A stretch of DNA of 64,000 nucleotides from Symbiodinium sp. CCMP2592 (Eukaryota; Sar; Dinophyceae; Suessiales; Symbiodiniaceae). The stretch's first letter is position 1. Each line of letters starts with the position of its first letter. The stretch is from positions 310,001 through 374,000 of the forward strand of contig CAJNDT010002813.1 in NCBI GenBank assembly GCA_905221615.1, given 5' to 3'. Below the pieces are notes generated by a model. The model was not told where the DNA came from. It made no database searches and saw nothing but the letters and a program-made list of their open reading frames with translations. Position numbers and translations under genes: made by a program. Of this stretch, positions 1-64,000 are shown piece after piece.

Positions 1-2107
1 TCGCTACTATTTCATCTGTAGGTAAGGTTTAGGGCTCACTTGGCATCTTCCTGGCCTTTACACAAGCAATCGATTACATGACAGCTCACGCAAGGTGGCT
101 GTACTCGAAGTGCTACTTCCTGAAATCAGGGCCGCTTTTATCGTTAGATAGGGTTTGGGGGGTATACGATGCTACAGTTGTAATGAGCCACCCTAAGTAC
201 TGGTACGACTCATTATTCCGATCTTGCTTCCTGCGAGCTTCCTCAAGTTGCTCTTGTTGGTTTCGCTATCCCAGAGGGTCCATATACAATACTACTATGG
301 AATTATGTCCCAAAAGACCATCCCTAGCATGTCTTTTGGGACCTAATTCCAGAATAGTAGTGTCTATGAAACCCTTCTGGGTAAAGTTCTCTGTACTCTA
401 TGCTTCCCCAATCAGCTCTTTTTGGTGTCGTTACAATTATTCCTAAACTCTCAGCCCACCTGAAACTCCCAACTACCCTCTAATATACCCCCAAATAACC
501 ACGATTGAAAACCATAAGGACTCTACCAAAGGGGTCTTGGGTGGTCCTGGTACAATTGTTTGTGGTTGCGTTTGATGCTTAGGTTTCCTAGGCTCGGATG
601 GTCCATAGCCCTACTTGTGGCGTATCATGGGGAACTAAAGGCTTACCTTTTTGGTTTATGTAGAGATTATAGAGGGGCTATACTACCCCAAAAAGGTTAA
701 AGGTTACAATTATAGAACCCTACTATAGATCCCTTACAGACCCCTTTAAAGGAACCCTGAAAAAAGGTTAAAGGTTGCCTACGCGACTACCTAGTCTCCG
801 GCTCTTGATGCTGTCTCAAATCCTTTTGGCATTGATCCCACCCTGACTCTGCCTCAGGGGTTTAGGGGTTTAGGGTTTAGGGCCTAATAGGGATTAGGGG
901 TTTGGGGTTTAGGGGCATATAAATGGGGTCATGCATTATTCTAGCCTTTGGGCAACATTAGAATAAGGCACCCCAAGGAATAAAATTACTTTTCTAGCTT
1001 CTATTTATCTTACAACTCTAGCCCCTGAACTGCACCATCACTCTTGCAAACGGAGTGTCAATGCTCCTGTGGCTTTGGGAACTTACTTGTCTCACTGAAT
1101 ACCGCAAAGGGTTGTTGAGGTGCTGGGCATTGCAGCGAATATGGTTTGAAGGTTTCGGGCTCAAGGGTCTGAGGACTTAGGGTGGAGGTGAACCTTCAAT
1201 TGCCGGTAAGACATTATGGAGGAATGCTCGTAACTGTACACACCTAGTCTTGTTTTGAGAATTTTGGAGAAACCAAAACTTAAGGTCCTAAGCCCGCATA
1301 AAGGTTAACAAGTAAACGATTGGGAGTCGGCCGAGGAAAGACGCTTCGGCGTCCGTTTCGCCGTCGTCCGCCTTCGCCTGGAACCGAGATTCTTTGGGTC
1401 TGCAATTTAGGGTTATCTTGTGAGCTACATCGGCCCGTCTACCCTAAACCTAAACCCTATTCCCTCTTCTTGTAAAAGCCACGCCGCGAACCCTTGGAAC
1501 TTGGAGTGCATGAGGTTCGACTTTTGACTTCGGAATAAGATGTAGGTAGGTCCGGGTGTTGTCTGGCAGGCGATTCAGGAAGCTAGGGTTTAGGACTCGA
1601 TTTGGGGTTCAGGGTGAGGGTTAAACCCCAAACCCGAATACTAATCATGAATATTAAGGGCTTGGAGGAAGAGATGACCCCAAGCCCGAAACCCTGAAAC
1701 TACAAACCCAACACCCGCTTGCTTTCGGTGAAACTCCTGCTGAGAATGACGTGCCAAGCCCCACCCCTGAAATCGAGAACTGAATAAGCCGTCGCAAGTA
1801 TCGTGTATTATAGTCTCATTCCACTAAGACCCCACGTAATTTCTAAACATTTGACAAATTCAGGGCATCGGGCCTTGAGTTCTAGGGAAGCAGTTCGGTA
1901 TCAATGAGTTAAGCACGGGGGCTTGAGGATCCAGGGTATTGGGGTTCATATGGTCAGGGGCACCAGGATTTTCTCAGGGTTTAGGGTTTATGAAGATTTC
2001 ACACTCCAATCTTAGACTAGACCCTGAAAACAGAAACCCTATGTTGGACTCTATTGCTGCTGCCTTCTTGCCGCTCTGTACCCGTTGCAGAGTCTCCTGA
2101 CACTTTT
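1..2107. other. Non-coding, repeat-derived stretch
   Basis: Apart from HP-E this holds degenerate TTTAGGG/CCCTAAA text (for example 858-925, 1440-1460, 1975-2045) and AAAGGAACCCT phrases. A frame open from 78 to 446 crosses HP-E and is not credible as a gene. Confidence 0.55.
269..381. mobile_element. HP-E hairpin (MITE-like)
   Basis: TCCCAGAGGG pairs with CCCTTCTGGG at the ends, and the inner arms ACTACTATGGAATT and AATTCCAGAATAGTAGT pair around a short centre. Flanks are TA on both sides. Single copy in the window. Confidence 0.65.
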
Positions 2108-3086
2108 CTTACCTTAGGTTAGTAGGGAATGGAGGAATGGGGTACAACTATAACTACTATTATCTTACACGCACCGAAGGTCTCTTCAACTTGGGGTCCT
2201 TGTAGGAAGAATCAGTGTCTGTAGTCATGTCTGCTTTGTGTCGGCGTTCTGTTGGCTTTATGTTGTCCTTTTCCCGGCACTTTGTCTGACGAGGCACCAA
2301 TGTAATGTTTTGTATCAGGCTTTGTCAAAACTCAATGCGGGGGGGGGCTCCCCTGACTCCTTTCGGTTGGCCGGGGAGCTACTTCAGAAAGCATTTCCAT
2401 GCATGTTCCACTGCACTGTACCCATAGGCACACCGACCTCAGTCCTTTGCTCCCAACTCACAATTGGGAGGGGCCGGGGACACGGCTCGGTTGGGCCATT
2501 GCACATCAAATGCCGTGAGGGTGTGCGGCCGGTTTAGGAACGGTTTGGTGCAGGTGTGAGTCAGGTGCACCGCAGTTTACTGCCAGTATTTGGGCAAAAG
2601 CTGGCTACGCACCAACATTCGTCTTGCATCGTGCTGGCCTAATGCCAACATTTGCGCAAAGGGACACCGGCCAAAAACTGAAAAACACTGGCCAAAAACT
2701 GAAAAAAAACTACGGGGTCGGGGGGCGGAGCAGGAGCGGACCGGCAATGGGAGCACTTACTGTGTTGAATTTCACGTAGCTGCATCGGAGCAGCAGCAAC
2801 TGTCATCGACCAGAGAGAACGCACCAGTTGTTTCGGAGAGATTTCACCGGGTTCATCCGGCCGCTGCAGAACTTCGTGTTGTGTCCTTGTGCTTGCTTAT
2901 CCTGCCAGTACAATTACAACATAATGCCGGCTCAAAGCTAGACAAATGCCGGTGTACTCATGGAATTGAGCAGGGTCAAGCCGGTGAGTTGTAGGCACCT
3001 GAATCCTCCTACAAGGTACCCAAGATCAAGAGACCTTCGGGGCACCTATGATATTACTACCATTCTTCCATTCCACCAAAGGTAAG
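2108..3086. mobile_element. HP-D hairpin interrupted by an 890-bp element
   Basis: The left arm (CTTACCTTAGGTTAGTAGGG onward, to 2162) and the right arm (from 3053 to GGTAAG at 3086) are the two halves of the HP-D hairpin seen intact at 6775-6865. The join falls in the central ACTATTACTACC. Confidence 0.75.
2163..3052. mobile_element. 890-bp non-autonomous element with about 50-bp inverted ends
   Basis: The left end CACCGAAGGTCTCTTCAAC then GGTCCTTGTAGGA (2173-2206) matches the reverse complement of the right end (TCCTACAAGGTACC through AAGAGACCTTCGG, about 3006-3040). ATTA occurs at both junctions (2159-2162, 3053-3056) and may be the target duplication. The interior has two small open frames (2238-2537 and 2590-2994, plus strand) without recognisable domains, and short AAAACTG and GGCCAAAAACTGAAAA duplications. 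No transposase is seen. Confidence 0.6.
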
Positions 3087-4384
3087 TTTTCACGAAGGCT
3101 GCAGGTTGTGAGTTTATGGCCCATGCATTAGTTTAGGGCCGGGGACCTTTGGGGTGTATCCTCCTGTTGTAACAAGCAGCCTTCAGGAATAGCATTGCTA
3201 AGTCTTTCTAATTGCCCCGAAAGTATATTGCGGGATTTGTTGTGAATGTCTACATGAGCTTACTGGGACTTCACACGAGTTCGAAACCCTAAACCCTCAA
3301 CCCCAAATTTGAAGGTTTCGACTTCCTAGCTTCCCAGGAGCCCCTCAATAAATGCTCATGGTAGCCTCTTCCTAAGCGTTCGGTTCTAACAAGGCGACTC
3401 CTGAATAAAGTGTACTACCGGGGAACCCTTGTAGGACCCTCATGGCGCCCTTGTAGAACCCCTAAAGGGAACCTTGAAGGACTGAACCCTAAACCCTAGA
3501 AATCCCTTGTAGAACCCTTTAAAAGGAGCCCTCAAGGATCCCTTTTTTTATATAATTTTTGGAGCCCTTTGAGTCGGAGCCCTTATAGATCCCTAGAGGG
3601 TGCCCTAAAGGAACCCTTCAAGGAGCCCTACATCTTGGGGGAACCAAGACTATGGTGTGTTGCGGGATCTTCGAGCCCCTGGGTGGTGCTTCAGCATCGG
3701 GCTACAGTTTAGGGTTTAGGGATTTACGGGTTTGGGGTTTAGGGGTTTAGGGTCTAGGGTTCAGGGGTTTAGGGGTCTAGGGTTTACAGGTTCAGGGGTT
3801 TGGGGGTCTAGGGTTTAGGGGTTTAGGGATTTAGGGTTAAGGGTTTAGGGTTCAGGGTTTAGGGGCACCAGGCTCAGGTTTTACTTGGACCCTATTATAG
3901 GGCCCTAAATAATGGCCTATACGATTTTTGGGGTTCCTTATTATAGTTATACAGGGCCCTTAAAAAGGGCCTGCCTTTGTTTCTAAGATTTCTTATTATG
4001 ATTTGTTCAGGTACGTCCCTAAAACTGTAGGTTCTTTAGGGTGCAGGGACTTTCGTCTTCAAGCCTAAGCGTTGATCAGGGTAGCGCTAGCTGAGACCTG
4101 GAACTTTCAGCGGTTTATGAACTCATTGATGGGAGGCCAAAAAAGGGGGGTTTAAGATTCTTGGGGTAGGGATTCCTTAATATGAACCCAATTATGGGAA
4201 CCCTAACCCCTACTAAACACCCATAGGCTAAAACCCCTTCTGGCCTCCTATGAAAGTAATCTCCTGAAGTACTCCCCTAAACCCTAAACCAAACCCCTAA
4301 ACCCTAAACCCCTAGAAACCTCCGACAGAAGAACGAAGAGGTGCGGTCGAAGTCTACGCCTGCTGAGATACAGCGCCCTACCTC
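3087..4384. other. Non-coding stretch with a TTTAGGG block
   Basis: This holds AAAGGAACCCT and AGGGGTTCC phrases, a dense degenerate TTTAGGG/TTTAGGGG block at 3704-3865, and a loose hairpin around 3895-3975. No gene seen. Confidence 0.5.
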
Positions 4385-4497
4385 AAGGGTCCATGTACCC
4401 AAATAGTATATACTTTGGTCTTAAAAGTAGTCTCTGTATAGGTACTTTGGGCCTAAAGTATCTACTTTTTGGGTACAAGGACCCTTGGGGCTAGTTA
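4385..4497. mobile_element. HP-F hairpin
   Basis: AAGGGTCCATGTACCCAAAT is paired with GGGTACAAGGACCCTT; the arms run inward through TAGTATATACTTTGG. Confidence 0.7.
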
Positions 4498-5599
4498 CAA
4501 CCCTAAACCCCGAATCCTTCCCCGTCACCCCTACCAGCAGCACCCCCCCAATGGTTCTTAGTAGTGGGTGTGTAGGGCTATATTAGAGGGTAGTTGGGGG
4601 TTCACCCTCAAATACCCTATGCCCTAAGCCCTATACCCACACCCTGAACCCTGAAACCCTCTACCCGAAACCCTATGCCCAAACCCCTTTTCCCTGAAAA
4701 CCAATAAAGAAGTTGCAGTCGTCGTCTCCTCCTGCTGAGCTTCCGCTTGTGCCCACGCATCGGCAACTGCATCCTGCGGTGCCCGCGCGAAAACCCTCAA
4801 ATTTCAGGGTTGAGGATTGCGGGTAGGGTTTAGGGTGTGGAGTTTGGGCTTTAGGTTCAGAGTTCAGGGTTTCGGGTCTAGGGTTTGGAGTTTGGGCAGT
4901 TCCGGTTTGGGCTTCAGGGTTTGGGGTTTCGGGTTTCGGGTGTGGGGTTTGGGTGTGGGCTCCGAGGTTCGGGCTTCAGGGCTTGGGGTTTAGGAGTTTG
5001 GGGGTTTTGAGTTCAGGGCTTGGGGTTTAGGGTGTAGAGTAACCAATGTACCGTTAAAACTTACTACATTTATAATTTAAAACAAAGGTTATATGACCCC
5101 TTTGAAGGTACTTTTTCCTTCTGTTCCAGGTAATTACTTCGGCGACGCCAGGTAGAACCTCGGCCCTATACCCTAAAGCCTACCAGGACCCCCCAAGTGC
5201 CCTTTAAAGGGCTCTGATTTTTCTCAGTAAGAGGTACTTTGGGGCTACAATAAAGGGTAGTTGGGGGCTCTACCCTAAGGGTCCATGTACTCATATAGTA
5301 TATACATTGGGCCCAAGCTCGATTGAGGGTTGCTTTCAGGGTAGCAAGCTACTTTAGGCTCAAAAATAAGGATACAGTTTTAAATCAAGATCTCTACCTA
5401 CGTGTCGGGTATCATGAAAAACTAAAGGTTAACCTTTGTGGTTGTATAGGGGGTTATTTAGGGACTACACTACCCAAAAAGGGCTAAAGGTTACCCACTC
5501 TACTAACTATACTAAGGCCCCTAGTACTATCAGGGCGTTATCAGGGTTTCGGGTCTTGAGCGGCTCACCTGAACACGAATCCCCTAACATAAGGGCTGC
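4498..5599. other. Degenerate TTTAGGG text and hairpin fragments
   Basis: Dense GGGTTTGGGG/TTTAGGG variants lie at 4800-5040. An isolated HP-F half-arm lies at 5278-5320. No gene seen. Confidence 0.5.
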
Positions 5600-5607
5600 A
5601 TTCACTT

Positions 5608-5675
5608 TAGGGGCCTTAATAATTAGAATAGGGTTTGGGGCCATTTTACTAATCATACTAAGGAACCCAAATACT
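5608..5675. mobile_element. HP-I hairpin, partial
   Basis: Begins with GGGGCCTTAATAATTAGAAT and runs to ATACTAAGGAACCCAAATA; the right terminal arm is missing and HP-H starts where it should be. Confidence 0.5.
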
Positions 5676-5792
5676 TAGAGGTTCATCGGACTCAGTAACT
5701 AGGGTTATAAGTCAGGTAACTACACTTATTTGTACTTATAAACCCAATTAGGGTACTTATAACTGTACTTAACTAAGTCCCATGAACCTCTA
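5676..5792. mobile_element. HP-H hairpin
   Basis: GAGGTTCATCGGACTCAGTA pairs with TACTTAACTAAGTCCCATGAACCTC; the interior arms carry TTATAAGTA-type text. Confidence 0.65.
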
Positions 5793-6774
5793 TTAAATTC
5801 CTTTTACCGGCTCTAGCAGACTCCAGGAAGAGCTCTTTAAGGGTACAAAAAGGTAAGGGTCCAGGTAGAGTTTCATGAAGTTGCCACCCCTAAACCCTTA
5901 ACCCCTACACCCCATCCTGTGCTCGCAGACCCACGTTTTCTGCACCGTTTTACTCTTCGCAAGAGCCTTACAGCATGATGTGGCCGAAACGAACGGTTTT
6001 GGGTTTAGGGCGTGGGGCGAAACCTCTACCTGCCAAAAGTCTACACGAATCCCTTGCGGGCACTTTAACCAAAACCCTGAAGCTCAGCCCCCTAGAATCC
6101 CAAAAGCAGCAAACAAGCAATAGCATCCCTTACCAACCACAACCCAAACCAACACCAAAACAACAAACGACTGTAAAACAACGAACGAATCAACACCTGC
6201 ACCCTTTGCTGGCCTCCCCCAACCCAAGCACTAAACACAGCCCCTAAACCCCTAAACCCCTAAAGCCTAAACCTCTAAGCCCCTAAGCCCTAAACCCCTA
6301 AGCCATGTACATACCCTAAACCCCTAGGCCCTAAAACCCAAATATCCTAAGCCCCTAAAACCTAACGCCCTAAGCTTCAAACCCCTAGACCCTCAGCCCT
6401 GAACCCCTAGCCCTAAACCGCCTAAACCCCTAAAGCCCTAAAACCCAAAGCCCTGGAGGCCACATCCCGTCCTCCAAGGTCGACTCTTCAACGGGCTCCC
6501 CAGTCTGCTCGGCCTCCATGGCAGCCCAAGCATCGGCGATGTCATCCTCGCGGTTCAAGGGTTCTTTTAAGGGGGTTGAGGCTTTAGGGTTAAGGTTTAG
6601 TTTAGGGTGTAGGGTTGTTTAGGGCCCTCCAGCACCCCCCAAGCACCCCTTAGCAGCGCCCTTATGGATTAAGGGTATGATGCAGGGTGGTCGGGGGGGG
6701 GTTCTGACTCGCTTCTGCTTTAATCGCCCCTCTCGGGTCTAGGCTTTAGGGCCCTGCGGGCTTCAGGGCTTAAT
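5793..6774. other. Non-coding stretch with a CCCTAAA block
   Basis: CCCTAAA/CCCCTAAA variants occupy about 6232-6450. The frame at 5975-6247 is Pro/Gln/Thr-rich heptamer-like text and is not accepted as a gene. Confidence 0.5.
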
Positions 6775-6865
6775 CTTACCTTTGGTTAGTAGGGAATGGA
6801 AGAATGGGGTACCATTATAACTACTATTACTACCATTCTTCCATTCCCTGCTAACCAAAGGTAAG
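6775..6865. mobile_element. HP-D hairpin, intact reference copy
   Basis: CTTACCTTTGGTTAGTAGGG pairs with CCCTGCTAACCAAAGGTAAG around a centre of ACTACTATTACTACC. TA occurs at both ends. Confidence 0.8.
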
Positions 6866-6875
6866 TAATTGGCTT

Positions 6876-6972
6876 CACCTGGGGATCCCAAAACCTACCG
6901 TTTTAGGGGTTAGACCTCCTAATTAAGGGGTCATAACCTACTATTTTGTAGGGTTTGGGGATACAGGCAGGG
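6876..6972. mobile_element. HP-K hairpin
   Basis: CACCTGGGGATCCCAAAACC pairs with the end GGTTTGGGGATACAGGCAGG; the interior has AACCTACCGTTTTAGG and CCTACTATTTTGTAGG. Confidence 0.65.
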
Positions 6973-7304
6973 CTTAATTGGGCTTCGGGGTTTCAGAAGC
7001 TTAGGGCTTAGGGTCTGAGTTTTGTTCATGGTTTCGGTTCTGGGGCTTCGGCTGGGTTTAGGCTTAGGGGCTTAGGGACGCCTTAGAGGGTTCCATAGCG
7101 TTCCAAGAGGCTTCTGCAGAGTGATCAGGTGTCTGGGCTAAGGGTCCAAAACCCAGGGCTTGGCTGCGAAAACTTATAGGGGGTTGCAAGGGCTTAGAGG
7201 TTCATTGGGGTTTCCCGTTGCTTTAATCAGAGTCATGTGTCAAGATCGCAGGCTTATCGGGATTCAACTTTGTCTGCGATTCAAGGTAGAGATTTGTTAT
7301 CCGC

Positions 7305-7411
7305 CATCCAAAGCCGCCTCCGCTTGCGCTGCAACTAACTTTTTCTTTGGACCCCGGGCGTCCATGCCGCGCGAACGCAGCAATTTTCTCAACCTGGCAT
7401 GTGCAGTTGCA
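7305..7411 (-). other. Coding-like segment resembling a SAP motif
   Basis: One minus-strand frame reads ARLRKLLRSRGMDARGPKKK followed by LVAAQAEAALDGG and a stop. The pattern (Leu-x2-Leu-Leu, Arg-Gly-Met-Asp, Gly, Lys-Lys-x-Leu) resembles a SAP DNA-binding helix pair. There is no start, and no adjacent exon could be linked with confidence. Confidence 0.22.
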
Positions 7412-7960
7412 GTCAGGCAGCGGCCTCAACAGTTTTGCAAATTCCTAGCAGGCTGCGATACGTTGAGATTGAGGGTCACTGGCTGTAGCTGTGTCGGAAC
7501 CCGCCTCTTCCCGCAGTGGGTGGTCGGCCAGTCTCAACTTCTCGTCTTTGTTGAGTGGCCCGCGGCCGCCGAGATGATGCTTCAGCTGCAGGAAAGAAGT
7601 TTCGATTTGATGGCGTGCTTGGTGTTTAAGGCCACCTTGCCTTCTTCGCGCACCCAGGCAATTGGCAGTAGATCTGCAAGACATCGGCGAGGGCATAGCC
7701 AGCCAAAGCCTTGCTGTTAGGATTGTAGATTGCGATCTGGAATAAGGACGGCTTGAAGAGGGGTTCCGAAGAGCATCTAAACTATCCAACCGAAAACCTC
7801 TAATCTGCATTGGTTCTGTTGCTATCATCCTGGATCCTCCTTTGGACGGGACGTTCGAGATAACTGATAAAACAAAGCATGCTGGGTTCTTGGCCCTTTG
7901 AAGGAACCCTGAGCTGCTGAGTTGCACTGAACCCAAAGCCCTGAACCTTGTTTTGAGTCT
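7412..7960 (-). other. Balanced-composition island, possible gene relic
   Basis: Long frames are open on both strands (186 residues plus, 163 minus), which usually means GC-rich sequence rather than two genes. The minus strand would lie upstream of the SAP-like segment at 7305-7411. No family recognised. Confidence 0.22.
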
Positions 7961-8717
7961 GGTCTTACATGGAGGTTGTCTGAGATGGCATAGGCGAGCA
8001 TAGGCAATCTGCTAGGCCAAAAATGTTTGCATGTCAATGTGAAAGCTGTCCGGCGAAGCAACTGAGTTCTCTCAACTTCTAACCCTGAACCCCTCAACCC
8101 TAATCCCTGAATCCTCAAAAACCTGCACAGAAGCGACAAACCACAACAGCATATTATAGTCTATTACAATTAGCTATAGTACAGTATAGTATGTTGTAGT
8201 ATATTATAGCATATTATAAATTTCTACAGCATGTAAACAAAACACCAGACTGCAATCCTAGAACAACTAAGGCCGGACACCCGAAAACTCCGTAATATAG
8301 GGGCCTTAATAACTAGCATGGGGTGTGGGAGGGCTCCTTATTATAATTATGGTATAATATACCGCGAAACCCTATTGAAATTATCAAGGCCCGCAAAAGT
8401 AGCTCTTCCGCTCTGCTTCTTAACTCTCTCACCCCTCTGGTTTTCATGCCTTAAAGCTTTGTACTCAAGCGGCCCAAATCGTTCCCTTCCCAACCATCTC
8501 AACTTTAGCCCAGATTGGCCAACTCTATTAAATGCGAAACCCTGAACCCCTGCCACAAAAAAAGAACCCAATGCCCTCTGTTAAAACCCCTTTAGACAAG
8601 CCTGGTGGATGCCCATCATGGCCGGCACAATCTTTACAACATTGCGCGCTTGCGGATTGCCTTGCTGGTTCCTTGGCTTTGGGCTTAGGCTTCTTATGAG
8701 GATTAGGGTGTAGCCCC
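7961..8717. other. Non-coding stretch with a TATA-type low-complexity tract
   Basis: TATTATAG/TATAGTA variants fill about 8145-8225. A partial HP-I starts at 8297. The remainder shows no feature. Confidence 0.45.
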
Positions 8718-8822
8718 ATGGGTCCTTGTACCCAAATAGTAGATACTTTAGGCCCAAAGTACCTATATAGAGACTACTTTTAAGACCAAAGTATATACTA
8801 TTTGGGTACATGGACCCTTAAG
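8718..8822. mobile_element. HP-F hairpin
   Basis: ATGGGTCCTTGTACCCAAAT pairs with ATTTGGGTACATGGACCCTT. It is the inverted orientation of the copy at 4385-4497. Confidence 0.7.
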
Positions 8823-9015
8823 GTAGGGTTTGTGCTGAGGCTTCCGGTTTTGGAGACGAAGGCGTCGAAGCGCCGGGGACCAGGCGGCGTTCGGGCTTGT
8901 TCAGGCTCGTGATTCATTGCCTCAAGGACTTATCGGATCAGGGTACACATCTTGGGTTCGAGCTTCTGAGCCCTGAATCCCATGACCCAAGGTTTCTTTT
9001 TGATGTTCGAACTAC

Positions 9016-9087
9016 CTTGCGATATGCAAGTAGAACCGTCTCCAAGGCTGCCTTCACCTGTTGGAACCGCTGTGTAGATTCTGTCAT
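9016..9087 (-). other. Possible small first exon, unrecognised
   Basis: An ATG at 9087 opens a 24-residue helical-looking frame, MTESTQRFQQVKAALETVLL then AYRK, ending exactly at a good donor, AAG|GTAGTT (9016). No second exon could be joined. The other minus-strand frame across 8935-9110 is also open. Confidence 0.22.
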
Positions 9088-9109
9088 GGTCGAAGAAGAC
9101 CTCCCCTAA

Positions 9110-11039
9110 CCCTATAAACCCTAAACCCTAAACCCTAAGCTTAGATTCATGGTCTGGGTTTGGAGGCTTCGAGTTTAAGGGTCTGGGGTGTTGGGAATGG
9201 GACTTATAGAGTGTAGGGTTCAGCGTTTCGGGTCCAGGGTGTACGTCTTGGTGCGCGGTTTGGGTCTTGGGCTGATAAACACTCATTTTGCTTATCTAGG
9301 TGGGGCTTTTAAAGCTTTTGGAAAATATTAGTAAATAAGATCCTCTTAAGCCCAGTAAGGGAAAATATAAAATGTCCCAAAGCCTTACCTAGTTATTTCT
9401 TCTTAAGGAACCTCAAACCATCTCCAAACAAACGACAAAACCCTCTTCAAACCCCCCCCCCCCACGAAAAGCCTTGTCCAAACACCATACACAACCCTCC
9501 GTCAAGGCCCTCCTAAACCGTCTCTAAAACCCTGCAGAATCTGTGTAAGACCTCTATCAAACCCATCTCTAACCCTACAAAACCCTCTCCAAAAATCCTA
9601 CGAATCCCTAAACACTCTACTACAAAACCCTATCTAAAATCTTCCATAAACCCAAAAACAAAACTAACAAAAAACCCAAACCCTACAATACCCCTGTCCA
9701 AAAAGACTACAAAACCCTCTTCAAAAACAACAGTACAAAACTTCCGTCAAAAAAAGCCTACAAAACCATTATGTAAAAAGCACTACAAACAGCCTATCTA
9801 GAAAAACCTAAACCTAAAGAAGCCCTATCCACAAAACAACCTACAGAAGCCTTATATCTACACACACACCCCTTATCTAAAACACCCTACAATACACGCA
9901 TCTAAAAAACCTCCCAAAACCCTAGCTTTCAAGGGCAAAGGGTCAGCTCCACCTCGAAGTTAACGCAATCACCAGCCTTGCAAGGGACACCGGGCTGTCT
10001 CAGAGAACTCAACAGAGTATTTATGTTTTAGGGTTTAGGGGTTCAGGGTTATGTATGTACTGGGGGTTCGGGGTCAGCTTATGTTTGTTTCAGGGTGTAG
10101 GGTTTACCTTTTAGGGGTTGGTGCTGAGGGTTATCTATGTTTTAGGGTTTGGGGTCTAGGGGTTTCAGGTTATTTAAGCTGTAGGGTCATCTATGTTTTA
10201 GGGTTTAGAGTTTATATAGGGCTTATGTTCATTTCAGGGGATAGGAGTTCAGGGCTACTTTTGTTTTAGGGTTTAAGGTCATTTATGCATTCAGGCATAA
10301 TTACAGTTTCGGGGGTAAGGGTCTCAATTTCTAATCCTCAAGGTTTAGGGGTTTAGGGGTCTTGGGGTGTTCTGTAAATATAGGGCTGTACAAAGCCCTC
10401 AGAAGGTTTACAATAGCGTCATAATGTCGCGCAAGACTGGTTCTAAAGGAGGGGGTTCGTTTCATAGTTTGTGGGTGGATAGGGCTGAATTTCAAGCCTC
10501 TACACTACACAAGCTCCACACCCGAAACCCAAAGCCCTAAACCATAAGCCCTAAACCCTAAGCCCTGACCCGTAAACCCTGATCCCTAACGCCCTAAGCC
10601 CTGAACTCCAAACTCTAAACCTTTTTTTCTATTGGCAAGGGCCGGCTCTTCGAGACCTTGAACCCCCACATACAAACCCCTAACTCTACCATCAACCCCC
10701 CAACCACCCGCTATTTAAATACTCACTGTAAATGACCATAAGGCCTCTGTAACCCTTAACCCCACCAACACCACCCCAAACTACCTTTACCCTAAATACC
10801 CACTATGATGGTCCATAAGGGCTCCATTAAAGGGTGCTTGGGGTGTGCTGGTATGGGGAGCCACAAACCCGATTTCGGTTGGCCCGGCCTGCAGTCCCTC
10901 TGCCTGCTGCTTGTGCAGGAAGACGTCTCCTGCAGGAGTTCAAGGCTAAACCCTAAACCCTGAAGGCCCTAAACCTTAAACCCTAAACCAATAAACCCTA
11001 GACCCTAAACCCTAAACCCGGCCGAAAGGTCCCTGCACT
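9110..11039. other. Non-coding degenerate repeat region
   Basis: From about 9420 to 9920 the text is ACAAAACCCTATCTAAAAA-type units roughly 25-30 nt apart. From 10020 to 10300 it is GTTTTAGGGTTTAGGG with ATCTATGTTT phrases roughly 60 nt apart. CCCTAAA blocks lie at 10515-10610 and 10945-11020. No gene seen. Confidence 0.5.
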
Positions 11040-12420
11040 CAAACAGCATGCCGAGCTGAAGGTTAATACACGGTTAATACAATCACATACATCAACTAGA
11101 CTGGTCCCTTGATAGTAAGGATATTGCCGTCCCCCCGAGATGGACCTCACTCGCAAACCTAATATTGCCCATAAGCTGTTCCTTGTGCCGGATACTTCCT
11201 TCAACTGCAACCCACATAATGGCCATTGGCCTCATCAACAAGTTAGTGCATCCAGATGTAGTTGTGAGTTCCCATTCAACTCTACGAAGTTAAAAGTTAC
11301 TGTTAATATTAATACATGTAAGCTAAATACTGCCCAAACATTTGCTTCAACGGTTGCCGTCATATTCATGCTAATATTAAACTACACGAAACGGATTCCA
11401 TTATGAACCGCGATCCTTGCTGTCTTCGCTCTGGTGTTCCCCAAAGGAGGGCCCTTCGATTTTTAGGGGTTATACCAGCATTTGTTTGTTTGCCTCAACA
11501 TATAGTGCATGGCGCCCGCTTTCTCACTGTCAGACTTGCTGTCGGACTTGCCCGTATGCGGTATGTACATTTATGTGTCTTTATATATATACACATAAAT
11601 GTAAAGAATCAAGTTAAATCTGTACTAGTTACCAACATAATGACGAAGATCATTAGCTGACTCCCTCTTCCAAACAACATCAACCCTAACCATATCCTTG
11701 TCATTCGCCATTATGTCAACGGTGACCGTAATATTCGTTCGCCCTGACAGCAGCCCTCAGGCCATCCATAGTAGGCTTAGTACCACCCAGAATCTTACCC
11801 CGATATTTAATATTTAATTTGCAACTTAGGGAGGGAGCGCGGCGGCCAGTGCTGCTGGATCAAGTCTGCAGAACTCCACATCCAAGTCCGGCTTGCTCCT
11901 TGCCTGGATCCGTCCATCCGTACAGGTCATTGCCTCGCATGGATCTCGACGAAGGGTCATGCGTCTGATTTCTCGACAATGCTGGGCTAACAGCCTGCAC
12001 AGAGGAGGAGGACCGTGTCGCCCCAGTGAAGCTTGCTTTCGTCCCACAGGCGCCCTTAGTCCGTGCATCGTGGTGTCTCTTGCCGTTTGCATAAGATGGA
12101 AATGCGGCATCATGTAGAAGAGCATCTGTCGCGTTTATTGCGGATATGGCACAGACGTGGTGGTCGAAGTTCTTCCTGCCTCCGAACGTGTGTCCCCAGG
12201 CTGGGTAGGCCCGGGGGAGCATCATCCCCGCCAGCGTCCCATCCCGATCCTGCCAGGAAGCCTGCCCGGTGTTCTGAACCAACACGAGAGAAGCAGCGGA
12301 AAAATGTGCGAACGATGTTGGCTAAGACATCAAGCGGTAGCTGTGATAACCAGCTCCCTATCGACCCCAAAGTTGACCCGAATATTGTTTTGGTTACTAC
12401 CCAATATATTGTAAAGTATT
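11040..12420. other. Unique-sequence island, possible gene or relic
   Basis: This stretch lacks heptamer text. Its GC-rich part (11830-12330) has overlapping minus-strand frames, for example a segment near AYPAWGHTFGGRKNFDHHVC, and overlapping plus-strand frames. I cannot choose a strand or name a product. Confidence 0.25.
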
Positions 12421-12519
12421 AATGTTGGCGGAATCGCATCCCAGTAATAAGAATACTCTAAGCTTAAAGGCAACACTTGTTCGTAACGCGCGCAAACAAA
12501 TGAAAGGCACACTCCTCGA

Positions 12520-13165
12520 TAGAAAACCTTGGTTTTGGAGTGAAAAAAAAACTTTTCCTGGGTAAAAGATGGTTTTGACGTGAAAAACCAACTGTTTCCT
12601 AGGAAAAAAATAATTCTTCCTAGGAAAAACAAAAAAACAATCTTTCAGAAAACTATACGGCCGAATTCCAAAAAGATTGTTTTTGTATTTCCTAGGACAA
12701 AAAGTTCCTGGTGAACAAACCATTTTTTCCTAGGAAAAAGATTGTTTTTGGTGGAAAAAAACTAGCTTTTCCTATGTAAAAAATGGTTTTGGTGTGAAAA
12801 ACTGACTTTTTCCTAGAAAAAGATTGTTTTTGTTTGAAAAACCAAGTTATTCCTATAGGGAAAACCAAAAACAATCTTTTTGGAGTTCGGCCGTATAGTT
12901 TTCAGAAAGATGCTTTCTTTTGTGGTTTTTCCCAGGAACAGTTGGTTTTCCCCTTCCAAAACCATCTTTTCCCAAGGGAAAAGTTGGTTTTTCATATCAA
13001 AACCATTTTTTCCTAAGAAAAAGTTGGTTTTTCCACCAAAAACCATTTTTTCTTGGGAAAACCAAAAAACAAGAAAATAACATCTTTTTCATGTCTGGCC
13101 ACATAGTCTCCTCACATTTCTTTTATGTTTTTTTTTAAATTTTCCCTGGGAAAAAATAGTTTTGG
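12520..13165. repeat. AT-rich quasi-palindromic repeat of GGTTTT/TTTCCTAGGAAAA text
   Basis: Units of about 40-50 nt alternate AAAAACCAA, TTTTTCCTAGGAAAAA and GATTGTTTTTG. A longer inverted repeat joins CAATCTTTCAGAAAACTATA plus CGGCCGAATTCC (about 12640-12685) to its reverse complement at about 12867-12912. The style resembles the subterminal repeat of the transposon at 56011-56845, but units differ. The small open frames here are by-products. Confidence 0.75.
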
Positions 13166-13200
13166 GAGGAAGAGCATAGTGTTGCTGTTAAGCGTGTGCT

Positions 13201-13380
13201 CACGTCGAAACGTCGAACTTGATTGAGCTGACTGATACGTTCTCTTGAAATGTGAGTTTGACTTAGGTAGTCTTTGCGAGATACGAGATACTCAATCCGG
13301 ACTTCACGTCAAACCTGAACGAGTTGACTGACACGTTCTCTTGAAATGTGAGTTTGAATTCGGTAGTCTAGGAGAGATAC
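13201..13380. repeat. 103-bp tandem duplication
   Basis: CACGTC at 13201 and 13304 begin two copies sharing GTTCTCTTGAAATGTGAGTT and the following GGTAGTCT, GAGATAC. Confidence 0.8.
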
Positions 13381-13434
13381 AGAAGCCTGACCTTCCGGAA
13401 AAGCTGGTTTGGCACGGTATTTACGATACAAAAT

Positions 13435-13437
<3 letters not shown>

Positions 13438-13517
<80 letters not shown>

Positions 13518-13524
13518 AGAGAGA
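13438..13524. repeat. (GA)n microsatellite
   Basis: Almost pure AG dinucleotides with a few AAAG interruptions. Confidence 0.97.
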
Positions 13525-15226
13525 ACCCCTACAAAGATCCCTCAAAGAACCCAAGAATCTACTTGTGGAGGAAGCCTACACACTGAGGCTTGTCCGGGTT
13601 GGTCAAGGTGTGCTTCAGGCGTGCCTGGCTCCTACAGTAGTGTCTATAGGGTCGAGTGTGTCCATCTTACACAGCAGGCCCCAAGCAACCTTTATGACAT
13701 AATGACTGACCTTATTGGCTTATAGTCCATGTTGTAGTAGAAGAAACAACTACTGGTAATTAGCAATGGGATACCCTTATAACCCCCAATAGGCTCTAAC
13801 ATCTCCCGCAACCCTATTCTAATCACTAAGGCCTCAATAGTATTTGAGCTCCTCCTTGAAATCAAACGATCCGATAGGCGTCATCATGTGGCACCTATAT
13901 CGAACCCGATGTCCTTCCTCGATAAGGGCCAAGTATGCCTCATATTCACCATAAGTCACATCCAAAAAACAGAACCATGGAAGCAGAAACTTTGCAGAAA
14001 CAGGGTCCGAGACCCAAGCCCTGAACTGAACACTAAACTCCGAGCGCAGCTGAGATGCGCTTGTACTGCTGCTTCACGGCGTCGCACTCGATGAAGCCGA
14101 ATCCCTTCTGCTGGTTGTAGCTCTTCACCTTCCCCTTGGTGTATAGAGCTGGGAGAGGCTGTGGGGCTCAATTAAACAACGGTTATACTGGGGACGAAAA
14201 GAGACAGCGTGCTCTAGGAGGTGGAAGATCCCTGAAATGTGAAGACCGGCTTTTGGTTTGGGAGATTCCGAAAATAGGGGACCCTAATATAGCACCCTAA
14301 ATTGTAGGAACCCTACCTTAAGGAGTGCGCAGGGGGGGTCTCCTGCGGAGGCACAGTTTGAGTCTTGAATTTCAACACATCCCTAAAGGGTCCAAGGGGC
14401 CTTAATAATTACCAGTACTATTTTTTTTGGGGGTTTCATTATAACTAATTATAGTATAGTATACCCCAAAACCCTTCGACACATCCACAAAGGGTCCAAG
14501 TACCAATATAGAAGGAAAATTTGTAGATAGTTGGGCCTAAACAGTATCTACTATACTATCGCTTGGACCCTTTGGGATTTGCATCATTTCAGGAAACGTC
14601 CTCTGATTGAAACCCGAACCTGCTTACACTTCAAAATACCCACCGTAAACTCTGAAATCCAAAACCAAAACCCCAAATCCCTGAGCTCTAGACTTAAACA
14701 GTGAGCTCAAGCCCCTGCCTGTAGCCGAGAAAACCAACCCTTCTCAGGGTTTCTTATTTTGGCTTCTATAGTTCCTCGAAAAAGTAGATCCCCTAAGCCC
14801 TTAACCTTAAGCTACTACTACTGCTACTAAACCTACGAGCACTACTACAGCCGGCAGGAGGAGGGGGTGGGGGCGGGTGGGTGGAGGGGGGGCGTGGGGG
14901 CTGAAAACCGCGCTGTGCCAAACTATCCCTTCAAGGACCCTACGGAAAGTTCTTCGGGCCGCCACCCAAGCCCTGAATTCTGAATCCCGCAGCCGTGGCC
15001 GCAAATGTTGAACCTGGAGATTCCCCGAAAGCCATGGAGTAAGGAATGTGCCTAAGCCAGGGGTTTAGGCTTGAGGGTTTAGGGTTTAGGCTTTAAGGTT
15101 TTGGGACTTGGGGTTTTGGGGTTTAGGCATTTGGGAACATACTACAGAGGGATGATTGCTGAGAACTAAAGTATATGCCTGAACGACTGGCTCTAAAAGC
15201 CCTCAACAAATCTACCCGACTGACAT
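13525..15226. other. Non-coding stretch with hairpin fragments
   Basis: It contains an HP-J half (14258-14330), a diverged HP-I (14395-14475) and an HP-F relative (14488-14576). A G-rich tract lies at about 14848-14900. No gene recognised; the frame at 13888-14171 is short and open on both strands. Confidence 0.45.
14488..14576. mobile_element. HP-F-related hairpin, diverged
   Basis: CACAAAGGGTCCAAGTACC pairs imperfectly with GCTTGGACCCTTTG. Confidence 0.5.
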
Positions 15227-15720
15227 GAAATACGTAACATCATAATATAGCAAAGGCTTATGCGTGGGCTGGCACACTTCTCGCTGAAGCTCCAGAACGT
15301 TCGCACGGCCTTGGGCCTGGATCCTATGAGGCGCACGGCCTTGTAGGCCGGTCTTGCCAGAAAAAACGTATTGCATTACCTGGTGCAGTTTGCACACGTT
15401 CTGCTGTACGACACCCACATCACACCGGGGCCAGGCATGCCATGTACCGCCCGCGTGAAGTTTGGATGGCAACAAAGCAGATACCTCATCTGTCAGCCAG
15501 AACAATGCCTCCTTGGGGTCCGTCCACATCGGGTACTTCCATGCGGGAGGTCCATGGCAAAATTCTCGTGTCTGAGTCAAGCATGGCCAGGCTTGTGAGC
15601 GCGTGCTCCACCACGAATCCTCCCCCCGCATCGCCAAAAGCCTTTCAAGGCTGTCAGGGCCTCCAAAGCCGCGTCCGGGTTCGGCTGCAGCAAGAACCTT
15701 CAAACAAGTTATTGCTTGGA
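15227..15720 (-). other. Coding-like island, unrecognised
   Basis: A minus-strand frame stays open across the whole island and includes WWSTRSQAWPCLTQTREF, then WKYPMWTDPKEALFWLTDE. Trp/Pro-rich coding-like text, balanced composition and a sharp change to hairpin and heptamer text on both sides suggest an exon or relic. Its N-terminal part (LVLVTVLILSS) is hairpin-derived. Confidence 0.3.
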
Positions 15721-15997
15721 GGTTTATGGAGCTCAATATAAGTACAGTTACAAGTACAAGTGTAGTTACCTTATTGAGCACCCTAGTTACTAAGCCCTCT
15801 GAAGCTTGAAGTGGAGACTCTGTAAGCCCTGAACCCTAAAACCGCAAGCCGTAACCCCAGAATCAAAGGGCAAAAGGGTAGCACTGGGCATCCTAGATTA
15901 CGTAGAAGCTCATACCCTACCCCTGTTCTAGGGTTACCTAGTTCTTTAAGTTAGGATCTGTTATAGAAAAGTACGTATGCTAGAAAAGATGTAGAGT

Positions 15998-16105
15998 ACT
16001 GTAGGGGCCTTAAGAAGTAGAATAGGCTTTTGGGGCCCATTATACTATAAATGTTATAAGGAACCCCCAAAATAGTATTGGTAATTATTAAGGCCCCTAT
16101 AGTAT
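15998..16105. mobile_element. HP-I hairpin, intact reference copy
   Basis: TAGGGGCCTTAAGAAGTAGA pairs with TAATTATTAAGGCCCCTATA; the inner arms carry TTTTGGGG and CCCCCAAAA. TA on both sides. Confidence 0.75.
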
Positions 16106-16118
16106 GAGCCTCTAGGTA

Positions 16119-16227
16119 CCCAGACCTTCCAAAATCCCTTAATTAAGGAATATACCTTAAATCATATTAAGGATCCTATTATGATTTAAGGTATCTTCCT
16201 TAAATAAGGGACCTTGGAAGGTCTGGG
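16119..16227. mobile_element. HP-B hairpin
   Basis: CCCAGACCTTCCAAAATCCC pairs with GGGACCTTGGAAGGTCTGGG; the arms continue through TTAATTAAGGAATATACC. Flanks are TA on the left and GA on the right. Confidence 0.8.
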
Positions 16228-16313
16228 GAGGGACCCGAAGTCCAAGCACAGCCGAGATCGACGCTTCCATCACTTGGTTGTGGAAGGCAGACCGAGCCTG
16301 GGTTGTCGAGATT

Positions 16314-16422
16314 CCCAGACCTTCCAAAATCCCTGAATTAAGGAATATACCTTAAATTATAATGGGATCCCCAGTATGATTTAAGGTATATTCCTTGATT
16401 AGGGGATCTTGGAAGGTCTGGG
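16314..16422. mobile_element. HP-B hairpin
   Basis: Second copy 90 bp from the first. Flanked by TT on both sides. Confidence 0.8.
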
Positions 16423-16619
16423 TTCTTGGAAGTTGAAGTTCCACTTAAGATACCATACTAGGGATCTACAAGCGTTCCTCTGAGGGTATAGGGTTTAAGG
16501 TTCAAGTGGCCATAGAAGTTGAAGGGCATCCATTGAGCTTCGGTTGGGTATTGCACCCAGTCTGCAACAGTCAGAAAATATCGGAAATATGATTAGATAT
16601 TGCCATCAGTACGACCCGG

Positions 16620-16740
16620 AATATGGGAGTTTCCGAAAATAGGGGACCCTAATATAGTACCCTAAATAGTAGGATCCTTATGATAAGGACCCTTAAATAA
16701 GGTACCCCCTAATTTTCGGAAACTCCCATATAGACTGTGA
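16620..16740. mobile_element. HP-J hairpin
   Basis: TATGGGAGTTTCCGAAAATA pairs with AATTTTCGGAAACTCCCATA; flanked by TA. Confidence 0.75.
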
Positions 16741-17373
16741 CAGGGCGGGGGCCCAAAGTTTAGGGTTTATGCGTTTGCAGAAGGGCTCTGCAGGGTGTGG
16801 TACAGGTTCCTGAGATTTCGGAGGGTCTTCGTAAGCTTTTAACCGTGTTTAGACTTACCAGAACATTCATGACGACATAGTTATGGAAGGACCATTCAGA
16901 GCCTTATTCAATGACTTCAAAAACGATGGGTTCACTAAGGCCAAGTTTAACGGGGTTCTGCCTTTCTGTGTAGATACTGTTGGGGGCAAACCCCAATATG
17001 ACGTGCGTCTACGAAGCGAGAGTCGTAGTAGCTAGGGTTCACCACTAGCCCCTCAATACTAGCTGTATCTTTCTTCGCACTAGTCGGTGTAGCGAGGAGA
17101 CCGCCCAATTTGAAGGGGCCTATTTATATCCTCAACCCCAAACCCTAAACCACCAAACAGGAAACCCGAAACCGAAACCCTAAACCCCTAAACCCTTAAA
17201 CCCTGAACCCCTAAACTCATAAACCCCTAAACCCTTAAACCCTGAACCCCTAAACTCATAAACCCCTAAACCCCTACACCCTAACCCCTAAACCCCGAAC
17301 CTGGGGAACCTAGGGCTGAATGCAGCGCATCAGCGCATGCTTGAGATGGGCATTTGTCTAATTAGCGTCCCTT
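16741..17373. other. Non-coding stretch
   Basis: No gene seen. A CCCTAAA block at about 17136-17300 includes a 45-nt direct duplication around CCCTGAACCCCTAAACTCAT. Confidence 0.45.
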
Positions 17374-17479
17374 CTACAGAAGCCAGAAAGTTGGAATATG
17401 GAATAATGGTAGGATCCCCTAGAATTTACCTTAAAGGGGTTACGATAATGATATTCCAACTTTCTGGCTTCTACTGTAG
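17374..17479. mobile_element. HP-A hairpin
   Basis: GCCAGAAAGTTGGAATATG pairs with ATATTCCAACTTTCTGGC; outer arms CTACAGAAG and CTTCTACTGTAG. Confidence 0.78.
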
Positions 17480-17538
17480 GGTTTAGGGTCTAGGGGACTT
17501 CGAGGGTTCCTGAAAGGGAGCAAAAAGGGCGTCTATCG

Positions 17539-17612
17539 GTTTAGGGTTTAGGGTTTAGGGTTTAGGGTTTAGGGTTTAGGGTTTAGGGTTTAGGGTTTAG
17601 GGTTTAGGGTTT
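17539..17612 (+). repeat. Perfect interstitial telomere-type array, (TTTAGGG)10
   Basis: About ten and a half exact heptamers without error, the cleanest array in the window; most others are degenerate. Confidence 0.95.
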
Positions 17613-18545
17613 CTATAAGAAGGGTAAAAGTAGCTGTTTGAATTAGGGTCCCTTTTAGGGTTTGGGGACCGAAAAACCAGACGGAACCCAAATAATTGTT
17701 GCTGATTTGCAGAACTAGCGGTATGTGGGCCTTAGTATGAAAACAAATTCCTGTAAGGGGCTCCTTGCCGTTAGGGTTCCTTTAAGGAAATCGATTCAAG
17801 GGTGCCTTTGGAGGGCCGAGTTTTTGCAACCCTAGAGCCAACATGGCACTGCAAACATCAAACCCTAACAGGTTTGGTGTTTTTGCTTCATGATATAGGG
17901 GCCCTAATAGATAGAATAGGCTGTTGCTATAATCACAATAAGGAACACCCAAAACAGTATAGGTAATTATTAGGCTCCCATAGTATTCAAGCTTTGCAGC
18001 CCTTCAAACCTCATCATGACACCCTCACAGAACCCTTAGAGACTACAACCCCTCATAACCCCCAAGAAACCCTATGAAAGCCTTTATCACCCAGACCCCA
18101 AATAACGACCCAAACCCTTAACCTTTCAACTCTCATAAAAACCCTATACAACCCTACGGCGCACTATAAAGGCCTGACACAAACCAAAATACAAGCCGGA
18201 AGGACAAAACCAAGCAACACCTTATACAAACCTTACCAAGACATACGAAACCATGTCAAATCCCTATGAATCCTAAACCCTAAATCCCTCTAACCTTGTA
18301 AAGACGAAACTTGCAGCGCAGCCACATTTAGTATATACTTAGGCCTTACCATACCTATACAGGAACCCCTTTAAGGCAAAAGTATCTCCTATACAGGCAC
18401 ATGGAGCCTTAGGGCAAGCTTGCAGCACAGCCACATTTAGCCGCTTGTCCTGCGTCAGCGCAGCCCGGGTTACAGGCCCAGCTTGGCGGGTGGTCTCTCT
18501 GCCTGAAGGGCTATGGTTTAGGGTTTAGGGTTTAGGGTTTAAGGT
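17613..18545. other. Non-coding stretch with hairpins
   Basis: HP-I lies at 17892-17986 and an incomplete HP-F relative at 18326-18412 (the left cap is missing). The rest is CCCTA-rich text. Confidence 0.45.
17892..17986. mobile_element. HP-I hairpin
   Basis: TATAGGGGCCCTAATAGATA pairs with TAATTATTAGGCTCCCATA. Confidence 0.6.
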
Positions 18546-18647
18546 AAAAGCCGAAAAGTTGGAATATGATTATCCTAACCCTTCTATGGCAAATTATAGG
18601 GTATCCTACCATGAAACCATATTCCAACTTTCTGGAGTTCCCTGTAA
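18546..18647. mobile_element. HP-A hairpin, inverted orientation
   Basis: GAAAAGTTGGAATATG pairs with CATATTCCAACTTTCTGG. Confidence 0.72.
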
Positions 18648-19006
18648 GGGCTTAGTTTTGTTAAAAGGGCTTAATTGCTTTTTGAGGGCTTAGGTTTAGG
18701 GTTTAGGGTTGAGGGCTTCAGAATTCTGAATTCGGTGTTGAGGGTAGAATTTTTCGGGTTGAAATGAAGGACATATATGTTCAGGGTAATTTATGGGCAG
18801 TTCTACCTTTATGGCTCCAAGTGTACAAAAAAACCTGCATTTTGGCCTATGGTAGTACCTGGCTTGAGCTATGCAGCCCCAAGGACTGAGGCACCACAAA
18901 TGCAAACCTAAACCCTGAACCCTGAACCCTAAACCATAAACCTTTGCCGGGGTCTTTGGTCGAAGGCTCGAAAGGCGACGGATCATCATCTTCACCTGTC
19001 CATATT

Positions 19007-19115
19007 CCCAGACCTTCCAAGATCCCTTAATTAAGGAATATACCTTAAATCATATTAGGGATCCTATTATGATTTAAGGTATATTCCTTAATTAAGGGAT
19101 CTTGGAAGGTCTGGG
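19007..19115. mobile_element. HP-B hairpin adjoining or within a coding-like segment
   Basis: 109 bp, flanked by TT on both sides; arms nearly perfect over about 50 bp. It interrupts the minus-strand reading frame of 19116-19342. Confidence 0.82.
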
Positions 19116-19342
19116 TTGTTTCGTCCTCTGCCCGAGCCTTTGACTTTGGGTCCTGCTTCGGGCCAACAAATACAACACGGAGTCAATCCGAGCCGTCTGG
19201 CTTCTTCTTCTTCGGAATCAGTGAATCCGGGGCTAGGAAGGTCTGTATAGAAAGGGTTCGTGATAGGTTCCAGATCTTCATCTTGCACTGGTCTCCTCCT
19301 CGAACACGAAGTGGTAGACCAAGGTTTAGGCCGGAACTCCAA
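19116..19342 (-). other. Coding-like acidic segment cut by an HP-B hairpin
   Basis: A minus-strand frame reads RRRPVQDEDLEPITNPFYTD, then SEEEEARRLGLTPCCICWPEAG, KVKGSGRGRNN, then enters the hairpin, where it meets a stop. Composition is coding-like and acidic, with no ATG (the longest frame begins TTG). Beyond the hairpin (below 19007) a GACAG|GTGAAG donor-like site follows within 15 nt. This fits an exon that later received a MITE. Family unknown. Confidence 0.35.
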
Positions 19343-19735
19343 TGGTCTCTTTTAAGGGCTCCTTTAAGGGTGTAGGGTTTAGGGATCTAGGGTCTAGTGG
19401 TTTAGGGCTCAGGGTAAATAAATTGAAGAACTTGCATGGCAGAAGCAGCCAAGAACAAACACCGTAGACCCTGGTTAAAATCTGAAACCCACGACACTGA
19501 ACTCACATCCCTCAGACCTAAACCAAGCTCAGGAAACCTTGAGGGCTAGTCCCCAGGACCCTTCGAGCTTTGCTATAAACAAGACCTCAGCACCCTCACT
19601 GGGGTGGGTCCTCACAGAAATAGTTATCGACATGTTTAGTTTGAAGACATAAGCATATTAAAAGCTCCTAAATGCCCAAGAAAACCTGTTAGTACACAAG
19701 CAAAAGCACCCATAACTCAGAAATCTTATCCTGAA
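19343..19735. other. Non-coding stretch
   Basis: A few TTTAGGG variants at 19370-19410; nothing else recognised. Confidence 0.4.
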
Positions 19736-19837
19736 GCCCTACCTGTGACCCCAAACCCCACAAAACAGTAGGTTATGACCCCTTAATTAGAGGGTAGAAC
19801 CCTTAAAACGGTAGGTTTTCGGATCCCAAGGTAGGCC
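19736..19837. mobile_element. HP-K hairpin
   Basis: TACCTGTGACCCCAAACCCC pairs with TTTTCGGATCCCAAGGTA; flanked by TA. Confidence 0.62.
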
Positions 19838-19900
19838 CTGAGTCTGACCCCCCCCCGGAACCCTAAACCCTAAAACGAAAAGCTTCCTAAACCCTTAAAG

Positions 19901-20003
19901 GGAACTCCAGAAAGTTGGAATATGGTTTCAGGGTAGGATACCTTATAATTTACCATAAAGGGCTTAGGATAATCATATTCCAACTTTCTGGCCTTTACTT
20001 TAA
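19901..20003. mobile_element. HP-A hairpin
   Basis: CCAGAAAGTTGGAATATGG pairs with TCATATTCCAACTTTCTGG. Confidence 0.78.
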
Positions 20004-20296
20004 ACCAGAAAGAACAACACTGAAACAGCTACACCCGACACCCGAAACCTTTACTCAAAGCCATCACCCCTCAAAACAAAATGCCCTTAAAGAATCCTGT
20101 AAGCAAAGTATCTCTTCAGCAACCTCCTGAATCCGGAACCCTTTTACACAAAAACTAAAGGTTACTTACTCTACTACTAGGACTCCAAAAAATAACAAAC
20201 AAAACATGCCGCAGGAGGCGACCTGAAAGCGTTGGCAGAACGAAGACGGACCCCAGGGCCTTGTGTCCACGGCTTGGGGGTCCGTCTGAAATCCCT

Positions 20297-20373
20297 TCCC
20301 TGGGGATCCAAAAACCTGTCGGGGCATAACCTATTATTTTGCAGGGTTTGGGGCCACAGGTAACTAATCAAGG

Positions 20374-20406
<33 letters not shown>
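20297..20406. repeat. HP-K fragment and (TA)n tract
   Basis: A truncated HP-K (20297-20364, ending GGGGCCACAGGTAAC) is followed by (TA)n with two interruptions at 20374-20406. Confidence 0.6.
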
Positions 20407-20407
<1 letters not shown>

Positions 20408-20505
20408 GATTAACCCTACGCTTCCAAGGACCTTAGACTTAGGGCCCTTGACACCTTCAGGACCCAATAATCAGGTCCCTGGAATCCGGAATCATAGGGT
20501 AAGAT

Positions 20506-20704
20506 ACTGTTGATGATATAATCCTAGGGTTCCTTTAAAGGGATCTATAAGGGTACCTTTAAGGGGTTCCTTTAAGGAATCTGTAGGGTTTTAGGGCTTA
20601 TAGGGTTATGATATAAATCCTGCATTACCTTAAGAACCCTACACCAAGAGAATTATGGTATATTCCTTTTTGTGGGTAATGCAGGATTTATATCATCAAC
20701 GTAT
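20506..20704. mobile_element. HP-C hairpin with internal insertion
   Basis: An outer left arm TGTTGATGATATA (20508-20520) is followed by AAGGGATCTATAAGGG-type text, then the arm repeats (ATGATATAAATCCTGCATTA) and pairs with TAATGCAGGATTTATATCAT. The extra 85 or so bases are repeat-derived. Confidence 0.65.
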
Positions 20705-21686
20705 GTTGGAAGGTCTGGGTGGTTTCAGGGTTTAAAAGGGCCTCCCTTGAAGGGTTCCCCAAGGCTCCTGTTATTTATAAAAGGTTCTTGTGCGGGACTT
20801 CCCGAAGGGTTCTTTACAGGGTTTTACAAGTGTACTTTGAAACCGATAAGGACTGCGTAATGGTCTATAAGAAGGTTTTTGGGTTGAGAATTGCAGGGCA
20901 TTCGTATTTTGAGTGTATTGTTCAGGGTTGTTGAAGGGTTCCAAACAGGGTTCCTTATAAGATTTTATGAGGGTTCTGTAGCAGGTTTTGGGGTTGGGGG
21001 TTGCTAGGTTTGTAGACGGCAGAGGGGTCCTTAAACATGATTTCAAAAGGGCCTCCCCAGGGGATCTTTCAAGGGCTCTTAAGTCCCTACACTATGGTTT
21101 TGTAGGGATTCTTTCAAAGGCTTCCACCAGGTTCCTGGAGTTTTGTAAGGGCTCCTTTAACAATGCGGTTCATAGAAGGGTTCTAAAACAGGTTCTTTGG
21201 GGTTTAGGGTGTTGTGCTTCGGCGCCCTTCGCAATCAGACAGGGGCTTCTCTAAGGGATGTTAAACCGGTATCGCTTGGGGTCAACTGCCATGGGATTAA
21301 ACCGGTATCGCTTGGGGTCAACTGGCATTGGCATCGTTGGCTTCGGCACAGCTGCGTAATGGAATGCTGCTACCGCACGTGTTCCTACGATGGTTCAACC
21401 CTGCCCGTTCGACGAATATGGGGGCCTTCATAATCAGACTAGGGTTTGGGGACCCGTATACTAATTACTAAACAAAGAACCCCAAAGAACCCCAAAAACC
21501 CTAAACCCTAAGCCCTAAGCCCTAAACCCTAAACCCTTAAACCCTTAAACCTTAAACCCAAGCCCTAAGCCCCTGAACCCTAAACCCAAAAACAAGTATC
21601 GAGGTTTTTAAGGCAAGTGACCAGTGCCACCACGCAATCGAGCGTGGCCCCAGGTCTGAGCAGACAAAGATGTGACCATAGATCTG
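20705..21686. other. Non-coding stretch of GGGTTCTTT-type text
   Basis: Short frames open on both strands derive from AGGGTTCTTTACAGGG-type repeats. Two copies of ACCGGTATCGCTTGGGGTCA lie 36 nt apart (21262-21325). A partial HP-I is at about 21416-21490 and CCCTAAA text at 21496-21595. Confidence 0.45.
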
Positions 21687-23176
21687 CTACGGTTTAGGGT
21701 TTAGGGTAGATCTGTTGTACATTTTGTACAGCTGATCCTGCACGGCACTGCTGTCACCACCACCGCTTGCACTACCCCAGGTCACCACAAATCCATCGCG
21801 AAGAACAGCTGCAAAAGCGGTTGAAGAGGCCTGTATCAGCTGCACATTCTTGAGCTGATGCTGCACAGCACTACTGTCACCACCAAACCGCGCATAGCCC
21901 CATGTCACGACGGATCCATCGCCAAGAATGGCAGCAAAAGCGGCGCCAGAGGTTTGAATCTGCATCACATTCTTGAGCTGTTCCTGCACAGCACTACTGT
22001 CGCCACCATAGCGAGCATCACCCCAGGTCACGACGGATCCGTCACCAAGAATAGCAGCAAAAGCGTGGGTGGAGGACTGGATCTGCTGCGCCTTCTTCAG
22101 TTGAGCCTGCACAGCACTACTGTCACCACCACCACCGGCGCACCCCCAGGTCACAACCGATCCATCAGCAAGAATGGCAGCAAAAGCTTCTGCCGTGGCT
22201 TGGACCTGCAGCACATTCGTCAGCTGATCCTGCACAGCACTACTATAGTTACTATCGCCATCATCGACAGCCTCGCCCCAGGTGACGACACGTCCATCAC
22301 AAAGGATGGCAGCAAAAGCATGTTGACAGGACTGGATCTGCTGCACATTAGTTAGCCGGTCCTGCACAGCACTGCTGTTGCCACCAGAGTCAGCATCACC
22401 CAGGTAACGACCGATCCATCGTCAAGAATGGCTGCACAAGCGCATGAACAGGACTGTATCTGCTGCACATTCTTGAGCTGATGCTGCACAGCACTACTGT
22501 CACCACCAATCTGCGGATTGCCCCATGTGACGACGGATCCATCGCCAAGAATGGCAGCAAAAGCGCACCTAGAGGCTTGAATCTGCTTGACATTCTTCAA
22601 CTGATCCTGCACAGGACTGCTGTCACCACCATTCAGCGCGTCACCCCAGGTCACGACAGATCCGTCACCAAGAACGGCAGCAAAAGCACAAGCAGTGGCT
22701 TGGATCTGCTGCACTTCTAAACGCTGACGGCCGGTCATGCTTCGGTCAACACCCATGCCAGCAAAACCCCATGTCACAACGGTTCCATCGTCACGAACGG
22801 CAGCAAAGGCAGCGCCGGTGGCTTGGATCTGCTGCACAGTCTTCAGCTGATGTTGCACAGCATGAGAGTTACCCCCGCAGCGTTCATCACCCCAGCATAC
22901 GACCGAACCATCGCCTAGAATGGCAGCAAAAGCGCTGCTGTTGGCACATATCTGAAGGCTGATGTGCAGCGTGAGTAGATCACCATTCTGCACCTTGGAA
23001 TCCTTGATTGTTGAGCATGCATTCAGCACGCTCCCGAATGAGTCCACGAGTCGGCCTTTTCCAACCCCCAGTGCTGATTGCGCCCGAAGCATCAGCATCT
23101 CTAGCTGTTCATCCAAACTTGCTCTCACAGTGGCTTTCCTGCCGCTTAGCAGCCCAACTTCCACAGCAATCGACAT
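21687..23176 (-). pseudogene. Frameshifted paralogue of the ubiquitin-like/RCC1-repeat gene
   Basis: The start is the ATG of MSIAVEVGLLSGRKA at 23176, aligned with the start of the intact copy; a longer frame from 23185 begins with GTG. A ubiquitin-like N-terminus of about 80 residues precedes ten 41-residue repeats. In the fifth repeat, near 22396-22402, the usual CACCCCAGG of the plus strand is CACCCAGG: one C is missing, and the frame shifts from GSVVTW into VMLTLV while homology continues in another frame from 22367 on. In the tenth repeat, near 21735, two extra bases shift the frame again. Repeat homology then ends directly at a CCCTAAACCCTAAACC block (21696-21711), which supplies the last residues. 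Copy two also has divergent repeats, for example MGVDRSMTGRQRLE. A sequencing error could explain one shift but hardly both plus the truncation. Confidence 0.72.
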
Positions 23177-23718
23177 ATTGCACACCGAAAATGTTCCGAG
23201 GCTTCACGGTATAAGTTCAGGTCAAGGACAGCTGAGGCAGAGCTGAGCTAATGTAGGGGCAACTACCATACTACTCCTTCGGGTTCCTCAATTCTTAAAA
23301 TAGCAATATTATACTATACTATACTCCCAAAACTTATTCCAAATCTTAAAAACCCTTCTTCCTATGGTCGGAAGCTTGCAGTGTTCTTCATCCGGGCACT
23401 TTCATGTAGGGTTTGGGATTAAGGTTTTAGGGTTTACAAATGCAAAAGACGCGACAGACAGGCAAAACACTACCATTCCAAGAGCTTCAACGTTCAAGTG
23501 TGCGCACTTTGTAACATTTAGGTGCCTGAGCCGTGGAAACAGCAGCCAGCAAAAGACCTTCGGTCTCTCCCACCCCCATATCACGAGCAATACAAGCACC
23601 TTAGGCTTTGGGTTTAGTCTCGGATCTTTTAAACGAACGTGCCCAGGCTCTGCGCGACTTTTAGAAGGAATGTGTCTAGGCACTACAGGGCTGTTATCCT
23701 TCAGGATGCTTACAACTT
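23177..23718. other. Upstream region of the broken RCC1-like gene
   Basis: Possible promoter region; no motif recognised. From 23402 to 23723 frames are open on both strands without coding character I can identify. Confidence 0.35.
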
Positions 23719-23950
23719 TATAGAGCTTCGACCCTGAACCCTATACCCCAATAGGAGAAATAGGAACGTTCGAAGGGTTACTTGAGGGCTTTTGGTGCTG
23801 TATAGAGTTTCGACCCTAAACCCTGTACCCCAATAGGAGAAATAGGAACGTTCGCAGGTTTACTTGAGGGCTTTTGGTGCTGTATAGAGTTTCGACCCTA
23901 AACCCTGTACCCCAAAAGGAGAAATAGGAACCTTCGAAGCTTTACTTGAC
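23719..23950. repeat. 82-bp tandem repeat, nearly three copies
   Basis: TATAGAG starts at 23719, 23801 and 23883; units share TTCGACCCTAAACCCTGTAC and GAGAAATAGGAACGTTCG. A CCCTAAA unit is embedded in each copy. Confidence 0.9.
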
Positions 23951-23990
23951 GAGGCTACGAGGCTGAAGGGTTGCAAGTGGAGACTAAACC

Positions 23991-24174
23991 CCTGGGGCTC
24001 CAAATAGCCCAAAGTAGGTATCATTTATAGACTTTAGGCCCCAAAGTAGGTATCATTTATAGACTTTAGGCCCCAAAGTAGGTACCATTTATAGACTTTA
24101 GGCCCCAAAGTAGGTATCATTTATAGACTTTAGGCCCCAAAGTAGGTAGTCTTTGTATACTTGGAGCCCCAGGG
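23991..24174. mobile_element. HP-M hairpin with one arm expanded to a 32-33 bp tandem repeat
   Basis: The ends CCTGGGGCTCC and GGAGCCCCAGG pair. The left arm segment AAAGTAGGTATCATTTATAG plus ACTTTAGGCCCC recurs four times, then part of a fifth. The single-unit relative lies at 40991-41078. Confidence 0.82.
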
Positions 24175-24232
24175 AACTGACTCAACAGCCTGAACCGTTG
24201 AGGCTGTCGGGATGACCAGGATCCCCCAACTA

Positions 24233-24341
24233 CCCAGACCTTCCAAGATCCCTTAATTAAGGAATATACCTTAAATCATAATAGGATCCCTAATATGATT
24301 TAAGGTATATTCCTTAATTAAGGGATCTTGGAAGGTCTGGG
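24233..24341. mobile_element. HP-B hairpin, intact reference copy
   Basis: CCCAGACCTTCCAAGATCCC pairs with GGGATCTTGGAAGGTCTGGG; arms of about 50 bp differ at almost no position. TA on both sides. Confidence 0.85.
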
Positions 24342-24448
24342 TACCCTCTATTTTACCCTAGACGCCCACGACAGGTCTAGAATCTAGGGGTTCGCCGAAG
24401 CCATAAGCCTTGCTCTGGTCAGTTGTAGGGGCCTCGGCCTTAATTATA

Positions 24449-24829
24449 CTAATATTAATAATAATAATAAGAATAATAAGAATAATAAGAATAATAAGAA
24501 TAATAAGAATAATAAGAATAATAAGAATAATAAGAATAATAAGAATAATAAGAATAATAGGAATAATAAGAATAATAACAATAAGAAGAATAAGAATAAT
24601 AATAAGAATAAGAATAATAAGAATAAGAATAATAAGAATAAGAATAATAAGAATAAGAATAAGAATAAGAATAAGAATAAGAATAAGAATAAGAATAAGA
24701 ATAATAAGAATAATAATAATAATAGTAATAATAATAATATTAGTAATAATAATAATAATGATGATAATAATAATAATAATAATGATGATGATAATAATAA
24801 TAATGATGATGATAATAATAATAATAATT
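24449..24829. repeat. (AAT/AAG)n trinucleotide microsatellite
   Basis: About 380 nt of AATAAT, AATAAG and AATGATGAT. Both strands read as long Ile-rich frames, which are artefacts. Confidence 0.96.
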
Positions 24830-25350
24830 GGAATAGGGTTTTGGGGGATCCTGAATTGTGGTTGCACTAGTATATCATACCTCATACCCCAAAACCCTAC
24901 ACTAGTTCTTCTACGTTATGTCACCGGAGAGCTCGAGTTGCTACAGACAGAGTTGAGGAGGTGCTGAAGGCTTTGGGCTCGCAGGCTTGACTCCAAGTCC
25001 TCAAAATACCTTTGTAAAGGACCCTAAACTATGGGAACCATAGTATAGTCCTTACGTATTGTGGGTAGTTTTCATCATCTGTAGTAGGTTCATAGTTCCT
25101 GAATTTATAAGGCCCCCAAGGTGTAAACTTTTTAAATCTATAGGGGATACAAGGGCCATTGGAAGGTCTGGGTAGGCATAGAGTCTTCGGAATGTGTTGG
25201 ATTGACTGAGAAAATCTGTATTTATTATTGTATAACCGAGGACTCATGACATACTATTGCCGAGGGTTTGGGGGTACCAGTAGGGCATTTTTGACTATAC
25301 AGTTTCATTCCCTTATGCAAAATGGGACTCCGAAAACTAAGCAGCACAAA
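24830..25350. other. Non-coding stretch
   Basis: Contains an HP-B terminal fragment (TTGGAAGGTCTGGGTA near 25158). No gene seen. Confidence 0.4.
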
Positions 25351-25459
25351 TATGCGGGTAGTTGTCAAAATTAGGGTCCCTTTTTGGGTACCCTAAATAT
25401 TAGGTGCCGTCTTATACTAAAGACCCAAAAGGGACCATGATTTTGACAACCACCCATGC
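25351..25459. mobile_element. HP-L hairpin
   Basis: GGGTAGTTGTCAAAATTAGG pairs with CATGATTTTGACAACCACCC. Confidence 0.78.
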
Positions 25460-26539
25460 AAAAACACGACGCAAGCAGGATAAAGGAAGCCTTAAACCCA
25501 AACCTCATCAAACTCCCACGCATGTGTAAACTCCGTTTTAAACCCTCTAAACCCGGTAAACCCGAAACCCGTGTAAATGGCACCCTCAAGCAAGAAACCT
25601 CCGAAACAAGAGGGAACAGGGCCCCAGCGAAGCAGCCCAGGACCACAGCTGCAAGTCCTGTGCTCGCCCGCTGCCTCCCGGTGCTCTTTGCACGTCGACG
25701 TAGGGCCAAGGGGGTTGTTAAAGTTAGGTCTCGTGTTTTGCTGCTTTAACTCAACGTGCAGCTTCTGAAATAGTTTTCGCACGATGCAGACAATCAAGAC
25801 GATCAGTAGACGATCCGATCTCGAATCGAAATGCAGTGAACACTAAACCCTAACTCTAACCCCTCCCCGCCACCACCCACCCAAAACGCAAACTCAGAAT
25901 TCCAACCTGAAACAACCCAAAACTTGGGGCCCCTGCAAACTCTAAAGTTAAATGGCTCCGGCTTGTTGAGTCGCCTGAACTCCAAGCACCCAAACCCTTC
26001 AGGCGCTTACAAGTTGCACGTAGGGCCGTAGGGGTTTACGGCGCAGGGTTTTATAGAAATTTCGACGGGTTATTTCCTCTAGTAATAGTAATAGTAATAG
26101 TAATAATAATAATAAGTAATAGTATCAGACCATGCTTTCAGCAAGAGCTGGCACCACCCAACCCCGAACCATGCCCCAGGCCCTAAACCCCGAACCACAC
26201 AGCCGAAAAACCTGCAGAAAAAAACAAAAAAACTGTGATCTTGTCGAGGAACTTGAACTTAAGTTAACAATAAGTACATAAAACGGTCTCCTTATAATGG
26301 CAGCTTAAGGTAACTTCCGCAACAAGAACCCAGAAAAAGTGACCCTGAATCCTGGAGCCAACCATGCAACCTCAGCATAAGCCCCGGCTAAAATCCATAC
26401 AATAGAGCCCACTAAACCCTGAAGTCTTTAAATTAGCTACTCGGTTTAGGATGGTAGTTATGCAAGTTAGGATTTTGGAGAGTATATGATTATTGGGTAC
26501 TTGGACCCGTGGGGGAAGCCTTTAAACTTTAAGCCCTGA
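25460..26539. other. Mostly non-coding stretch with a small GC-rich island
   Basis: The island at about 25560-25700 has open frames on both strands and no recognised motif. A TAA/TAG trinucleotide tract lies at 26082-26117. Confidence 0.4.
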
Positions 26540-26668
26540 TTCAAGGGACTAAAGGAGGGACCCTTATAAGGGACCTTAGGGGTTCTGGAAGGGCTATAAA
26601 GGGGCTATATAAGGAAAAATGGTTAAGGGTCCCTTTTAGGGGTCCCTCCTTATACCCCTTAACTGATC
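26540..26668. mobile_element. HP-S hairpin-like element
   Basis: AAGGAGGGACCCTTATAAGGG pairs loosely with CCCTTTTAGGGGTCCCTCCTT. Confidence 0.5.
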
Positions 26669-26735
26669 CCGAAACGCCAGAACCCTAACTCATCCTGCAC
26701 GGACCCGTCATTTCGGAGCTCCGATAAAGAACCCA

Positions 26736-26855
26736 CTTAGGAGGTTCATGGGACTTAGTAACTACAGTGATAAGTACCTTAGCTGGGGTTATAACTAGTT
26801 ATAAGTATAGTTACCATTATTATAACCGTAGTTACTAAGCCCCATGAACCCCTAA
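26736..26855. mobile_element. HP-H hairpin
   Basis: TTAGGAGGTTCATGGGACTT pairs with AAGCCCCATGAACCCCTAA. Confidence 0.72.
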
Positions 26856-27124
26856 GCAGGAGGATATCTGACACCCGATACATCATGGAATTTTAGAGTC
26901 ATGTAGACTTAGACCCCTGATTCATGGATCCGACTCCCATTAAACGAAACGACTCTGAAAACCCATTATATAACCCTCATCTACGGGCCTTATAAACGAA
27001 TAATGTTTTGCTGAATCAAGAACCGGGGCCCTAAACCCCTAAACCCTGAACCCGAAACCCCTAAACATGTACCTTCGTGGCCCTGGACCACCCCAACGCC
27101 CCCTGCTCCCCTCACACTCAACCC
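26856..27124. other. Non-coding stretch
   Basis: A CCCTAAAC group at 27030-27065; nothing else seen. Confidence 0.4.
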
Positions 27125-27219
27125 CAAGGGCCCATGTACCCAAACAGTATATACTTTGGTCTTGTAGTCTCTGTTGGAGCCAAGGTATATGCTATTGGGG
27201 TATATACATGGACCCTTAG
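27125..27219. mobile_element. HP-F hairpin, loop shortened
   Basis: AAGGGCCCATGTACCCAAAC pairs with TATACATGGACCCTT. Confidence 0.65.
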
Positions 27220-27977
27220 GGACAGAAGCTTGACAGATCTAACCGAACCCTACAAGAAACTCTATGAGAAACGAACATTACACCTTCTCTCCCCCTAAAC
27301 GCCTAAACCCTAAACCCCAAAGCCCCTGAATCCCAAACCCTCTAATCCCTAGCCCCCTGATCCCACCACCCTTCTCTCTGGTGCCTCTTTAGTGGAGCCG
27401 GGGAGGACTCCATCAGTCTCATTTGGCAGCTCATGGCTGTTTGTGGAGCACAGGCTTCTAGAGTCAAAGCTTCAGAGCTTGTTGAGTCCATTTCGGCTCG
27501 AGAACTTGTGAAAATTGAGAGGTGGGGTTGCGCAATTGGCTGTAGGTTACTTACAGGTACGACCGTGCGCTACGATGGCAGCTTACTTGCTTCCTAGCTG
27601 CTGCTTGCAAGACCTAGCCAACAAATCTTACAGATGCTTCATGGACACAGTGTCTTGGCAAGCACCGCACTGCATCTGATATCGCACATGCCAAGCGTGC
27701 AGTGCAAACTGCAAACTCTCATAGCCGATCATATCCACAGTGAAGCTTTGCCGTGCCTTGAGCAACAGAAACCAGCAAAGCAAACTTGTCCACGACGATC
27801 AACGATCTCTTTCTCTCGGACAATTTGAGGGTTGCTGCCTTGTTGCGAAGGCCCGAATTCGGGGTTTGCAGAAGTCCATGCCCAAAGGTGGAAAAAGGCA
27901 GCGTAGCTTGCAGGGAGGGGTTGAGGTTTGTCGACAAGTCCTCCGGACCTTGTACCTCAAAGAACGCACTCTTAGCA
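27220..27977. other. Unique-sequence island
   Basis: From about 27380 to 27960 there is no heptamer text. Open frames exist on both strands (plus-strand segment near VAKARIRGLQKSMPKGGKRQ). No product recognised. Confidence 0.22.
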
Positions 27978-28101
27978 TACTTGGAGGGGCAGGGGACTTA
28001 GTAAGCTGGATATAAGTAGAGTTATAAGTACTCTAAATGCAGTTGCCCCAATTATAGCCCTACTTCTAAACGACTTACTACGTCCCCTGCCCCACCAAGT
28101 A
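27978..28101. mobile_element. HP-H hairpin, long-stem subtype
   Basis: TACTTGGAGGGGCAGGGGAC pairs with GTCCCCTGCCCCACCAAGTA; TA at both ends. Confidence 0.78.
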
Positions 28102-28206
28102 GAGCCCTGACTTGTAAAGATGCCCAAAGCAAGCAGCCGTGAAACCCAAGATCTGAACATGTCGGAACCGCCTAACCAACGCATCGCCAAACCAGGCGGT
28201 GCTCTT

Positions 28207-28299
28207 ACCCAAAGGCTCCAAAGTAGTTCCCTTTTGGGGTTCATATACAGGATCCTATAGGGTAATCCAGAAAAGGAACTACTATGGGGCCTCTGGGTA
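28207..28299. mobile_element. HP-G hairpin
   Basis: CCCAAAGGCTCCAAAGTAGT pairs with ACTACTATGGGGCCTCTGGG; TA at both ends. Confidence 0.75.
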
Positions 28300-28433
28300 G
28301 GCTTTAGGGTTAAGGCTTTAAACCCAAACACCCTACCAAAGAACTAGGTTATGAACCCTAAACCCTAACCGCACACCTGAACCCTTACCCTACAAAATAC
28401 TAGGCTATGACTATGATCCCTAGACATCCGAAG

Positions 28434-28538
28434 TACAGTTGATGATATAAATCCTGCATTACCCATAATAGGGAATATACCATAATTCCCATAGTTTGGG
28501 GTCCTTAAGGTAATGCAGGATTTATATCATCAACCGTA
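28434..28538. mobile_element. HP-C hairpin
   Basis: GTTGATGATATAAATCCTGC pairs with GCAGGATTTATATCATCAAC; TA at both ends. Confidence 0.82.
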
Positions 28539-29052
28539 TGACTCCTAAAGCAACGGGCTCTTGGACCCCCAGGCAGGCTTTAGGAATTCCCTTTATCCCC
28601 ACATCGCCTACCTTTTTCAGGACCTGTATGGGTAGTTTAGGGGTTTAGGATTTAGGGGTTTGGGAGTTTAGGGGTTAAGGGTAGATTAGGGTTTAGGATG
28701 TAGGGGTTTGGGAGTTTAGGGGTTAGGGGTGTAGGGGGTTAGGGGTGTAGGGTTTAGGATTGAAGGGTTTGGGAGTTTAGGGGTTAGGAAGAAGGGGTTT
28801 GGGAGGTTAGGGGTTACTGTAGGAGGTTTCGGGTTAGGGGTTAGGGGTGTAGGGTTTACGGGCTTAGGGTTTAGGGGTGTAGGTTCTCTGAATTACATCC
28901 TTTCCAAGTTCCAAAACTAGTACTGTACGGCAACCTTCCAAAACAGGGATCCTAAATGGGATCCTAATTTGGGGAACTACTCTTGTCACGAAACCATCAT
29001 ATGGCACCATAAATGGTAGGTTTCATGGCTCGTACGGCCCAGGTAGAACCTT
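28539..29052. other. TTTAGGGG block and a diverged hairpin
   Basis: GTTTAGGGGTTAGGGGTGTAGG variants occupy about 28630-28885. A loose hairpin (GGGATCCTAAATGGGATCC around 28945) follows. No gene seen. Confidence 0.5.
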
Positions 29053-29156
29053 TAATATAGGGTCCTTGATAATTAGAATAGGGTTTTGGGACCCATTCTA
29101 CTAAACTTGTAATAAGGAACCCCCACAATAGTAGAGGTAATTATTTAAGCCACTTT
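29053..29156. mobile_element. HP-I hairpin
   Basis: ATATAGGGTCCTTGATAATT pairs with GGTAATTATTTAAGCC. Confidence 0.62.
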
Positions 29157-29835
29157 GTTTTAACCCCCCCCCCCCATCCGCCCAGCTCAGGAGCTCCGAC
29201 CTCTCGGATGCACAGCTTCACTGTTAGGGGTTTTTTGGGGAGTTAAAGGGGCTTAGGAGACTTAGCCGTTTGGGGCCTCAGCTCCAGTATGGTGGAAGGC
29301 CCCAAACCCAACCTCGAGTTTGTCAAAAGACGATCTGAAAACAACTGAACTGAAACAGCCAGCAACTCCTAAACTCGAAGCCCTAAGTACTGAGATTCCG
29401 ACTGAGAAAACCACAAAACCTAGCCCCTTCTAAACCCCTGCAGCAGCTTTTGCTCTCTAGCTTGCCTTTCGGATGCAGAAGTCTGAGCTTTGCCCAGTTC
29501 CGCGAACCTAAAAGGTAGAGGCTAACGGCCGAAAAGGGTTTAGGGTTTAGGGGTTTAGGGTTTAGGGGTTTAGGGTTTAGGGGTTTAGGGTTAGGAGTTT
29601 GAGTGTTTCGAACTTTGTATTAGTCACCCCTTCTCTAGAGCCCCTTATGCTGGGATCTCTTTTGCCATGTCGTTATTTTATGTATTGGGGCTTTATAGAG
29701 GCGGCTACATTAGTATCAGGGTTCGGGTTTGGGGGCTGATGCTTATATCATGTATGCCAATATGTGATGAAACCCATTATTATTAAACCCTCTCGAACGA
29801 ACTTAACCCTATGCGCCCTTGCAGGAACCTACCAA
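29157..29835. other. Non-coding stretch
   Basis: A TTTAGGG/TTTAGGGG array lies at 29535-29600. No gene seen. Confidence 0.45.
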
Positions 29836-29949
29836 ACTAGGATACCCAGTAACCTAAGAATAAAAAGGCCTCTCTTTTTGGTATTGGGTAACTTTATAAG
29901 GAACCTAGGACTACAAAAAGGGAATAAGGGTACTACTGGGCATCCTAGC
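29836..29949. mobile_element. HP-O hairpin
   Basis: CTAGGATACCCAGTAACCTA pairs with GTACTACTGGGCATCCTAG; the centre contains AAAAAGGCC, CTTTTTGG and CAAAAAGGG. Confidence 0.62.
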
Positions 29950-30022
29950 AAAGGCAGCTCTCAAACAGGCGTGGGAGCCGACTGACGCACGGTGGCCAGA
30001 AAGGGCTCCAAGGACACCTAGA

Positions 30023-30112
30023 CCACTATGGGCTATTAGACCTTAAGGGTACCTTAATCTACCCTTAATTGGGTCCTAATAGGGATCTTTAGGGTCTAAT
30101 AGCCCATAGTGG
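30023..30112. mobile_element. HP-N hairpin
   Basis: CCACTATGGGCTATTAGACC pairs with GGTCTAATAGCCCATAGTGG, followed inward by matching TTAAGGGTACC-type arms. Confidence 0.75.
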
Positions 30113-31160
30113 GAGCTACGCTACGGTGCAGGTTTGCTATATGAGCTTAGGCTTTTCTGGGGGGTTCGTCTTAGGGATTTAGAAAGGTTTACAATGGTGT
30201 ATGGGATGTTCTTGGTAGCAGGGTTGGGATCTTGAATAGAACTATATGTACATAGAAGGGTTCTATAAAGTTTAGGGTTTAGCTCAGGGTTCTATGATAA
30301 TAGTTTGTGGGGATATAAGGTTTAGGATTGTGCGTTTCGGTGTTAAGTTCTGCTCCCACAAGGCCAGCAATACCCTGCGTAGCATCTGCAGGTTCGACCA
30401 TGTATGTAACACAAGGGCCTTACTAATTGGAATTGGGGCCTCGGGCATATCATGCTACACTGCTACAATCATGATAAGGAACCCTGCTGACCAAATATAA
30501 GAATATCATACAGCTCATTATTCACTGATGAAGCTCGCTCACCACCTGGTCAACGTAATCCCTACGTCCCAGATCCGAAAGCTCTCAACGGGAACCGTAC
30601 TGTTTAGAGGCCTTCGTAACCAGAATGGTCTTTGGGGTTAGTTGCAATGTAATCATATCAAGGAAGCGTTAAGGAGCAAGATTGGCAACTATTGAGGCTC
30701 CGGCTCCCTACTGCATGTTACTGCTTAACCCCAAAACCCAAACCCACCACCACCGAATCCTGTAACTAACCGCCAGGTCTGAACCCTTTTATCCATGCAC
30801 GATCCCTTAGCAAAGCATAAACACAATTCACTAGGGTTTTGGGTTTAGAGTTTCTTAGAATTAGGGGCTGCTTAGGGTCCCCGATGTGAGGCACTTATAA
30901 GATAATCCGACCACTTGGGGATATGGCGGCTTCTTGTTGTGTGGACACCCACCAAATGATACAGGGGCCTTAATGCTTAGACTACGGTATGGGGGTCCAT
31001 TATAGTATATGTAGTTACAATGCGGAACCCTCAGGAATAGTATCGGTGATTCTTCCGACCCCCCGTATTAGTATCCCTTATGGAAACCATTGCGGACCTC
31101 TGTAGAGGAAGATTTTTCAAAGAAAATACTCTATTTGTTTTGGGACTAAGGCCTCAAACC
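30113..31160. other. Non-coding stretch with diverged HP-I copies
   Basis: HP-I relatives lie at about 30412-30490, 30606-30699 and 30959-31070; the last still has both arms (GGGGCCTTAATGC and AGGAATAGTATCGGTGATTC). No gene seen. Confidence 0.45.
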
Positions 31161-31850
31161 CTGAATCCTGAACTCTGCTTCAGTGTGAGGGCTTGGGGAG
31201 CTACACGTCGGGAGCCTGTCGTCTCTATCGAAAGCGCCTTTGTTTCATTCCACATCCCGGCAATCTCTGGAAACTCGCCGCCCCTGACACTCCATATGCG
31301 AAGCCCTGTCGATCCTTGGACCACGCTCCCGAGCATGTGGTGCACGTGCTCGTTGACGTAGTCGGCCCCCACGGTGTTCACGGACCAACCACAACCCGTA
31401 CAAGTCCCGAGGGCTGTAGCAGCGCATTGGCGTGCAACCGATGTCCTCCAATTGCAACCACTCGCGCACCGCGCGAGCCTCGGCAGAGGCAGGGGCCTGA
31501 GGCCCTTCTTCGGACACAAGGACCCCCAAGAACGGAGATCTACGCCGCAACGTGTCCTGAGCCAGAGCCCAAGACATCTAAGCACCCAAGGGGACCCATA
31601 TTCTCTCAAGCCAGACAGAAGCCTGGCAGGCACGCTGGCAAGGCAGAGGCTCTCAGGACGGAAGGAAGCATCGATCATGCTGGCAAGGCAGTGGATGCTG
31701 CTGTTCCTGAGCGAGAACACAAGCAGCTGCCTCTCTGGCTCTTTTGGGGGCACCGGGGCAGCGGCGTGGTTTCACGCTTCTGGGTAGGCGGTCGATGAGC
31801 TTTTCGACGTCGATGCAGTTGAATTCAGATCCAAAGCAAGTGCGAACCAT
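31161..31850. other. GC-rich coding-like island, unrecognised
   Basis: Long frames overlap on both strands. The minus-strand frame has a coding-like segment, ADYVNEHVHHMLGSVVQGST then GLRIWSVRGGEFPEIAGMW. The plus-strand frame is Pro/Arg-rich and looks like a shadow. No domain recognised; treat as possible exon on the minus strand. Confidence 0.28.
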
Positions 31851-33288
31851 TCCGCCTTATCAATTAACATAGGGTTTTGGGGCCCATTATCTACTTGTAA
31901 CAAGAAGCCCCCAAAAATAGTATTGGTTATATTTAATTTTAAGCCTCCAGCTAGATTATACCCCTTGATACAGTAGGCTTTTGATCCCCAGGTAGGGCTC
32001 AGGTTTGGGATTCCGTTGGGGGCGCTTCGCGGTGTGAACCCGCTTTCGGGCTGAGGGTTCATACTTCCTTCCTGGAGTCTAGGTTCCCAAGTAACCCCCA
32101 GTCATTAAGGTACCCTTTGTCCTCGTCTTGGGTTTTAATACGGAGACCCCAAAATAGAAAAAGGTAAAGCGCTAGCACTGGGCAACTTGGGAGTTGTGGT
32201 GGCCAACCCTTACATAAGGCTCTTATTACTCACCATGCTTAGGAGACACAAGCATGCTTTGTGCTATGTGGACTAGTATTTTGGAGAGTATATGATTATT
32301 AAGTACCCGGGCCATTAGTAAGTATAGCAGAAACCCAACGCAAAACCAAACAAATTCAAGTTCCTAAGGTCCTAGCCAAGTAGCTTTGTGATTTGGGGGT
32401 TTAAGTCTTCAGGGCATTCGGGTTCCCAACTACGAGAAAGCTTTAAGCCAAAGCCCTGAAACCCGAAAACCCTAAAGCCCTAAACAACGAATCCCTAAAG
32501 CAGTAAATCCACATCATAGAATGTAAAGTCCAGAACCCCAATGCATTAAACCGAAAAGAACCCAAACGCTAAAACACTACCTGTAGCCACCTACAAGGCT
32601 TAATGACTTGTCCAGATTTAGGGTTTAGGTACTTGGGTGTAGCGTTGGAGGTTAGGGTATATACAACCTGTTAGTCACCGTTTCGGGCTACGAGTTCCGG
32701 GTAGAGCCTCATGGACTTCTGAAAACCCTCAACCCATCGTGGCACTTCGCGAAAAGTTGACTTTTCCGACCCTATAGTGTAAACCTTTAGGAAACCCCAA
32801 AGTCAAGGTCCTCAGTTCCTAGCCTAGCCTAGCTAGCTAAGTCCGAAACAGAATCGTAACACTCGTCGCTCCTTCCTAAATTCCGAGCCCTAAACTTTAA
32901 ACCAACAACCGTAAACCCCAAGGCCCAAACCCTGTAAACCTGAAAGCCTGAACCCTACTCTATGCCCTAAGAGTTATAAAAACAAAGCAAAAAATATGAA
33001 TCCCAAACCATCAACTACTAAAAGCCCTCCACCTTAAACCCTAAACTAATATCAACCCTGAACCCTGAACCTGAAAACCTGAATTAATCTACGCCCTACG
33101 CCCTAGATGAACCCTCAACCCTCAATGATCAAGTAGTCCAAACCTTGCACCCTGAACCCTCATTCTTGTAGACCCTATACCCTAAACCCTCAATTAATAC
33201 AAACCTTACATACTTAACTTAACCCTCAGGTGTTATAAGCCCTACACCCTAAACCTTCAATCAATACCAACCCTACACCCGTGACCCT
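31851..33288. other. Non-coding stretch
   Basis: An HP-I remnant lies at 31862-31945. From 32440 to 33290 the text is CCCTAAACCCT mixed with CAACCCTACACC. No gene seen. Confidence 0.45.
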
Positions 33289-33376
33289 CCTTGTGGTTAG
33301 CAGGGAATGGAAGAATGGTTGTAATAGTAGTTATAATTGTACCCCATTCCTCCATTCCCTACTCACCAAAGGTAAG
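33289..33376. mobile_element. HP-D hairpin, inverted centre
   Basis: TGGTTAGCAGGGAATGGAAG pairs with CCTCCATTCCCTACTCACCA. Confidence 0.72.
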
Positions 33377-33552
33377 CTATAGGATTATTAAGGCCCCTGT
33401 ATTATAGTACCCTTATAGATCCCTTAGAGTACCCGTTATAGACCCCTTTATAAGGCCCCTTTCATTCCCTACATCGGCTTTTCAAGGCCCTGGCATCTGG
33501 GTCCGGGCTCATCCGGGCCGCCCGGAGCCTACGCTTCGGAGCTGTCGCTTGC

Positions 33553-33748
33553 CCTAAGGCTCCATGTACCCATAATAGGGTTCCTTTACGGGTTCCTTTA
33601 TGGGGTCCTTTGAATAAGGGTTCTATAGGGTTTTAGGTTTAAGGGTCCGTGGTACCCATATCATCGTATATACTTAAGCCTTAAAGTACCTTTATAGGGA
33701 CCCCTTTAAGGCTTAAGTCTCTACTCTAAGGGTACATGGAGCGTTTGG
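33553..33748. mobile_element. HP-F hairpin with duplicated left arm
   Basis: AAGGCTCCATGTACCCATAA begins the element; about 85 nt of AGGGTTCC text follow, and a second left arm (GTGGTACCCATATC onward) pairs with the right end TAAGGGTACATGGAGC. Confidence 0.6.
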
Positions 33749-33879
33749 GCTGGGGCTTGGGTCGGTTGGTTGGTTTGGCTTGCATCATACACAGTTATGG
33801 CTTTGGATTTCACCATCCACGTCTAACCTAATGCAAGCTGGTGACTGCTGCAGAAGAGAGGCTAATGATCCGAAAATGG

Positions 33880-35352
33880 TTAGACGGACTTGTGATTCTG
33901 GCCAGTCTGCAGCTGCTTCTGCACAGCACTACTGTCACCACCAAATGCAGGCTCGCCCCAGGTGACGACGGATCCGTCGCCAAGGATTGCAGCAAAAGCT
34001 TTGTAATTGGCTTGGATTTGCTGCACAGTCTTCAGCTGATCCTGCACAGCGCTGCTGTCGCCACTCCAGCTGGGAGCACCCCAGGTCACGACGCACCCAT
34101 CACCAAGAATCGCAGCAAAGGCGTGGCGAGTGGCTTGGATCTGCTGCACATCCTTCAGCTGATCCTGCACAGCGCTACTGTCACCACCATATAAGGTAGC
34201 ACCCCAACTGACGACCGATCCGTCGGCAAGAACGGAAGCAAAAGCACGCTCAGAGGCTTGCACATGCTGCACATTCCTGAGCTGGACCTGCACAGCGCTG
34301 CTGTCGCCACCATAGCCGAAATGACCCCAGGTCACGACAGATCCATCCCCAAGAATGGCAGCAAAAGCACCTTCACTGGCTTGGATCTGCTGCACATTCT
34401 TCAACTCGTCCTGGACAGCACTGCTATAGCCACCATCGACAGCATCGCCCCAGGTGACGACACCTCCATCAGCAAGAATGGCAGCAAAAGCACCGTGCGT
34501 GGCTTGGATCTGCTGCACATTCCTGAGCTGTTCCTGCACAGCACCACTGTCACCACCAAAATCAGCATCACCCCAAGTGGCAACGGATCCATTGTCGAGA
34601 ATAGCAGCAAAAGCGACGACAGAGGCTTGGATCTTTTGCACGTTCTTCAGTTGATCCTGCGCAGAACTACTGTTACCACCAGCGTCAGCATCACCCCAGG
34701 TCACGACCGATCCATCACCGAGAATCGCAGCGAAAGCGTAGTAAGTGGCTTGGATCTGCTGCACATTCTTCAGCTGGTCCTGCACAGCATTGCTGTCACC
34801 CCCCTTGTCAGCATCACCCCACGATACGACGGATCCTTGTGCGAGAACTGCGGCAAAAGCGCCGCAAGAAGCTTTGATTTGTTGAACATCTTTCAGCTGG
34901 TCACGCACGACACTGCTGTCGCCACCATAGCCGCAATGACCCCAGGTCACGACAGATCCATCAGCAAGAATCGCAGCAAAGGCATGTTCATTCGCCTGGA
35001 TCTGCTGCACATGCTTCAGCTGGTCCAACACAGCACTACTGTCACCACCATTGTAAGGATCACCCCAAGTCATAGTTGATCCATCGCCAAGAATGGCAGC
35101 AAAAGCAGAACAGGTAGAGTGAATCTGAAGTCTATTTAAATGCAAGATCAGTGAGTCGTTATTCTGAAGCTGGGCAGCCGCGACTGTTGAACTTGCCTCC
35201 AATATACTTCCAAATGAGTCCACAAGGCGCCCTCTTCCGATTCCAAGCGCTGTTTCTGCTCGAAGTTTCAATGCTTCCACCAGTTCACCCTCATCTGCGG
35301 TTACAGTGACCGTCTTTCCACTCAGAAGTCCAACTTCCACAGATACCGACAT
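33880..35352 (-). CDS. Ubiquitin-like plus RCC1/HERC2-like repeat protein
   Basis: The protein is 490 residues and starts at a good ATG (MSVSVEVGLLSGKTV). Residues 1-75 look like a ubiquitin-like beta-grasp domain: alternating hydrophobic strands, then LGIGRGRLVDSFG and NNDSLILHL. From residue 83 there are ten repeats of exactly 41 residues with the core AFAAILGDGSVVTWGD, then GGDSSAVQDQL, then VQQIQA. This is an RCC1-like (HERC2-annotated) repeat of a family I recognise from Symbiodinium-type dinoflagellates. RCC1 repeats normally form a beta-propeller used for protein or chromatin binding; the ligand here is unknown and no HECT domain follows. The last repeat departs from the consensus after AVQKQLQ and stops, so the gene could continue through an unseen splice or end there. 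A paralogue with the same layout lies at 21687-23176 on the same strand. Confidence 0.8.
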   Translation of the reverse strand: MSVSVEVGLLSGKTVTVTADEGELVEALKLRAETALGIGRGRLVDSFGSILEASSTVAAAQLQNNDSLILHLNRLQIHSTCSAFAAILGDGSTMTWGDPYNGGDSSAVLDQLKHVQQIQANEHAFAAILADGSVVTWGHCGYGGDSSVVRDQLKDVQQIKASCGAFAAVLAQGSVVSWGDADKGGDSNAVQDQLKNVQQIQATYYAFAAILGDGSVVTWGDADAGGNSSSAQDQLKNVQKIQASVVAFAAILDNGSVATWGDADFGGDSGAVQEQLRNVQQIQATHGAFAAILADGGVVTWGDAVDGGYSSAVQDELKNVQQIQASEGAFAAILGDGSVVTWGHFGYGGDSSAVQVQLRNVQHVQASERAFASVLADGSVVSWGATLYGGDSSAVQDQLKDVQQIQATRHAFAAILGDGCVVTWGAPSWSGDSSAVQDQLKTVQQIQANYKAFAAILGDGSVVTWGEPAFGGDSSAVQKQLQTGQNHKSV

Positions 35353-36044
35353 TGTGAACTTAAGCCCTATAGACCCTAAACCCTAGCTTTTTTGGACAAG
35401 GATCCTAGTCTGGAGACTTTTCTTCTGCCGGCAAACAGGGCTCAAGGATGCTTGGTACAAGTTGCATCATTTAGGATATAGGGTTCGGGATGGCTTACGC
35501 TTAGGTTTCTTCACCTCACAGACTAGTCGGCTACGACCCCTTACTTAGAGGGCTTAGCCCCCAAAACAGCAGGGTTGAGGATCCATACATAGGCTTCTTG
35601 CGCGCGACAACACATTCCTAAATTAATGGATATTGGAGTTTCTAGGATTTGAACGGTTATTTGGGCCTAAGGTAAACCTCATGCAATCTTACTTATCCTG
35701 GCTGTCCGTGTCTGGGCTTCAACATCGATCTTATCTTAGTGAAGCGGACTTGGCATCTAGAATAGCAGTTCCTTTAAAGGGTCCTTGAAAGGGGTCCATC
35801 TACGACTTACTTTCAGGCGCATTATTGGGGTTTACTAAGGAGCCTTAAAAAGTAGAATCGGGCAGAAAGGCCTATACATGTATATATATATATATAATAT
35901 GTATATTGCAATGCTGCGATACGGAACTATAGTGACACTACCGCATGTCATCTATTCTGACCTTTATGTTAGGCTTTAGGACTTGGGCAGGCTCCGGGTT
36001 CAGGATCTATCATACACCATCCCGGACGTTCCCAATATGATCTG
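35353..36044. other. Upstream region of the intact RCC1-like gene
   Basis: A CCCTAAACCCTAG group lies 25 nt upstream of the start codon. An (AT)n tract lies at 35877-35899. No promoter motif recognised. Confidence 0.4.
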
Positions 36045-36160
36045 GATGCGCAGTTGAATTTAAGGACGTGCGGCTTGCGGCGAAGCGATTCGCTGAAGAG
36101 TGCTTTCGGATGAGGCCCATGGCAGCGCTAAGTAGGCTTACAGCTGAGGTATCTGGTTGA
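36045..36160 (+). other. Possible exon fragment, unrecognised
   Basis: A plus-strand frame reads CAVEFKDVRLAAKRFAEECF then RMRPMAALSRLTAEVSG and a stop. It looks like helical protein but has no start. A 22-nt direct duplication (TGAGGTATCTGGTTGAGTTG) follows at once (about 36146-36188). Confidence 0.22.
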
Positions 36161-36274
36161 GTTGTGAGGTATCTGGTTGAGTTGTTCCATGATCCAAAGC
36201 GCGGTGGCTAGTTGAAACTAAAAACCCTCGTGGCGTGGTGGCCACGAGCCCTAAATGCTACACCCTAACAAACC

Positions 36275-36381
36275 CTAAGGCTCCATGTACCCATGTTGCA
36301 TATACTTAGGCCTTAAAAATAGCTAAATAGGGACCCTTTAAGGCTTAAGTGTCTACTATAAGGGTACATGGAGCCTTTGGG
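36275..36381. mobile_element. HP-F hairpin, uninterrupted reference copy
   Basis: CTAAGGCTCCATGTACCCAT pairs with AGGGTACATGGAGCCTTTGG. It shows the sequence expected at the 2.9-kb insertion site of 51531. Confidence 0.75.
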
Positions 36382-36418
36382 AGATCGCCTGACAGCAGGA
36401 GCCGATCCTATGCACCCT

Positions 36419-36507
36419 ACCCAAAGGCCCCAAAGTAGTTCCTTTTTGGGGTTGTATATCTAGAATCCTATAAAGTAATCCCAACAAGGAACTACTTTGG
36501 GCCTCTG
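36419..36507. mobile_element. HP-G hairpin
   Basis: CCAAAGGCCCCAAAGTAGTT pairs with GGAACTACTTTGGGCCTCTG. Confidence 0.75.
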
Positions 36508-37122
36508 TATACACAGTGTAACTTGGTAGCTGCGTGCAAAGGGATATGTTCCTTCATTTTGGGTTTTGCAAAACCATATCACAATGAAAAAGTTAGGCTT
36601 TCTGGGCTGGCGCACGGGGCTCCTAAGATGAACTCTAGAATGCCATGAATATATAGGAGTTCAGTGGCTGGGACCTACTAAAATCACAGCCAAAAAAATC
36701 ATTTCGGGAAACTGGACATTGACGGTACTCGCTAACCCTCGACGACTTGTGGGCTCTCTATTAGAGTCCGTTGGTAATGATCTTTGTTAGTAGCTTATCT
36801 GGCTTTCCCGAAATCCGAAGCCCTGAGCCGCTAAAATACCCTCCTCATTCCCCCACCTTGTTCCCTTCGCATTGCTGATGGGGCGCCTTGTCAATGGGCA
36901 GCTTTCTCTAGCACAACAGGACTGGGGCTCAGTTTCAGCTACCCTCAACCTGACTTGTCCAATACCCTAGCGAAGCTAAACGTTAACCTTTTGGATGATA
37001 CAGGGATTATAATAACCCGCCAAAAGATTAAAGGATACCTGCTCTACTACGAGGAAACCGTAAACTGAGTCGTCGACAGAATTGGTTGAAATGGGTTGGA
37101 TGGTTCAGGGTGCAGGGCTATC
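36508..37122. other. Non-coding stretch
   Basis: Mostly unique-looking, AT-balanced sequence without a convincing frame. Confidence 0.35.
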
Positions 37123-37211
37123 CTTACCTTTGGTTAGTAGGGAATGGAGGAATGGGGTACAATTATAACTACTATTACTCCCCTTCTTCCATTCCCTACT
37201 AACACAAGGTA
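37123..37211. mobile_element. HP-D hairpin
   Basis: CTTACCTTTGGTTAGTAGGG pairs with CCCTACTAACACAAGGTAA. Confidence 0.78.
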
Positions 37212-37261
37212 ACTATCTCACCAGCTTGGTGCTGTGCGAACGTGACCTCTGCAGTCTGGAG

Positions 37262-37862
37262 CCGGGCTGGAACTGTTTAGGGTTTAGGGTTTTAGGATTT
37301 AGGGTTTAGGGTTTGGGGTTTTAGGGTTTAGGGTTTTAGGGTTTAGGGTTTAGGGCTTTAGGGTTTTAGGGTTCCCTAAACCCTAAACCTGGCCGGGGCT
37401 GTGGGCTTGGGGGGGGCTGGTCCTCGACAACAACACAGCAGGTAGGGAGCCAAAACAAGGCAATGGGCAAACAGAGGGCAGAGCAAAGTCGGGGCAGCGT
37501 GCAAGGAACGGCGCAACAGGACAAGGTAACAACTCCCCTAAACCCTAAACCCTAAACCCTAAAACCCCAAAACCCTAAACCCTAAACCCTAAACCCTAAC
37601 AACTGCGGCATTCCAAGTCTTCATTCTGGAGCTGGGACTGGGTCTTCGGGGGCTGAGACTGAGCTGCAAAGAAGGCTGGGGCTGGGGCTGGGACTAGGTT
37701 TAGTGCTTAGGGTTTTAGGGTTTAGGGCTTAGGGTTTTAGGGTTTTAGGGTTTTAGGGTTTAGGGGTTAGGGTTTTAGGGTTTTAGGGTTTTAGGGTTTA
37801 GGGTTTTAGGGTTTAGGGTTTTAGGGTTTAGGGTTTTAGGGTTTTAGGGCTTAGGGTTTAAA
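37262..37862. repeat. Cluster of telomere-type arrays in both orientations
   Basis: TTTAGGG and TTTTAGGG units run at 37262-37375, flip to CCCTAAA at 37375-37390, return as CCCTAAA at 37535-37600, and run as TTTTAGGG-rich units at 37695-37862. The intervening 140 and 95 nt are G-rich (GCTGGGGCTGGGACT near 37680). Confidence 0.9.
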
Positions 37863-37966
37863 GGGAACTCCAGAAAGTTGGAATATGGATTAATGGTAGG
37901 ATACCCTATAATTTACCTTACAGGGTTTAGGATAACCATATTCCAACTTTCTGGCTTTTACTTTAG
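37861..37966. mobile_element. HP-A hairpin
   Basis: CTCCAGAAAGTTGGAATATG pairs with CATATTCCAACTTTCTGG. It directly abuts the preceding array. Confidence 0.8.
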
Positions 37967-38810
37967 GGAAACAACGCAAGCCGGAGCTGAGCAGGGAACA
38001 AAAGCTATGCGAAGGCGAACAGACCGCGGGGCAAAGCCAGGGCAGCGTGCAAGGAAAGCCAGGGCAGGAACGGAAAAGGACAATGCAACAAACGCATTGC
38101 GGCTTTCCAAATCGTTGATTCTGCTCTTTATCTAACGGTTTTTTTCAGAAATTGGAAATTCCATTTTGTTGACTTGCAGTTTCCGAGCTCGAGCCTCCTA
38201 TTTCTTATCATTCTGGCCCCAAGACGAGAAAAGGCAACATGACAAAAACAATTAACAGTCGTTTAAGAAGCGATAACAGCTGTGTAGTTGGCAGTGCTAA
38301 CTACACTGGCGAACTTTAAATCCTGAAACGCAAAACGCCAAAAACCAAACCCTAAACCCTAAACCCCAAATCTCAAACCCTAACCCCCTTACCCTGAACC
38401 CCAAACCTCAAACCCTAACCCAAACCTCTTACCCTGAACCAAAAAACCCTAAACACCAAAGCCTCAAACTCGAATAAACCCAAAGCCTGACCTGCAAACC
38501 TTAAACCATCCTAAAACCCTAAACCCCAAACCCTAAACCTTATACCCCATACCGTAAACCCCCAAAACTCCTAAAGCCCAAAGCCCTCCACCGCAAAACC
38601 CTGTAGATCCCTTTAAAGGAGCCCTTATAGATCTCTGTATAGGGGATCCTTATAGCATCACTAATCCTCCTCATCTGGATGCGCCCCTCCACCGCAAAAC
38701 TGCTTAGGGGCTGAGTTATTACCCTAGCCCAAAAAAGGTTAAAAAAACCTTTTCAGTTCTGGTAGGATGATCAAGGATGTTTCAACAATACATTTATCGA
38801 TATCGATACC
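37967..38810. other. Non-coding stretch
   Basis: CCCTAAACC variants run through 38330-38600. No gene seen. Confidence 0.45.
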
Positions 38811-38920
38811 GTATGGGTAGTTGTCAAAATTAAGGTCCCTTTTTGGGTATCCTAAATACTAGGTGCCGTATTATATTAGGGTACCCAAGAAGGGACCATG
38901 ATTTTGACAAGCACCCATAT
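38811..38920. mobile_element. HP-L hairpin
   Basis: TATGGGTAGTTGTCAAAATT pairs with ATTTTGACAAGCACCCATA; TA at both ends. Confidence 0.78.
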
Positions 38921-38933
38921 CGGTCCTGAACCG

Positions 38934-39081
38934 GCGAGGGTAGGGGGGAGGGGGGGGGAGGGGGGTCTAGGGGGGCGCGGGTCGGGGGTAGGGGAAGGGG
39001 GTCGGGGTGCAGGGACGTCGTGGGGGGGGGGGGGGGGGTTGTTCCTCCTCCTCCTCTGCTTCTCCTGCTCCTCCTCCTCAT
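38934..39081. repeat. G-rich tract followed by CTCCT repeats
   Basis: G-runs of 4-18 nt at 38938-39040 could form quadruplexes. CTCCTC/CTGCTC text follows to 39081. Confidence 0.8.
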
Positions 39082-39202
39082 AATTCATGTAAGCCCCAAA
39101 AGGATTAAAGGTTAATTCCCTACACAGGTACTAAGGACCCCTTATGATACCTGTATAGAGCCTTAGAGAACCCCTTAAACCACCAAAAGGTTAAAGGTTA
39201 CC

Positions 39203-39325
39203 TACTTGGAAGATCATGGGACTTAGTAAGTACAGTTATAAGTACCCTAAGTGGGATTATAAGTACATATAAGTGCAGTTACCTTAATCATAACATCAAT
39301 TACTAAGTCCCATGATCATTTATGT
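39203..39325. mobile_element. HP-H hairpin
   Basis: GGAAGATCATGGGACTTAGT pairs with ACTAAGTCCCATGATCATT. Confidence 0.72.
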
Positions 39326-40032
39326 ACTCAGCGATTAAGAGCCCCATATAATACCTTTATAGAACCCTTAAAACGAACCCTTAGAGAAGAACCCTAAGCC
39401 CTTGTAGTACCCTTAAAAGAGCCATGAAAGGAGCACTAAGTCCCATGATCCTTCAAGTAGACCCTAAACCCTAAACGCTTAAAGGGATCCCATTATAGAA
39501 CCCTATAGTACCCTTAAAGGACCCTAGTTACTACTCAGCGACTAAGTTATAAGCACCCTAATTGGGACTATAAGTACGTAAAAGTGTAGTTACCTTAATT
39601 AAAACCACATTATTATCTAAGCCCCATGATCCTTCAAGTAGACCCTTAAAGGGAACCCCTTTGTAGATCCCTATAGTACCCTTAAAAGGAGCCCCTTCTA
39701 AGCCCCATGATCCAGAAAGTCCTCAGCGACTAAGTATGCAACGCTCCGAGCTGCTCTGGCCTTCGCCGCTTCGGCTTCGGCTGGGCCGGACTGCCTGTTC
39801 AGGGCGGGTCCCTTTAGGGTTTAGGGTTTAAATGAAGGTTTAGGGTTTAAGGTTTGAATCAAGGTTTAGGGTTTAGGGTTTAGTTTAGCTATTAGGGTTT
39901 AAGGATTAGGGATTTGGGTTTGGACTGCCTGTTGAGGTTGGGTCCTTTTACGGAGATCTATTGGGTTTAGGGTTCTTAAAGGGTGATCTATAGGACTCCT
40001 TAAAAGGGATCGGGGTTGAAGGCTTAGGGCTC
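39326..40032. other. Non-coding stretch with HP-H remnants
   Basis: A degenerate HP-H lies at about 39522-39641 and single HP-H ends near 39440-39460 and 39690-39715. TTTAGGG text is at 39813-39905. Confidence 0.5.
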
Positions 40033-40656
40033 TACTTGGAGCGGCAGGGGACTTAGTAAGTCGTTTATAAGTAGGGTGCCAGTGTGGTCTCCGCATCAAG
40101 CCACACAGCCTTGTGCCTTTAGTTTGTGACTGTCCAGGTGTAGCCCATGAAATTTGGCCGGTCCTGGTTCAAGTTGCAACCGCTGCGACCTTCCGGTGAG
40201 CACTTCGCACAAGGCCCGTTCTTCCTTCTAGATGGCCCACAACAGGTCGTACACTTGTATGGCGAGGATGGCATGTCGATGTTGCTGATACCGCGAGTTA
40301 AAAATGTAGTTATTGAAAGAATGTACAGCAACCGCTACAGCAGTCTATCATGAGAAAGGATCTACGGCTTCAACAAGTGCCAAAAAGTATCTGGTTGATC
40401 TACGACAACTATTCCCAGACCAGCTCAAAACCCTACCTGGCTTGCCTGGATGTGGCCTCAGAGACAAAAGCAGGCAGCAAGCAGTTTTCAATGACAGCGG
40501 ATCGTCATGACTTTCTGGTGATGGGGCAAAATGATCGCTTGAACAAGTCATACTCTCCAGCCTAGCGCTGCCCATTTTGCTCTGAGGGTAACTCCATTTA
40601 GGGTACTTATAACTCTACTAAAACCTACTTACTAAGTCCGCTGCCCCTCCAAGTAG
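40033..40656. mobile_element. HP-H hairpin interrupted by about 500 bp
   Basis: The left half TACTTGGAGCGGCAGGGGAC to AAGTAGGG (40033-40076) and right half GGGTAACTCC to CCTCCAAGTA (40586-40656) match the two halves of 46823-46946 read in reverse. About ten central bases are replaced by the insert. Confidence 0.72.
40077..40585. other. Insert with a cysteine-rich minus-strand segment
   Basis: The insert has balanced composition. A minus-strand frame (about 40300-40119) includes SPYKCTTCCGPSRRKNGPCA then KCSPEGRSGC, with C-x2-C pairs like a small zinc-binding fold. The second half has open frames on both strands. No terminal inverted repeat or clear target duplication beyond GGG at both junctions. 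Confidence 0.35.
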
Positions 40657-40811
40657 GGTTTAGGGTTGAGGCTTTAGGGTTTTAGGAGCCCCTAAGGGCC
40701 CTTTAACAGAGTCCTTATGGCCCTTATCTTCCGGGTATTTGGGGTATATTAGAGGGTAGTTGGGGGGTTTAGGGTCATTGGTTTTTGGGTTTCAGTTTCG
40801 GGTCTTACAGG

Positions 40812-40901
40812 GCTTACCTGTGACCCCAAACCCTACAAAATAGTAGGTTATGACCCCTTAATTAGAGGATCTGACCCTTTTTTTGGATCCACAGGTATGG
40901 G
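40812..40901. mobile_element. HP-K hairpin
   Basis: TTACCTGTGACCCCAAACCC is paired with TTTTTGGATCCACAGGTA; TA at both ends. Confidence 0.7.
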
Positions 40902-40990
40902 TTTTGGGCTAAAATTTAGGGCTTTCGAGGGTTTCGGCTCTGGAGTTCTACGCAGATAAGAGTTCAGGAATCAGTAGAAGAAGGCTGTAC

Positions 40991-41078
40991 CCTGGGGCTC
41001 CAAGTATACAATTACTACCCACTTTGGGGCCTAAAGTCTATAGATAATACCTACTTTGGGCTATTTGGAGCCCCAGGG
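40991..41078. mobile_element. HP-M hairpin, single-unit form
   Basis: CCTGGGGCTCCAAGTATAC pairs with CTATTTGGAGCCCCAGG. It gives the unexpanded state for 23991-24174. Confidence 0.75.
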
Positions 41079-42285
41079 TTTCTACCAGGTTTTCAGAAAG
41101 GCTTTTAAGGATCAGATTTCAAAGGTTCACGCTCATGCTGGGGCTGATGGCTTAAGGTCTGTAGGGTCTGGATTTTGAACCCCGGAAACAAACCTACATC
41201 ACCCCGAACCCCGTAAAGAAACCCTGCGCCGTCCGTATCCAAGAAGGTCCATCTATACTGCTGAGTAAATATGCCAAAACCGTAAACACAGACCAAAATC
41301 CTGAACCCCGAACCCCGAACCCAAGATTCAAAACCAGATGCCAACCCAAGAGAGCTCCGTAGGTGCCTGGACCACGCTTCACGAAGTGCAAGAACTCCGC
41401 GAGGTCCTATGTAAAATCTACAGCGAACAGTTTGAAACTAACAGGTGCGGGCATAGGCTTTATGGTGGAGGGTTGTGGTAAAGGCCTTTTGCGAATAGGA
41501 AGGTGGTTAGAATTTTTTTGTTTCAGGATGCTCAGGCGATGGTTGCAGGAACCTGCTATTTGATGTCGCCTGCTCTCTGAAGCTCCCAGCGTAGTATTGA
41601 GAGAGTTCGAGTTTACAGGTTTGGGATTTCGTGGCGTCAAAACCTACGAACCCAGACCCCAAACCCTGAACCCTAAACCGCCACGAGATCCGCGAACGGA
41701 AGAAGACATTGGCTACGACGAACGGTTCTCATCTTAGGGGCTGACTACCTTAGCCCAAAACAAGAGAACCTTTCATGGTAAGGTTATATATTAACCCGCA
41801 GCGGTTGAAGGTTTATTACCTACTCAGCTACTAAGCCTATTAAGAGCCCCTTATAATACGTTTATAGAACCCTTGTAGAACCCCTTCCTGGAACCCTAAG
41901 CCCTCATGGTACCCTGAAAAGGAGCCATCAAAGGAAGCCAAATACTCAGACTAAACCCTAAACCTCTAAGGAACCCCCAAGATAGTATTAGTAATTTTTA
42001 AGCCCCTATAGTAATAAGTATTTGCTCATCAGAATCTTCCCTTCAAAAACCCTTAAAGACCCCTATACAACTCTTAAAGAACCCTCAAAGACCCCTTACT
42101 ATCTCAGTTGCTCATGCAAAGTCTTAGAATACCTTTAACCGGAACCCTTAGCCCTCCTGGTACCCTTACAGGAGCCACTGAAAGGAGCTACTAAGTATCC
42201 GTTCAACTTCAACCTGCTGCGGAGCTCCCTGCGCTTCGGCTGCTGGCTGACCAAAGGCCCTCAGAGGCTCTGCGAAAGGAGGCCA
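41079..42285. other. Non-coding stretch
   Basis: A weakly coding-like part lies at about 41340-41640, open on both strands and unrecognised. An HP-I end lies at 41965-42015. Confidence 0.4.
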
Positions 42286-42524
42286 CCCAGAGACTCCAAA
42301 ATCCAGTAATTAAGGAATATGCCTTGCCCACGGGCTCCATGGTAGTTCCTTTTTGGGATTACCTTATAGGATTCTATATGAACCCCAAAAGGAACTACTA
42401 TGGAGCCTCTAGCTAGAACATAGTAGGGTCCGTAATATGGTTCAAGGAATATGCCTTGAATTATAGTCGGATCCTGAGTACGATTTAAGGTATACTCCTT
42501 AACTAAGGGACAATGGGGTCTCTG
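42286..42524. mobile_element. Diverged HP-B hairpin with a nested HP-G
   Basis: CCCAGAGACTCCAAAATCC and the far end GGGGTCTCTG are the outer arms. HP-G lies inside, and AAGGAATATGCCTTG occurs on both sides of it (about 42311 and 42443). Confidence 0.6.
42326..42411. mobile_element. HP-G hairpin nested in HP-B
   Basis: GGGCTCCATGGTAGTTCCTT pairs with AAGGAACTACTATGGAGCC. Confidence 0.75.
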
Positions 42525-42635
42525 CCCATGCGACGGCCACCGTGCTGTTGCCTCTTCGCTCCGGCTGGCGGAAAAGAGACAGCCACCAGATCGGACCCGC
42601 AACGCCTCCTCCCGGGTACTTGTTAAAGGGTTGAA

Positions 42636-42733
42636 AGTAAGTTGCCACAATAGGGGTCTATAGTAGATAATGTGGTTCTATACCATAAGGAACCGTATTA
42701 TTTACTATAGATCCCGATTATGGCAACTTAAGA
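42636..42733. mobile_element. HP-P hairpin
   Basis: TAAGTTGCCACAATAGGGG pairs with CCCGATTATGGCAACTTA; the arms continue through TCTATAGTA. Confidence 0.75.
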
Positions 42734-43440
42734 CTTAAACTCCTTTGACAAGAACCCAGCCTCCTCCTCAATCGCAGCTCGAACCCTAAACCGTAAAAAC
42801 CTAAACCCTAAACCCTACCGCTTCCCTGAGGACTTACCAGCCGATGTTGATGTCCAGGCCCTGCTTTGCCTTTGCATGCCCACAGGAATCTCATCCCCGT
42901 CATGTCGAACAACCCGCCAATACAAACAATATCCCTTAATGTTAAGGAATATAGCCCAGAGACCCCAATATCTCTTCATTAAGGAATATAGCTTCAATAA
43001 TAATCTGAAGCCTTTTTAGACTCGAAAAGTGTGATTCTCATCAGGCCTTTCCTCATCTCTGCTGTCACTTTTGGGGGATCTTGCTCTGGGCTCATGGATC
43101 CCTTTAAAGGAACCCTAAACCCTAAAACCCTAAGCCGAAAACCCTGAACCCTTTATCCCTTTAAAGGAACCCCAATGGATCCCCTTAAAGGAACGCTACA
43201 CCCTAAACCCTACTTTTACTGTTGGTCCTGCTCTTTGGTAGTTAGGATTAGGGGGACCCTTGGGGATATAGACCCTCTGAAATAAGGCACCTTTTAAGAG
43301 AGCCAGAAGTAGGGTTCAGAAGGGGTACCCTTGAAGGGGTCTCCCTTCTAATACTACCTACTCTTGCTCCGCCTTGAAGGCTGGTATAAGGTTTCCTCTA
43401 CAGAGATCATAGGTTGCCACAGCGGTACCATCGGTCTGGG
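42734..43440. other. Non-coding stretch
   Basis: CCCTAAACC text and AAAGGAACCC phrases, with HP-B-like AAGGAATATAGC fragments at 42940-42995. Confidence 0.4.
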
Positions 43441-43457
43441 GGTAAAAAGATCCGTGA

Positions 43458-44001
43458 TCATTCTGATCTGGCGAAATCCTCCGTATGTAATCTTAACCTT
43501 TTCGAGGAACCTTCTAGACCCCAAAGCATACATTTGCCACAAGCTGTATACTCACTTCGACCCTGTAGTACGTATGCAGGCAGTACATAGTCATACACAT
43601 ATACACCATTAGCAAACGAAGCCCTGAAAGGAACATCGTCGAGGCAACGAAGAGTTCCGGGCGAGACTGCCCTGACCCAATGGTCGATTCTGTGCGTTTC
43701 CAAGCGTTCCGCCTGCTGTTTGCACGAAGAGCAAACTGAGACAATGGAGCTAGCAAGTTCGGTCAGAGCTGTGAACATCCAAGATAAGATCCGGGATGTA
43801 GGACGGCAGGACATTCGCACTCTCTGAGGGTGATCCGATCATCACATACGATGCCTTGCAGAGTGCCATCCGACGCCCAAGTTCGTTTCTGGACGCTCTG
43901 GCATAGGTGATCTTCCCTTTCATGGTTGTTGGAGACAAGGCAAATCCCAACCCAGCCAGAGCGTTGATTATGGACTCGTACACATTGTGTTGGTTGAACA
44001 T
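43458..44001 (-). other. Coding-like segments, unrecognised
   Basis: From an ATG at 44001 a minus-strand frame reads MFNQHNVYESIINALAGLGF, then a segment ending LPSYIPDLILDVHSSDRTC at 43750. A second minus-strand frame (43820-43458) contains FANGVYVYDYVLPAYVLQGR and CGKCMLW. The two overlap in different frames, so a splice or a frameshift would be needed. Balanced composition and protein-like text favour a real gene fragment. Confidence 0.3.
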
Positions 44002-45186
44002 CTGGTTCGCCTCACCTGGTCCTCTTGCTTGTGACGTCTCCCGAAGGAGCTCAAAGATACCACCATCTCCCTCCCCCCAAACCCTAAACCCCCAAGTCCT
44101 AAACCCTGACCCCTACACCACCTAAAACACAAAACTGGAAACCACTATTAACATAACACCGAAAAAAGCCTCAAGAACCCCTCTAGCAGAAAAACAAAAA
44201 GCCAGTGTAAGAACCTGAAGAAGTCCTGCCAAAACCCCAAAAACACTAAACCTCAACCTGAAACCCAGAACCTTTAGTCTAAACCCCAAACCTCAAGCGC
44301 TTCTAGAACCCTATAGATCCCTTAAAAGGAACCCTAAACCCTATAAACCGAACCCTAAACCCTAAACCTCAACCACCCTGACGCCGTGGCGTCCTGCGTC
44401 TGAAGGGGAGGCCTGGACAGGCAGAGTTTCCATGGGTTTAGGGTTTAAGGGTTTAGGGGATAAGGGTTTAGAGGCTTAGGGATTAGGGTTTAGGGTTTAG
44501 GGGTTTAGGGTTTAAGGGTTAAGGGTTTAGGATGCAGGGTTTAGGGTTTGGGGTTTAGGGGTTAAGGGGTTGAGGGTTAAGGGTTTAAGGGTTTAGGGCC
44601 GTTTAGTGCCAAACTTTAGGGAGGGTTCGTTTAAGGGTTTTAAACGGGATTTATCATGCATTTCAGGGTGAGGTTCTTGAATAAAGCGGTGCAGGGTTTC
44701 GTGACTTTATAGTGTTCGGGATTCAAGGACGCTGCAGGGTGCTGTACGGGTTCTATGTCTACAGTGCTTTCAGAGTTTAGGGTACATCAGGGTGTAGGGC
44801 TCTGAGGTCTAGTGAGCGTTTATAGTTTGCAGTTGAGGGTCGTCGCTTGAGTAGAGTTTTCCTAAGCGTGTGGCGCGATACACCCGGTATCCTAGCATGT
44901 ATAGCAGTCATAGTAGCAGCACCCGCTCGAGATTCGAAAGTTTAACTTGGCAGCAGCAAAACCAGACGCAGTGCGAGTATGACTGCTGCTTGTCGTCGTC
45001 ATCCTAGCAGCAGTAGTGGCAGTTCGTCAGTTAGCTAGTGAGTCAGTCAGTCAGCCAGTCATTCAGCAGTCAGTCAGTTAGTAGGTTAGACATGGTGCGG
45101 TTTGCGGGGGCTTAGGCTGAGGTGTACATACCGGGGTATGGACCTGAGAGATTAAAGAAGACGCGTGACTCTCACCATCCGGATCC
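44002..45186. other. Non-coding stretch with TTTAGGG block and GTCA repeats
   Basis: A TTTAGGG/GGGTTTAAGGG block lies at 44430-44610; CAGT/GTCA tetranucleotides at 45029-45085. No gene seen. Confidence 0.5.
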
Positions 45187-45277
45187 CTTAATTAAAGGAT
45201 CATGGGACTTGCTTACTTATATCCCCCATTGAGGTGCTTATAACCTTACTTACTAAGTCCCATGGTCCTCCAAGTAG
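45187..45277. mobile_element. HP-H hairpin
   Basis: AGGATCATGGGACTTGCTTA pairs with TACTAAGTCCCATGGTCCT. Confidence 0.68.
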
Positions 45278-46822
45278 AGGACCATAAGACATAGAACTCA
45301 CCTAGTCTCGCGCGGCTCGAAATACGCCTTTCGTTAGGGACTGTGTTTTTGGATTCGTTATGGGAGTTTGGCTGAATCTATAGTGTGTTTTGGGACTAGA
45401 ACTTCTGTAGGCCTAGAGAAGGGCTTCTTCAATTCGGGTTTGGGACGGTTTAGGGTTTGGGGTTTAGGGGTCTGGATTGGGGTTTGGGGGTCTGTTTGAT
45501 TTGCTTGCCTTGTGCAGCAATGCATCTAAATGGTAATAGGAACGCATTCGGGATCAGAAAAGTCAACAAACTCTACACATATCCAACAACATGCAGCCAT
45601 GAACCCCTAAACCTAAAACCCGAAGCCCAATATAGGTGCCTAATATTAAGGGCACTAAACCCTATGTAAACCCTGAACCCCTGAACGCTAAACCCTTAAA
45701 CCCTAAACCCCTGAACCCTAAACTAAACTATACTGAACTTAGAACCCTAGCAACAATTATAACTTTAGCTGTTTCTTAGGGATTATAATAACCAAAAATT
45801 AAAAATTATTTCTAAGTACCCCTAAGTAAACCCGAACCCTGAAGGCATTTTGGGAAGGTCTGGGTAAACCCCTAACCCCTAACCCCTAAACCCTAAACCC
45901 CTAAACCCTAAACCCTAAACTAAACCCGAACCCTGAAGCTGTCCAGCTCTTTCCCCTGAACACTCGACTTTGCCTGGTTGGGCTTGGAGCTTTCGCCCTG
46001 AGCATGGTCTTATGGTTCAGGCTCTCTCTTCTTCAAGAAGAATGCGCCCCCAAAAGCTCAAACTTTCTAAGATAGAGCTAACATATAAGGCCAAAAAGTT
46101 TACAAGTTCCCCCGTTCACTAAGTAGGGGTTTACGGTTTAGGGTTAAGGTCCCTAAACACTAAACCCTAAACCCTAAACCGTACCCTAAACCCTAAACCC
46201 TAAACCCTACACCCAAAACCGTAAACCCTAAACCGTACCCTAAACCCTAAACCCTACACCCTAAACCGTTTTAGGAATCGGAGGCCTTCATCTCTTGCAG
46301 AGCTCTTTTAAACCCATGCGCGGATGAGCTTTTGAAAAGCTTTCAACAAGGTTTTGTGCATGTTAAAGGCTTTAAGGTAACGGTTTTTAGAGTTTACATA
46401 GGTCATTTACTAGATTTTAAACCCTAAACCGTTTAGAGTTTAGGAGTTCCAAATTCGGGTCGGTAGGTGGGGGCCAACGATTCAGGCCTCGCGGTTGAAG
46501 GCTTACGGTGCAGGGCAAGCCCAAGAATCCGAAGCCACAAAGCCCTACTCCACAAACCTTCCTGAACCAAGGGTCACAGGTTGGATAGCAGCTTTTAACT
46601 ATTGAATCCCGCGAATGAAACCCTGAGAAGGGTTGGGCAGGATTCGGAGAGGTCTGGGCTAGGTGATGGGTTTTCCCGGAGGCTCCATGCAATTTGATTG
46701 AGGAACCCTATTATAGAACCCTACAGTACCCTTAAGGGAACTCTTAAAGGAGCTATTATTTTGGAAGTAGACGAACCCTTAAACCGGTAACCAGACAGCC
46801 TAAACCCTACTCCCTAAACCCT
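45278..46822. other. Non-coding, heptamer-rich stretch
   Basis: CCCTAAA variants at 45660-45730, 45865-45935 and 46150-46268. The frame at 46417-46692 (minus) is not recognised. Confidence 0.45.
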
Positions 46823-46946
46823 ATTTGGAGGGGCAGGGGACTTAGTAACTAGGTTATAAGTAGAGTTATAAGTACCCTAAATCCAGTTACCCCAATTATA
46901 GTCCTACTTATAAACGACTTACTAAGTCCCCTGCCCCTCCAAGTAG
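46823..46946. mobile_element. HP-H hairpin, intact reference copy of the long-stem subtype
   Basis: TTGGAGGGGCAGGGGACTTA pairs with TAAGTCCCCTGCCCCTCCAA. Confidence 0.8.
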
Positions 46947-47108
46947 ACCCTAAACCCTAAACACCATAGATCCCTTTAAGGAACCCTATAGATCCCTTTA
47001 ACGGGGCCCTTTAAGAACCCTAAACCCCAAACCTAAACCCTAAACCCTAAACCCAAAAGCCTCGAAGCCCTCCCCTGGACCCGAAGCAGAGGGTTTAGGG
47101 TTTAGGGC

Positions 47109-47196
47109 TTACCTGGGGATCCCAAAACCCTGCCGTTTTAAGGGTCAGACCCTAGAACTAAGGGGTCAGAATAGTAGGTTTGGGGATACAGGTAGG
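47109..47196. mobile_element. HP-K hairpin
   Basis: TTACCTGGGGATCCCAAAAC pairs with GTTTGGGGATACAGGTA. Confidence 0.68.
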
Positions 47197-47428
47197 GTTT
47201 ACAGGACTTTGACAAGGACGCCACAATACAGGAAACAGCCCCAAACCCTACAAAAGAAGAGGCTTCTTAGCCCTAAGCCCTACAAAACAGCTCTACAGTA
47301 CCTTTGAAGGAGCTACTAAAACAGCTAGGTCTCGTTAGCTTTATGGGTAGACCCAGCCTCACTGGGCTCGCCTCTGCCACGTCCGGAGTCTTCACCTGCC
47401 GGGTTATAAGGCTCAGGGTTTATAGGGT

Positions 47429-47521
47429 TTACCTGTGGATCCAAAAACCTACCGTAAGGGTCACACCTCTAAGTAAGGGGTCATAACCTACTATTATGTA
47501 GGGTTTGGGGATACAGGTAGG
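47429..47521. mobile_element. HP-K hairpin
   Basis: TTACCTGTGGATCCAAAAAC pairs with GTTTGGGGATACAGGTA. Confidence 0.7.
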
Positions 47522-47549
47522 TTTATGATGGTTTAAAGTTTAGGCTTTA

Positions 47550-47765
47550 GGGCAAATCTGGCCTAGACATACCAAAAGGCACCAGAAATGCAGCGACAAC
47601 GATGACGACGCCGACTACTACTACGACGGATTGCCTGCGGAAGCTGGTCAGGATCAAGATGAGGGTCAAGCATATGAGCCCATTCTCACAAAACACCTAG
47701 CTCCCGCAGTTTGGGGCTACCTACCCAGGCACACGTACTCCACGCTGCAAGCATGCATATGTTAG
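47550..47765 (+). other. Possible exon with acidic segment, unrecognised
   Basis: A plus-strand frame without a start reads KCSDNDDDADYYYDGLPAEA, then DEGQAYEPILTKHLAPAVWG, YLPRHTYSTLQACIC and a stop at 47763. Text is protein-like and composition differs from both sides. Confidence 0.3.
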
Positions 47766-48012
47766 TGATTAGCCCTCTGACAAGACTCCATTGAGCCGCG
47801 GCCACGAGGAAACTCAATTCGCAATCCTTCTGGACACTTGGCTATGCTGGAATATGCCTTAGGGGCTTATTTATGGTAGGATTCTATAAACCCTAAACCC
47901 TAAACCCCTAAACCCTAAACCCTAAACCGGTCACCTACTCAGTGTCAACTTTTGAGATGCTGTATTGCCGAGCCCTCAGCAGGAGCCTCCGCGCTGCGCT
48001 CCACATTGGGCC

Positions 48013-48176
48013 CCCAGAGACTCCAAGATCCCTTAATTAAGGAATATTCCTAAAATCATATTAGGGATCCGGGGACTCCAATATCCCTTAATTAAGGAAT
48101 ATTCCTTAAATCAGATTAGGAATCCTACTATAATTTAAGGAATAGTCCTTAATTAAAGCATTTTGGAAGGTCTGGG
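48013..48176. mobile_element. HP-B hairpin with partly duplicated left arm
   Basis: GACTCCAAGATCCCTTAATT is followed by a second GGACTCCAATATCCCTTAAT before the right arm ending TTTTGGAAGGTCTGGG. Confidence 0.65.
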
Positions 48177-48179
48177 CAC

Positions 48180-48284
48180 TACGGTTGATGATAGGAATCC
48201 TGCATTACCTTAAGGACCCTAGCCTATGGTAGTTGTGGTATATTCCTTATTATGGGTAATGCAGAATTTCTATCATCAACCGTA
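48180..48284. mobile_element. HP-C hairpin
   Basis: TACGGTTGATGATAGGAATC pairs with AATTTCTATCATCAACCGTA; directly follows the HP-B copy. Confidence 0.78.
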
Positions 48285-48383
48285 TGGCATTGTGCCTCTT
48301 GAGGTGGTGGAGCCTTGGGTCCTGGGCTCGGGCTCGAGCGAACATCGTCGACCGACTCTGTCGCGCCAAAAAAATCATCACGT

Positions 48384-48500
48384 ACAGTAGAAGCCCAAAA
48401 GTTGGAAACCCAATAGCCTCGATCCTTAAGAGCAGTTTATAGGGAATTCCAGCGCTATTTGGCTGTAATCAGGTTTCCAACTTTATGGGGTTTACTGTAG
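48384..48500. mobile_element. HP-A related hairpin
   Basis: TACAGTAGAAGCCCAAAAGT pairs with ACTTTATGGGGTTTACTGTA; TA at both ends. Confidence 0.68.
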
Positions 48501-49650
48501 ACGCTGACACTGTCCACTCCAAGTGTTTCACCACCTGGGATCAAAACCACTGCCGCATGTCATTGCTACGGATCTAGGTTTTTGGATTTAGGGGTTTAGG
48601 GCGAAGGGGTGTATAGTAGGCCTTCCAGAAGAGGCTTACAGGGCTTCGACCGCTTTTTTTGTAGTAGGGGCTCTATAATATTATAAGGCCCTGCATACCT
48701 GGAACAAAAAGCTTGAGGGTGTATCTGACTTCTCTTCGAGTCGATAACTGGGTATCTTCATACTGAAACCACGTCGGTTTAGCGGTTCAGCCGCTCAAGG
48801 TCTCTGGACTTCGGGCTTGGAGGTTTCAGAATTGAGCCGGGTTGAATGCTATACACCCGAAACAGCACAAAACCCCAAACCCAGGATTTACAAACTCCCC
48901 GAAGGTTTTCCAGCCCCCAAAACCTCATAACATCTAAGCTTCTTGAAGGTTGATGGACCTGGTAACTATGGTTGTAAGGGCTCTTTAGCGGTACTATAGG
49001 GTTCTATAATAGGGTTTGCTTTAATGAAGGGTTTAGTGTCTACTTGGAGGTTCATGGGTCTTAGTAACTAGGGTTATAACAAGTTACAACCCCCGAACGT
49101 CCCCAAACCACTTCACTAAACCCGACCAAACCCCCCAAAACCCAAGACACCAACACACAAACAGTGTAACACACTAAACTCGAAACCCGAACCTAGCCCT
49201 AAAAGTAACAACCCCAAACTCCGTAAGCCCATGGAAGAAGACTCATTGAACTGGACACCTTCACAATACCCTAGACCCGAAACTAAACCCCGAAGAAGCC
49301 CTTCTGCCTCACACCCTAAACCACCCTAAACCCTAAACCCTAATCCCCAAAGCCCCAAAGCCCAAAACCCTAAACCACCCTAAACCCTAAACCCCAAAAC
49401 CCAAAACCCTGAACCCTAATCCCTAAACCTTGAAACCCTAAACCACCCTAAACACTGAACCCTAATCCCTAAACCACCCTAAACCCTAAACCATAAACCC
49501 ATAAACCCTCGGCCCTAATCCCTAAACCCTCAAAACCCTCATCCCTGAACCGCCGCCGCCTGGAATCCTCGCGCGGACATGAGCTCACGGAGCTCCCCGG
49601 TGTGGATCTCACGAGCCTCCAGGCCGCCAGTAGTAAAAACAAGAAGAGGG
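48501..49650. other. Non-coding stretch
   Basis: HP-H end fragments at about 48955 and 49035-49083. A dense CCCTAAACC/CCCTAATCC block lies at 49310-49555. Confidence 0.5.
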
Positions 49651-50215
49651 CTTCCTTTAAAGGGATCTATAGGGGTTCCTTTAAAGGGTTCCTTAAAAGG
49701 GGATCTACAAGAAGATCTATAGTAGGGTTCTATGATATACGGGCCTCAATAGTTGGAGTAGGGCTTCCTTTAAAGGGATCCATAGGGGTTCCTTTAAAGG
49801 GCTCCTTAAAAAGGGATCTATAAGGGGATCTATAGTAGGGTTCTATGATATAGGGGCCTCAATAGTTGGAGTAGGGCTGCCTTTTTAAAGGGATCTATAC
49901 AAGTTCCTTTAAAGGGTTCCTCTAAGGGTTTCGTTTCAAGGGGTCTATATGGATTACTGCTATAAGGGGCATTATGGGGGTTTAGTTTTGGGGCCTTAAG
50001 AATTAGAAGAGGGTTCCTTTGAAGGCTTCTTTTCACGGGGTCTTTCAGGATTACTACTATAAGGGGTATCATTAGCAAGAAAAGTCCTTAAAAATTAGAA
50101 GAGGGCCTCCTTTAAAGGGCTCCATAGGGGTTCCTTTAATTAAATGGGTTCTTGAAAAGGGATCCATAAGGGATCTATAGTAGTGTTCAATGATAGAGGG
50201 GCCTCAATACTGAGA
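49651..50215. repeat. 113-bp tandem repeat
   Basis: Copies start at 49651, 49764 and 49877 with TTTAAAGGGATCTATAGGGG and end with ATGATATAGGGGCCTCAATA; a more diverged region to 50215 contains another related unit (50101-50215). The end phrase resembles an HP-I arm. Confidence 0.85.
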
Positions 50216-51055
50216 ATTGGGTTTTCAGCCCAGTACCAAAGTAGCGTAGGTAAAATTAAGGCCCCTACAGTAAGCTTGCGCGGGTGCCTTGCAGGGCTGA
50301 CCTTAAAGCCGAAGGGTCCTACGCACCTATATGGGGGATACTTGCCCAAACCATAATAGTAATTTCTATTCTTGCGACCCTACATTCCACTGTATAGGTG
50401 TCCTTAAAGGGTTCCCTTGAAGTGCTCCTGCATAGGGTTTTGGGGCTCAGGCCTCAGGGCAAGTTTCGGGTTTGGGGCTGCTGTTAGTACCCCATGAAAA
50501 GCCACTGCAAAAAAAACTCCGACGAAGCTGTTGGGGTACAACAAACTTCCAACAAGTGATACAACCCCGACAGTCTCCTCGGATACTTGGAGGGTCATTG
50601 GACTTGGTAAACAAAGTCATAAACACCTTCATAGCTGGTATAAATCTAAATGACTATGAGCCTACTGGTATAGAGGAACTCCGAAGAAACCCTAAAGGAA
50701 ACACCAAAGGAGCCCTAAGCCGTACTGTAACCTATGGATTCCCCAAAAGATATCTGAAAGGAAGCTTTGAAGATTCACTGAATCAAAGCCCACGGATATA
50801 AAAGCTGAAACTTTCAGAATCGACTACCTTATAAGAGCCCCAAAAATTGAAAAATTGAGTTTACAGCCAATAAGATAATACCCCCTATAGTCACCCTTAT
50901 ATGGAACCCTGTAAAGGAACCCTGAGCCCTTTAAAGGAACCCCTTTAAATATTAAAGGGCCCGGACAGTATTTCCCCAAAACGAAGCCGGGCCTTGCCAG
51001 GATTGTCTCGGCCCGTGCTGAGCAGCACCTTCCACTGACCTCCGGATTGAGTTTT
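50216..51055. other. Non-coding stretch
   Basis: An HP-H end at 50583-50632 and AAAGGAACCC phrases. A frame at 50472-50801 (plus) is not recognised. Confidence 0.4.
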
Positions 51056-51358
51056 CCAAACCTTCCGAAATCCGTTAATCAAGATACCTTGAGATATGTT
51101 CGTTGGGTCCAAGATATGAATCAAGGTATCTTCCCTAATTAGATAGCCCTAAGAGCAACCTAGGAATAAATGGGGTGCCCTTTTTGGTTCAAAGGGGGTT
51201 ATATAAGGGAAACTGAACCCTTGCAAAAGGGAATAAGGGCCTACTCTAGGTCCTACGGTTGATGATATAAATCCTGCACTACCCATAATAAGGAATTTAC
51301 AATAATTCCCATAGTTTAGGGTCGTTAAGGTCATGCAAGATTTACATCATCAACAGTA
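51056..51358. mobile_element. Cluster of diverged HP-B, HP-O and HP-C hairpins
   Basis: A degenerate HP-B (about 51056-51150) is followed by HP-O (about 51150-51254, CAACCTAGGAATAAATGGG to CTACTCTAGGTCC) and HP-C (51254-51358, TACGGTTGATGATATAAATC to CATCATCAACAGTA), head to tail with almost no spacer. Confidence 0.7.
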
Positions 51359-51595
51359 ATTAATGTATTTTGGAAGGTCGGACTTCAGTTGTGCCTTTGA
51401 GGACATGAGGGCTTCATGTTTTCAGGCTGCTGTTTTCCATAAGGCTCCATGTACCCACATAGTAGATAGATACTTCAGCCTTAAAATACCTATACAGGGA
51501 CCCCTTTAAGGCCTATCTATCTACTATAAACAGAGCGTATCCCAGGGGAGGGGGAAGTGTTCGAGTTCGAGTTCGAGTTCCAGTAAGAGTTCGAC

Positions 51596-51596
<1 letters not shown>

Positions 51597-51627
<31 letters not shown>

Positions 51628-51678
51628 CGTCGTCGTAGTAGTAGTGGTAGTAGTAGCAGCAGTAGTACCAGTAGTAGC

Positions 51679-51731
<53 letters not shown>
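51597..51731. repeat. (TAG)n microsatellite
   Basis: Imperfect TAG trinucleotide tract with CAG, CCAG and TCG interruptions. Confidence 0.9.
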
Positions 51732-51733
<2 letters not shown>

Positions 51734-51739
51734 AGAGTA

Positions 51740-52037
51740 GTAGTAACAGTAGTTAGGACTAGTACTAGTAGTTGCAGTCGTAGTAGCGGGCCCCGGGGAG
51801 TTCGAGTTCCAGTTCGAGTTTGAGTTCGACGTGATAATTTCGGCGGAGGGGGCAGTACTACGTCTAACGGGTCGAACGAGTTCGACCACCGGGCGAGCGC
51901 AGCCCGGGGGTTTGAGTTCCAGTTCGAGTTCGAAGTGCAGCAGCAGCAAAATTTCGACGCGGGGGGGGGGGGGTTCGAGTTCGAGTTCGACCACCGGCCG
52001 GGCGAGCGCAGCCCGGGGGGGGGGGGGGGGGGGGGGG
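51740..52037. repeat. GAGTTC-rich repeat with direct copies and poly-G runs
   Basis: GAGTTCGAGTTC phrases alternate with poly-G (51961-51973, 52014-52037). A phrase TTCGACCACCGG, CGAGCGCAGCCCGGGGG occurs at about 51883 and again at about 51987, so a unit of roughly 105 bp is duplicated. Confidence 0.75.
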
Positions 52038-52073
52038 AGGGGCGGGAGTTCGAGTCGAGTTCCAGTTCGAGTT

Positions 52074-52375
<302 letters not shown>

Positions 52376-52385
52376 CTTCGTGGTG

Positions 52386-52800
52386 GCGGCATGCCTGATG
52401 AGGTGCGCGGCTTTGAGTTGTGACGCGGTGCGCACACCGCAGCCGCGCACCACACATACCTTGGCGATGTCAAACGCAGCTTGCTCGAATATGAGTGCAA
52501 GTCCGAAGCATGCGAATACGCAGCTAGATGCAGCCTGGGCTCCGTTTCACGTGGACCTGCAGCTTCGGCGTCGCACGTGGCGCTTCCATCAGGAAGACCC
52601 TGCTTGCCGCAAAAGCAGCAGAAGCGGCCGCCGAGTAGTGTTGTCTTGGCGCAGTCAGGCAATGCGAAAACACGGAGCCCTGCATGGAGTGGGCCTAGCA
52701 AAACGCGTTGCAAAAACTCGTGCGGACAGGTGGCACAGCCGCAGTGGCAACACGTCCTTTCGGCCGTCTGAAGAAAAAGCCACGCCGCCACGATCGAGCG
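52386..52800 (-). other. Coding-like segment with clustered cysteines, unrecognised
   Basis: Within the 2.9-kb insertion a minus-strand frame contains TCCHCGCATCPHEFLQ, a stretch around LHAGLRVFALPDCAKTTLLG, then RFCCFCGKQGLPDG. The C-x2-C pairs resemble a zinc ribbon, and composition is balanced, unlike its neighbours. It has no start of its own and runs into the poly-Tyr tract at its 3' side, so it is at best an exon or gene relic. Confidence 0.28.
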
Positions 52801-52839
52801 ATCTGTCGTGCTAATTGCCGAGGCTGTCTGTGTGGGTGT

Positions 52840-53110
52840 GTAAGTAAGTATTATGAGTAAGCAAGTAAGTAAGTAAGTGTGTGCGTACGTAAACGTGTGT
52901 CCGCGTGTGTGAGTGTTTGTGCGTGTCACAGCGAGAGAGCGTGCGAGTGAGGGTGTGTGTCTGTGTCAGAGAGAGAGAGTGTGTGTGTGTGTGTGTGTGT
53001 CTGTGTCTGTGTGTGCGCGTGTCTGTGTGTGTGTGGGGGTGTGTGCGTGTCTGCGTGTGTCTGTCTTTGTCTCATGTGTGTGGGTGTGCGTGTGCGTGTA
53101 CGTGTGCGTG
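52840..53110. repeat. (GT)n and AAGT-rich low-complexity tract
   Basis: AAGT repeats at about 52841-52880 are followed by imperfect (GT)n with GC, CT and GAGA interruptions to about 53110. Confidence 0.85.
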
Positions 53111-53119
53111 AGCTGCGTG

Positions 53120-53590
53120 GTCTCTGTGAGCTAGACGCAGGCATGGGCCACCTGGAAGCCAGCAAGGCCTGCAGTGGCATTCGCAAAATTGCGACTGCCA
53201 CACAGCATGCCAAACGTTTGAAACAGCAGACGCCGCGGAACACAAGACGCGGACCTACAGCGATAAATGTCCGCAGTTCGCGGCAGCTGGGCAAGTCTGT
53301 GGAGGAAACACATACTCATTTACGTTTCCACTTCCAAATCTTCCAAATGCATTTGCGTGACTCCGAGTGATCGACGAGTCTTCGGCCCGGATACATGTCG
53401 AGAAAAAGCAGTTGCACAAGTGCCTGGAAGTGGGTCCGTCTGGATATCGAAACAATCGAACCCTCTCGGGCGGAGCCTCTACCCTGGAAGCAAGTGGTAT
53501 CTGCCGAGAAAAGACAGCAAATGACAGCAACAGTTGGCATCACACGGGTGCAATGCTTCGTCCTCCAGAGACAGTACGTGCTGTTGCTTG
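53120..53590. other. Unique sequence island inside the 2.9-kb insertion
   Basis: This is balanced-composition sequence with open frames on both strands (plus-strand segment near EASKACSGIRKIATATQHAK; minus-strand segment near ASRVEAPPERVRLFRYPDG). I cannot decide the strand or recognise a family. Confidence 0.25.
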
Positions 53591-53608
53591 TTCTGGTAGC
53601 ACGAGTAG

Positions 53609-53615
53609 TATAGTC

Positions 53616-53663
<48 letters not shown>

Positions 53664-53701
53664 CTAGTAGTAGTACTAGTAGTAGTAGTAGTAGTAGCAG
53701 C

Positions 53702-53735
<34 letters not shown>

Positions 53736-53765
53736 CTAGTAGTAGTACTAGTAGTAGTAGTAGTA

Positions 53766-53796
<31 letters not shown>

Positions 53797-53891
53797 AAGT
53801 AGAAGTAGAAGTAGTAGTAGTAGCAGCAGTAGTAGTAGTAGTAGTAGCAGTAGTAGTAGTAGTAGTAGTGGTAGTAGTAGTAGTAGTAGTA
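53609..53891. repeat. (TAG)n microsatellite with ACTAG and AAG interruptions
   Basis: Third TAG tract of the insertion, in the same orientation as the others. Confidence 0.92.
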
Positions 53892-54200
53892 CAGTTTCAG
53901 TTTCAGTTCAGTCTCAGTTTCATTTCATTGTCCTTGCAAAAACTTTTCCGGAAGGGGGGGGCTTTCAGTTTCAGTTCAGTATCAGTGCAAAATTTTTTCG
54001 GGGGGGGTGCACAGGGGGGCGGGTTCAGTTTCAGTATCACTGCAATTTTGTTTTCCGGCGGGGGGGGGGGGCCGTTCAGTTTCAGTTTCAGTGCAGTCTG
54101 AGTGTAGAGGGAGGGGGGCGTTCCGTGTCAGTTTCAGGTGCATTTTTTTTTGGGGGGGGGGAAGCATTCGGTTTCAGTTGCAGTTCAGTCTCAGTGCACC
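53892..54200. repeat. TTTCAG-phrase repeat with poly-G spacers
   Basis: Units of about 60-80 nt each consist of TTCAGTTTCAGTTCAGT-type text, a GTGCA plus T-run, then a G-run. At least five degenerate units are visible. Confidence 0.75.
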
Positions 54201-54206
54201 GGGGAA

Positions 54207-54440
54207 CTGTTCCAGTTCGAGTGCGAGTTCAGGGTTACCAAGGGCCCACGGCCGAAGGGAATGGGTCGTGAGGGTGGGTGGGGTGTGTCGAACTCGAACT
54301 CGAAGTGGAACTGGAACTGTTCCAGTTCGAGTTCGAGTTCAGGGTTAGCAAGGGGTCCAAGCCCCAGCGGAATGGGTCGTGCGGGTGGAGTGACTCGAAC
54401 TCGAACTCGAATTGGAACTGGAACAGTTCCAGTTCGAGTT
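54207..54440. repeat. 110-bp tandem repeat ending in GAACTC palindromes
   Basis: CTGTTCCAGTTCGAGT starts at 54207 and again at 54317, with a third partial start near 54424. Each unit ends with CGAACTCGAACTCGAA followed by TGGAACTGGAAC, which pairs with the following GTTCCAGTTCGAG as a perfect palindrome across the unit junction. Confidence 0.8.
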
Positions 54441-54491
54441 GGAGTTAGGGTGGGGTTCCTAATGACTATAAAGGTACATGGAGCCTTTGGG

Positions 54492-55336
54492 TTTGAGGAT
54501 ACGGGGTCCACAGCCTTCGCTTTTCAGCGTATGCTTTCGCACGAAGCTCCCATACTATAGAGCTGTTGAAGCCTTGATGTCTAAGTATAGAAATATCGAG
54601 TGTTTGAAGCCGAACTAATCACGAAGCCGTCATGCCTAAGCCATGCTATGTCTCTTTGGATGAAAACGACCCACCACACACACACAGACAGACTCAAACA
54701 GAGACCGGCACACACACACACACACAGAGCATATTCTACTTGTTGTACGTACTTGTATCTTGCAAACGTTGGTGCATTTATGCGGCTGTATGCCACGCAT
54801 GGCTTATGTTGGGAGTGTACAGGGACATCACTACAAACGTTTCCCTAAAACATCTTAAAACACAGACCCTGAACTGAAACTTATAACCCTAAACCCTAAA
54901 ACCTATTAGATTGTGCTTTGTCGGTTCCAAATCTAAACAAACCCTAACTCTGAACCCTAAAATAGTTTTGGAAGATCGCAGCTCCCAGAAGCCCTGTGAA
55001 GGGTTTAGGGGTTAGGGCTTAGGTTTAGGGTATAAGGTTTAGGGTTTAGGGGTTAGGGCTTAGGTTTTTTAGGGTTTAGGGCTTAGGGTTTAGGTTTTAG
55101 GGTTTAGGGTTCGATGGTGTTAGAGATTATAGGGTGCACTGCAGGGGCGAGGGGCGCGGGGTAGTGGGTTCGGTAGCTGCCACAAGGCTTGCTGGGCGGT
55201 GGCTGTGCCCGACTCTGCCTGTGGAAGCAAGAGTCACTGTGTGCGTGACTCACGCTGGGATGGGTGGAATCTTCCAGGCTTGGAGCCGGAATCCCAGAAC
55301 GCTCATGCAAACCATGATTCTGAATCTACTTATACA
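54492..55336. other. Non-coding stretch
   Basis: (CA)n-type text at 54675-54727. TTTAGGG arrays at 54998-55112. The part at 55140-55330 is unique sequence without a convincing frame. Confidence 0.45.
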
Positions 55337-55430
55337 GGTTGCACCCCACAGTGGACACACCTGAAAATATCTATATAGGGACCCCTTTAAGGCTTCAGTA
55401 CCTACTATAAAGGTACATGGGGCCTTTGGG
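55337..55430. mobile_element. HP-F hairpin, left arm diverged
   Basis: The right half CTACTATAAAGGTACATGGG to CCTTTGGG is intact; the left arm has drifted. Confidence 0.55.
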
Positions 55431-55502
55431 TCTGTCAGCGTGTCCGTGCCTTTGGGACGCGTGTGTCCCCAAAGCTCTGCCATGGGTCCTGCCCGTTGCA
55501 GA

Positions 55503-55615
55503 AGAGGAACTTAGTAGCTGAGTGGATACACTTTACACTTTTCGGGGATAATATTCCCCAAAAAACTGAAAGTGTACACTTTTGGGGGGCCTGTGAACTC
55601 AGCAACTAAAGGGAA
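55503..55615. mobile_element. HP-R hairpin
   Basis: The inner arms ACACTTTACACTTTTCGGGG and CCAAAAAACTGAAAGTGTAC, and outer AGTAGCTGAGT and ACTCAGCAACT, pair. Confidence 0.65.
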
Positions 55616-55760
55616 GTTGACTGTTGTTGCGTCTGCTTCGTTTCGTCAAGGGTCGCCGGTTGAGGAGTTGTTGGTACTCGTGCTAAGCATCTGACGATCC
55701 TGAATAGGGTACCGTACAAAGACAGCATTTTCGGATAGTTATATACATATATATATATAT

Positions 55761-55790
55761 GGACACACCCCCCCCATGACCTACCTCGGC
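55761..55790 (+). repeat. Left terminal inverted repeat of the two-gene transposon
   Basis: The sequence runs from an (AT)n tract into GGACACAC, eight C, ATGACCTACC, TCGG. It pairs with the reverse complement of 61690-61726, with two or three mismatches and a different C-run length. Confidence 0.75.
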
Positions 55791-56010
55791 CTCTTTTCCA
55801 TTGTAAATACCGTCAAAACCTTCTCTTGGCAGGGATTCCCGTTTGGCATACGATTCGTGTTTTGCGTAATTTTCGGTGATGATACCTTCTCTATCATGGC
55901 CGATGTGAAGTCATGTCTCTTTACAACGTCGTGCCTACTCATGTCCGCTTTCAAATTCATATGCCTGTATTCATAAGCAAGAAACATTAAAAGAAACCAC
56001 ACGATACGAC
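55791..56010. other. Left subterminal segment of the transposon
   Basis: This is ordinary-composition sequence between the left terminal repeat and the tandem repeat. A minus-strand frame with a segment near MNLKADMSRHDVVKRHDF is open through most of it, but it runs into the repeat and matches nothing I recognise. Confidence 0.3.
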
Positions 56011-56845
56011 GGCGGAAACCAAAAAAACAAAAATCCAAAAATCCAAAGCCTTTCTGAGGGGCCCGAAACTTTTGGATTTTTTGGTTTTCCTAGGTCTTTT
56101 TTGGTTTTTTGGGCTTTGCCTTGGCGAAACCATGTTTTTTTTATTTTCGGTGGAAAACAAAAAACTCGAGGTTTTTTTGTTTTTTCTGCTGTGTCTCTGG
56201 TGCAAAACCAAAAAACACCTGTGTTTTTTTTGGATTTCTGCTGGAAAACCAAAAAAACTCAATGTTTGTTTGGTTTTTCTGCTGTGTCTCCGGTGAAAAA
56301 CCAAAAAACACCTGTGTTTTTTGGGTTTCTGCTGGAAAACCAAAAAAACACTTGGATTTTTTTGGTTTTCTGTTGGAAATCCAAAAAAACACTAGGAAAA
56401 CAAAAAATCCAAAAGTTTCGACCCACTGACAAAGGTTTTGGATTTTTGTTTTTTTTGATTTTTGGTTTTGTGGTGTTTCGGCGGAAACCAAAAAACAAAA
56501 AATCCAAAAATCCAAAGCCTTTCTGAGGGGTCCGAAACTTTTGGATTTTTTGGTTTTCCTAGGTCTTTTTTGTTTTTTTGGGCTTTGCCTTGGCGAAACC
56601 ATGGTTTTTTTCTGGATTTTCGGTGGAAAACCAAAAAAAACTCAAGGGTTTTTTGGTTTGTCTGCTGTGTCTCTGGTGCAAAACCAAAAAACACCTGTGA
56701 TTTTTTGGATTTCTGCTGAAAAACCAAAAAAACCTTTGTTTTTTTGGTTTTCTGTTGGAAAACCAAAAAAACCCTAGGAAAACCAAAAAATCCAAAAGTT
56801 TCGACCCCCCTGACAAAGGTTTTGGATTTTTGGATTTTTGGTGCT
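56011..56845. repeat. 469-bp tandem repeat of quasi-palindromic GGTTTT/AAAACC text
   Basis: The phrase GGCGGAAACC starts at 56011 and again at 56480, and most of the 469-bp unit recurs, ending near 56845. Each unit contains many small inverted repeats, GGTTTT...AAAACC, spaced 20-50 nt. The open frames here on both strands (rich in Lys-Lys-Thr or Phe-Gly-Phe) come from the low-complexity text and are not taken as genes. Subterminal position suggests transposase binding sites or foldback structure, which is inference. Confidence 0.75.
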
Positions 56846-57075
56846 GGGAATCTTGCGACTAGTCTAGCGTGCAGCCTGCTTGACAGGAAATGGCTTCGTT
56901 GCGGAAGCATTTGCAGCAGATCTCGCACAAAGCCAAAGCGAAGCAGAAGGTTGATTGGATGGATGTATGAACCATTGTTTTGAAGCGACCCCAGCACATG
57001 CCTGTCCGCAATCAAAATCTCCGTGAGACTCAAAACTGGAACTTGTCCGGAAGCCCTCACTATTGCAACAACCGC
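56846..57075. other. Segment downstream of the transposase; small plus-strand frame
   Basis: The sequence between the tandem repeat and the transposase stop includes a short plus-strand frame starting at an ATG near 56890 (MASLRKHLQQISHKAKAKQK, then VDWMDV and a stop). It is basic and amphipathic in appearance but only 26 residues, and could be chance or a captured exon. Confidence 0.2.
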
Positions 57076-58710
57076 TCACATGCACAGAAACTTCATCATT
57101 GCCCCTGTTGCTGTCCACAAACTCTTCCCCTTTTGCCAATACACCCACTGCGCGCTGCGGATCTTGCGAATCATGACATCGTTGCCGGGGAAACGAGGAG
57201 CGTACTTCAGGTGGGAACGTAGGTGCTGCCAACATCTGTCGATTATCTGCGTCCCACTCTTTACCTTGAGCTTGTTGCCGTCTGGCAAAGACAGGCTGTG
57301 CACTTTGGTGTAATGCGGCTTCACCCACATGACCTGAGCACTAGAGTAGCCAACAGAAAAAAGAAAATTACTGTATAATACCCTATTTTGTATTCAATGT
57401 AAACTATGAGCGAGGATTGCGGTTAACAAAATGGGGCTTTTTTTTCCTCATTGTTGGCTTGCTTAACCCAGACATACGCGTAACAAAGTGGCGGGTCGGG
57501 CGTGTTAAGAACAACTCTTAACGTCTACGAGCTTTGTATTCGGAACAATCTACGACTGCGGTTAACAAAATGGGGCTTATTTTTTCTCATTGTTGGCTTG
57601 TTCTTAGCCAAAGTAAGTTGCTAACAAGATAACAGTTTTAAAGTCTAAAGTTCGAAACCCAGCAGACCGTCAATCAAAAGTTGCTCAATTCTGTCGTGCC
57701 ACCTTGCCGTTCACCTTCACTTTCTTTTTCTTGTGCACTACATTGCAATGCTCCACTTGATCTAGCTTTAGCTTGTATGCTCTCGCACCATCCGTGTGGA
57801 GCACGATTCTCTTGCCCTCCAAATACTGTTTGGCCACTGGTTTCCAATCACGTTTCCTGATGGGTCCTGGTCCGGGGGATCGCGCTTTTGTGAGCGGCGG
57901 TTCGAGCCTGATGAGACGAAGACTTGCGGGTGAACCACGTTGAACCACTCCCAACCACTGCTCCCACCTTGTGTTCAACTTGCGCTTGTCATTGTTTTCC
58001 ACTAACCCTTTGCCCAAATCGACCTCGTCAGCCTCCACATCCACCCAACGAGGACTCCCACCATACTGTATGTGTTTCTCATGTGCGAGTACGAAGCGTG
58101 CACGTGCGATGTCAAGGTTGTTGTAGATGCGCGATACAATCTTGTCGTTGACATCCATGATCTTGGACACGCAATGCTGGGGCACGGCGGCAGTGGCGCA
58201 CAGGAGGATGGAGGCCTGTGTCTGAAGACTGGTTTGGCTGGCACCAGCTCCCTGAACAAAAATGGGATGAAATTCGGGGGGTTGGACATACTTTTGGCAA
58301 AACTTCGCACTGCATCTGTGCGCCCAAACTTTCCGATACGGGTAGAACGTAAGCTTGTTCAACTTGCCCGCTCCACAATGCGGACATGGCCGGTTGCTCC
58401 ATTCGGGGATAATTTGATCTTGCCGAAGAAGACGAACAAGACTTGGATATTTCATGGAGGCGAACCTCTGGATGGAACGGCCCCACCGCTCACGACTCGG
58501 CCTACTGACTGTACTTGGGGTCCCATGACGCACATAGGGGATCTTGGCGAATTTGGACACGACTTTCTTGGAAGGCCGCTTTGCGACAGATCTGGCCTTG
58601 CCCCTTTTAGGGGCGGGCCAGGCTCCACGATGACTGCTACTTTTCATGGTTTTCTTCGGCATGGTGCTGTACAACCGAAAAACAAAACTCTTCGAACAGA
58701 GACGCTGCAT
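57076..58710 (-). CDS. ISXO2-type DDE transposase (Merlin/IS1016-like), two exons
   Basis: This gene probably encodes the enzyme that cuts and joins the element ends. I propose exon 1 at 58710-57703 and exon 2 at 57333-57076, with a 369-nt intron (donor AAG|GTGGCA, acceptor CTCAG|GTC), phase 0, giving 421 residues. A basic N-terminus (residues about 17-55) could be a nuclear signal. A zinc ribbon follows: CPHC at about 109-112, then HRC and KFC near 131-138. The ISXO2 DDE domain shows the first acid in VEADEVDLGKG (D228), the second in LHTDGARAYK (D307), and the third in GTQIIDRCWQHLR (D368). The family more often has Glu at this last place. The closing IRSAQWVYW segment also fits the family as I know it. 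The start could instead be the ATG at 58662. All three acidic positions are present once the intron is removed, so the gene may be functional. Confidence 0.8.
57334..57702 (-). other. Predicted intron in the transposase gene
   Basis: The donor is GTGGCA after AAG and the acceptor is CTCAG before GTC. Splicing joins KVNGK to VMWVKPHYTK and restores the third catalytic acid. The intron contains two copies of a GCGGTTAACAAAATGGGGCT phrase about 140 nt apart (near 57417 and 57557) and three similar TTGTTGGC-type or TTAACAA phrases, so it carries its own internal repeat. Confidence 0.6.
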
Positions 58711-59154
58711 ACACGTGTTTCACGTTGACAAACGAATGCTCTGTCTGAGGAGTGATTGCACGCACAGCTGATGTGGAGCGCACATATTTTCGAAGCACAC
58801 AGTGAGAAAATGCCGTTATGACTCTGCCATTGTGTTCTGCTGACAGCCCCTCTTCTTATAAAGATTGTGTTGATGATAATGTTCTGCTTTCGAGTTTTAA
58901 GGACGTCGACTGATACGACACAAACAACACTACACATTCTGTATATTGTGCAGTGAACTGAACTCTGGTTTTCGTTCGAGGGAAACAAAACCTACCAGCA
59001 CGGTCGATGCTGTTGTGTCTGCTCCACGCGCCACATACACTTTCACACTCAACCTATGTTATATCAACTCGCATTTCGGTATGCGCGCACATGCAAACAC
59101 AGACACACACTGGCACACACACGCACACTCACTCGCACAAAGGCCACCGTATCC
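58711..59154. other. Intergenic region between NTPase and transposase genes
   Basis: These 444 bases should hold the 3' end of the NTPase transcript and any promoter of the transposase. An imperfect (CA)n tract lies at about 59095-59140. I see no convincing promoter motif, and a shared transcript is possible. Confidence 0.4.
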
Positions 59155-61324
59155 TCAATGGATATCCTCCGCGACATCCATGGCATCACCACCAAATGAA
59201 AGCTGATCCTCTTCATCATGAGCATCTCCTGCCTCGTCCCCACAAGGAAATTCGGGTGAACCTGGGTTGGGAATCTCGGCCTGCCGCATTTGCTCCTCGA
59301 GTTGCTGGGTGAGGCTTTCCTCAACGACTGATGGACGAGGCGGTTTCTCTGGCGAAGAATCCAAATCGATGGTGGTCCCCCCGACCTCTGAAGAAGTAAG
59401 CGTTCGGAAAATGCCGGGTTCAAGCTTGACTTTCTTCAAGGGCTGAGCATCGGAACACGTAGATGTGTGCGTTGCAGGCTTCGGCTCAACATCTGCACCC
59501 GTAGACTTGTCCGCATGAGGCCTAGCCGAAGAGGATGGATTTGGGGTCTCGAAAAGATTGCTCACATTCCTGACAAGGGCATGGCTTAGATCCAATCGTG
59601 GTTGTGGATGAGATTCGACATGGTCTGCGAAGATATTCTTTCTGATGATGGTGGGCCTGTACTTTAACCCGGAAATGTTCCCCTTCATGGCTTTCTCCAC
59701 CCACTCCGTTTCCCACGCAACCTTGCTATCGAAATCTGCGGGCATGTTCGTGCCACCTTTGCGATGGTAGTCGTAGACGGAGCGAGATTCCAAATGCAAC
59801 AAATCCAGCTTGTCGTCCAAAGGAATACGAAGTACTGGCGACTCTTTCTCGCTAGCGGGCCTGACATACAAAAAGGTTTTGGTCTTGAGAAGGATGTGCG
59901 TCCGCTTCAAAACCGCCATGACATTTGCCTCGTTTTTGTCCTTGGGACACCAAGCGGGTTCCAGCATGTTGAGAAAGTCACCGTGAGTGGCATAGGAGAT
60001 GATGCCTTGACGATGGGATAGGATGGGGAGGTCGTTTTTGGGCTCCGCCTTGCGATCGTAATCGTTCACACAATAGATGCGGGGCTGCCCTTTCACCCAT
60101 TTTGCGGCACCCCACCGCTCCTTAGACATACTTTCAATGTTTCCAACATCCGTGAAAGCCTTGAGCTTCTTGAACGGTTGCTCAGGGAGGGTGCCGTCAT
60201 CGAAAATGTCGGGACGAAGAATCTTGGAACTTGCAGCGCAAACCAGTTGAAACAACTTCAATGTCACGAGTTCTTGAATATACAAGATTAAGCAATAAAT
60301 GACTTGTGTTGAACCGAGAAACCTGCCCAGATTGACCTCGAAAGAAATCAAACTCCGACGCCTGTCGGAATGATGGTTCAACCTCGCCCTGTTTACCGAT
60401 GCGGTTGATGTAGTAGCGCGACAGAGCCATAGCCACCGACCTTGCCACCGGGGTTTTGCCCGCGCCCGGCTCGCCGAACAAACCCAATGCCTTTTCCGAG
60501 AAAGATGAAAACAACGGGGCCAGTGCCTTGAGAACTCGCACGTCGATGTCATACAAAGTTAAGCACCATGACGTATGAACTTGCGCAAGTACTCCGTCTT
60601 GGGCGAGGTTTCGAAGAGACTTCTCGACTAAGACTGGGGGCCAACGGAAGATTGGCGAGTCCTTGTTGCTAGTTTGAACCGTCACCCACCGCAACATGCG
60701 ATTTTTAATGTTTTCGCGAGGGCCGTTCAGCTCTATGAAGTCAAACCCAAAGTCCCACTCCTCCTGCGACCGCTCGCTTTCCGGCTTGCCCTCCTCGGAC
60801 TGCCTAAACACATGTTGACGACATTGGAAGCCACCTAGCCGCTCGAAGACAAAGTGAATACATTTTTTCATGGTTTTCACCTCCCCCTGCCAGTTGAAGC
60901 AGTAAGGCGTGCCGTAACAAAGATCCCGAGCCGCGTCAACTTTCATGAGCTGGGGGAAGTGGAACAATTTGATGACGGTGTGCTTACCGTTTTGCTGGAG
61001 CATGATGGCGATGTCAAGCTTGAAGGGACCTGTAATCTTAGACTTCATCCCGAAAGGAGCTGGTATATCTTCGTAGGTCTTGGATTGGAAGCCTTCCTTG
61101 ATGACAGCTTTGGGGACCTCGATATCCACGTCAGACACCAAGTCAACGAAACACTTGATCTTGCCACCCGCCGGGAAATCCAGAGTAGGAAGATCCACGA
61201 ATGTAAGCGGGCCACTCGGGGATTCGTGGAAGGAGTGCATGTCTATGGGGAACACTTTAAGATTATCCACGGCTTTCTTCACATCGTCAAGATTGAAGTC
61301 TCCTGACACCCACTCCCCAGACAT
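59155..61324 (-). CDS. Transposon-borne P-loop (AAA+-like) NTPase, two exons
   Basis: I propose exon 1 at 61324-60323 and exon 2 at 60222-59155, separated by a 100-nt intron (donor CAG|GTTTCT, acceptor CCAAG|ATT). The frame is preserved at phase 0 and gives 689 residues. The start is the ATG of MSGEWVSGDF; an upstream in-frame ATG at 61414 would add 30 residues. Visible motifs are a Walker A, GEPGAGKT, at about residues 284-291; an FDFFRG segment just before the splice; RPDIFDDG just after it, a plausible Walker B; and RIYCVNDYD, which resembles an AAA+ sensor-1 strand ending in Asn. The C-terminal 150 or so residues are rich in Pro, Ser and acidic residues and look disordered. The gene lies upstream of the transposase, same strand, inside the same terminal repeats. 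By analogy with TnsC, TniB or IstB it might regulate transposition, but this is inference. I do not recognise the N-terminal 280 residues. Confidence 0.72.
60223..60322 (-). other. Predicted intron in the NTPase gene
   Basis: The minus-strand donor GTTTCT follows CAG, and the acceptor AG ends TTCCAAG. Removing 100 nt joins RGQSGQ to ILRPDIFDDG in frame. Without removal the first frame runs past the junction into unrelated sequence. Confidence 0.6.
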
Positions 61325-61689
61325 TGCACGGAGACAAAGAGTTAGGGACAAGGCGCTTGAAATCGTTTTGTGCCGAAATATGCTTACACTAACAGGTACG
61401 CCTCGTGTGCACATGCTTCAACAGCGAGCTTGAGCATGCGATGCGATTTCCAACATTTTTCCTTTTGCTGCGATTTGAAGTCACACAATTCCGGAAACAA
61501 TGCAAGCACGGAGTAATAATGACGAATAGCATTCTGTAGTGTACAATATTCAGCAGTAATCGTAGTCGATATGGTTAACTCTTCCGAAACTGTCTGCCTA
61601 ACTAAGACAAGTGGCTAAGCAATTAATAAACGAAAACTAAACACAATAGAACACCAAGCCAGAAGTTGCTCAACGTCGCAGCCGAAGCA

Positions 61690-61726
61690 CCTCGCGGTAG
61701 GTCTTGGGGGGGGGGGGGGTGTGAGC
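61690..61726 (-). repeat. Right terminal inverted repeat of the two-gene transposon
   Basis: On the minus strand this reads GCTCACA, fourteen C, AAGACCTACC, GCGAGG, matching the left terminus. It is followed outward by (AT)n at 61727-61747. Confidence 0.75.
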
Positions 61727-61747
61727 ATATATATATATATATATATA

Positions 61748-62149
61748 CCACGTTTTTTTATTACAAAGTAGAGCATCTCCTGAACGTTGAACCCAGGCTA
61801 GTGAGTGTTAACTTTGAGCCATGGTCCCATGCTATGGAAAGAGACGTGGTCAAGTTTAGGTGTGGGGCCGTATTCTACCAAATGGGAATGAAAGTGTGCA
61901 TGAAATCTCCATGGGGGAGGAGTTTTAGCGTTCAGGTGGGGCTCCTTACGGGCTTATTGTCGCATGTGTTTACGTGGGGTTTTGGGTTTTGGGGTTACGG
62001 TTTTGTCCCATCCTCTGCGAGTCTTCGACAGGGTTTGCTCTGCCTGCAACCGTTTCAAGCGCAGTCGCTCCGGCTCGATGGTAAGACAACGACATGTTCC
62101 GGGATCATCCGTCGTGTGAGACGCATATACGCATTACCATACATACATA
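61748..62149. other. Unique sequence right of the transposon
   Basis: An open plus-strand frame crosses the transposon end and the (AT)n tract and is not credible as one gene. No other feature. Confidence 0.35.
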
Positions 62150-62151
62150 TG

Positions 62152-62182
<31 letters not shown>

Positions 62183-62560
62183 CAAGAGGGATCGTTGCAT
62201 TGGTATGTTGATTTGTCATATTGCCTGACCAATAATTGCACAGTAAAGTATGTGTGCGCGCATGTATATACGTATGTATGAATGAATGTATGCACGCATG
62301 TATGTACGCATGTATGTATGTATATATGTATGTATGTGTTTTTGCATGTCTGTCTGTACGTATCTATGTGCTATATGTATGCATGTATGTTTGCGTATGT
62401 ATGCATGCATGCATGCATGTATATATATATAATGTATATATATATATATATGAAAATGTGTATATGTGGGTATGTGAATGCTTTGTACCTATGTGCCCGT
62501 GCATGCATGTAGTTATGTATGATGCATACGAATGCGTATATGCATGCAAGTGCAAAATTC
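62150..62560. repeat. (TA)n, (GA)n and ATGT/ATGC tetranucleotide tract
   Basis: (TA)n at 62150-62164 runs into (GA)n to 62182; ATGT, ATGC and (TA)n text fills about 62262-62545. Met/Tyr/Cys-rich frames here are artefacts. Confidence 0.9.
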
Positions 62561-63152
62561 AGGTTGCTGCGGATATGCCTGGAGTGACGTGTCGACATCA
62601 TGACATGAAGGAGTCAAACATGAGTGCGTTATAACGACAACGACTGCACTCTTATGAAGTCAGCTTCATGGCTATGTAGGTTATACGAGTAGGGCACGAC
62701 GGCTCTTGATTGCAATCGCTCATAACAGCAACTCCGGTGTCGCTGTACATCAGCCACAACAAGAATAGACTGCCTACTGTTGCGGAAAGATTCTTTCAAC
62801 CAGTGTAGAAACAACCACAGCACAACAAAAAAGCGCTACTGAGGACCGTAGTAAATTCCGCAAGTATAAAACCGCAACATCTAATGCACCACATTAACAA
62901 AAGCTGTCGACTCCAACACTGTTTAGACAAGAACCTAGACCCGCTGAAAACGTCCTGGGGAAGACGTCGGCTGGCACCTGAACAGCGCAAGCTCTGTAGC
63001 AGCCCTCTTCTTTTTGTTTGGGGCTCTGTGTTAGGGTTTAGGTTTAGGGTTTAGGGTTTACAGTATTGGGCTTCAGGGGGTTTTGAAGTTTGCTCGTCCC
63101 AGACCCTGGACGTCAAACCAGCACCCTCCTATCATCTCCTAGCCCAATATAA
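62561..63152. other. Unique sequence, then TTTAGGG
   Basis: No convincing frame. A short (TTTAGGG) group lies at 63028-63062. Confidence 0.4.
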
Positions 63153-63262
63153 GCCCAGGAGTAACCTAGGAATTAAAAGGGTGCCCTTTTTGGGCTTAAA
63201 GGGGCAGATAAAAGAACCTGAAACCCTTAAAAAGGGAATAAGGGCCTACTCTAGGTCCTACT
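63153..63262. mobile_element. HP-O hairpin
   Basis: AGGAGTAACCTAGGAATTAA pairs imperfectly with GGCCTACTCTAGGTCCTACT; the centre has GCCCTTTTTGGGC. Confidence 0.6.
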
Positions 63263-63390
63263 AGCCCCATAAGCCCTGCACTGTGAAGCTTCAGGGCTTT
63301 ACCCTACGGGTCCATGTACCTTTAAGGGTTACCTTAAGGGTTCCTTTAAGGAGTCTATAAAGGGTATCATAAGGGTTTAGGGTTAAGGGT

Positions 63391-63496
63391 TTAAGGGTCC
63401 ATGTACCTAAATAGTATATACATTGGCCTTAAAGTACTCCCTACAAGGGGTACATTGGGCCCAAAGTATATACTATTTGGGTACATGGACCCTTAG
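63391..63496. mobile_element. HP-F hairpin, intact reference copy
   Basis: TTAAGGGTCCATGTACCTAA pairs with TTTGGGTACATGGACCCTTA; TA at both ends. A solitary left end lies at 63300-63318. Confidence 0.78.
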
Positions 63497-63515
63497 GGTT
63501 AGGATCGACGCATTG

Positions 63516-63606
63516 CTTACCTTTGGTTAGTAGGCAATGGAGGAATGGGGTACAATTAAACCACTACTATTACGACCATTCTTCCATTCACTACTAACCA
63601 AAGGTA
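63516..63606. mobile_element. HP-D hairpin
   Basis: CTTACCTTTGGTTAGTAGGC pairs with TCACTACTAACCAAAGGTAA; 20 bp after the HP-F copy. Confidence 0.78.
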
Positions 63607-63769
63607 AAATTGGCTGGAGGGGAATTCCGAAAAGCGTGCACAACACAGGATCTGTTCGGGCTTCGGGCTTGGTTAAGTCATGTAGGCTTTCTTACTAACA
63701 GTTGTGGTATTCCTGAATGATATCGAGGGTATTGGCCGTAAGCCCTGAACCTACTATTACTACTAATTA

Positions 63770-63870
63770 CTAACGATGGTCATGATCATGACCATGTCCA
63801 TGGTCATCATCATGATGATGCTGTCAGTGGAGATGAAGGTGATGATGATGATGATGGTGCAGGTGGTGAT
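63770..63870. repeat. ATG/ATC trinucleotide-rich tract
   Basis: GATCATGACCATG and GATGATGATG text. Confidence 0.8.
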
Positions 63871-64000
63871 GATGGCGATAATTGTGCCCAAGTTTCTCGT
63901 ATTCTTCTCATTAGTACCACTATAGCTATGATCGTCTGGCTGAGGGCATGGCTCTCTCTTGTCGCGGGAGGATCGCACAGCCAAGCCTGCAAGGAGCTCC

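Follow-up and report, generated by a model that had tools for sequence, protein, structure and literature searches.

The element found at positions 55,761 to 61,726 of the stretch of DNA analysed (the window, 64,000 nucleotides) combines a transposase gene with the gene of a P-loop NTPase that resembles Rep proteins, and its copies lie in (AT)n sites, a combination pointing to a new type of mobile element made of two parts. The reading that we prefer, and hold tentatively, is that this is an intact-looking D-D-D transposon related to the IS1595/Merlin group, in which a Rep-like helicase of superfamily 3 (SF3) would be a regular partner that loads the transposase on (AT)n. The features of the element are the following:

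55740..55760, no strand: AT-rich tract left of the element (target), from the comparison of copies.
55761..61726, minus strand: complete two-gene element of 5966 bp in (AT)n, with ends common to other copies in the genome.
55761..55789, plus strand: left terminal inverted repeat, starting with GG; its exact pattern occurs 81 times in the genome, this copy included.
56010..56842, no strand: internal repeats, with direct copies of 133 bp and 237 bp plus inverted copies, common to the non-coding copies.
57076..57333, minus strand: transposase exon 2, with D352 (GTQIIDRCW), the third catalytic residue.
57334..57702, minus strand: transposase intron, 369 nt, GT-AG.
57703..58662, minus strand: transposase exon 1, with a zinc ribbon, D212 (EADEV) and D291 (HTDGA).
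59155..60222, minus strand: NTPase exon 2, with a DD motif (IFDDG), RWGAAK, the Asn of VND and a C-terminal IDLDSSP.
60223..60322, minus strand: NTPase intron, 100 nt, GT-AG.
60323..61324, minus strand: NTPase exon 1, which encodes the N-terminal domain and, at residue 284, the Walker A motif GEPGAGKTP.
61688..61726, minus strand: right terminal inverted repeat, starting with GC on this strand, from the comparison of ends with other copies.
61727..61747, no strand: (AT)n tract right of the element (target), from the comparison of copies.

The left end reads GGACACACCCCCCCCATGACCTACCTCGG from 55761, and the right end, as the reverse complement from 61726, reads GCTCACACC(C)nAAGACCTACCGCGAGG. 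When all pairs of runs of six or more C in the window were compared, the pair of this element was the best of 851, with 11 matches in the 13 bases past the run. Together with the count of left ends in the 1.1-Gb genome (81 copies, the window included, and 0 for the reversed control), this rules out a chance inverted repeat. With low-complexity words excluded, no 14-mer of the element's interior recurs in the window at a distance above 8 kb, whereas the equally long windows to its left (498, overlapping) have such matches at 0.97% of their positions or more; as the repeat-poor tract extends to about 63000, this contrast marks the left boundary alone.

The same genome, which is probably algal, holds a second two-gene copy (L092), which is 98.4% identical over 56223-61747, has different flanks and no stops, and whose similarity to the window spans 55744-61747. 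Similarity breaks off at the same points in the other copies read, with the exception of L101, for which a right end was looked for and none was found. The first-pass annotation had proposed a complete element bounded by inverted ends, and these copies bear it out. Its placing of the NTPase gene within the element also holds, since the second two-gene copy contains this gene too, which rules out that it lies outside. The two genes do not always occur between the ends, given that neither gene is present in 19 of the 21 copies read (a number that includes the window and L092). Between the two full copies, the NTPase differs by 7 nonsynonymous and 8 synonymous changes (pN/pS 0.25).

The copies share their surroundings as well. 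ATATATAT immediately precedes 73 of the 81 left ends, and when 21 copies were read, a tract of alternating AT with a length of at least 8 adjoined the left side in 20/21 and the right side in 19/20, against 0.13% of window positions outside the element. Since almost every copy read is flanked by alternating AT, a target-site duplication, which in the Merlin/IS1595 group measures 8-9 bp, is indistinguishable from the repeat. More distant relatives show similar sites: (AT)n stands immediately ahead of GG..CCCC in L112, L129 and L131. It also marks the position from which two copies of another family (L133 and L134) differ. The string of (AT)n followed by GG..CCCC was not found in L113, L114, L130 and L132, for each of which one side of the gene was covered.

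The transposase (405 aa, minus strand, exons 58662-57703 and 57333-57076) depends on a splice donor that is one of several in-frame candidates; the one chosen fits the relative L129. The protein matches the NCBIfam family transpos_IS1595 with an E of 5e-6 and 26.5 bits (curated cut-off 75), and a profile of 66 IS1595 proteins scores it at 13.0 bits, compared with at most 6.1 in 2000 shuffles; Pfam PF12762 gives no match. Judging from its sequence, it is a distant relative of the IS1595/ISXO2 group, in agreement with the ISXO2 type first assigned to it. The predicted catalytic triad is D212, D291 and D352, that is, D-D-D and not DDE. The third residue is D in five of the six open reading frames compared (the window and L129-L132), and E in the divergent L112 protein. 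This corrects the first reading of the transposase, in that the third catalytic residue is D352 instead of E.

The NTPase (689 aa, minus strand, exons 61324-60323 and 60222-59155) has an ambiguous splice acceptor; the one at 60223 is preferred on the basis of intronless relatives, and an intron of 67 nt was dropped in favour of the 100-nt one. In the alignment of its relatives, G281, G286, K287, D339, D340 and N384 are near invariant (15-16 covering rows, some of them near-identical), and so is an Arg besides the Walker A, the two Asp and the Asn. Pfam returned weak P-loop matches only, and an AlphaFold model of exon 1 alone was uninformative (pLDDT 33.5). The AlphaFold model of a relative, searched with Foldseek, resembles Rep of CRESS-DNA viruses and SF3 helicases. 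The Rep matches cover several hundred columns; with low TM-scores by query (0.08-0.25) and a mostly large rmsd, the search does not support a placing of the domains. On this model, the NTPase appears nearer to a Rep-like protein with an SF3 (AAA+-like) helicase core than to the ATPases TnsC, MuB and IstB, with which it was first compared: none of these chains is among the best 50 PDB rows of the fold search, and the IstB_IS21 profile matches the P-loop region with an E of 0.31, under its cut-off.

The N-terminal domain of the model matches HEBP2/SOUL (E 0.04-0.08) slightly ahead of isolated Rep-endonuclease and E1 DNA-binding domains (E 0.13-0.14), and may be of the Rep-endonuclease or origin-binding type without the HUH residues. 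The NTPase alignment holds no HUH pair (the best-kept His occurs in 11/15 rows and is Leu in the window protein), and its N-terminal domain holds no invariant nuclease Tyr (the best-kept one occurs in 9/14 rows), which makes rolling-circle nicking by this protein unlikely.

The two genes are associated well beyond this element. Among the matches listed, which include at least 59 NTPase loci, a listed transposase lies within 10 kb at 29 of the 59, with 0.1 expected, and in all 29 pairs it is downstream of the NTPase on the same strand. Three further NTPase families that were read each have a transposase-like gene downstream, which is divergent and weakly ISXO2-like in one and of another putative transposase kind in the other two. 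On these counts, relatives of the NTPase do not stand mainly apart from transposases, though some adjoin the putative kind that is not ISXO2-like. Conversely, an NTPase is not listed for 64 of the 93 transposase loci; four of these were checked, and an NTPase was present in two and absent from two. No NTPase was found within about 5 kb upstream in L130 and L132 (one side of the gene covered). Several of the NTPase families whose frames are open occur in multiple copies.

Outside this genome, two protein scans and motif-pattern scans of viral contigs revealed no relatives, and five viral-contig loci from a further scan showed no NTPase match and transposase matches at chance level. One genome-contig match in Saccharopolyspora was taken as chance. 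Searches by tblastn of the transposase against plasmids and of the NTPase against phages found none. A search for spliced leaders gave no match either.

Among known systems, the transposons Tn7 (TnsC), Mu (MuB) and IS21 (IstB) encode a dedicated P-loop ATPase together with the transposase. The element shares with them the ATPase gene adjoining the transposase, and differs in an ATPase that is SF3/Rep-like by its modelled fold, in its spliced genes and in its large, probably eukaryotic genome. With CRESS-DNA virus Rep, papillomavirus E1 and parvovirus NS1, the NTPase would share the SF3 core predicted by the model; unlike them, it lacks the HUH pair and invariant Tyr, its gene lies beside a transposase, and several of its members hold a C-terminal IDLD..P motif. 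The helicase of Academ elements is of another type. AcademH, described in PMC10045372 as a eukaryotic DNA transposon lineage encoding a helicase, is alike in having such a gene, but its transposase belongs to another superfamily. The Merlin/IS1595 group (ISXO2, IS1016 and the Symbiodinium families Sy.m_F1, Sy.k_F1 and Sy.k_F2; PMC8101967) has in common with the element an IS1595-type transposase, the zinc ribbon, two aspartates in order, internal repeats and imperfect ends. Terminal repeats of this group start with GG (PMC8101967), as does the left end here, while the right end starts with GC. The element departs from the group in its third residue D, its size of 6 kb, two spliced genes, a helicase partner and (AT)n targets. 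Merlin elements, according to the first-pass annotation, have the transposase as sole gene, whereas both full copies here carry the NTPase gene; the main text on the Symbiodinium Merlin families makes no mention of ATPase, helicase, accessory, introns or second ORF (PMC8101967).

We infer that the helicase serves either target loading or replication of the element. The position of the copies in (AT)n makes a part in target choice plausible, the targeting of (AT)n being a correlation. According to the preferred reading, the helicase would assemble on easily melted (AT)n DNA, open or mark it and then bring the transposase, which would join the element to the site; two-gene copies would move gene-less copies in trans. 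A doubtful but serious alternative is that the Rep-like helicase replicates the element, as an excised circle or an integrated copy, and so raises its copy number, the transposase alone picking (AT)n. The nearest structural relatives in the model are indeed replication initiators and other SF3 helicases, and the (AT)n flanks could be an origin melting site. Moreover, MuTAnT, a Mutator-like family of Medicago with a mudrA-like transposase, also inserts in TA microsatellites, and the abstract that describes it mentions only a transposase and no ATPase (PMC4486113). Against replication stands the N-terminal domain, with neither HUH pair nor invariant Tyr.

It is improbable that the NTPase is a captured passenger or host-derived gene with no part in transposition. 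Gene-less copies move without it and L130 and L132 have none in the region covered, but order and strand are constant in the 29 listed pairs, several open-frame families are multi-copy, and an association with another putative transposase kind is not expected from one chance capture. Least likely of all, the NTPase would be mainly regulatory, blocking self-insertion or over-activity by analogy with MuB and TnsC, which provide Mu and Tn7 with immunity. The IS21 ATPase regulates site choice and catalysis, according to PMC11208146, but the modelled fold points to SF3/Rep and not to TnsC/IstB.

A broader form of the helicase-loading reading, which we regard as possible and hold a little more tentatively still, is that two or more kinds of transposase within a single genome of eukaryotic type share the Rep-like SF3 helicase as an exchangeable partner, which sends the ISXO2-related ones to (AT)n microsatellites, in a lineage apart from Tn7, Mu and IS21 that would derive from a replication initiator instead of a TnsC/IstB ATPase. 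To our knowledge, eukaryotic cut-and-paste transposons are usually described as needing the transposase alone. If the reading is true, a conserved helicase partner folded like viral Rep would give eukaryotes a two-component transposition machinery of their own, replication initiators would become tied to transposition, and a system placing DNA into (AT)n repeats would be on offer. Such elements may help to explain how mobile DNA fills large, repeat-rich genomes.

The element lies between C-rich inverted ends and holds an NTPase gene and, behind it, a transposase gene related to IS1595/ISXO2:

55761-61726: two-gene element, 5966 bp
Left end of the element: GGACACACC(C)nATGACCTACCTCGG
Right end, read inward on the opposite strand: GCTCACACC(C)nAAGACCTACCGCGAGG
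Minus strand: NTPase gene, 689 aa, two exons
Minus strand, 492 bp downstream of the NTPase gene: transposase gene, 405 aa, two exons

Among 851 C-run pairs in the window, that of the element is the best match over the 13 bases past the run. With low-complexity words excluded, the interior has zero 14-mers in common with parts of the window over 8 kb away, while at least 0.97% of positions carry such shared 14-mers in 498 overlapping windows to its left. This contrast is evidence for the left boundary only, because the repeat-poor tract extends past the element to about 63000. Elsewhere in the window, ORFs of tandem 41-aa repeats (AFAAILGDGSVVTWGD), which we take to be RCC1-like, are found at 21687-23185 and 33880-35352, long short-unit tandem repeats at 51517-54101 and 24358-24967, translated in several frames, give runs of Tyr, Thr, Leu, Val or Ile, and TTTAGGG-like repeats are scattered. 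The 41-aa repeat ORFs and the TTTAGGG-like repeats suggest that the host is probably a dinoflagellate.

In the host genome (1.1 Gb, 5383 contigs), 20 stretches chosen from the matches of a search were read. The left-end pattern occurs in 81 copies genome-wide, the two-gene ones among them, and in none with the reversed control. One stretch, L092, is a second two-gene copy with different flanks; it is 98.4% identical to the window element over 56223-61747 and 95.5% over 55744-56277, and the proteins are 98-100% identical. Neither gene shows a stop codon in this comparison. The NTPase differs by seven nonsynonymous and eight synonymous changes (pN/pS 0.25), and the transposase by two and one, respectively, which are too few for judging selection. 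The remaining 19 stretches are copies of 2.4-2.9 kb that match neither protein; all have the left end and 18 have the right end, which was not found in L101. The flanks of two of them (L103 and L104) are identical, so that one site may have been counted twice. The first-pass annotation was right in taking the inverted ends as boundaries; the two genes do not always lie between them, since 19 of the 20 other copies read match neither protein.

The class of the transposase, annotated as ISXO2-type, is borne out at the level of a distant relationship. The protein matches NCBIfam IS1595 under the curated cut-off (E 5e-6) and scores 13.0 bits against a profile of 66 viral-contig IS1595 proteins, length-selected from 77 found, with 2000 shuffles reaching at most 6.1; the Pfam ISXO2 domain finds no match in it. 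Its catalytic residues are D212, D291 and D352, the last placed on the E of IS1595 by global alignment, as exon 2 alone has no profile match. This third position is also D in four transposase relatives (L129-L132), and E in a divergent protein from L112. The intron donor is one among several in-frame options, and the chosen one agrees with the relative in L129. The NTPase intron acceptor is ambiguous, with 60223 favoured by intronless relatives.

The fold of the NTPase was modelled on a 648-aa relative, from a 19-row alignment made up of the two window exons and of NTPase relatives, some of them split into pieces. The mean pLDDT is 76.5, about 90 across much of the core and below 50 at residues 543-648. 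In the PDB, the replication protein (Rep) from Vientovirus FB (2.4e-5) and NS3 from norovirus (7e-4) are the two matches at E 0.001 or better, followed more weakly by Lon, BrxL, MCM, ClpC, dynein, papillomavirus E1, parvovirus NS1 and circovirus Rep. A viral structure library gave 232 matches at E 0.001; among the best 50, every named one is a Rep or replicase protein (8e-11 to 5e-8), and the first (9e-12) and many others are nameless. TM-scores by query are 0.08-0.25, and the domain arrangement is therefore unsupported. The N-terminal domain gives mixed matches, to HEBP2/SOUL domains (E 0.04-0.08) and, at E 0.13-0.14, to Rep endonuclease and E1 DNA-binding domains taken on their own. In the rows covering them, Walker A, two aspartates, R367 and N384 hardly vary. 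The best-conserved His is found in 11 of 15 rows and the best-conserved Tyr in 9 of 14, and the alignment holds no HUH pair, the nuclease residues of Rep. An IDL[DC]..P motif, presumably resembling a SUMO-interacting motif, appears near the C-terminus (window 59155-60222) in 5 of 19 rows, that of the window among them, and in a further, doubtful row; many of the others are fragments that lack this end.

Searches with each protein show how the two genes lie to each other. Scoring of 65 of 334 NTPase candidates gave at least 76 matches, merged into at least 59 loci, and 103 of 366 transposase candidates gave at least 119 matches in at least 93 loci. Among the matches listed, a transposase lies within 10 kb of 29 of 59 NTPase loci, always downstream on the same strand and within 2 kb in 28, against 0.1 pairs expected by chance. 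Independent families are fewer than 29, since many pairs are near-identical copies of few families (seven loci, for example, have a 712-aa frame and five have related frames of 692-830 aa). For the 30 NTPase loci without a listed partner, the downstream side was read in three other families. L112 has a 493-aa ORF with D, D and HTN..E and a weak ISXO2-domain match (E 0.022, under the gathering score). The other two carry a different ORF without informative Pfam match, a putative transposase by inspection only:

L114:675-1967 (DGNF..HDDACH..NMSESFNAWIR) and L113:649-1758: second putative transposase kind, downstream of NTPase relatives

NTPase homologues stand beside a listed transposase at the 29 loci, and those in L113 and L114 neighbour another putative kind. 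No listed NTPase accompanies 64 of the transposase loci, and four of these were also read: an NTPase lies upstream in L129 (E 1e-35) and L131 (7e-74), and none was found within about 5 kb upstream in L130, which has an N gap, or L132. Beside the L132 transposase, a retroelement-polyprotein-like 1621-aa frame occupies L132:1-4863 on the minus strand. Several NTPase elements have a third ORF in common (L113:2291-2833, L114:2142-2831, L129:2087-2596, L131:3853-4836; pairwise E 4e-4 to 3e-17), which in L114 weakly matches the PAP1 transcription factor family (E 0.0056, under cut-off); at E 0.1 this ORF was not found in the window element.

The insertion target is alternating AT. Counting that of the window, 21 copies were read, and eight or more such bases make up 20 of 21 left and 19 of 20 right flanks, against a background of 73 in the 58034 window positions that lie outside the element. 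ATATATAT stands immediately ahead of the left end at 75 places genome-wide, to which 73 of the 81 left-end copies belong and 8 do not. Target-site duplications are invisible because the target itself is a repeat. The string (AT)n|GG..CCCC is also present in L112, L129 and L131, and two copies of a fourth family (L133 and L134) diverge just past the (AT)n that comes after GGGGGGGGGTAGC. No such string was found in L113, L114, L130 or L132, where one side of the genes was covered. Among 518 kb of other stretches, both strands counted, it occurs three more times, in L092 and L107 on the minus strand beside other sequence; these are perhaps ends of other superfamily members.

Among the open-access titles and abstract openings listed for the search terms, none describes an ATPase or helicase in a Merlin or ISXO2 element. 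According to the mechanism that we favour, the Rep-like protein would load onto (AT)n DNA, which melts easily, and would bring or activate the transposase there; the gene-less copies would be moved in trans. The chief alternative to this mechanism is that the element is replicated. The NTPase might also be a passenger gene, a reading against which the unvarying gene order counts.
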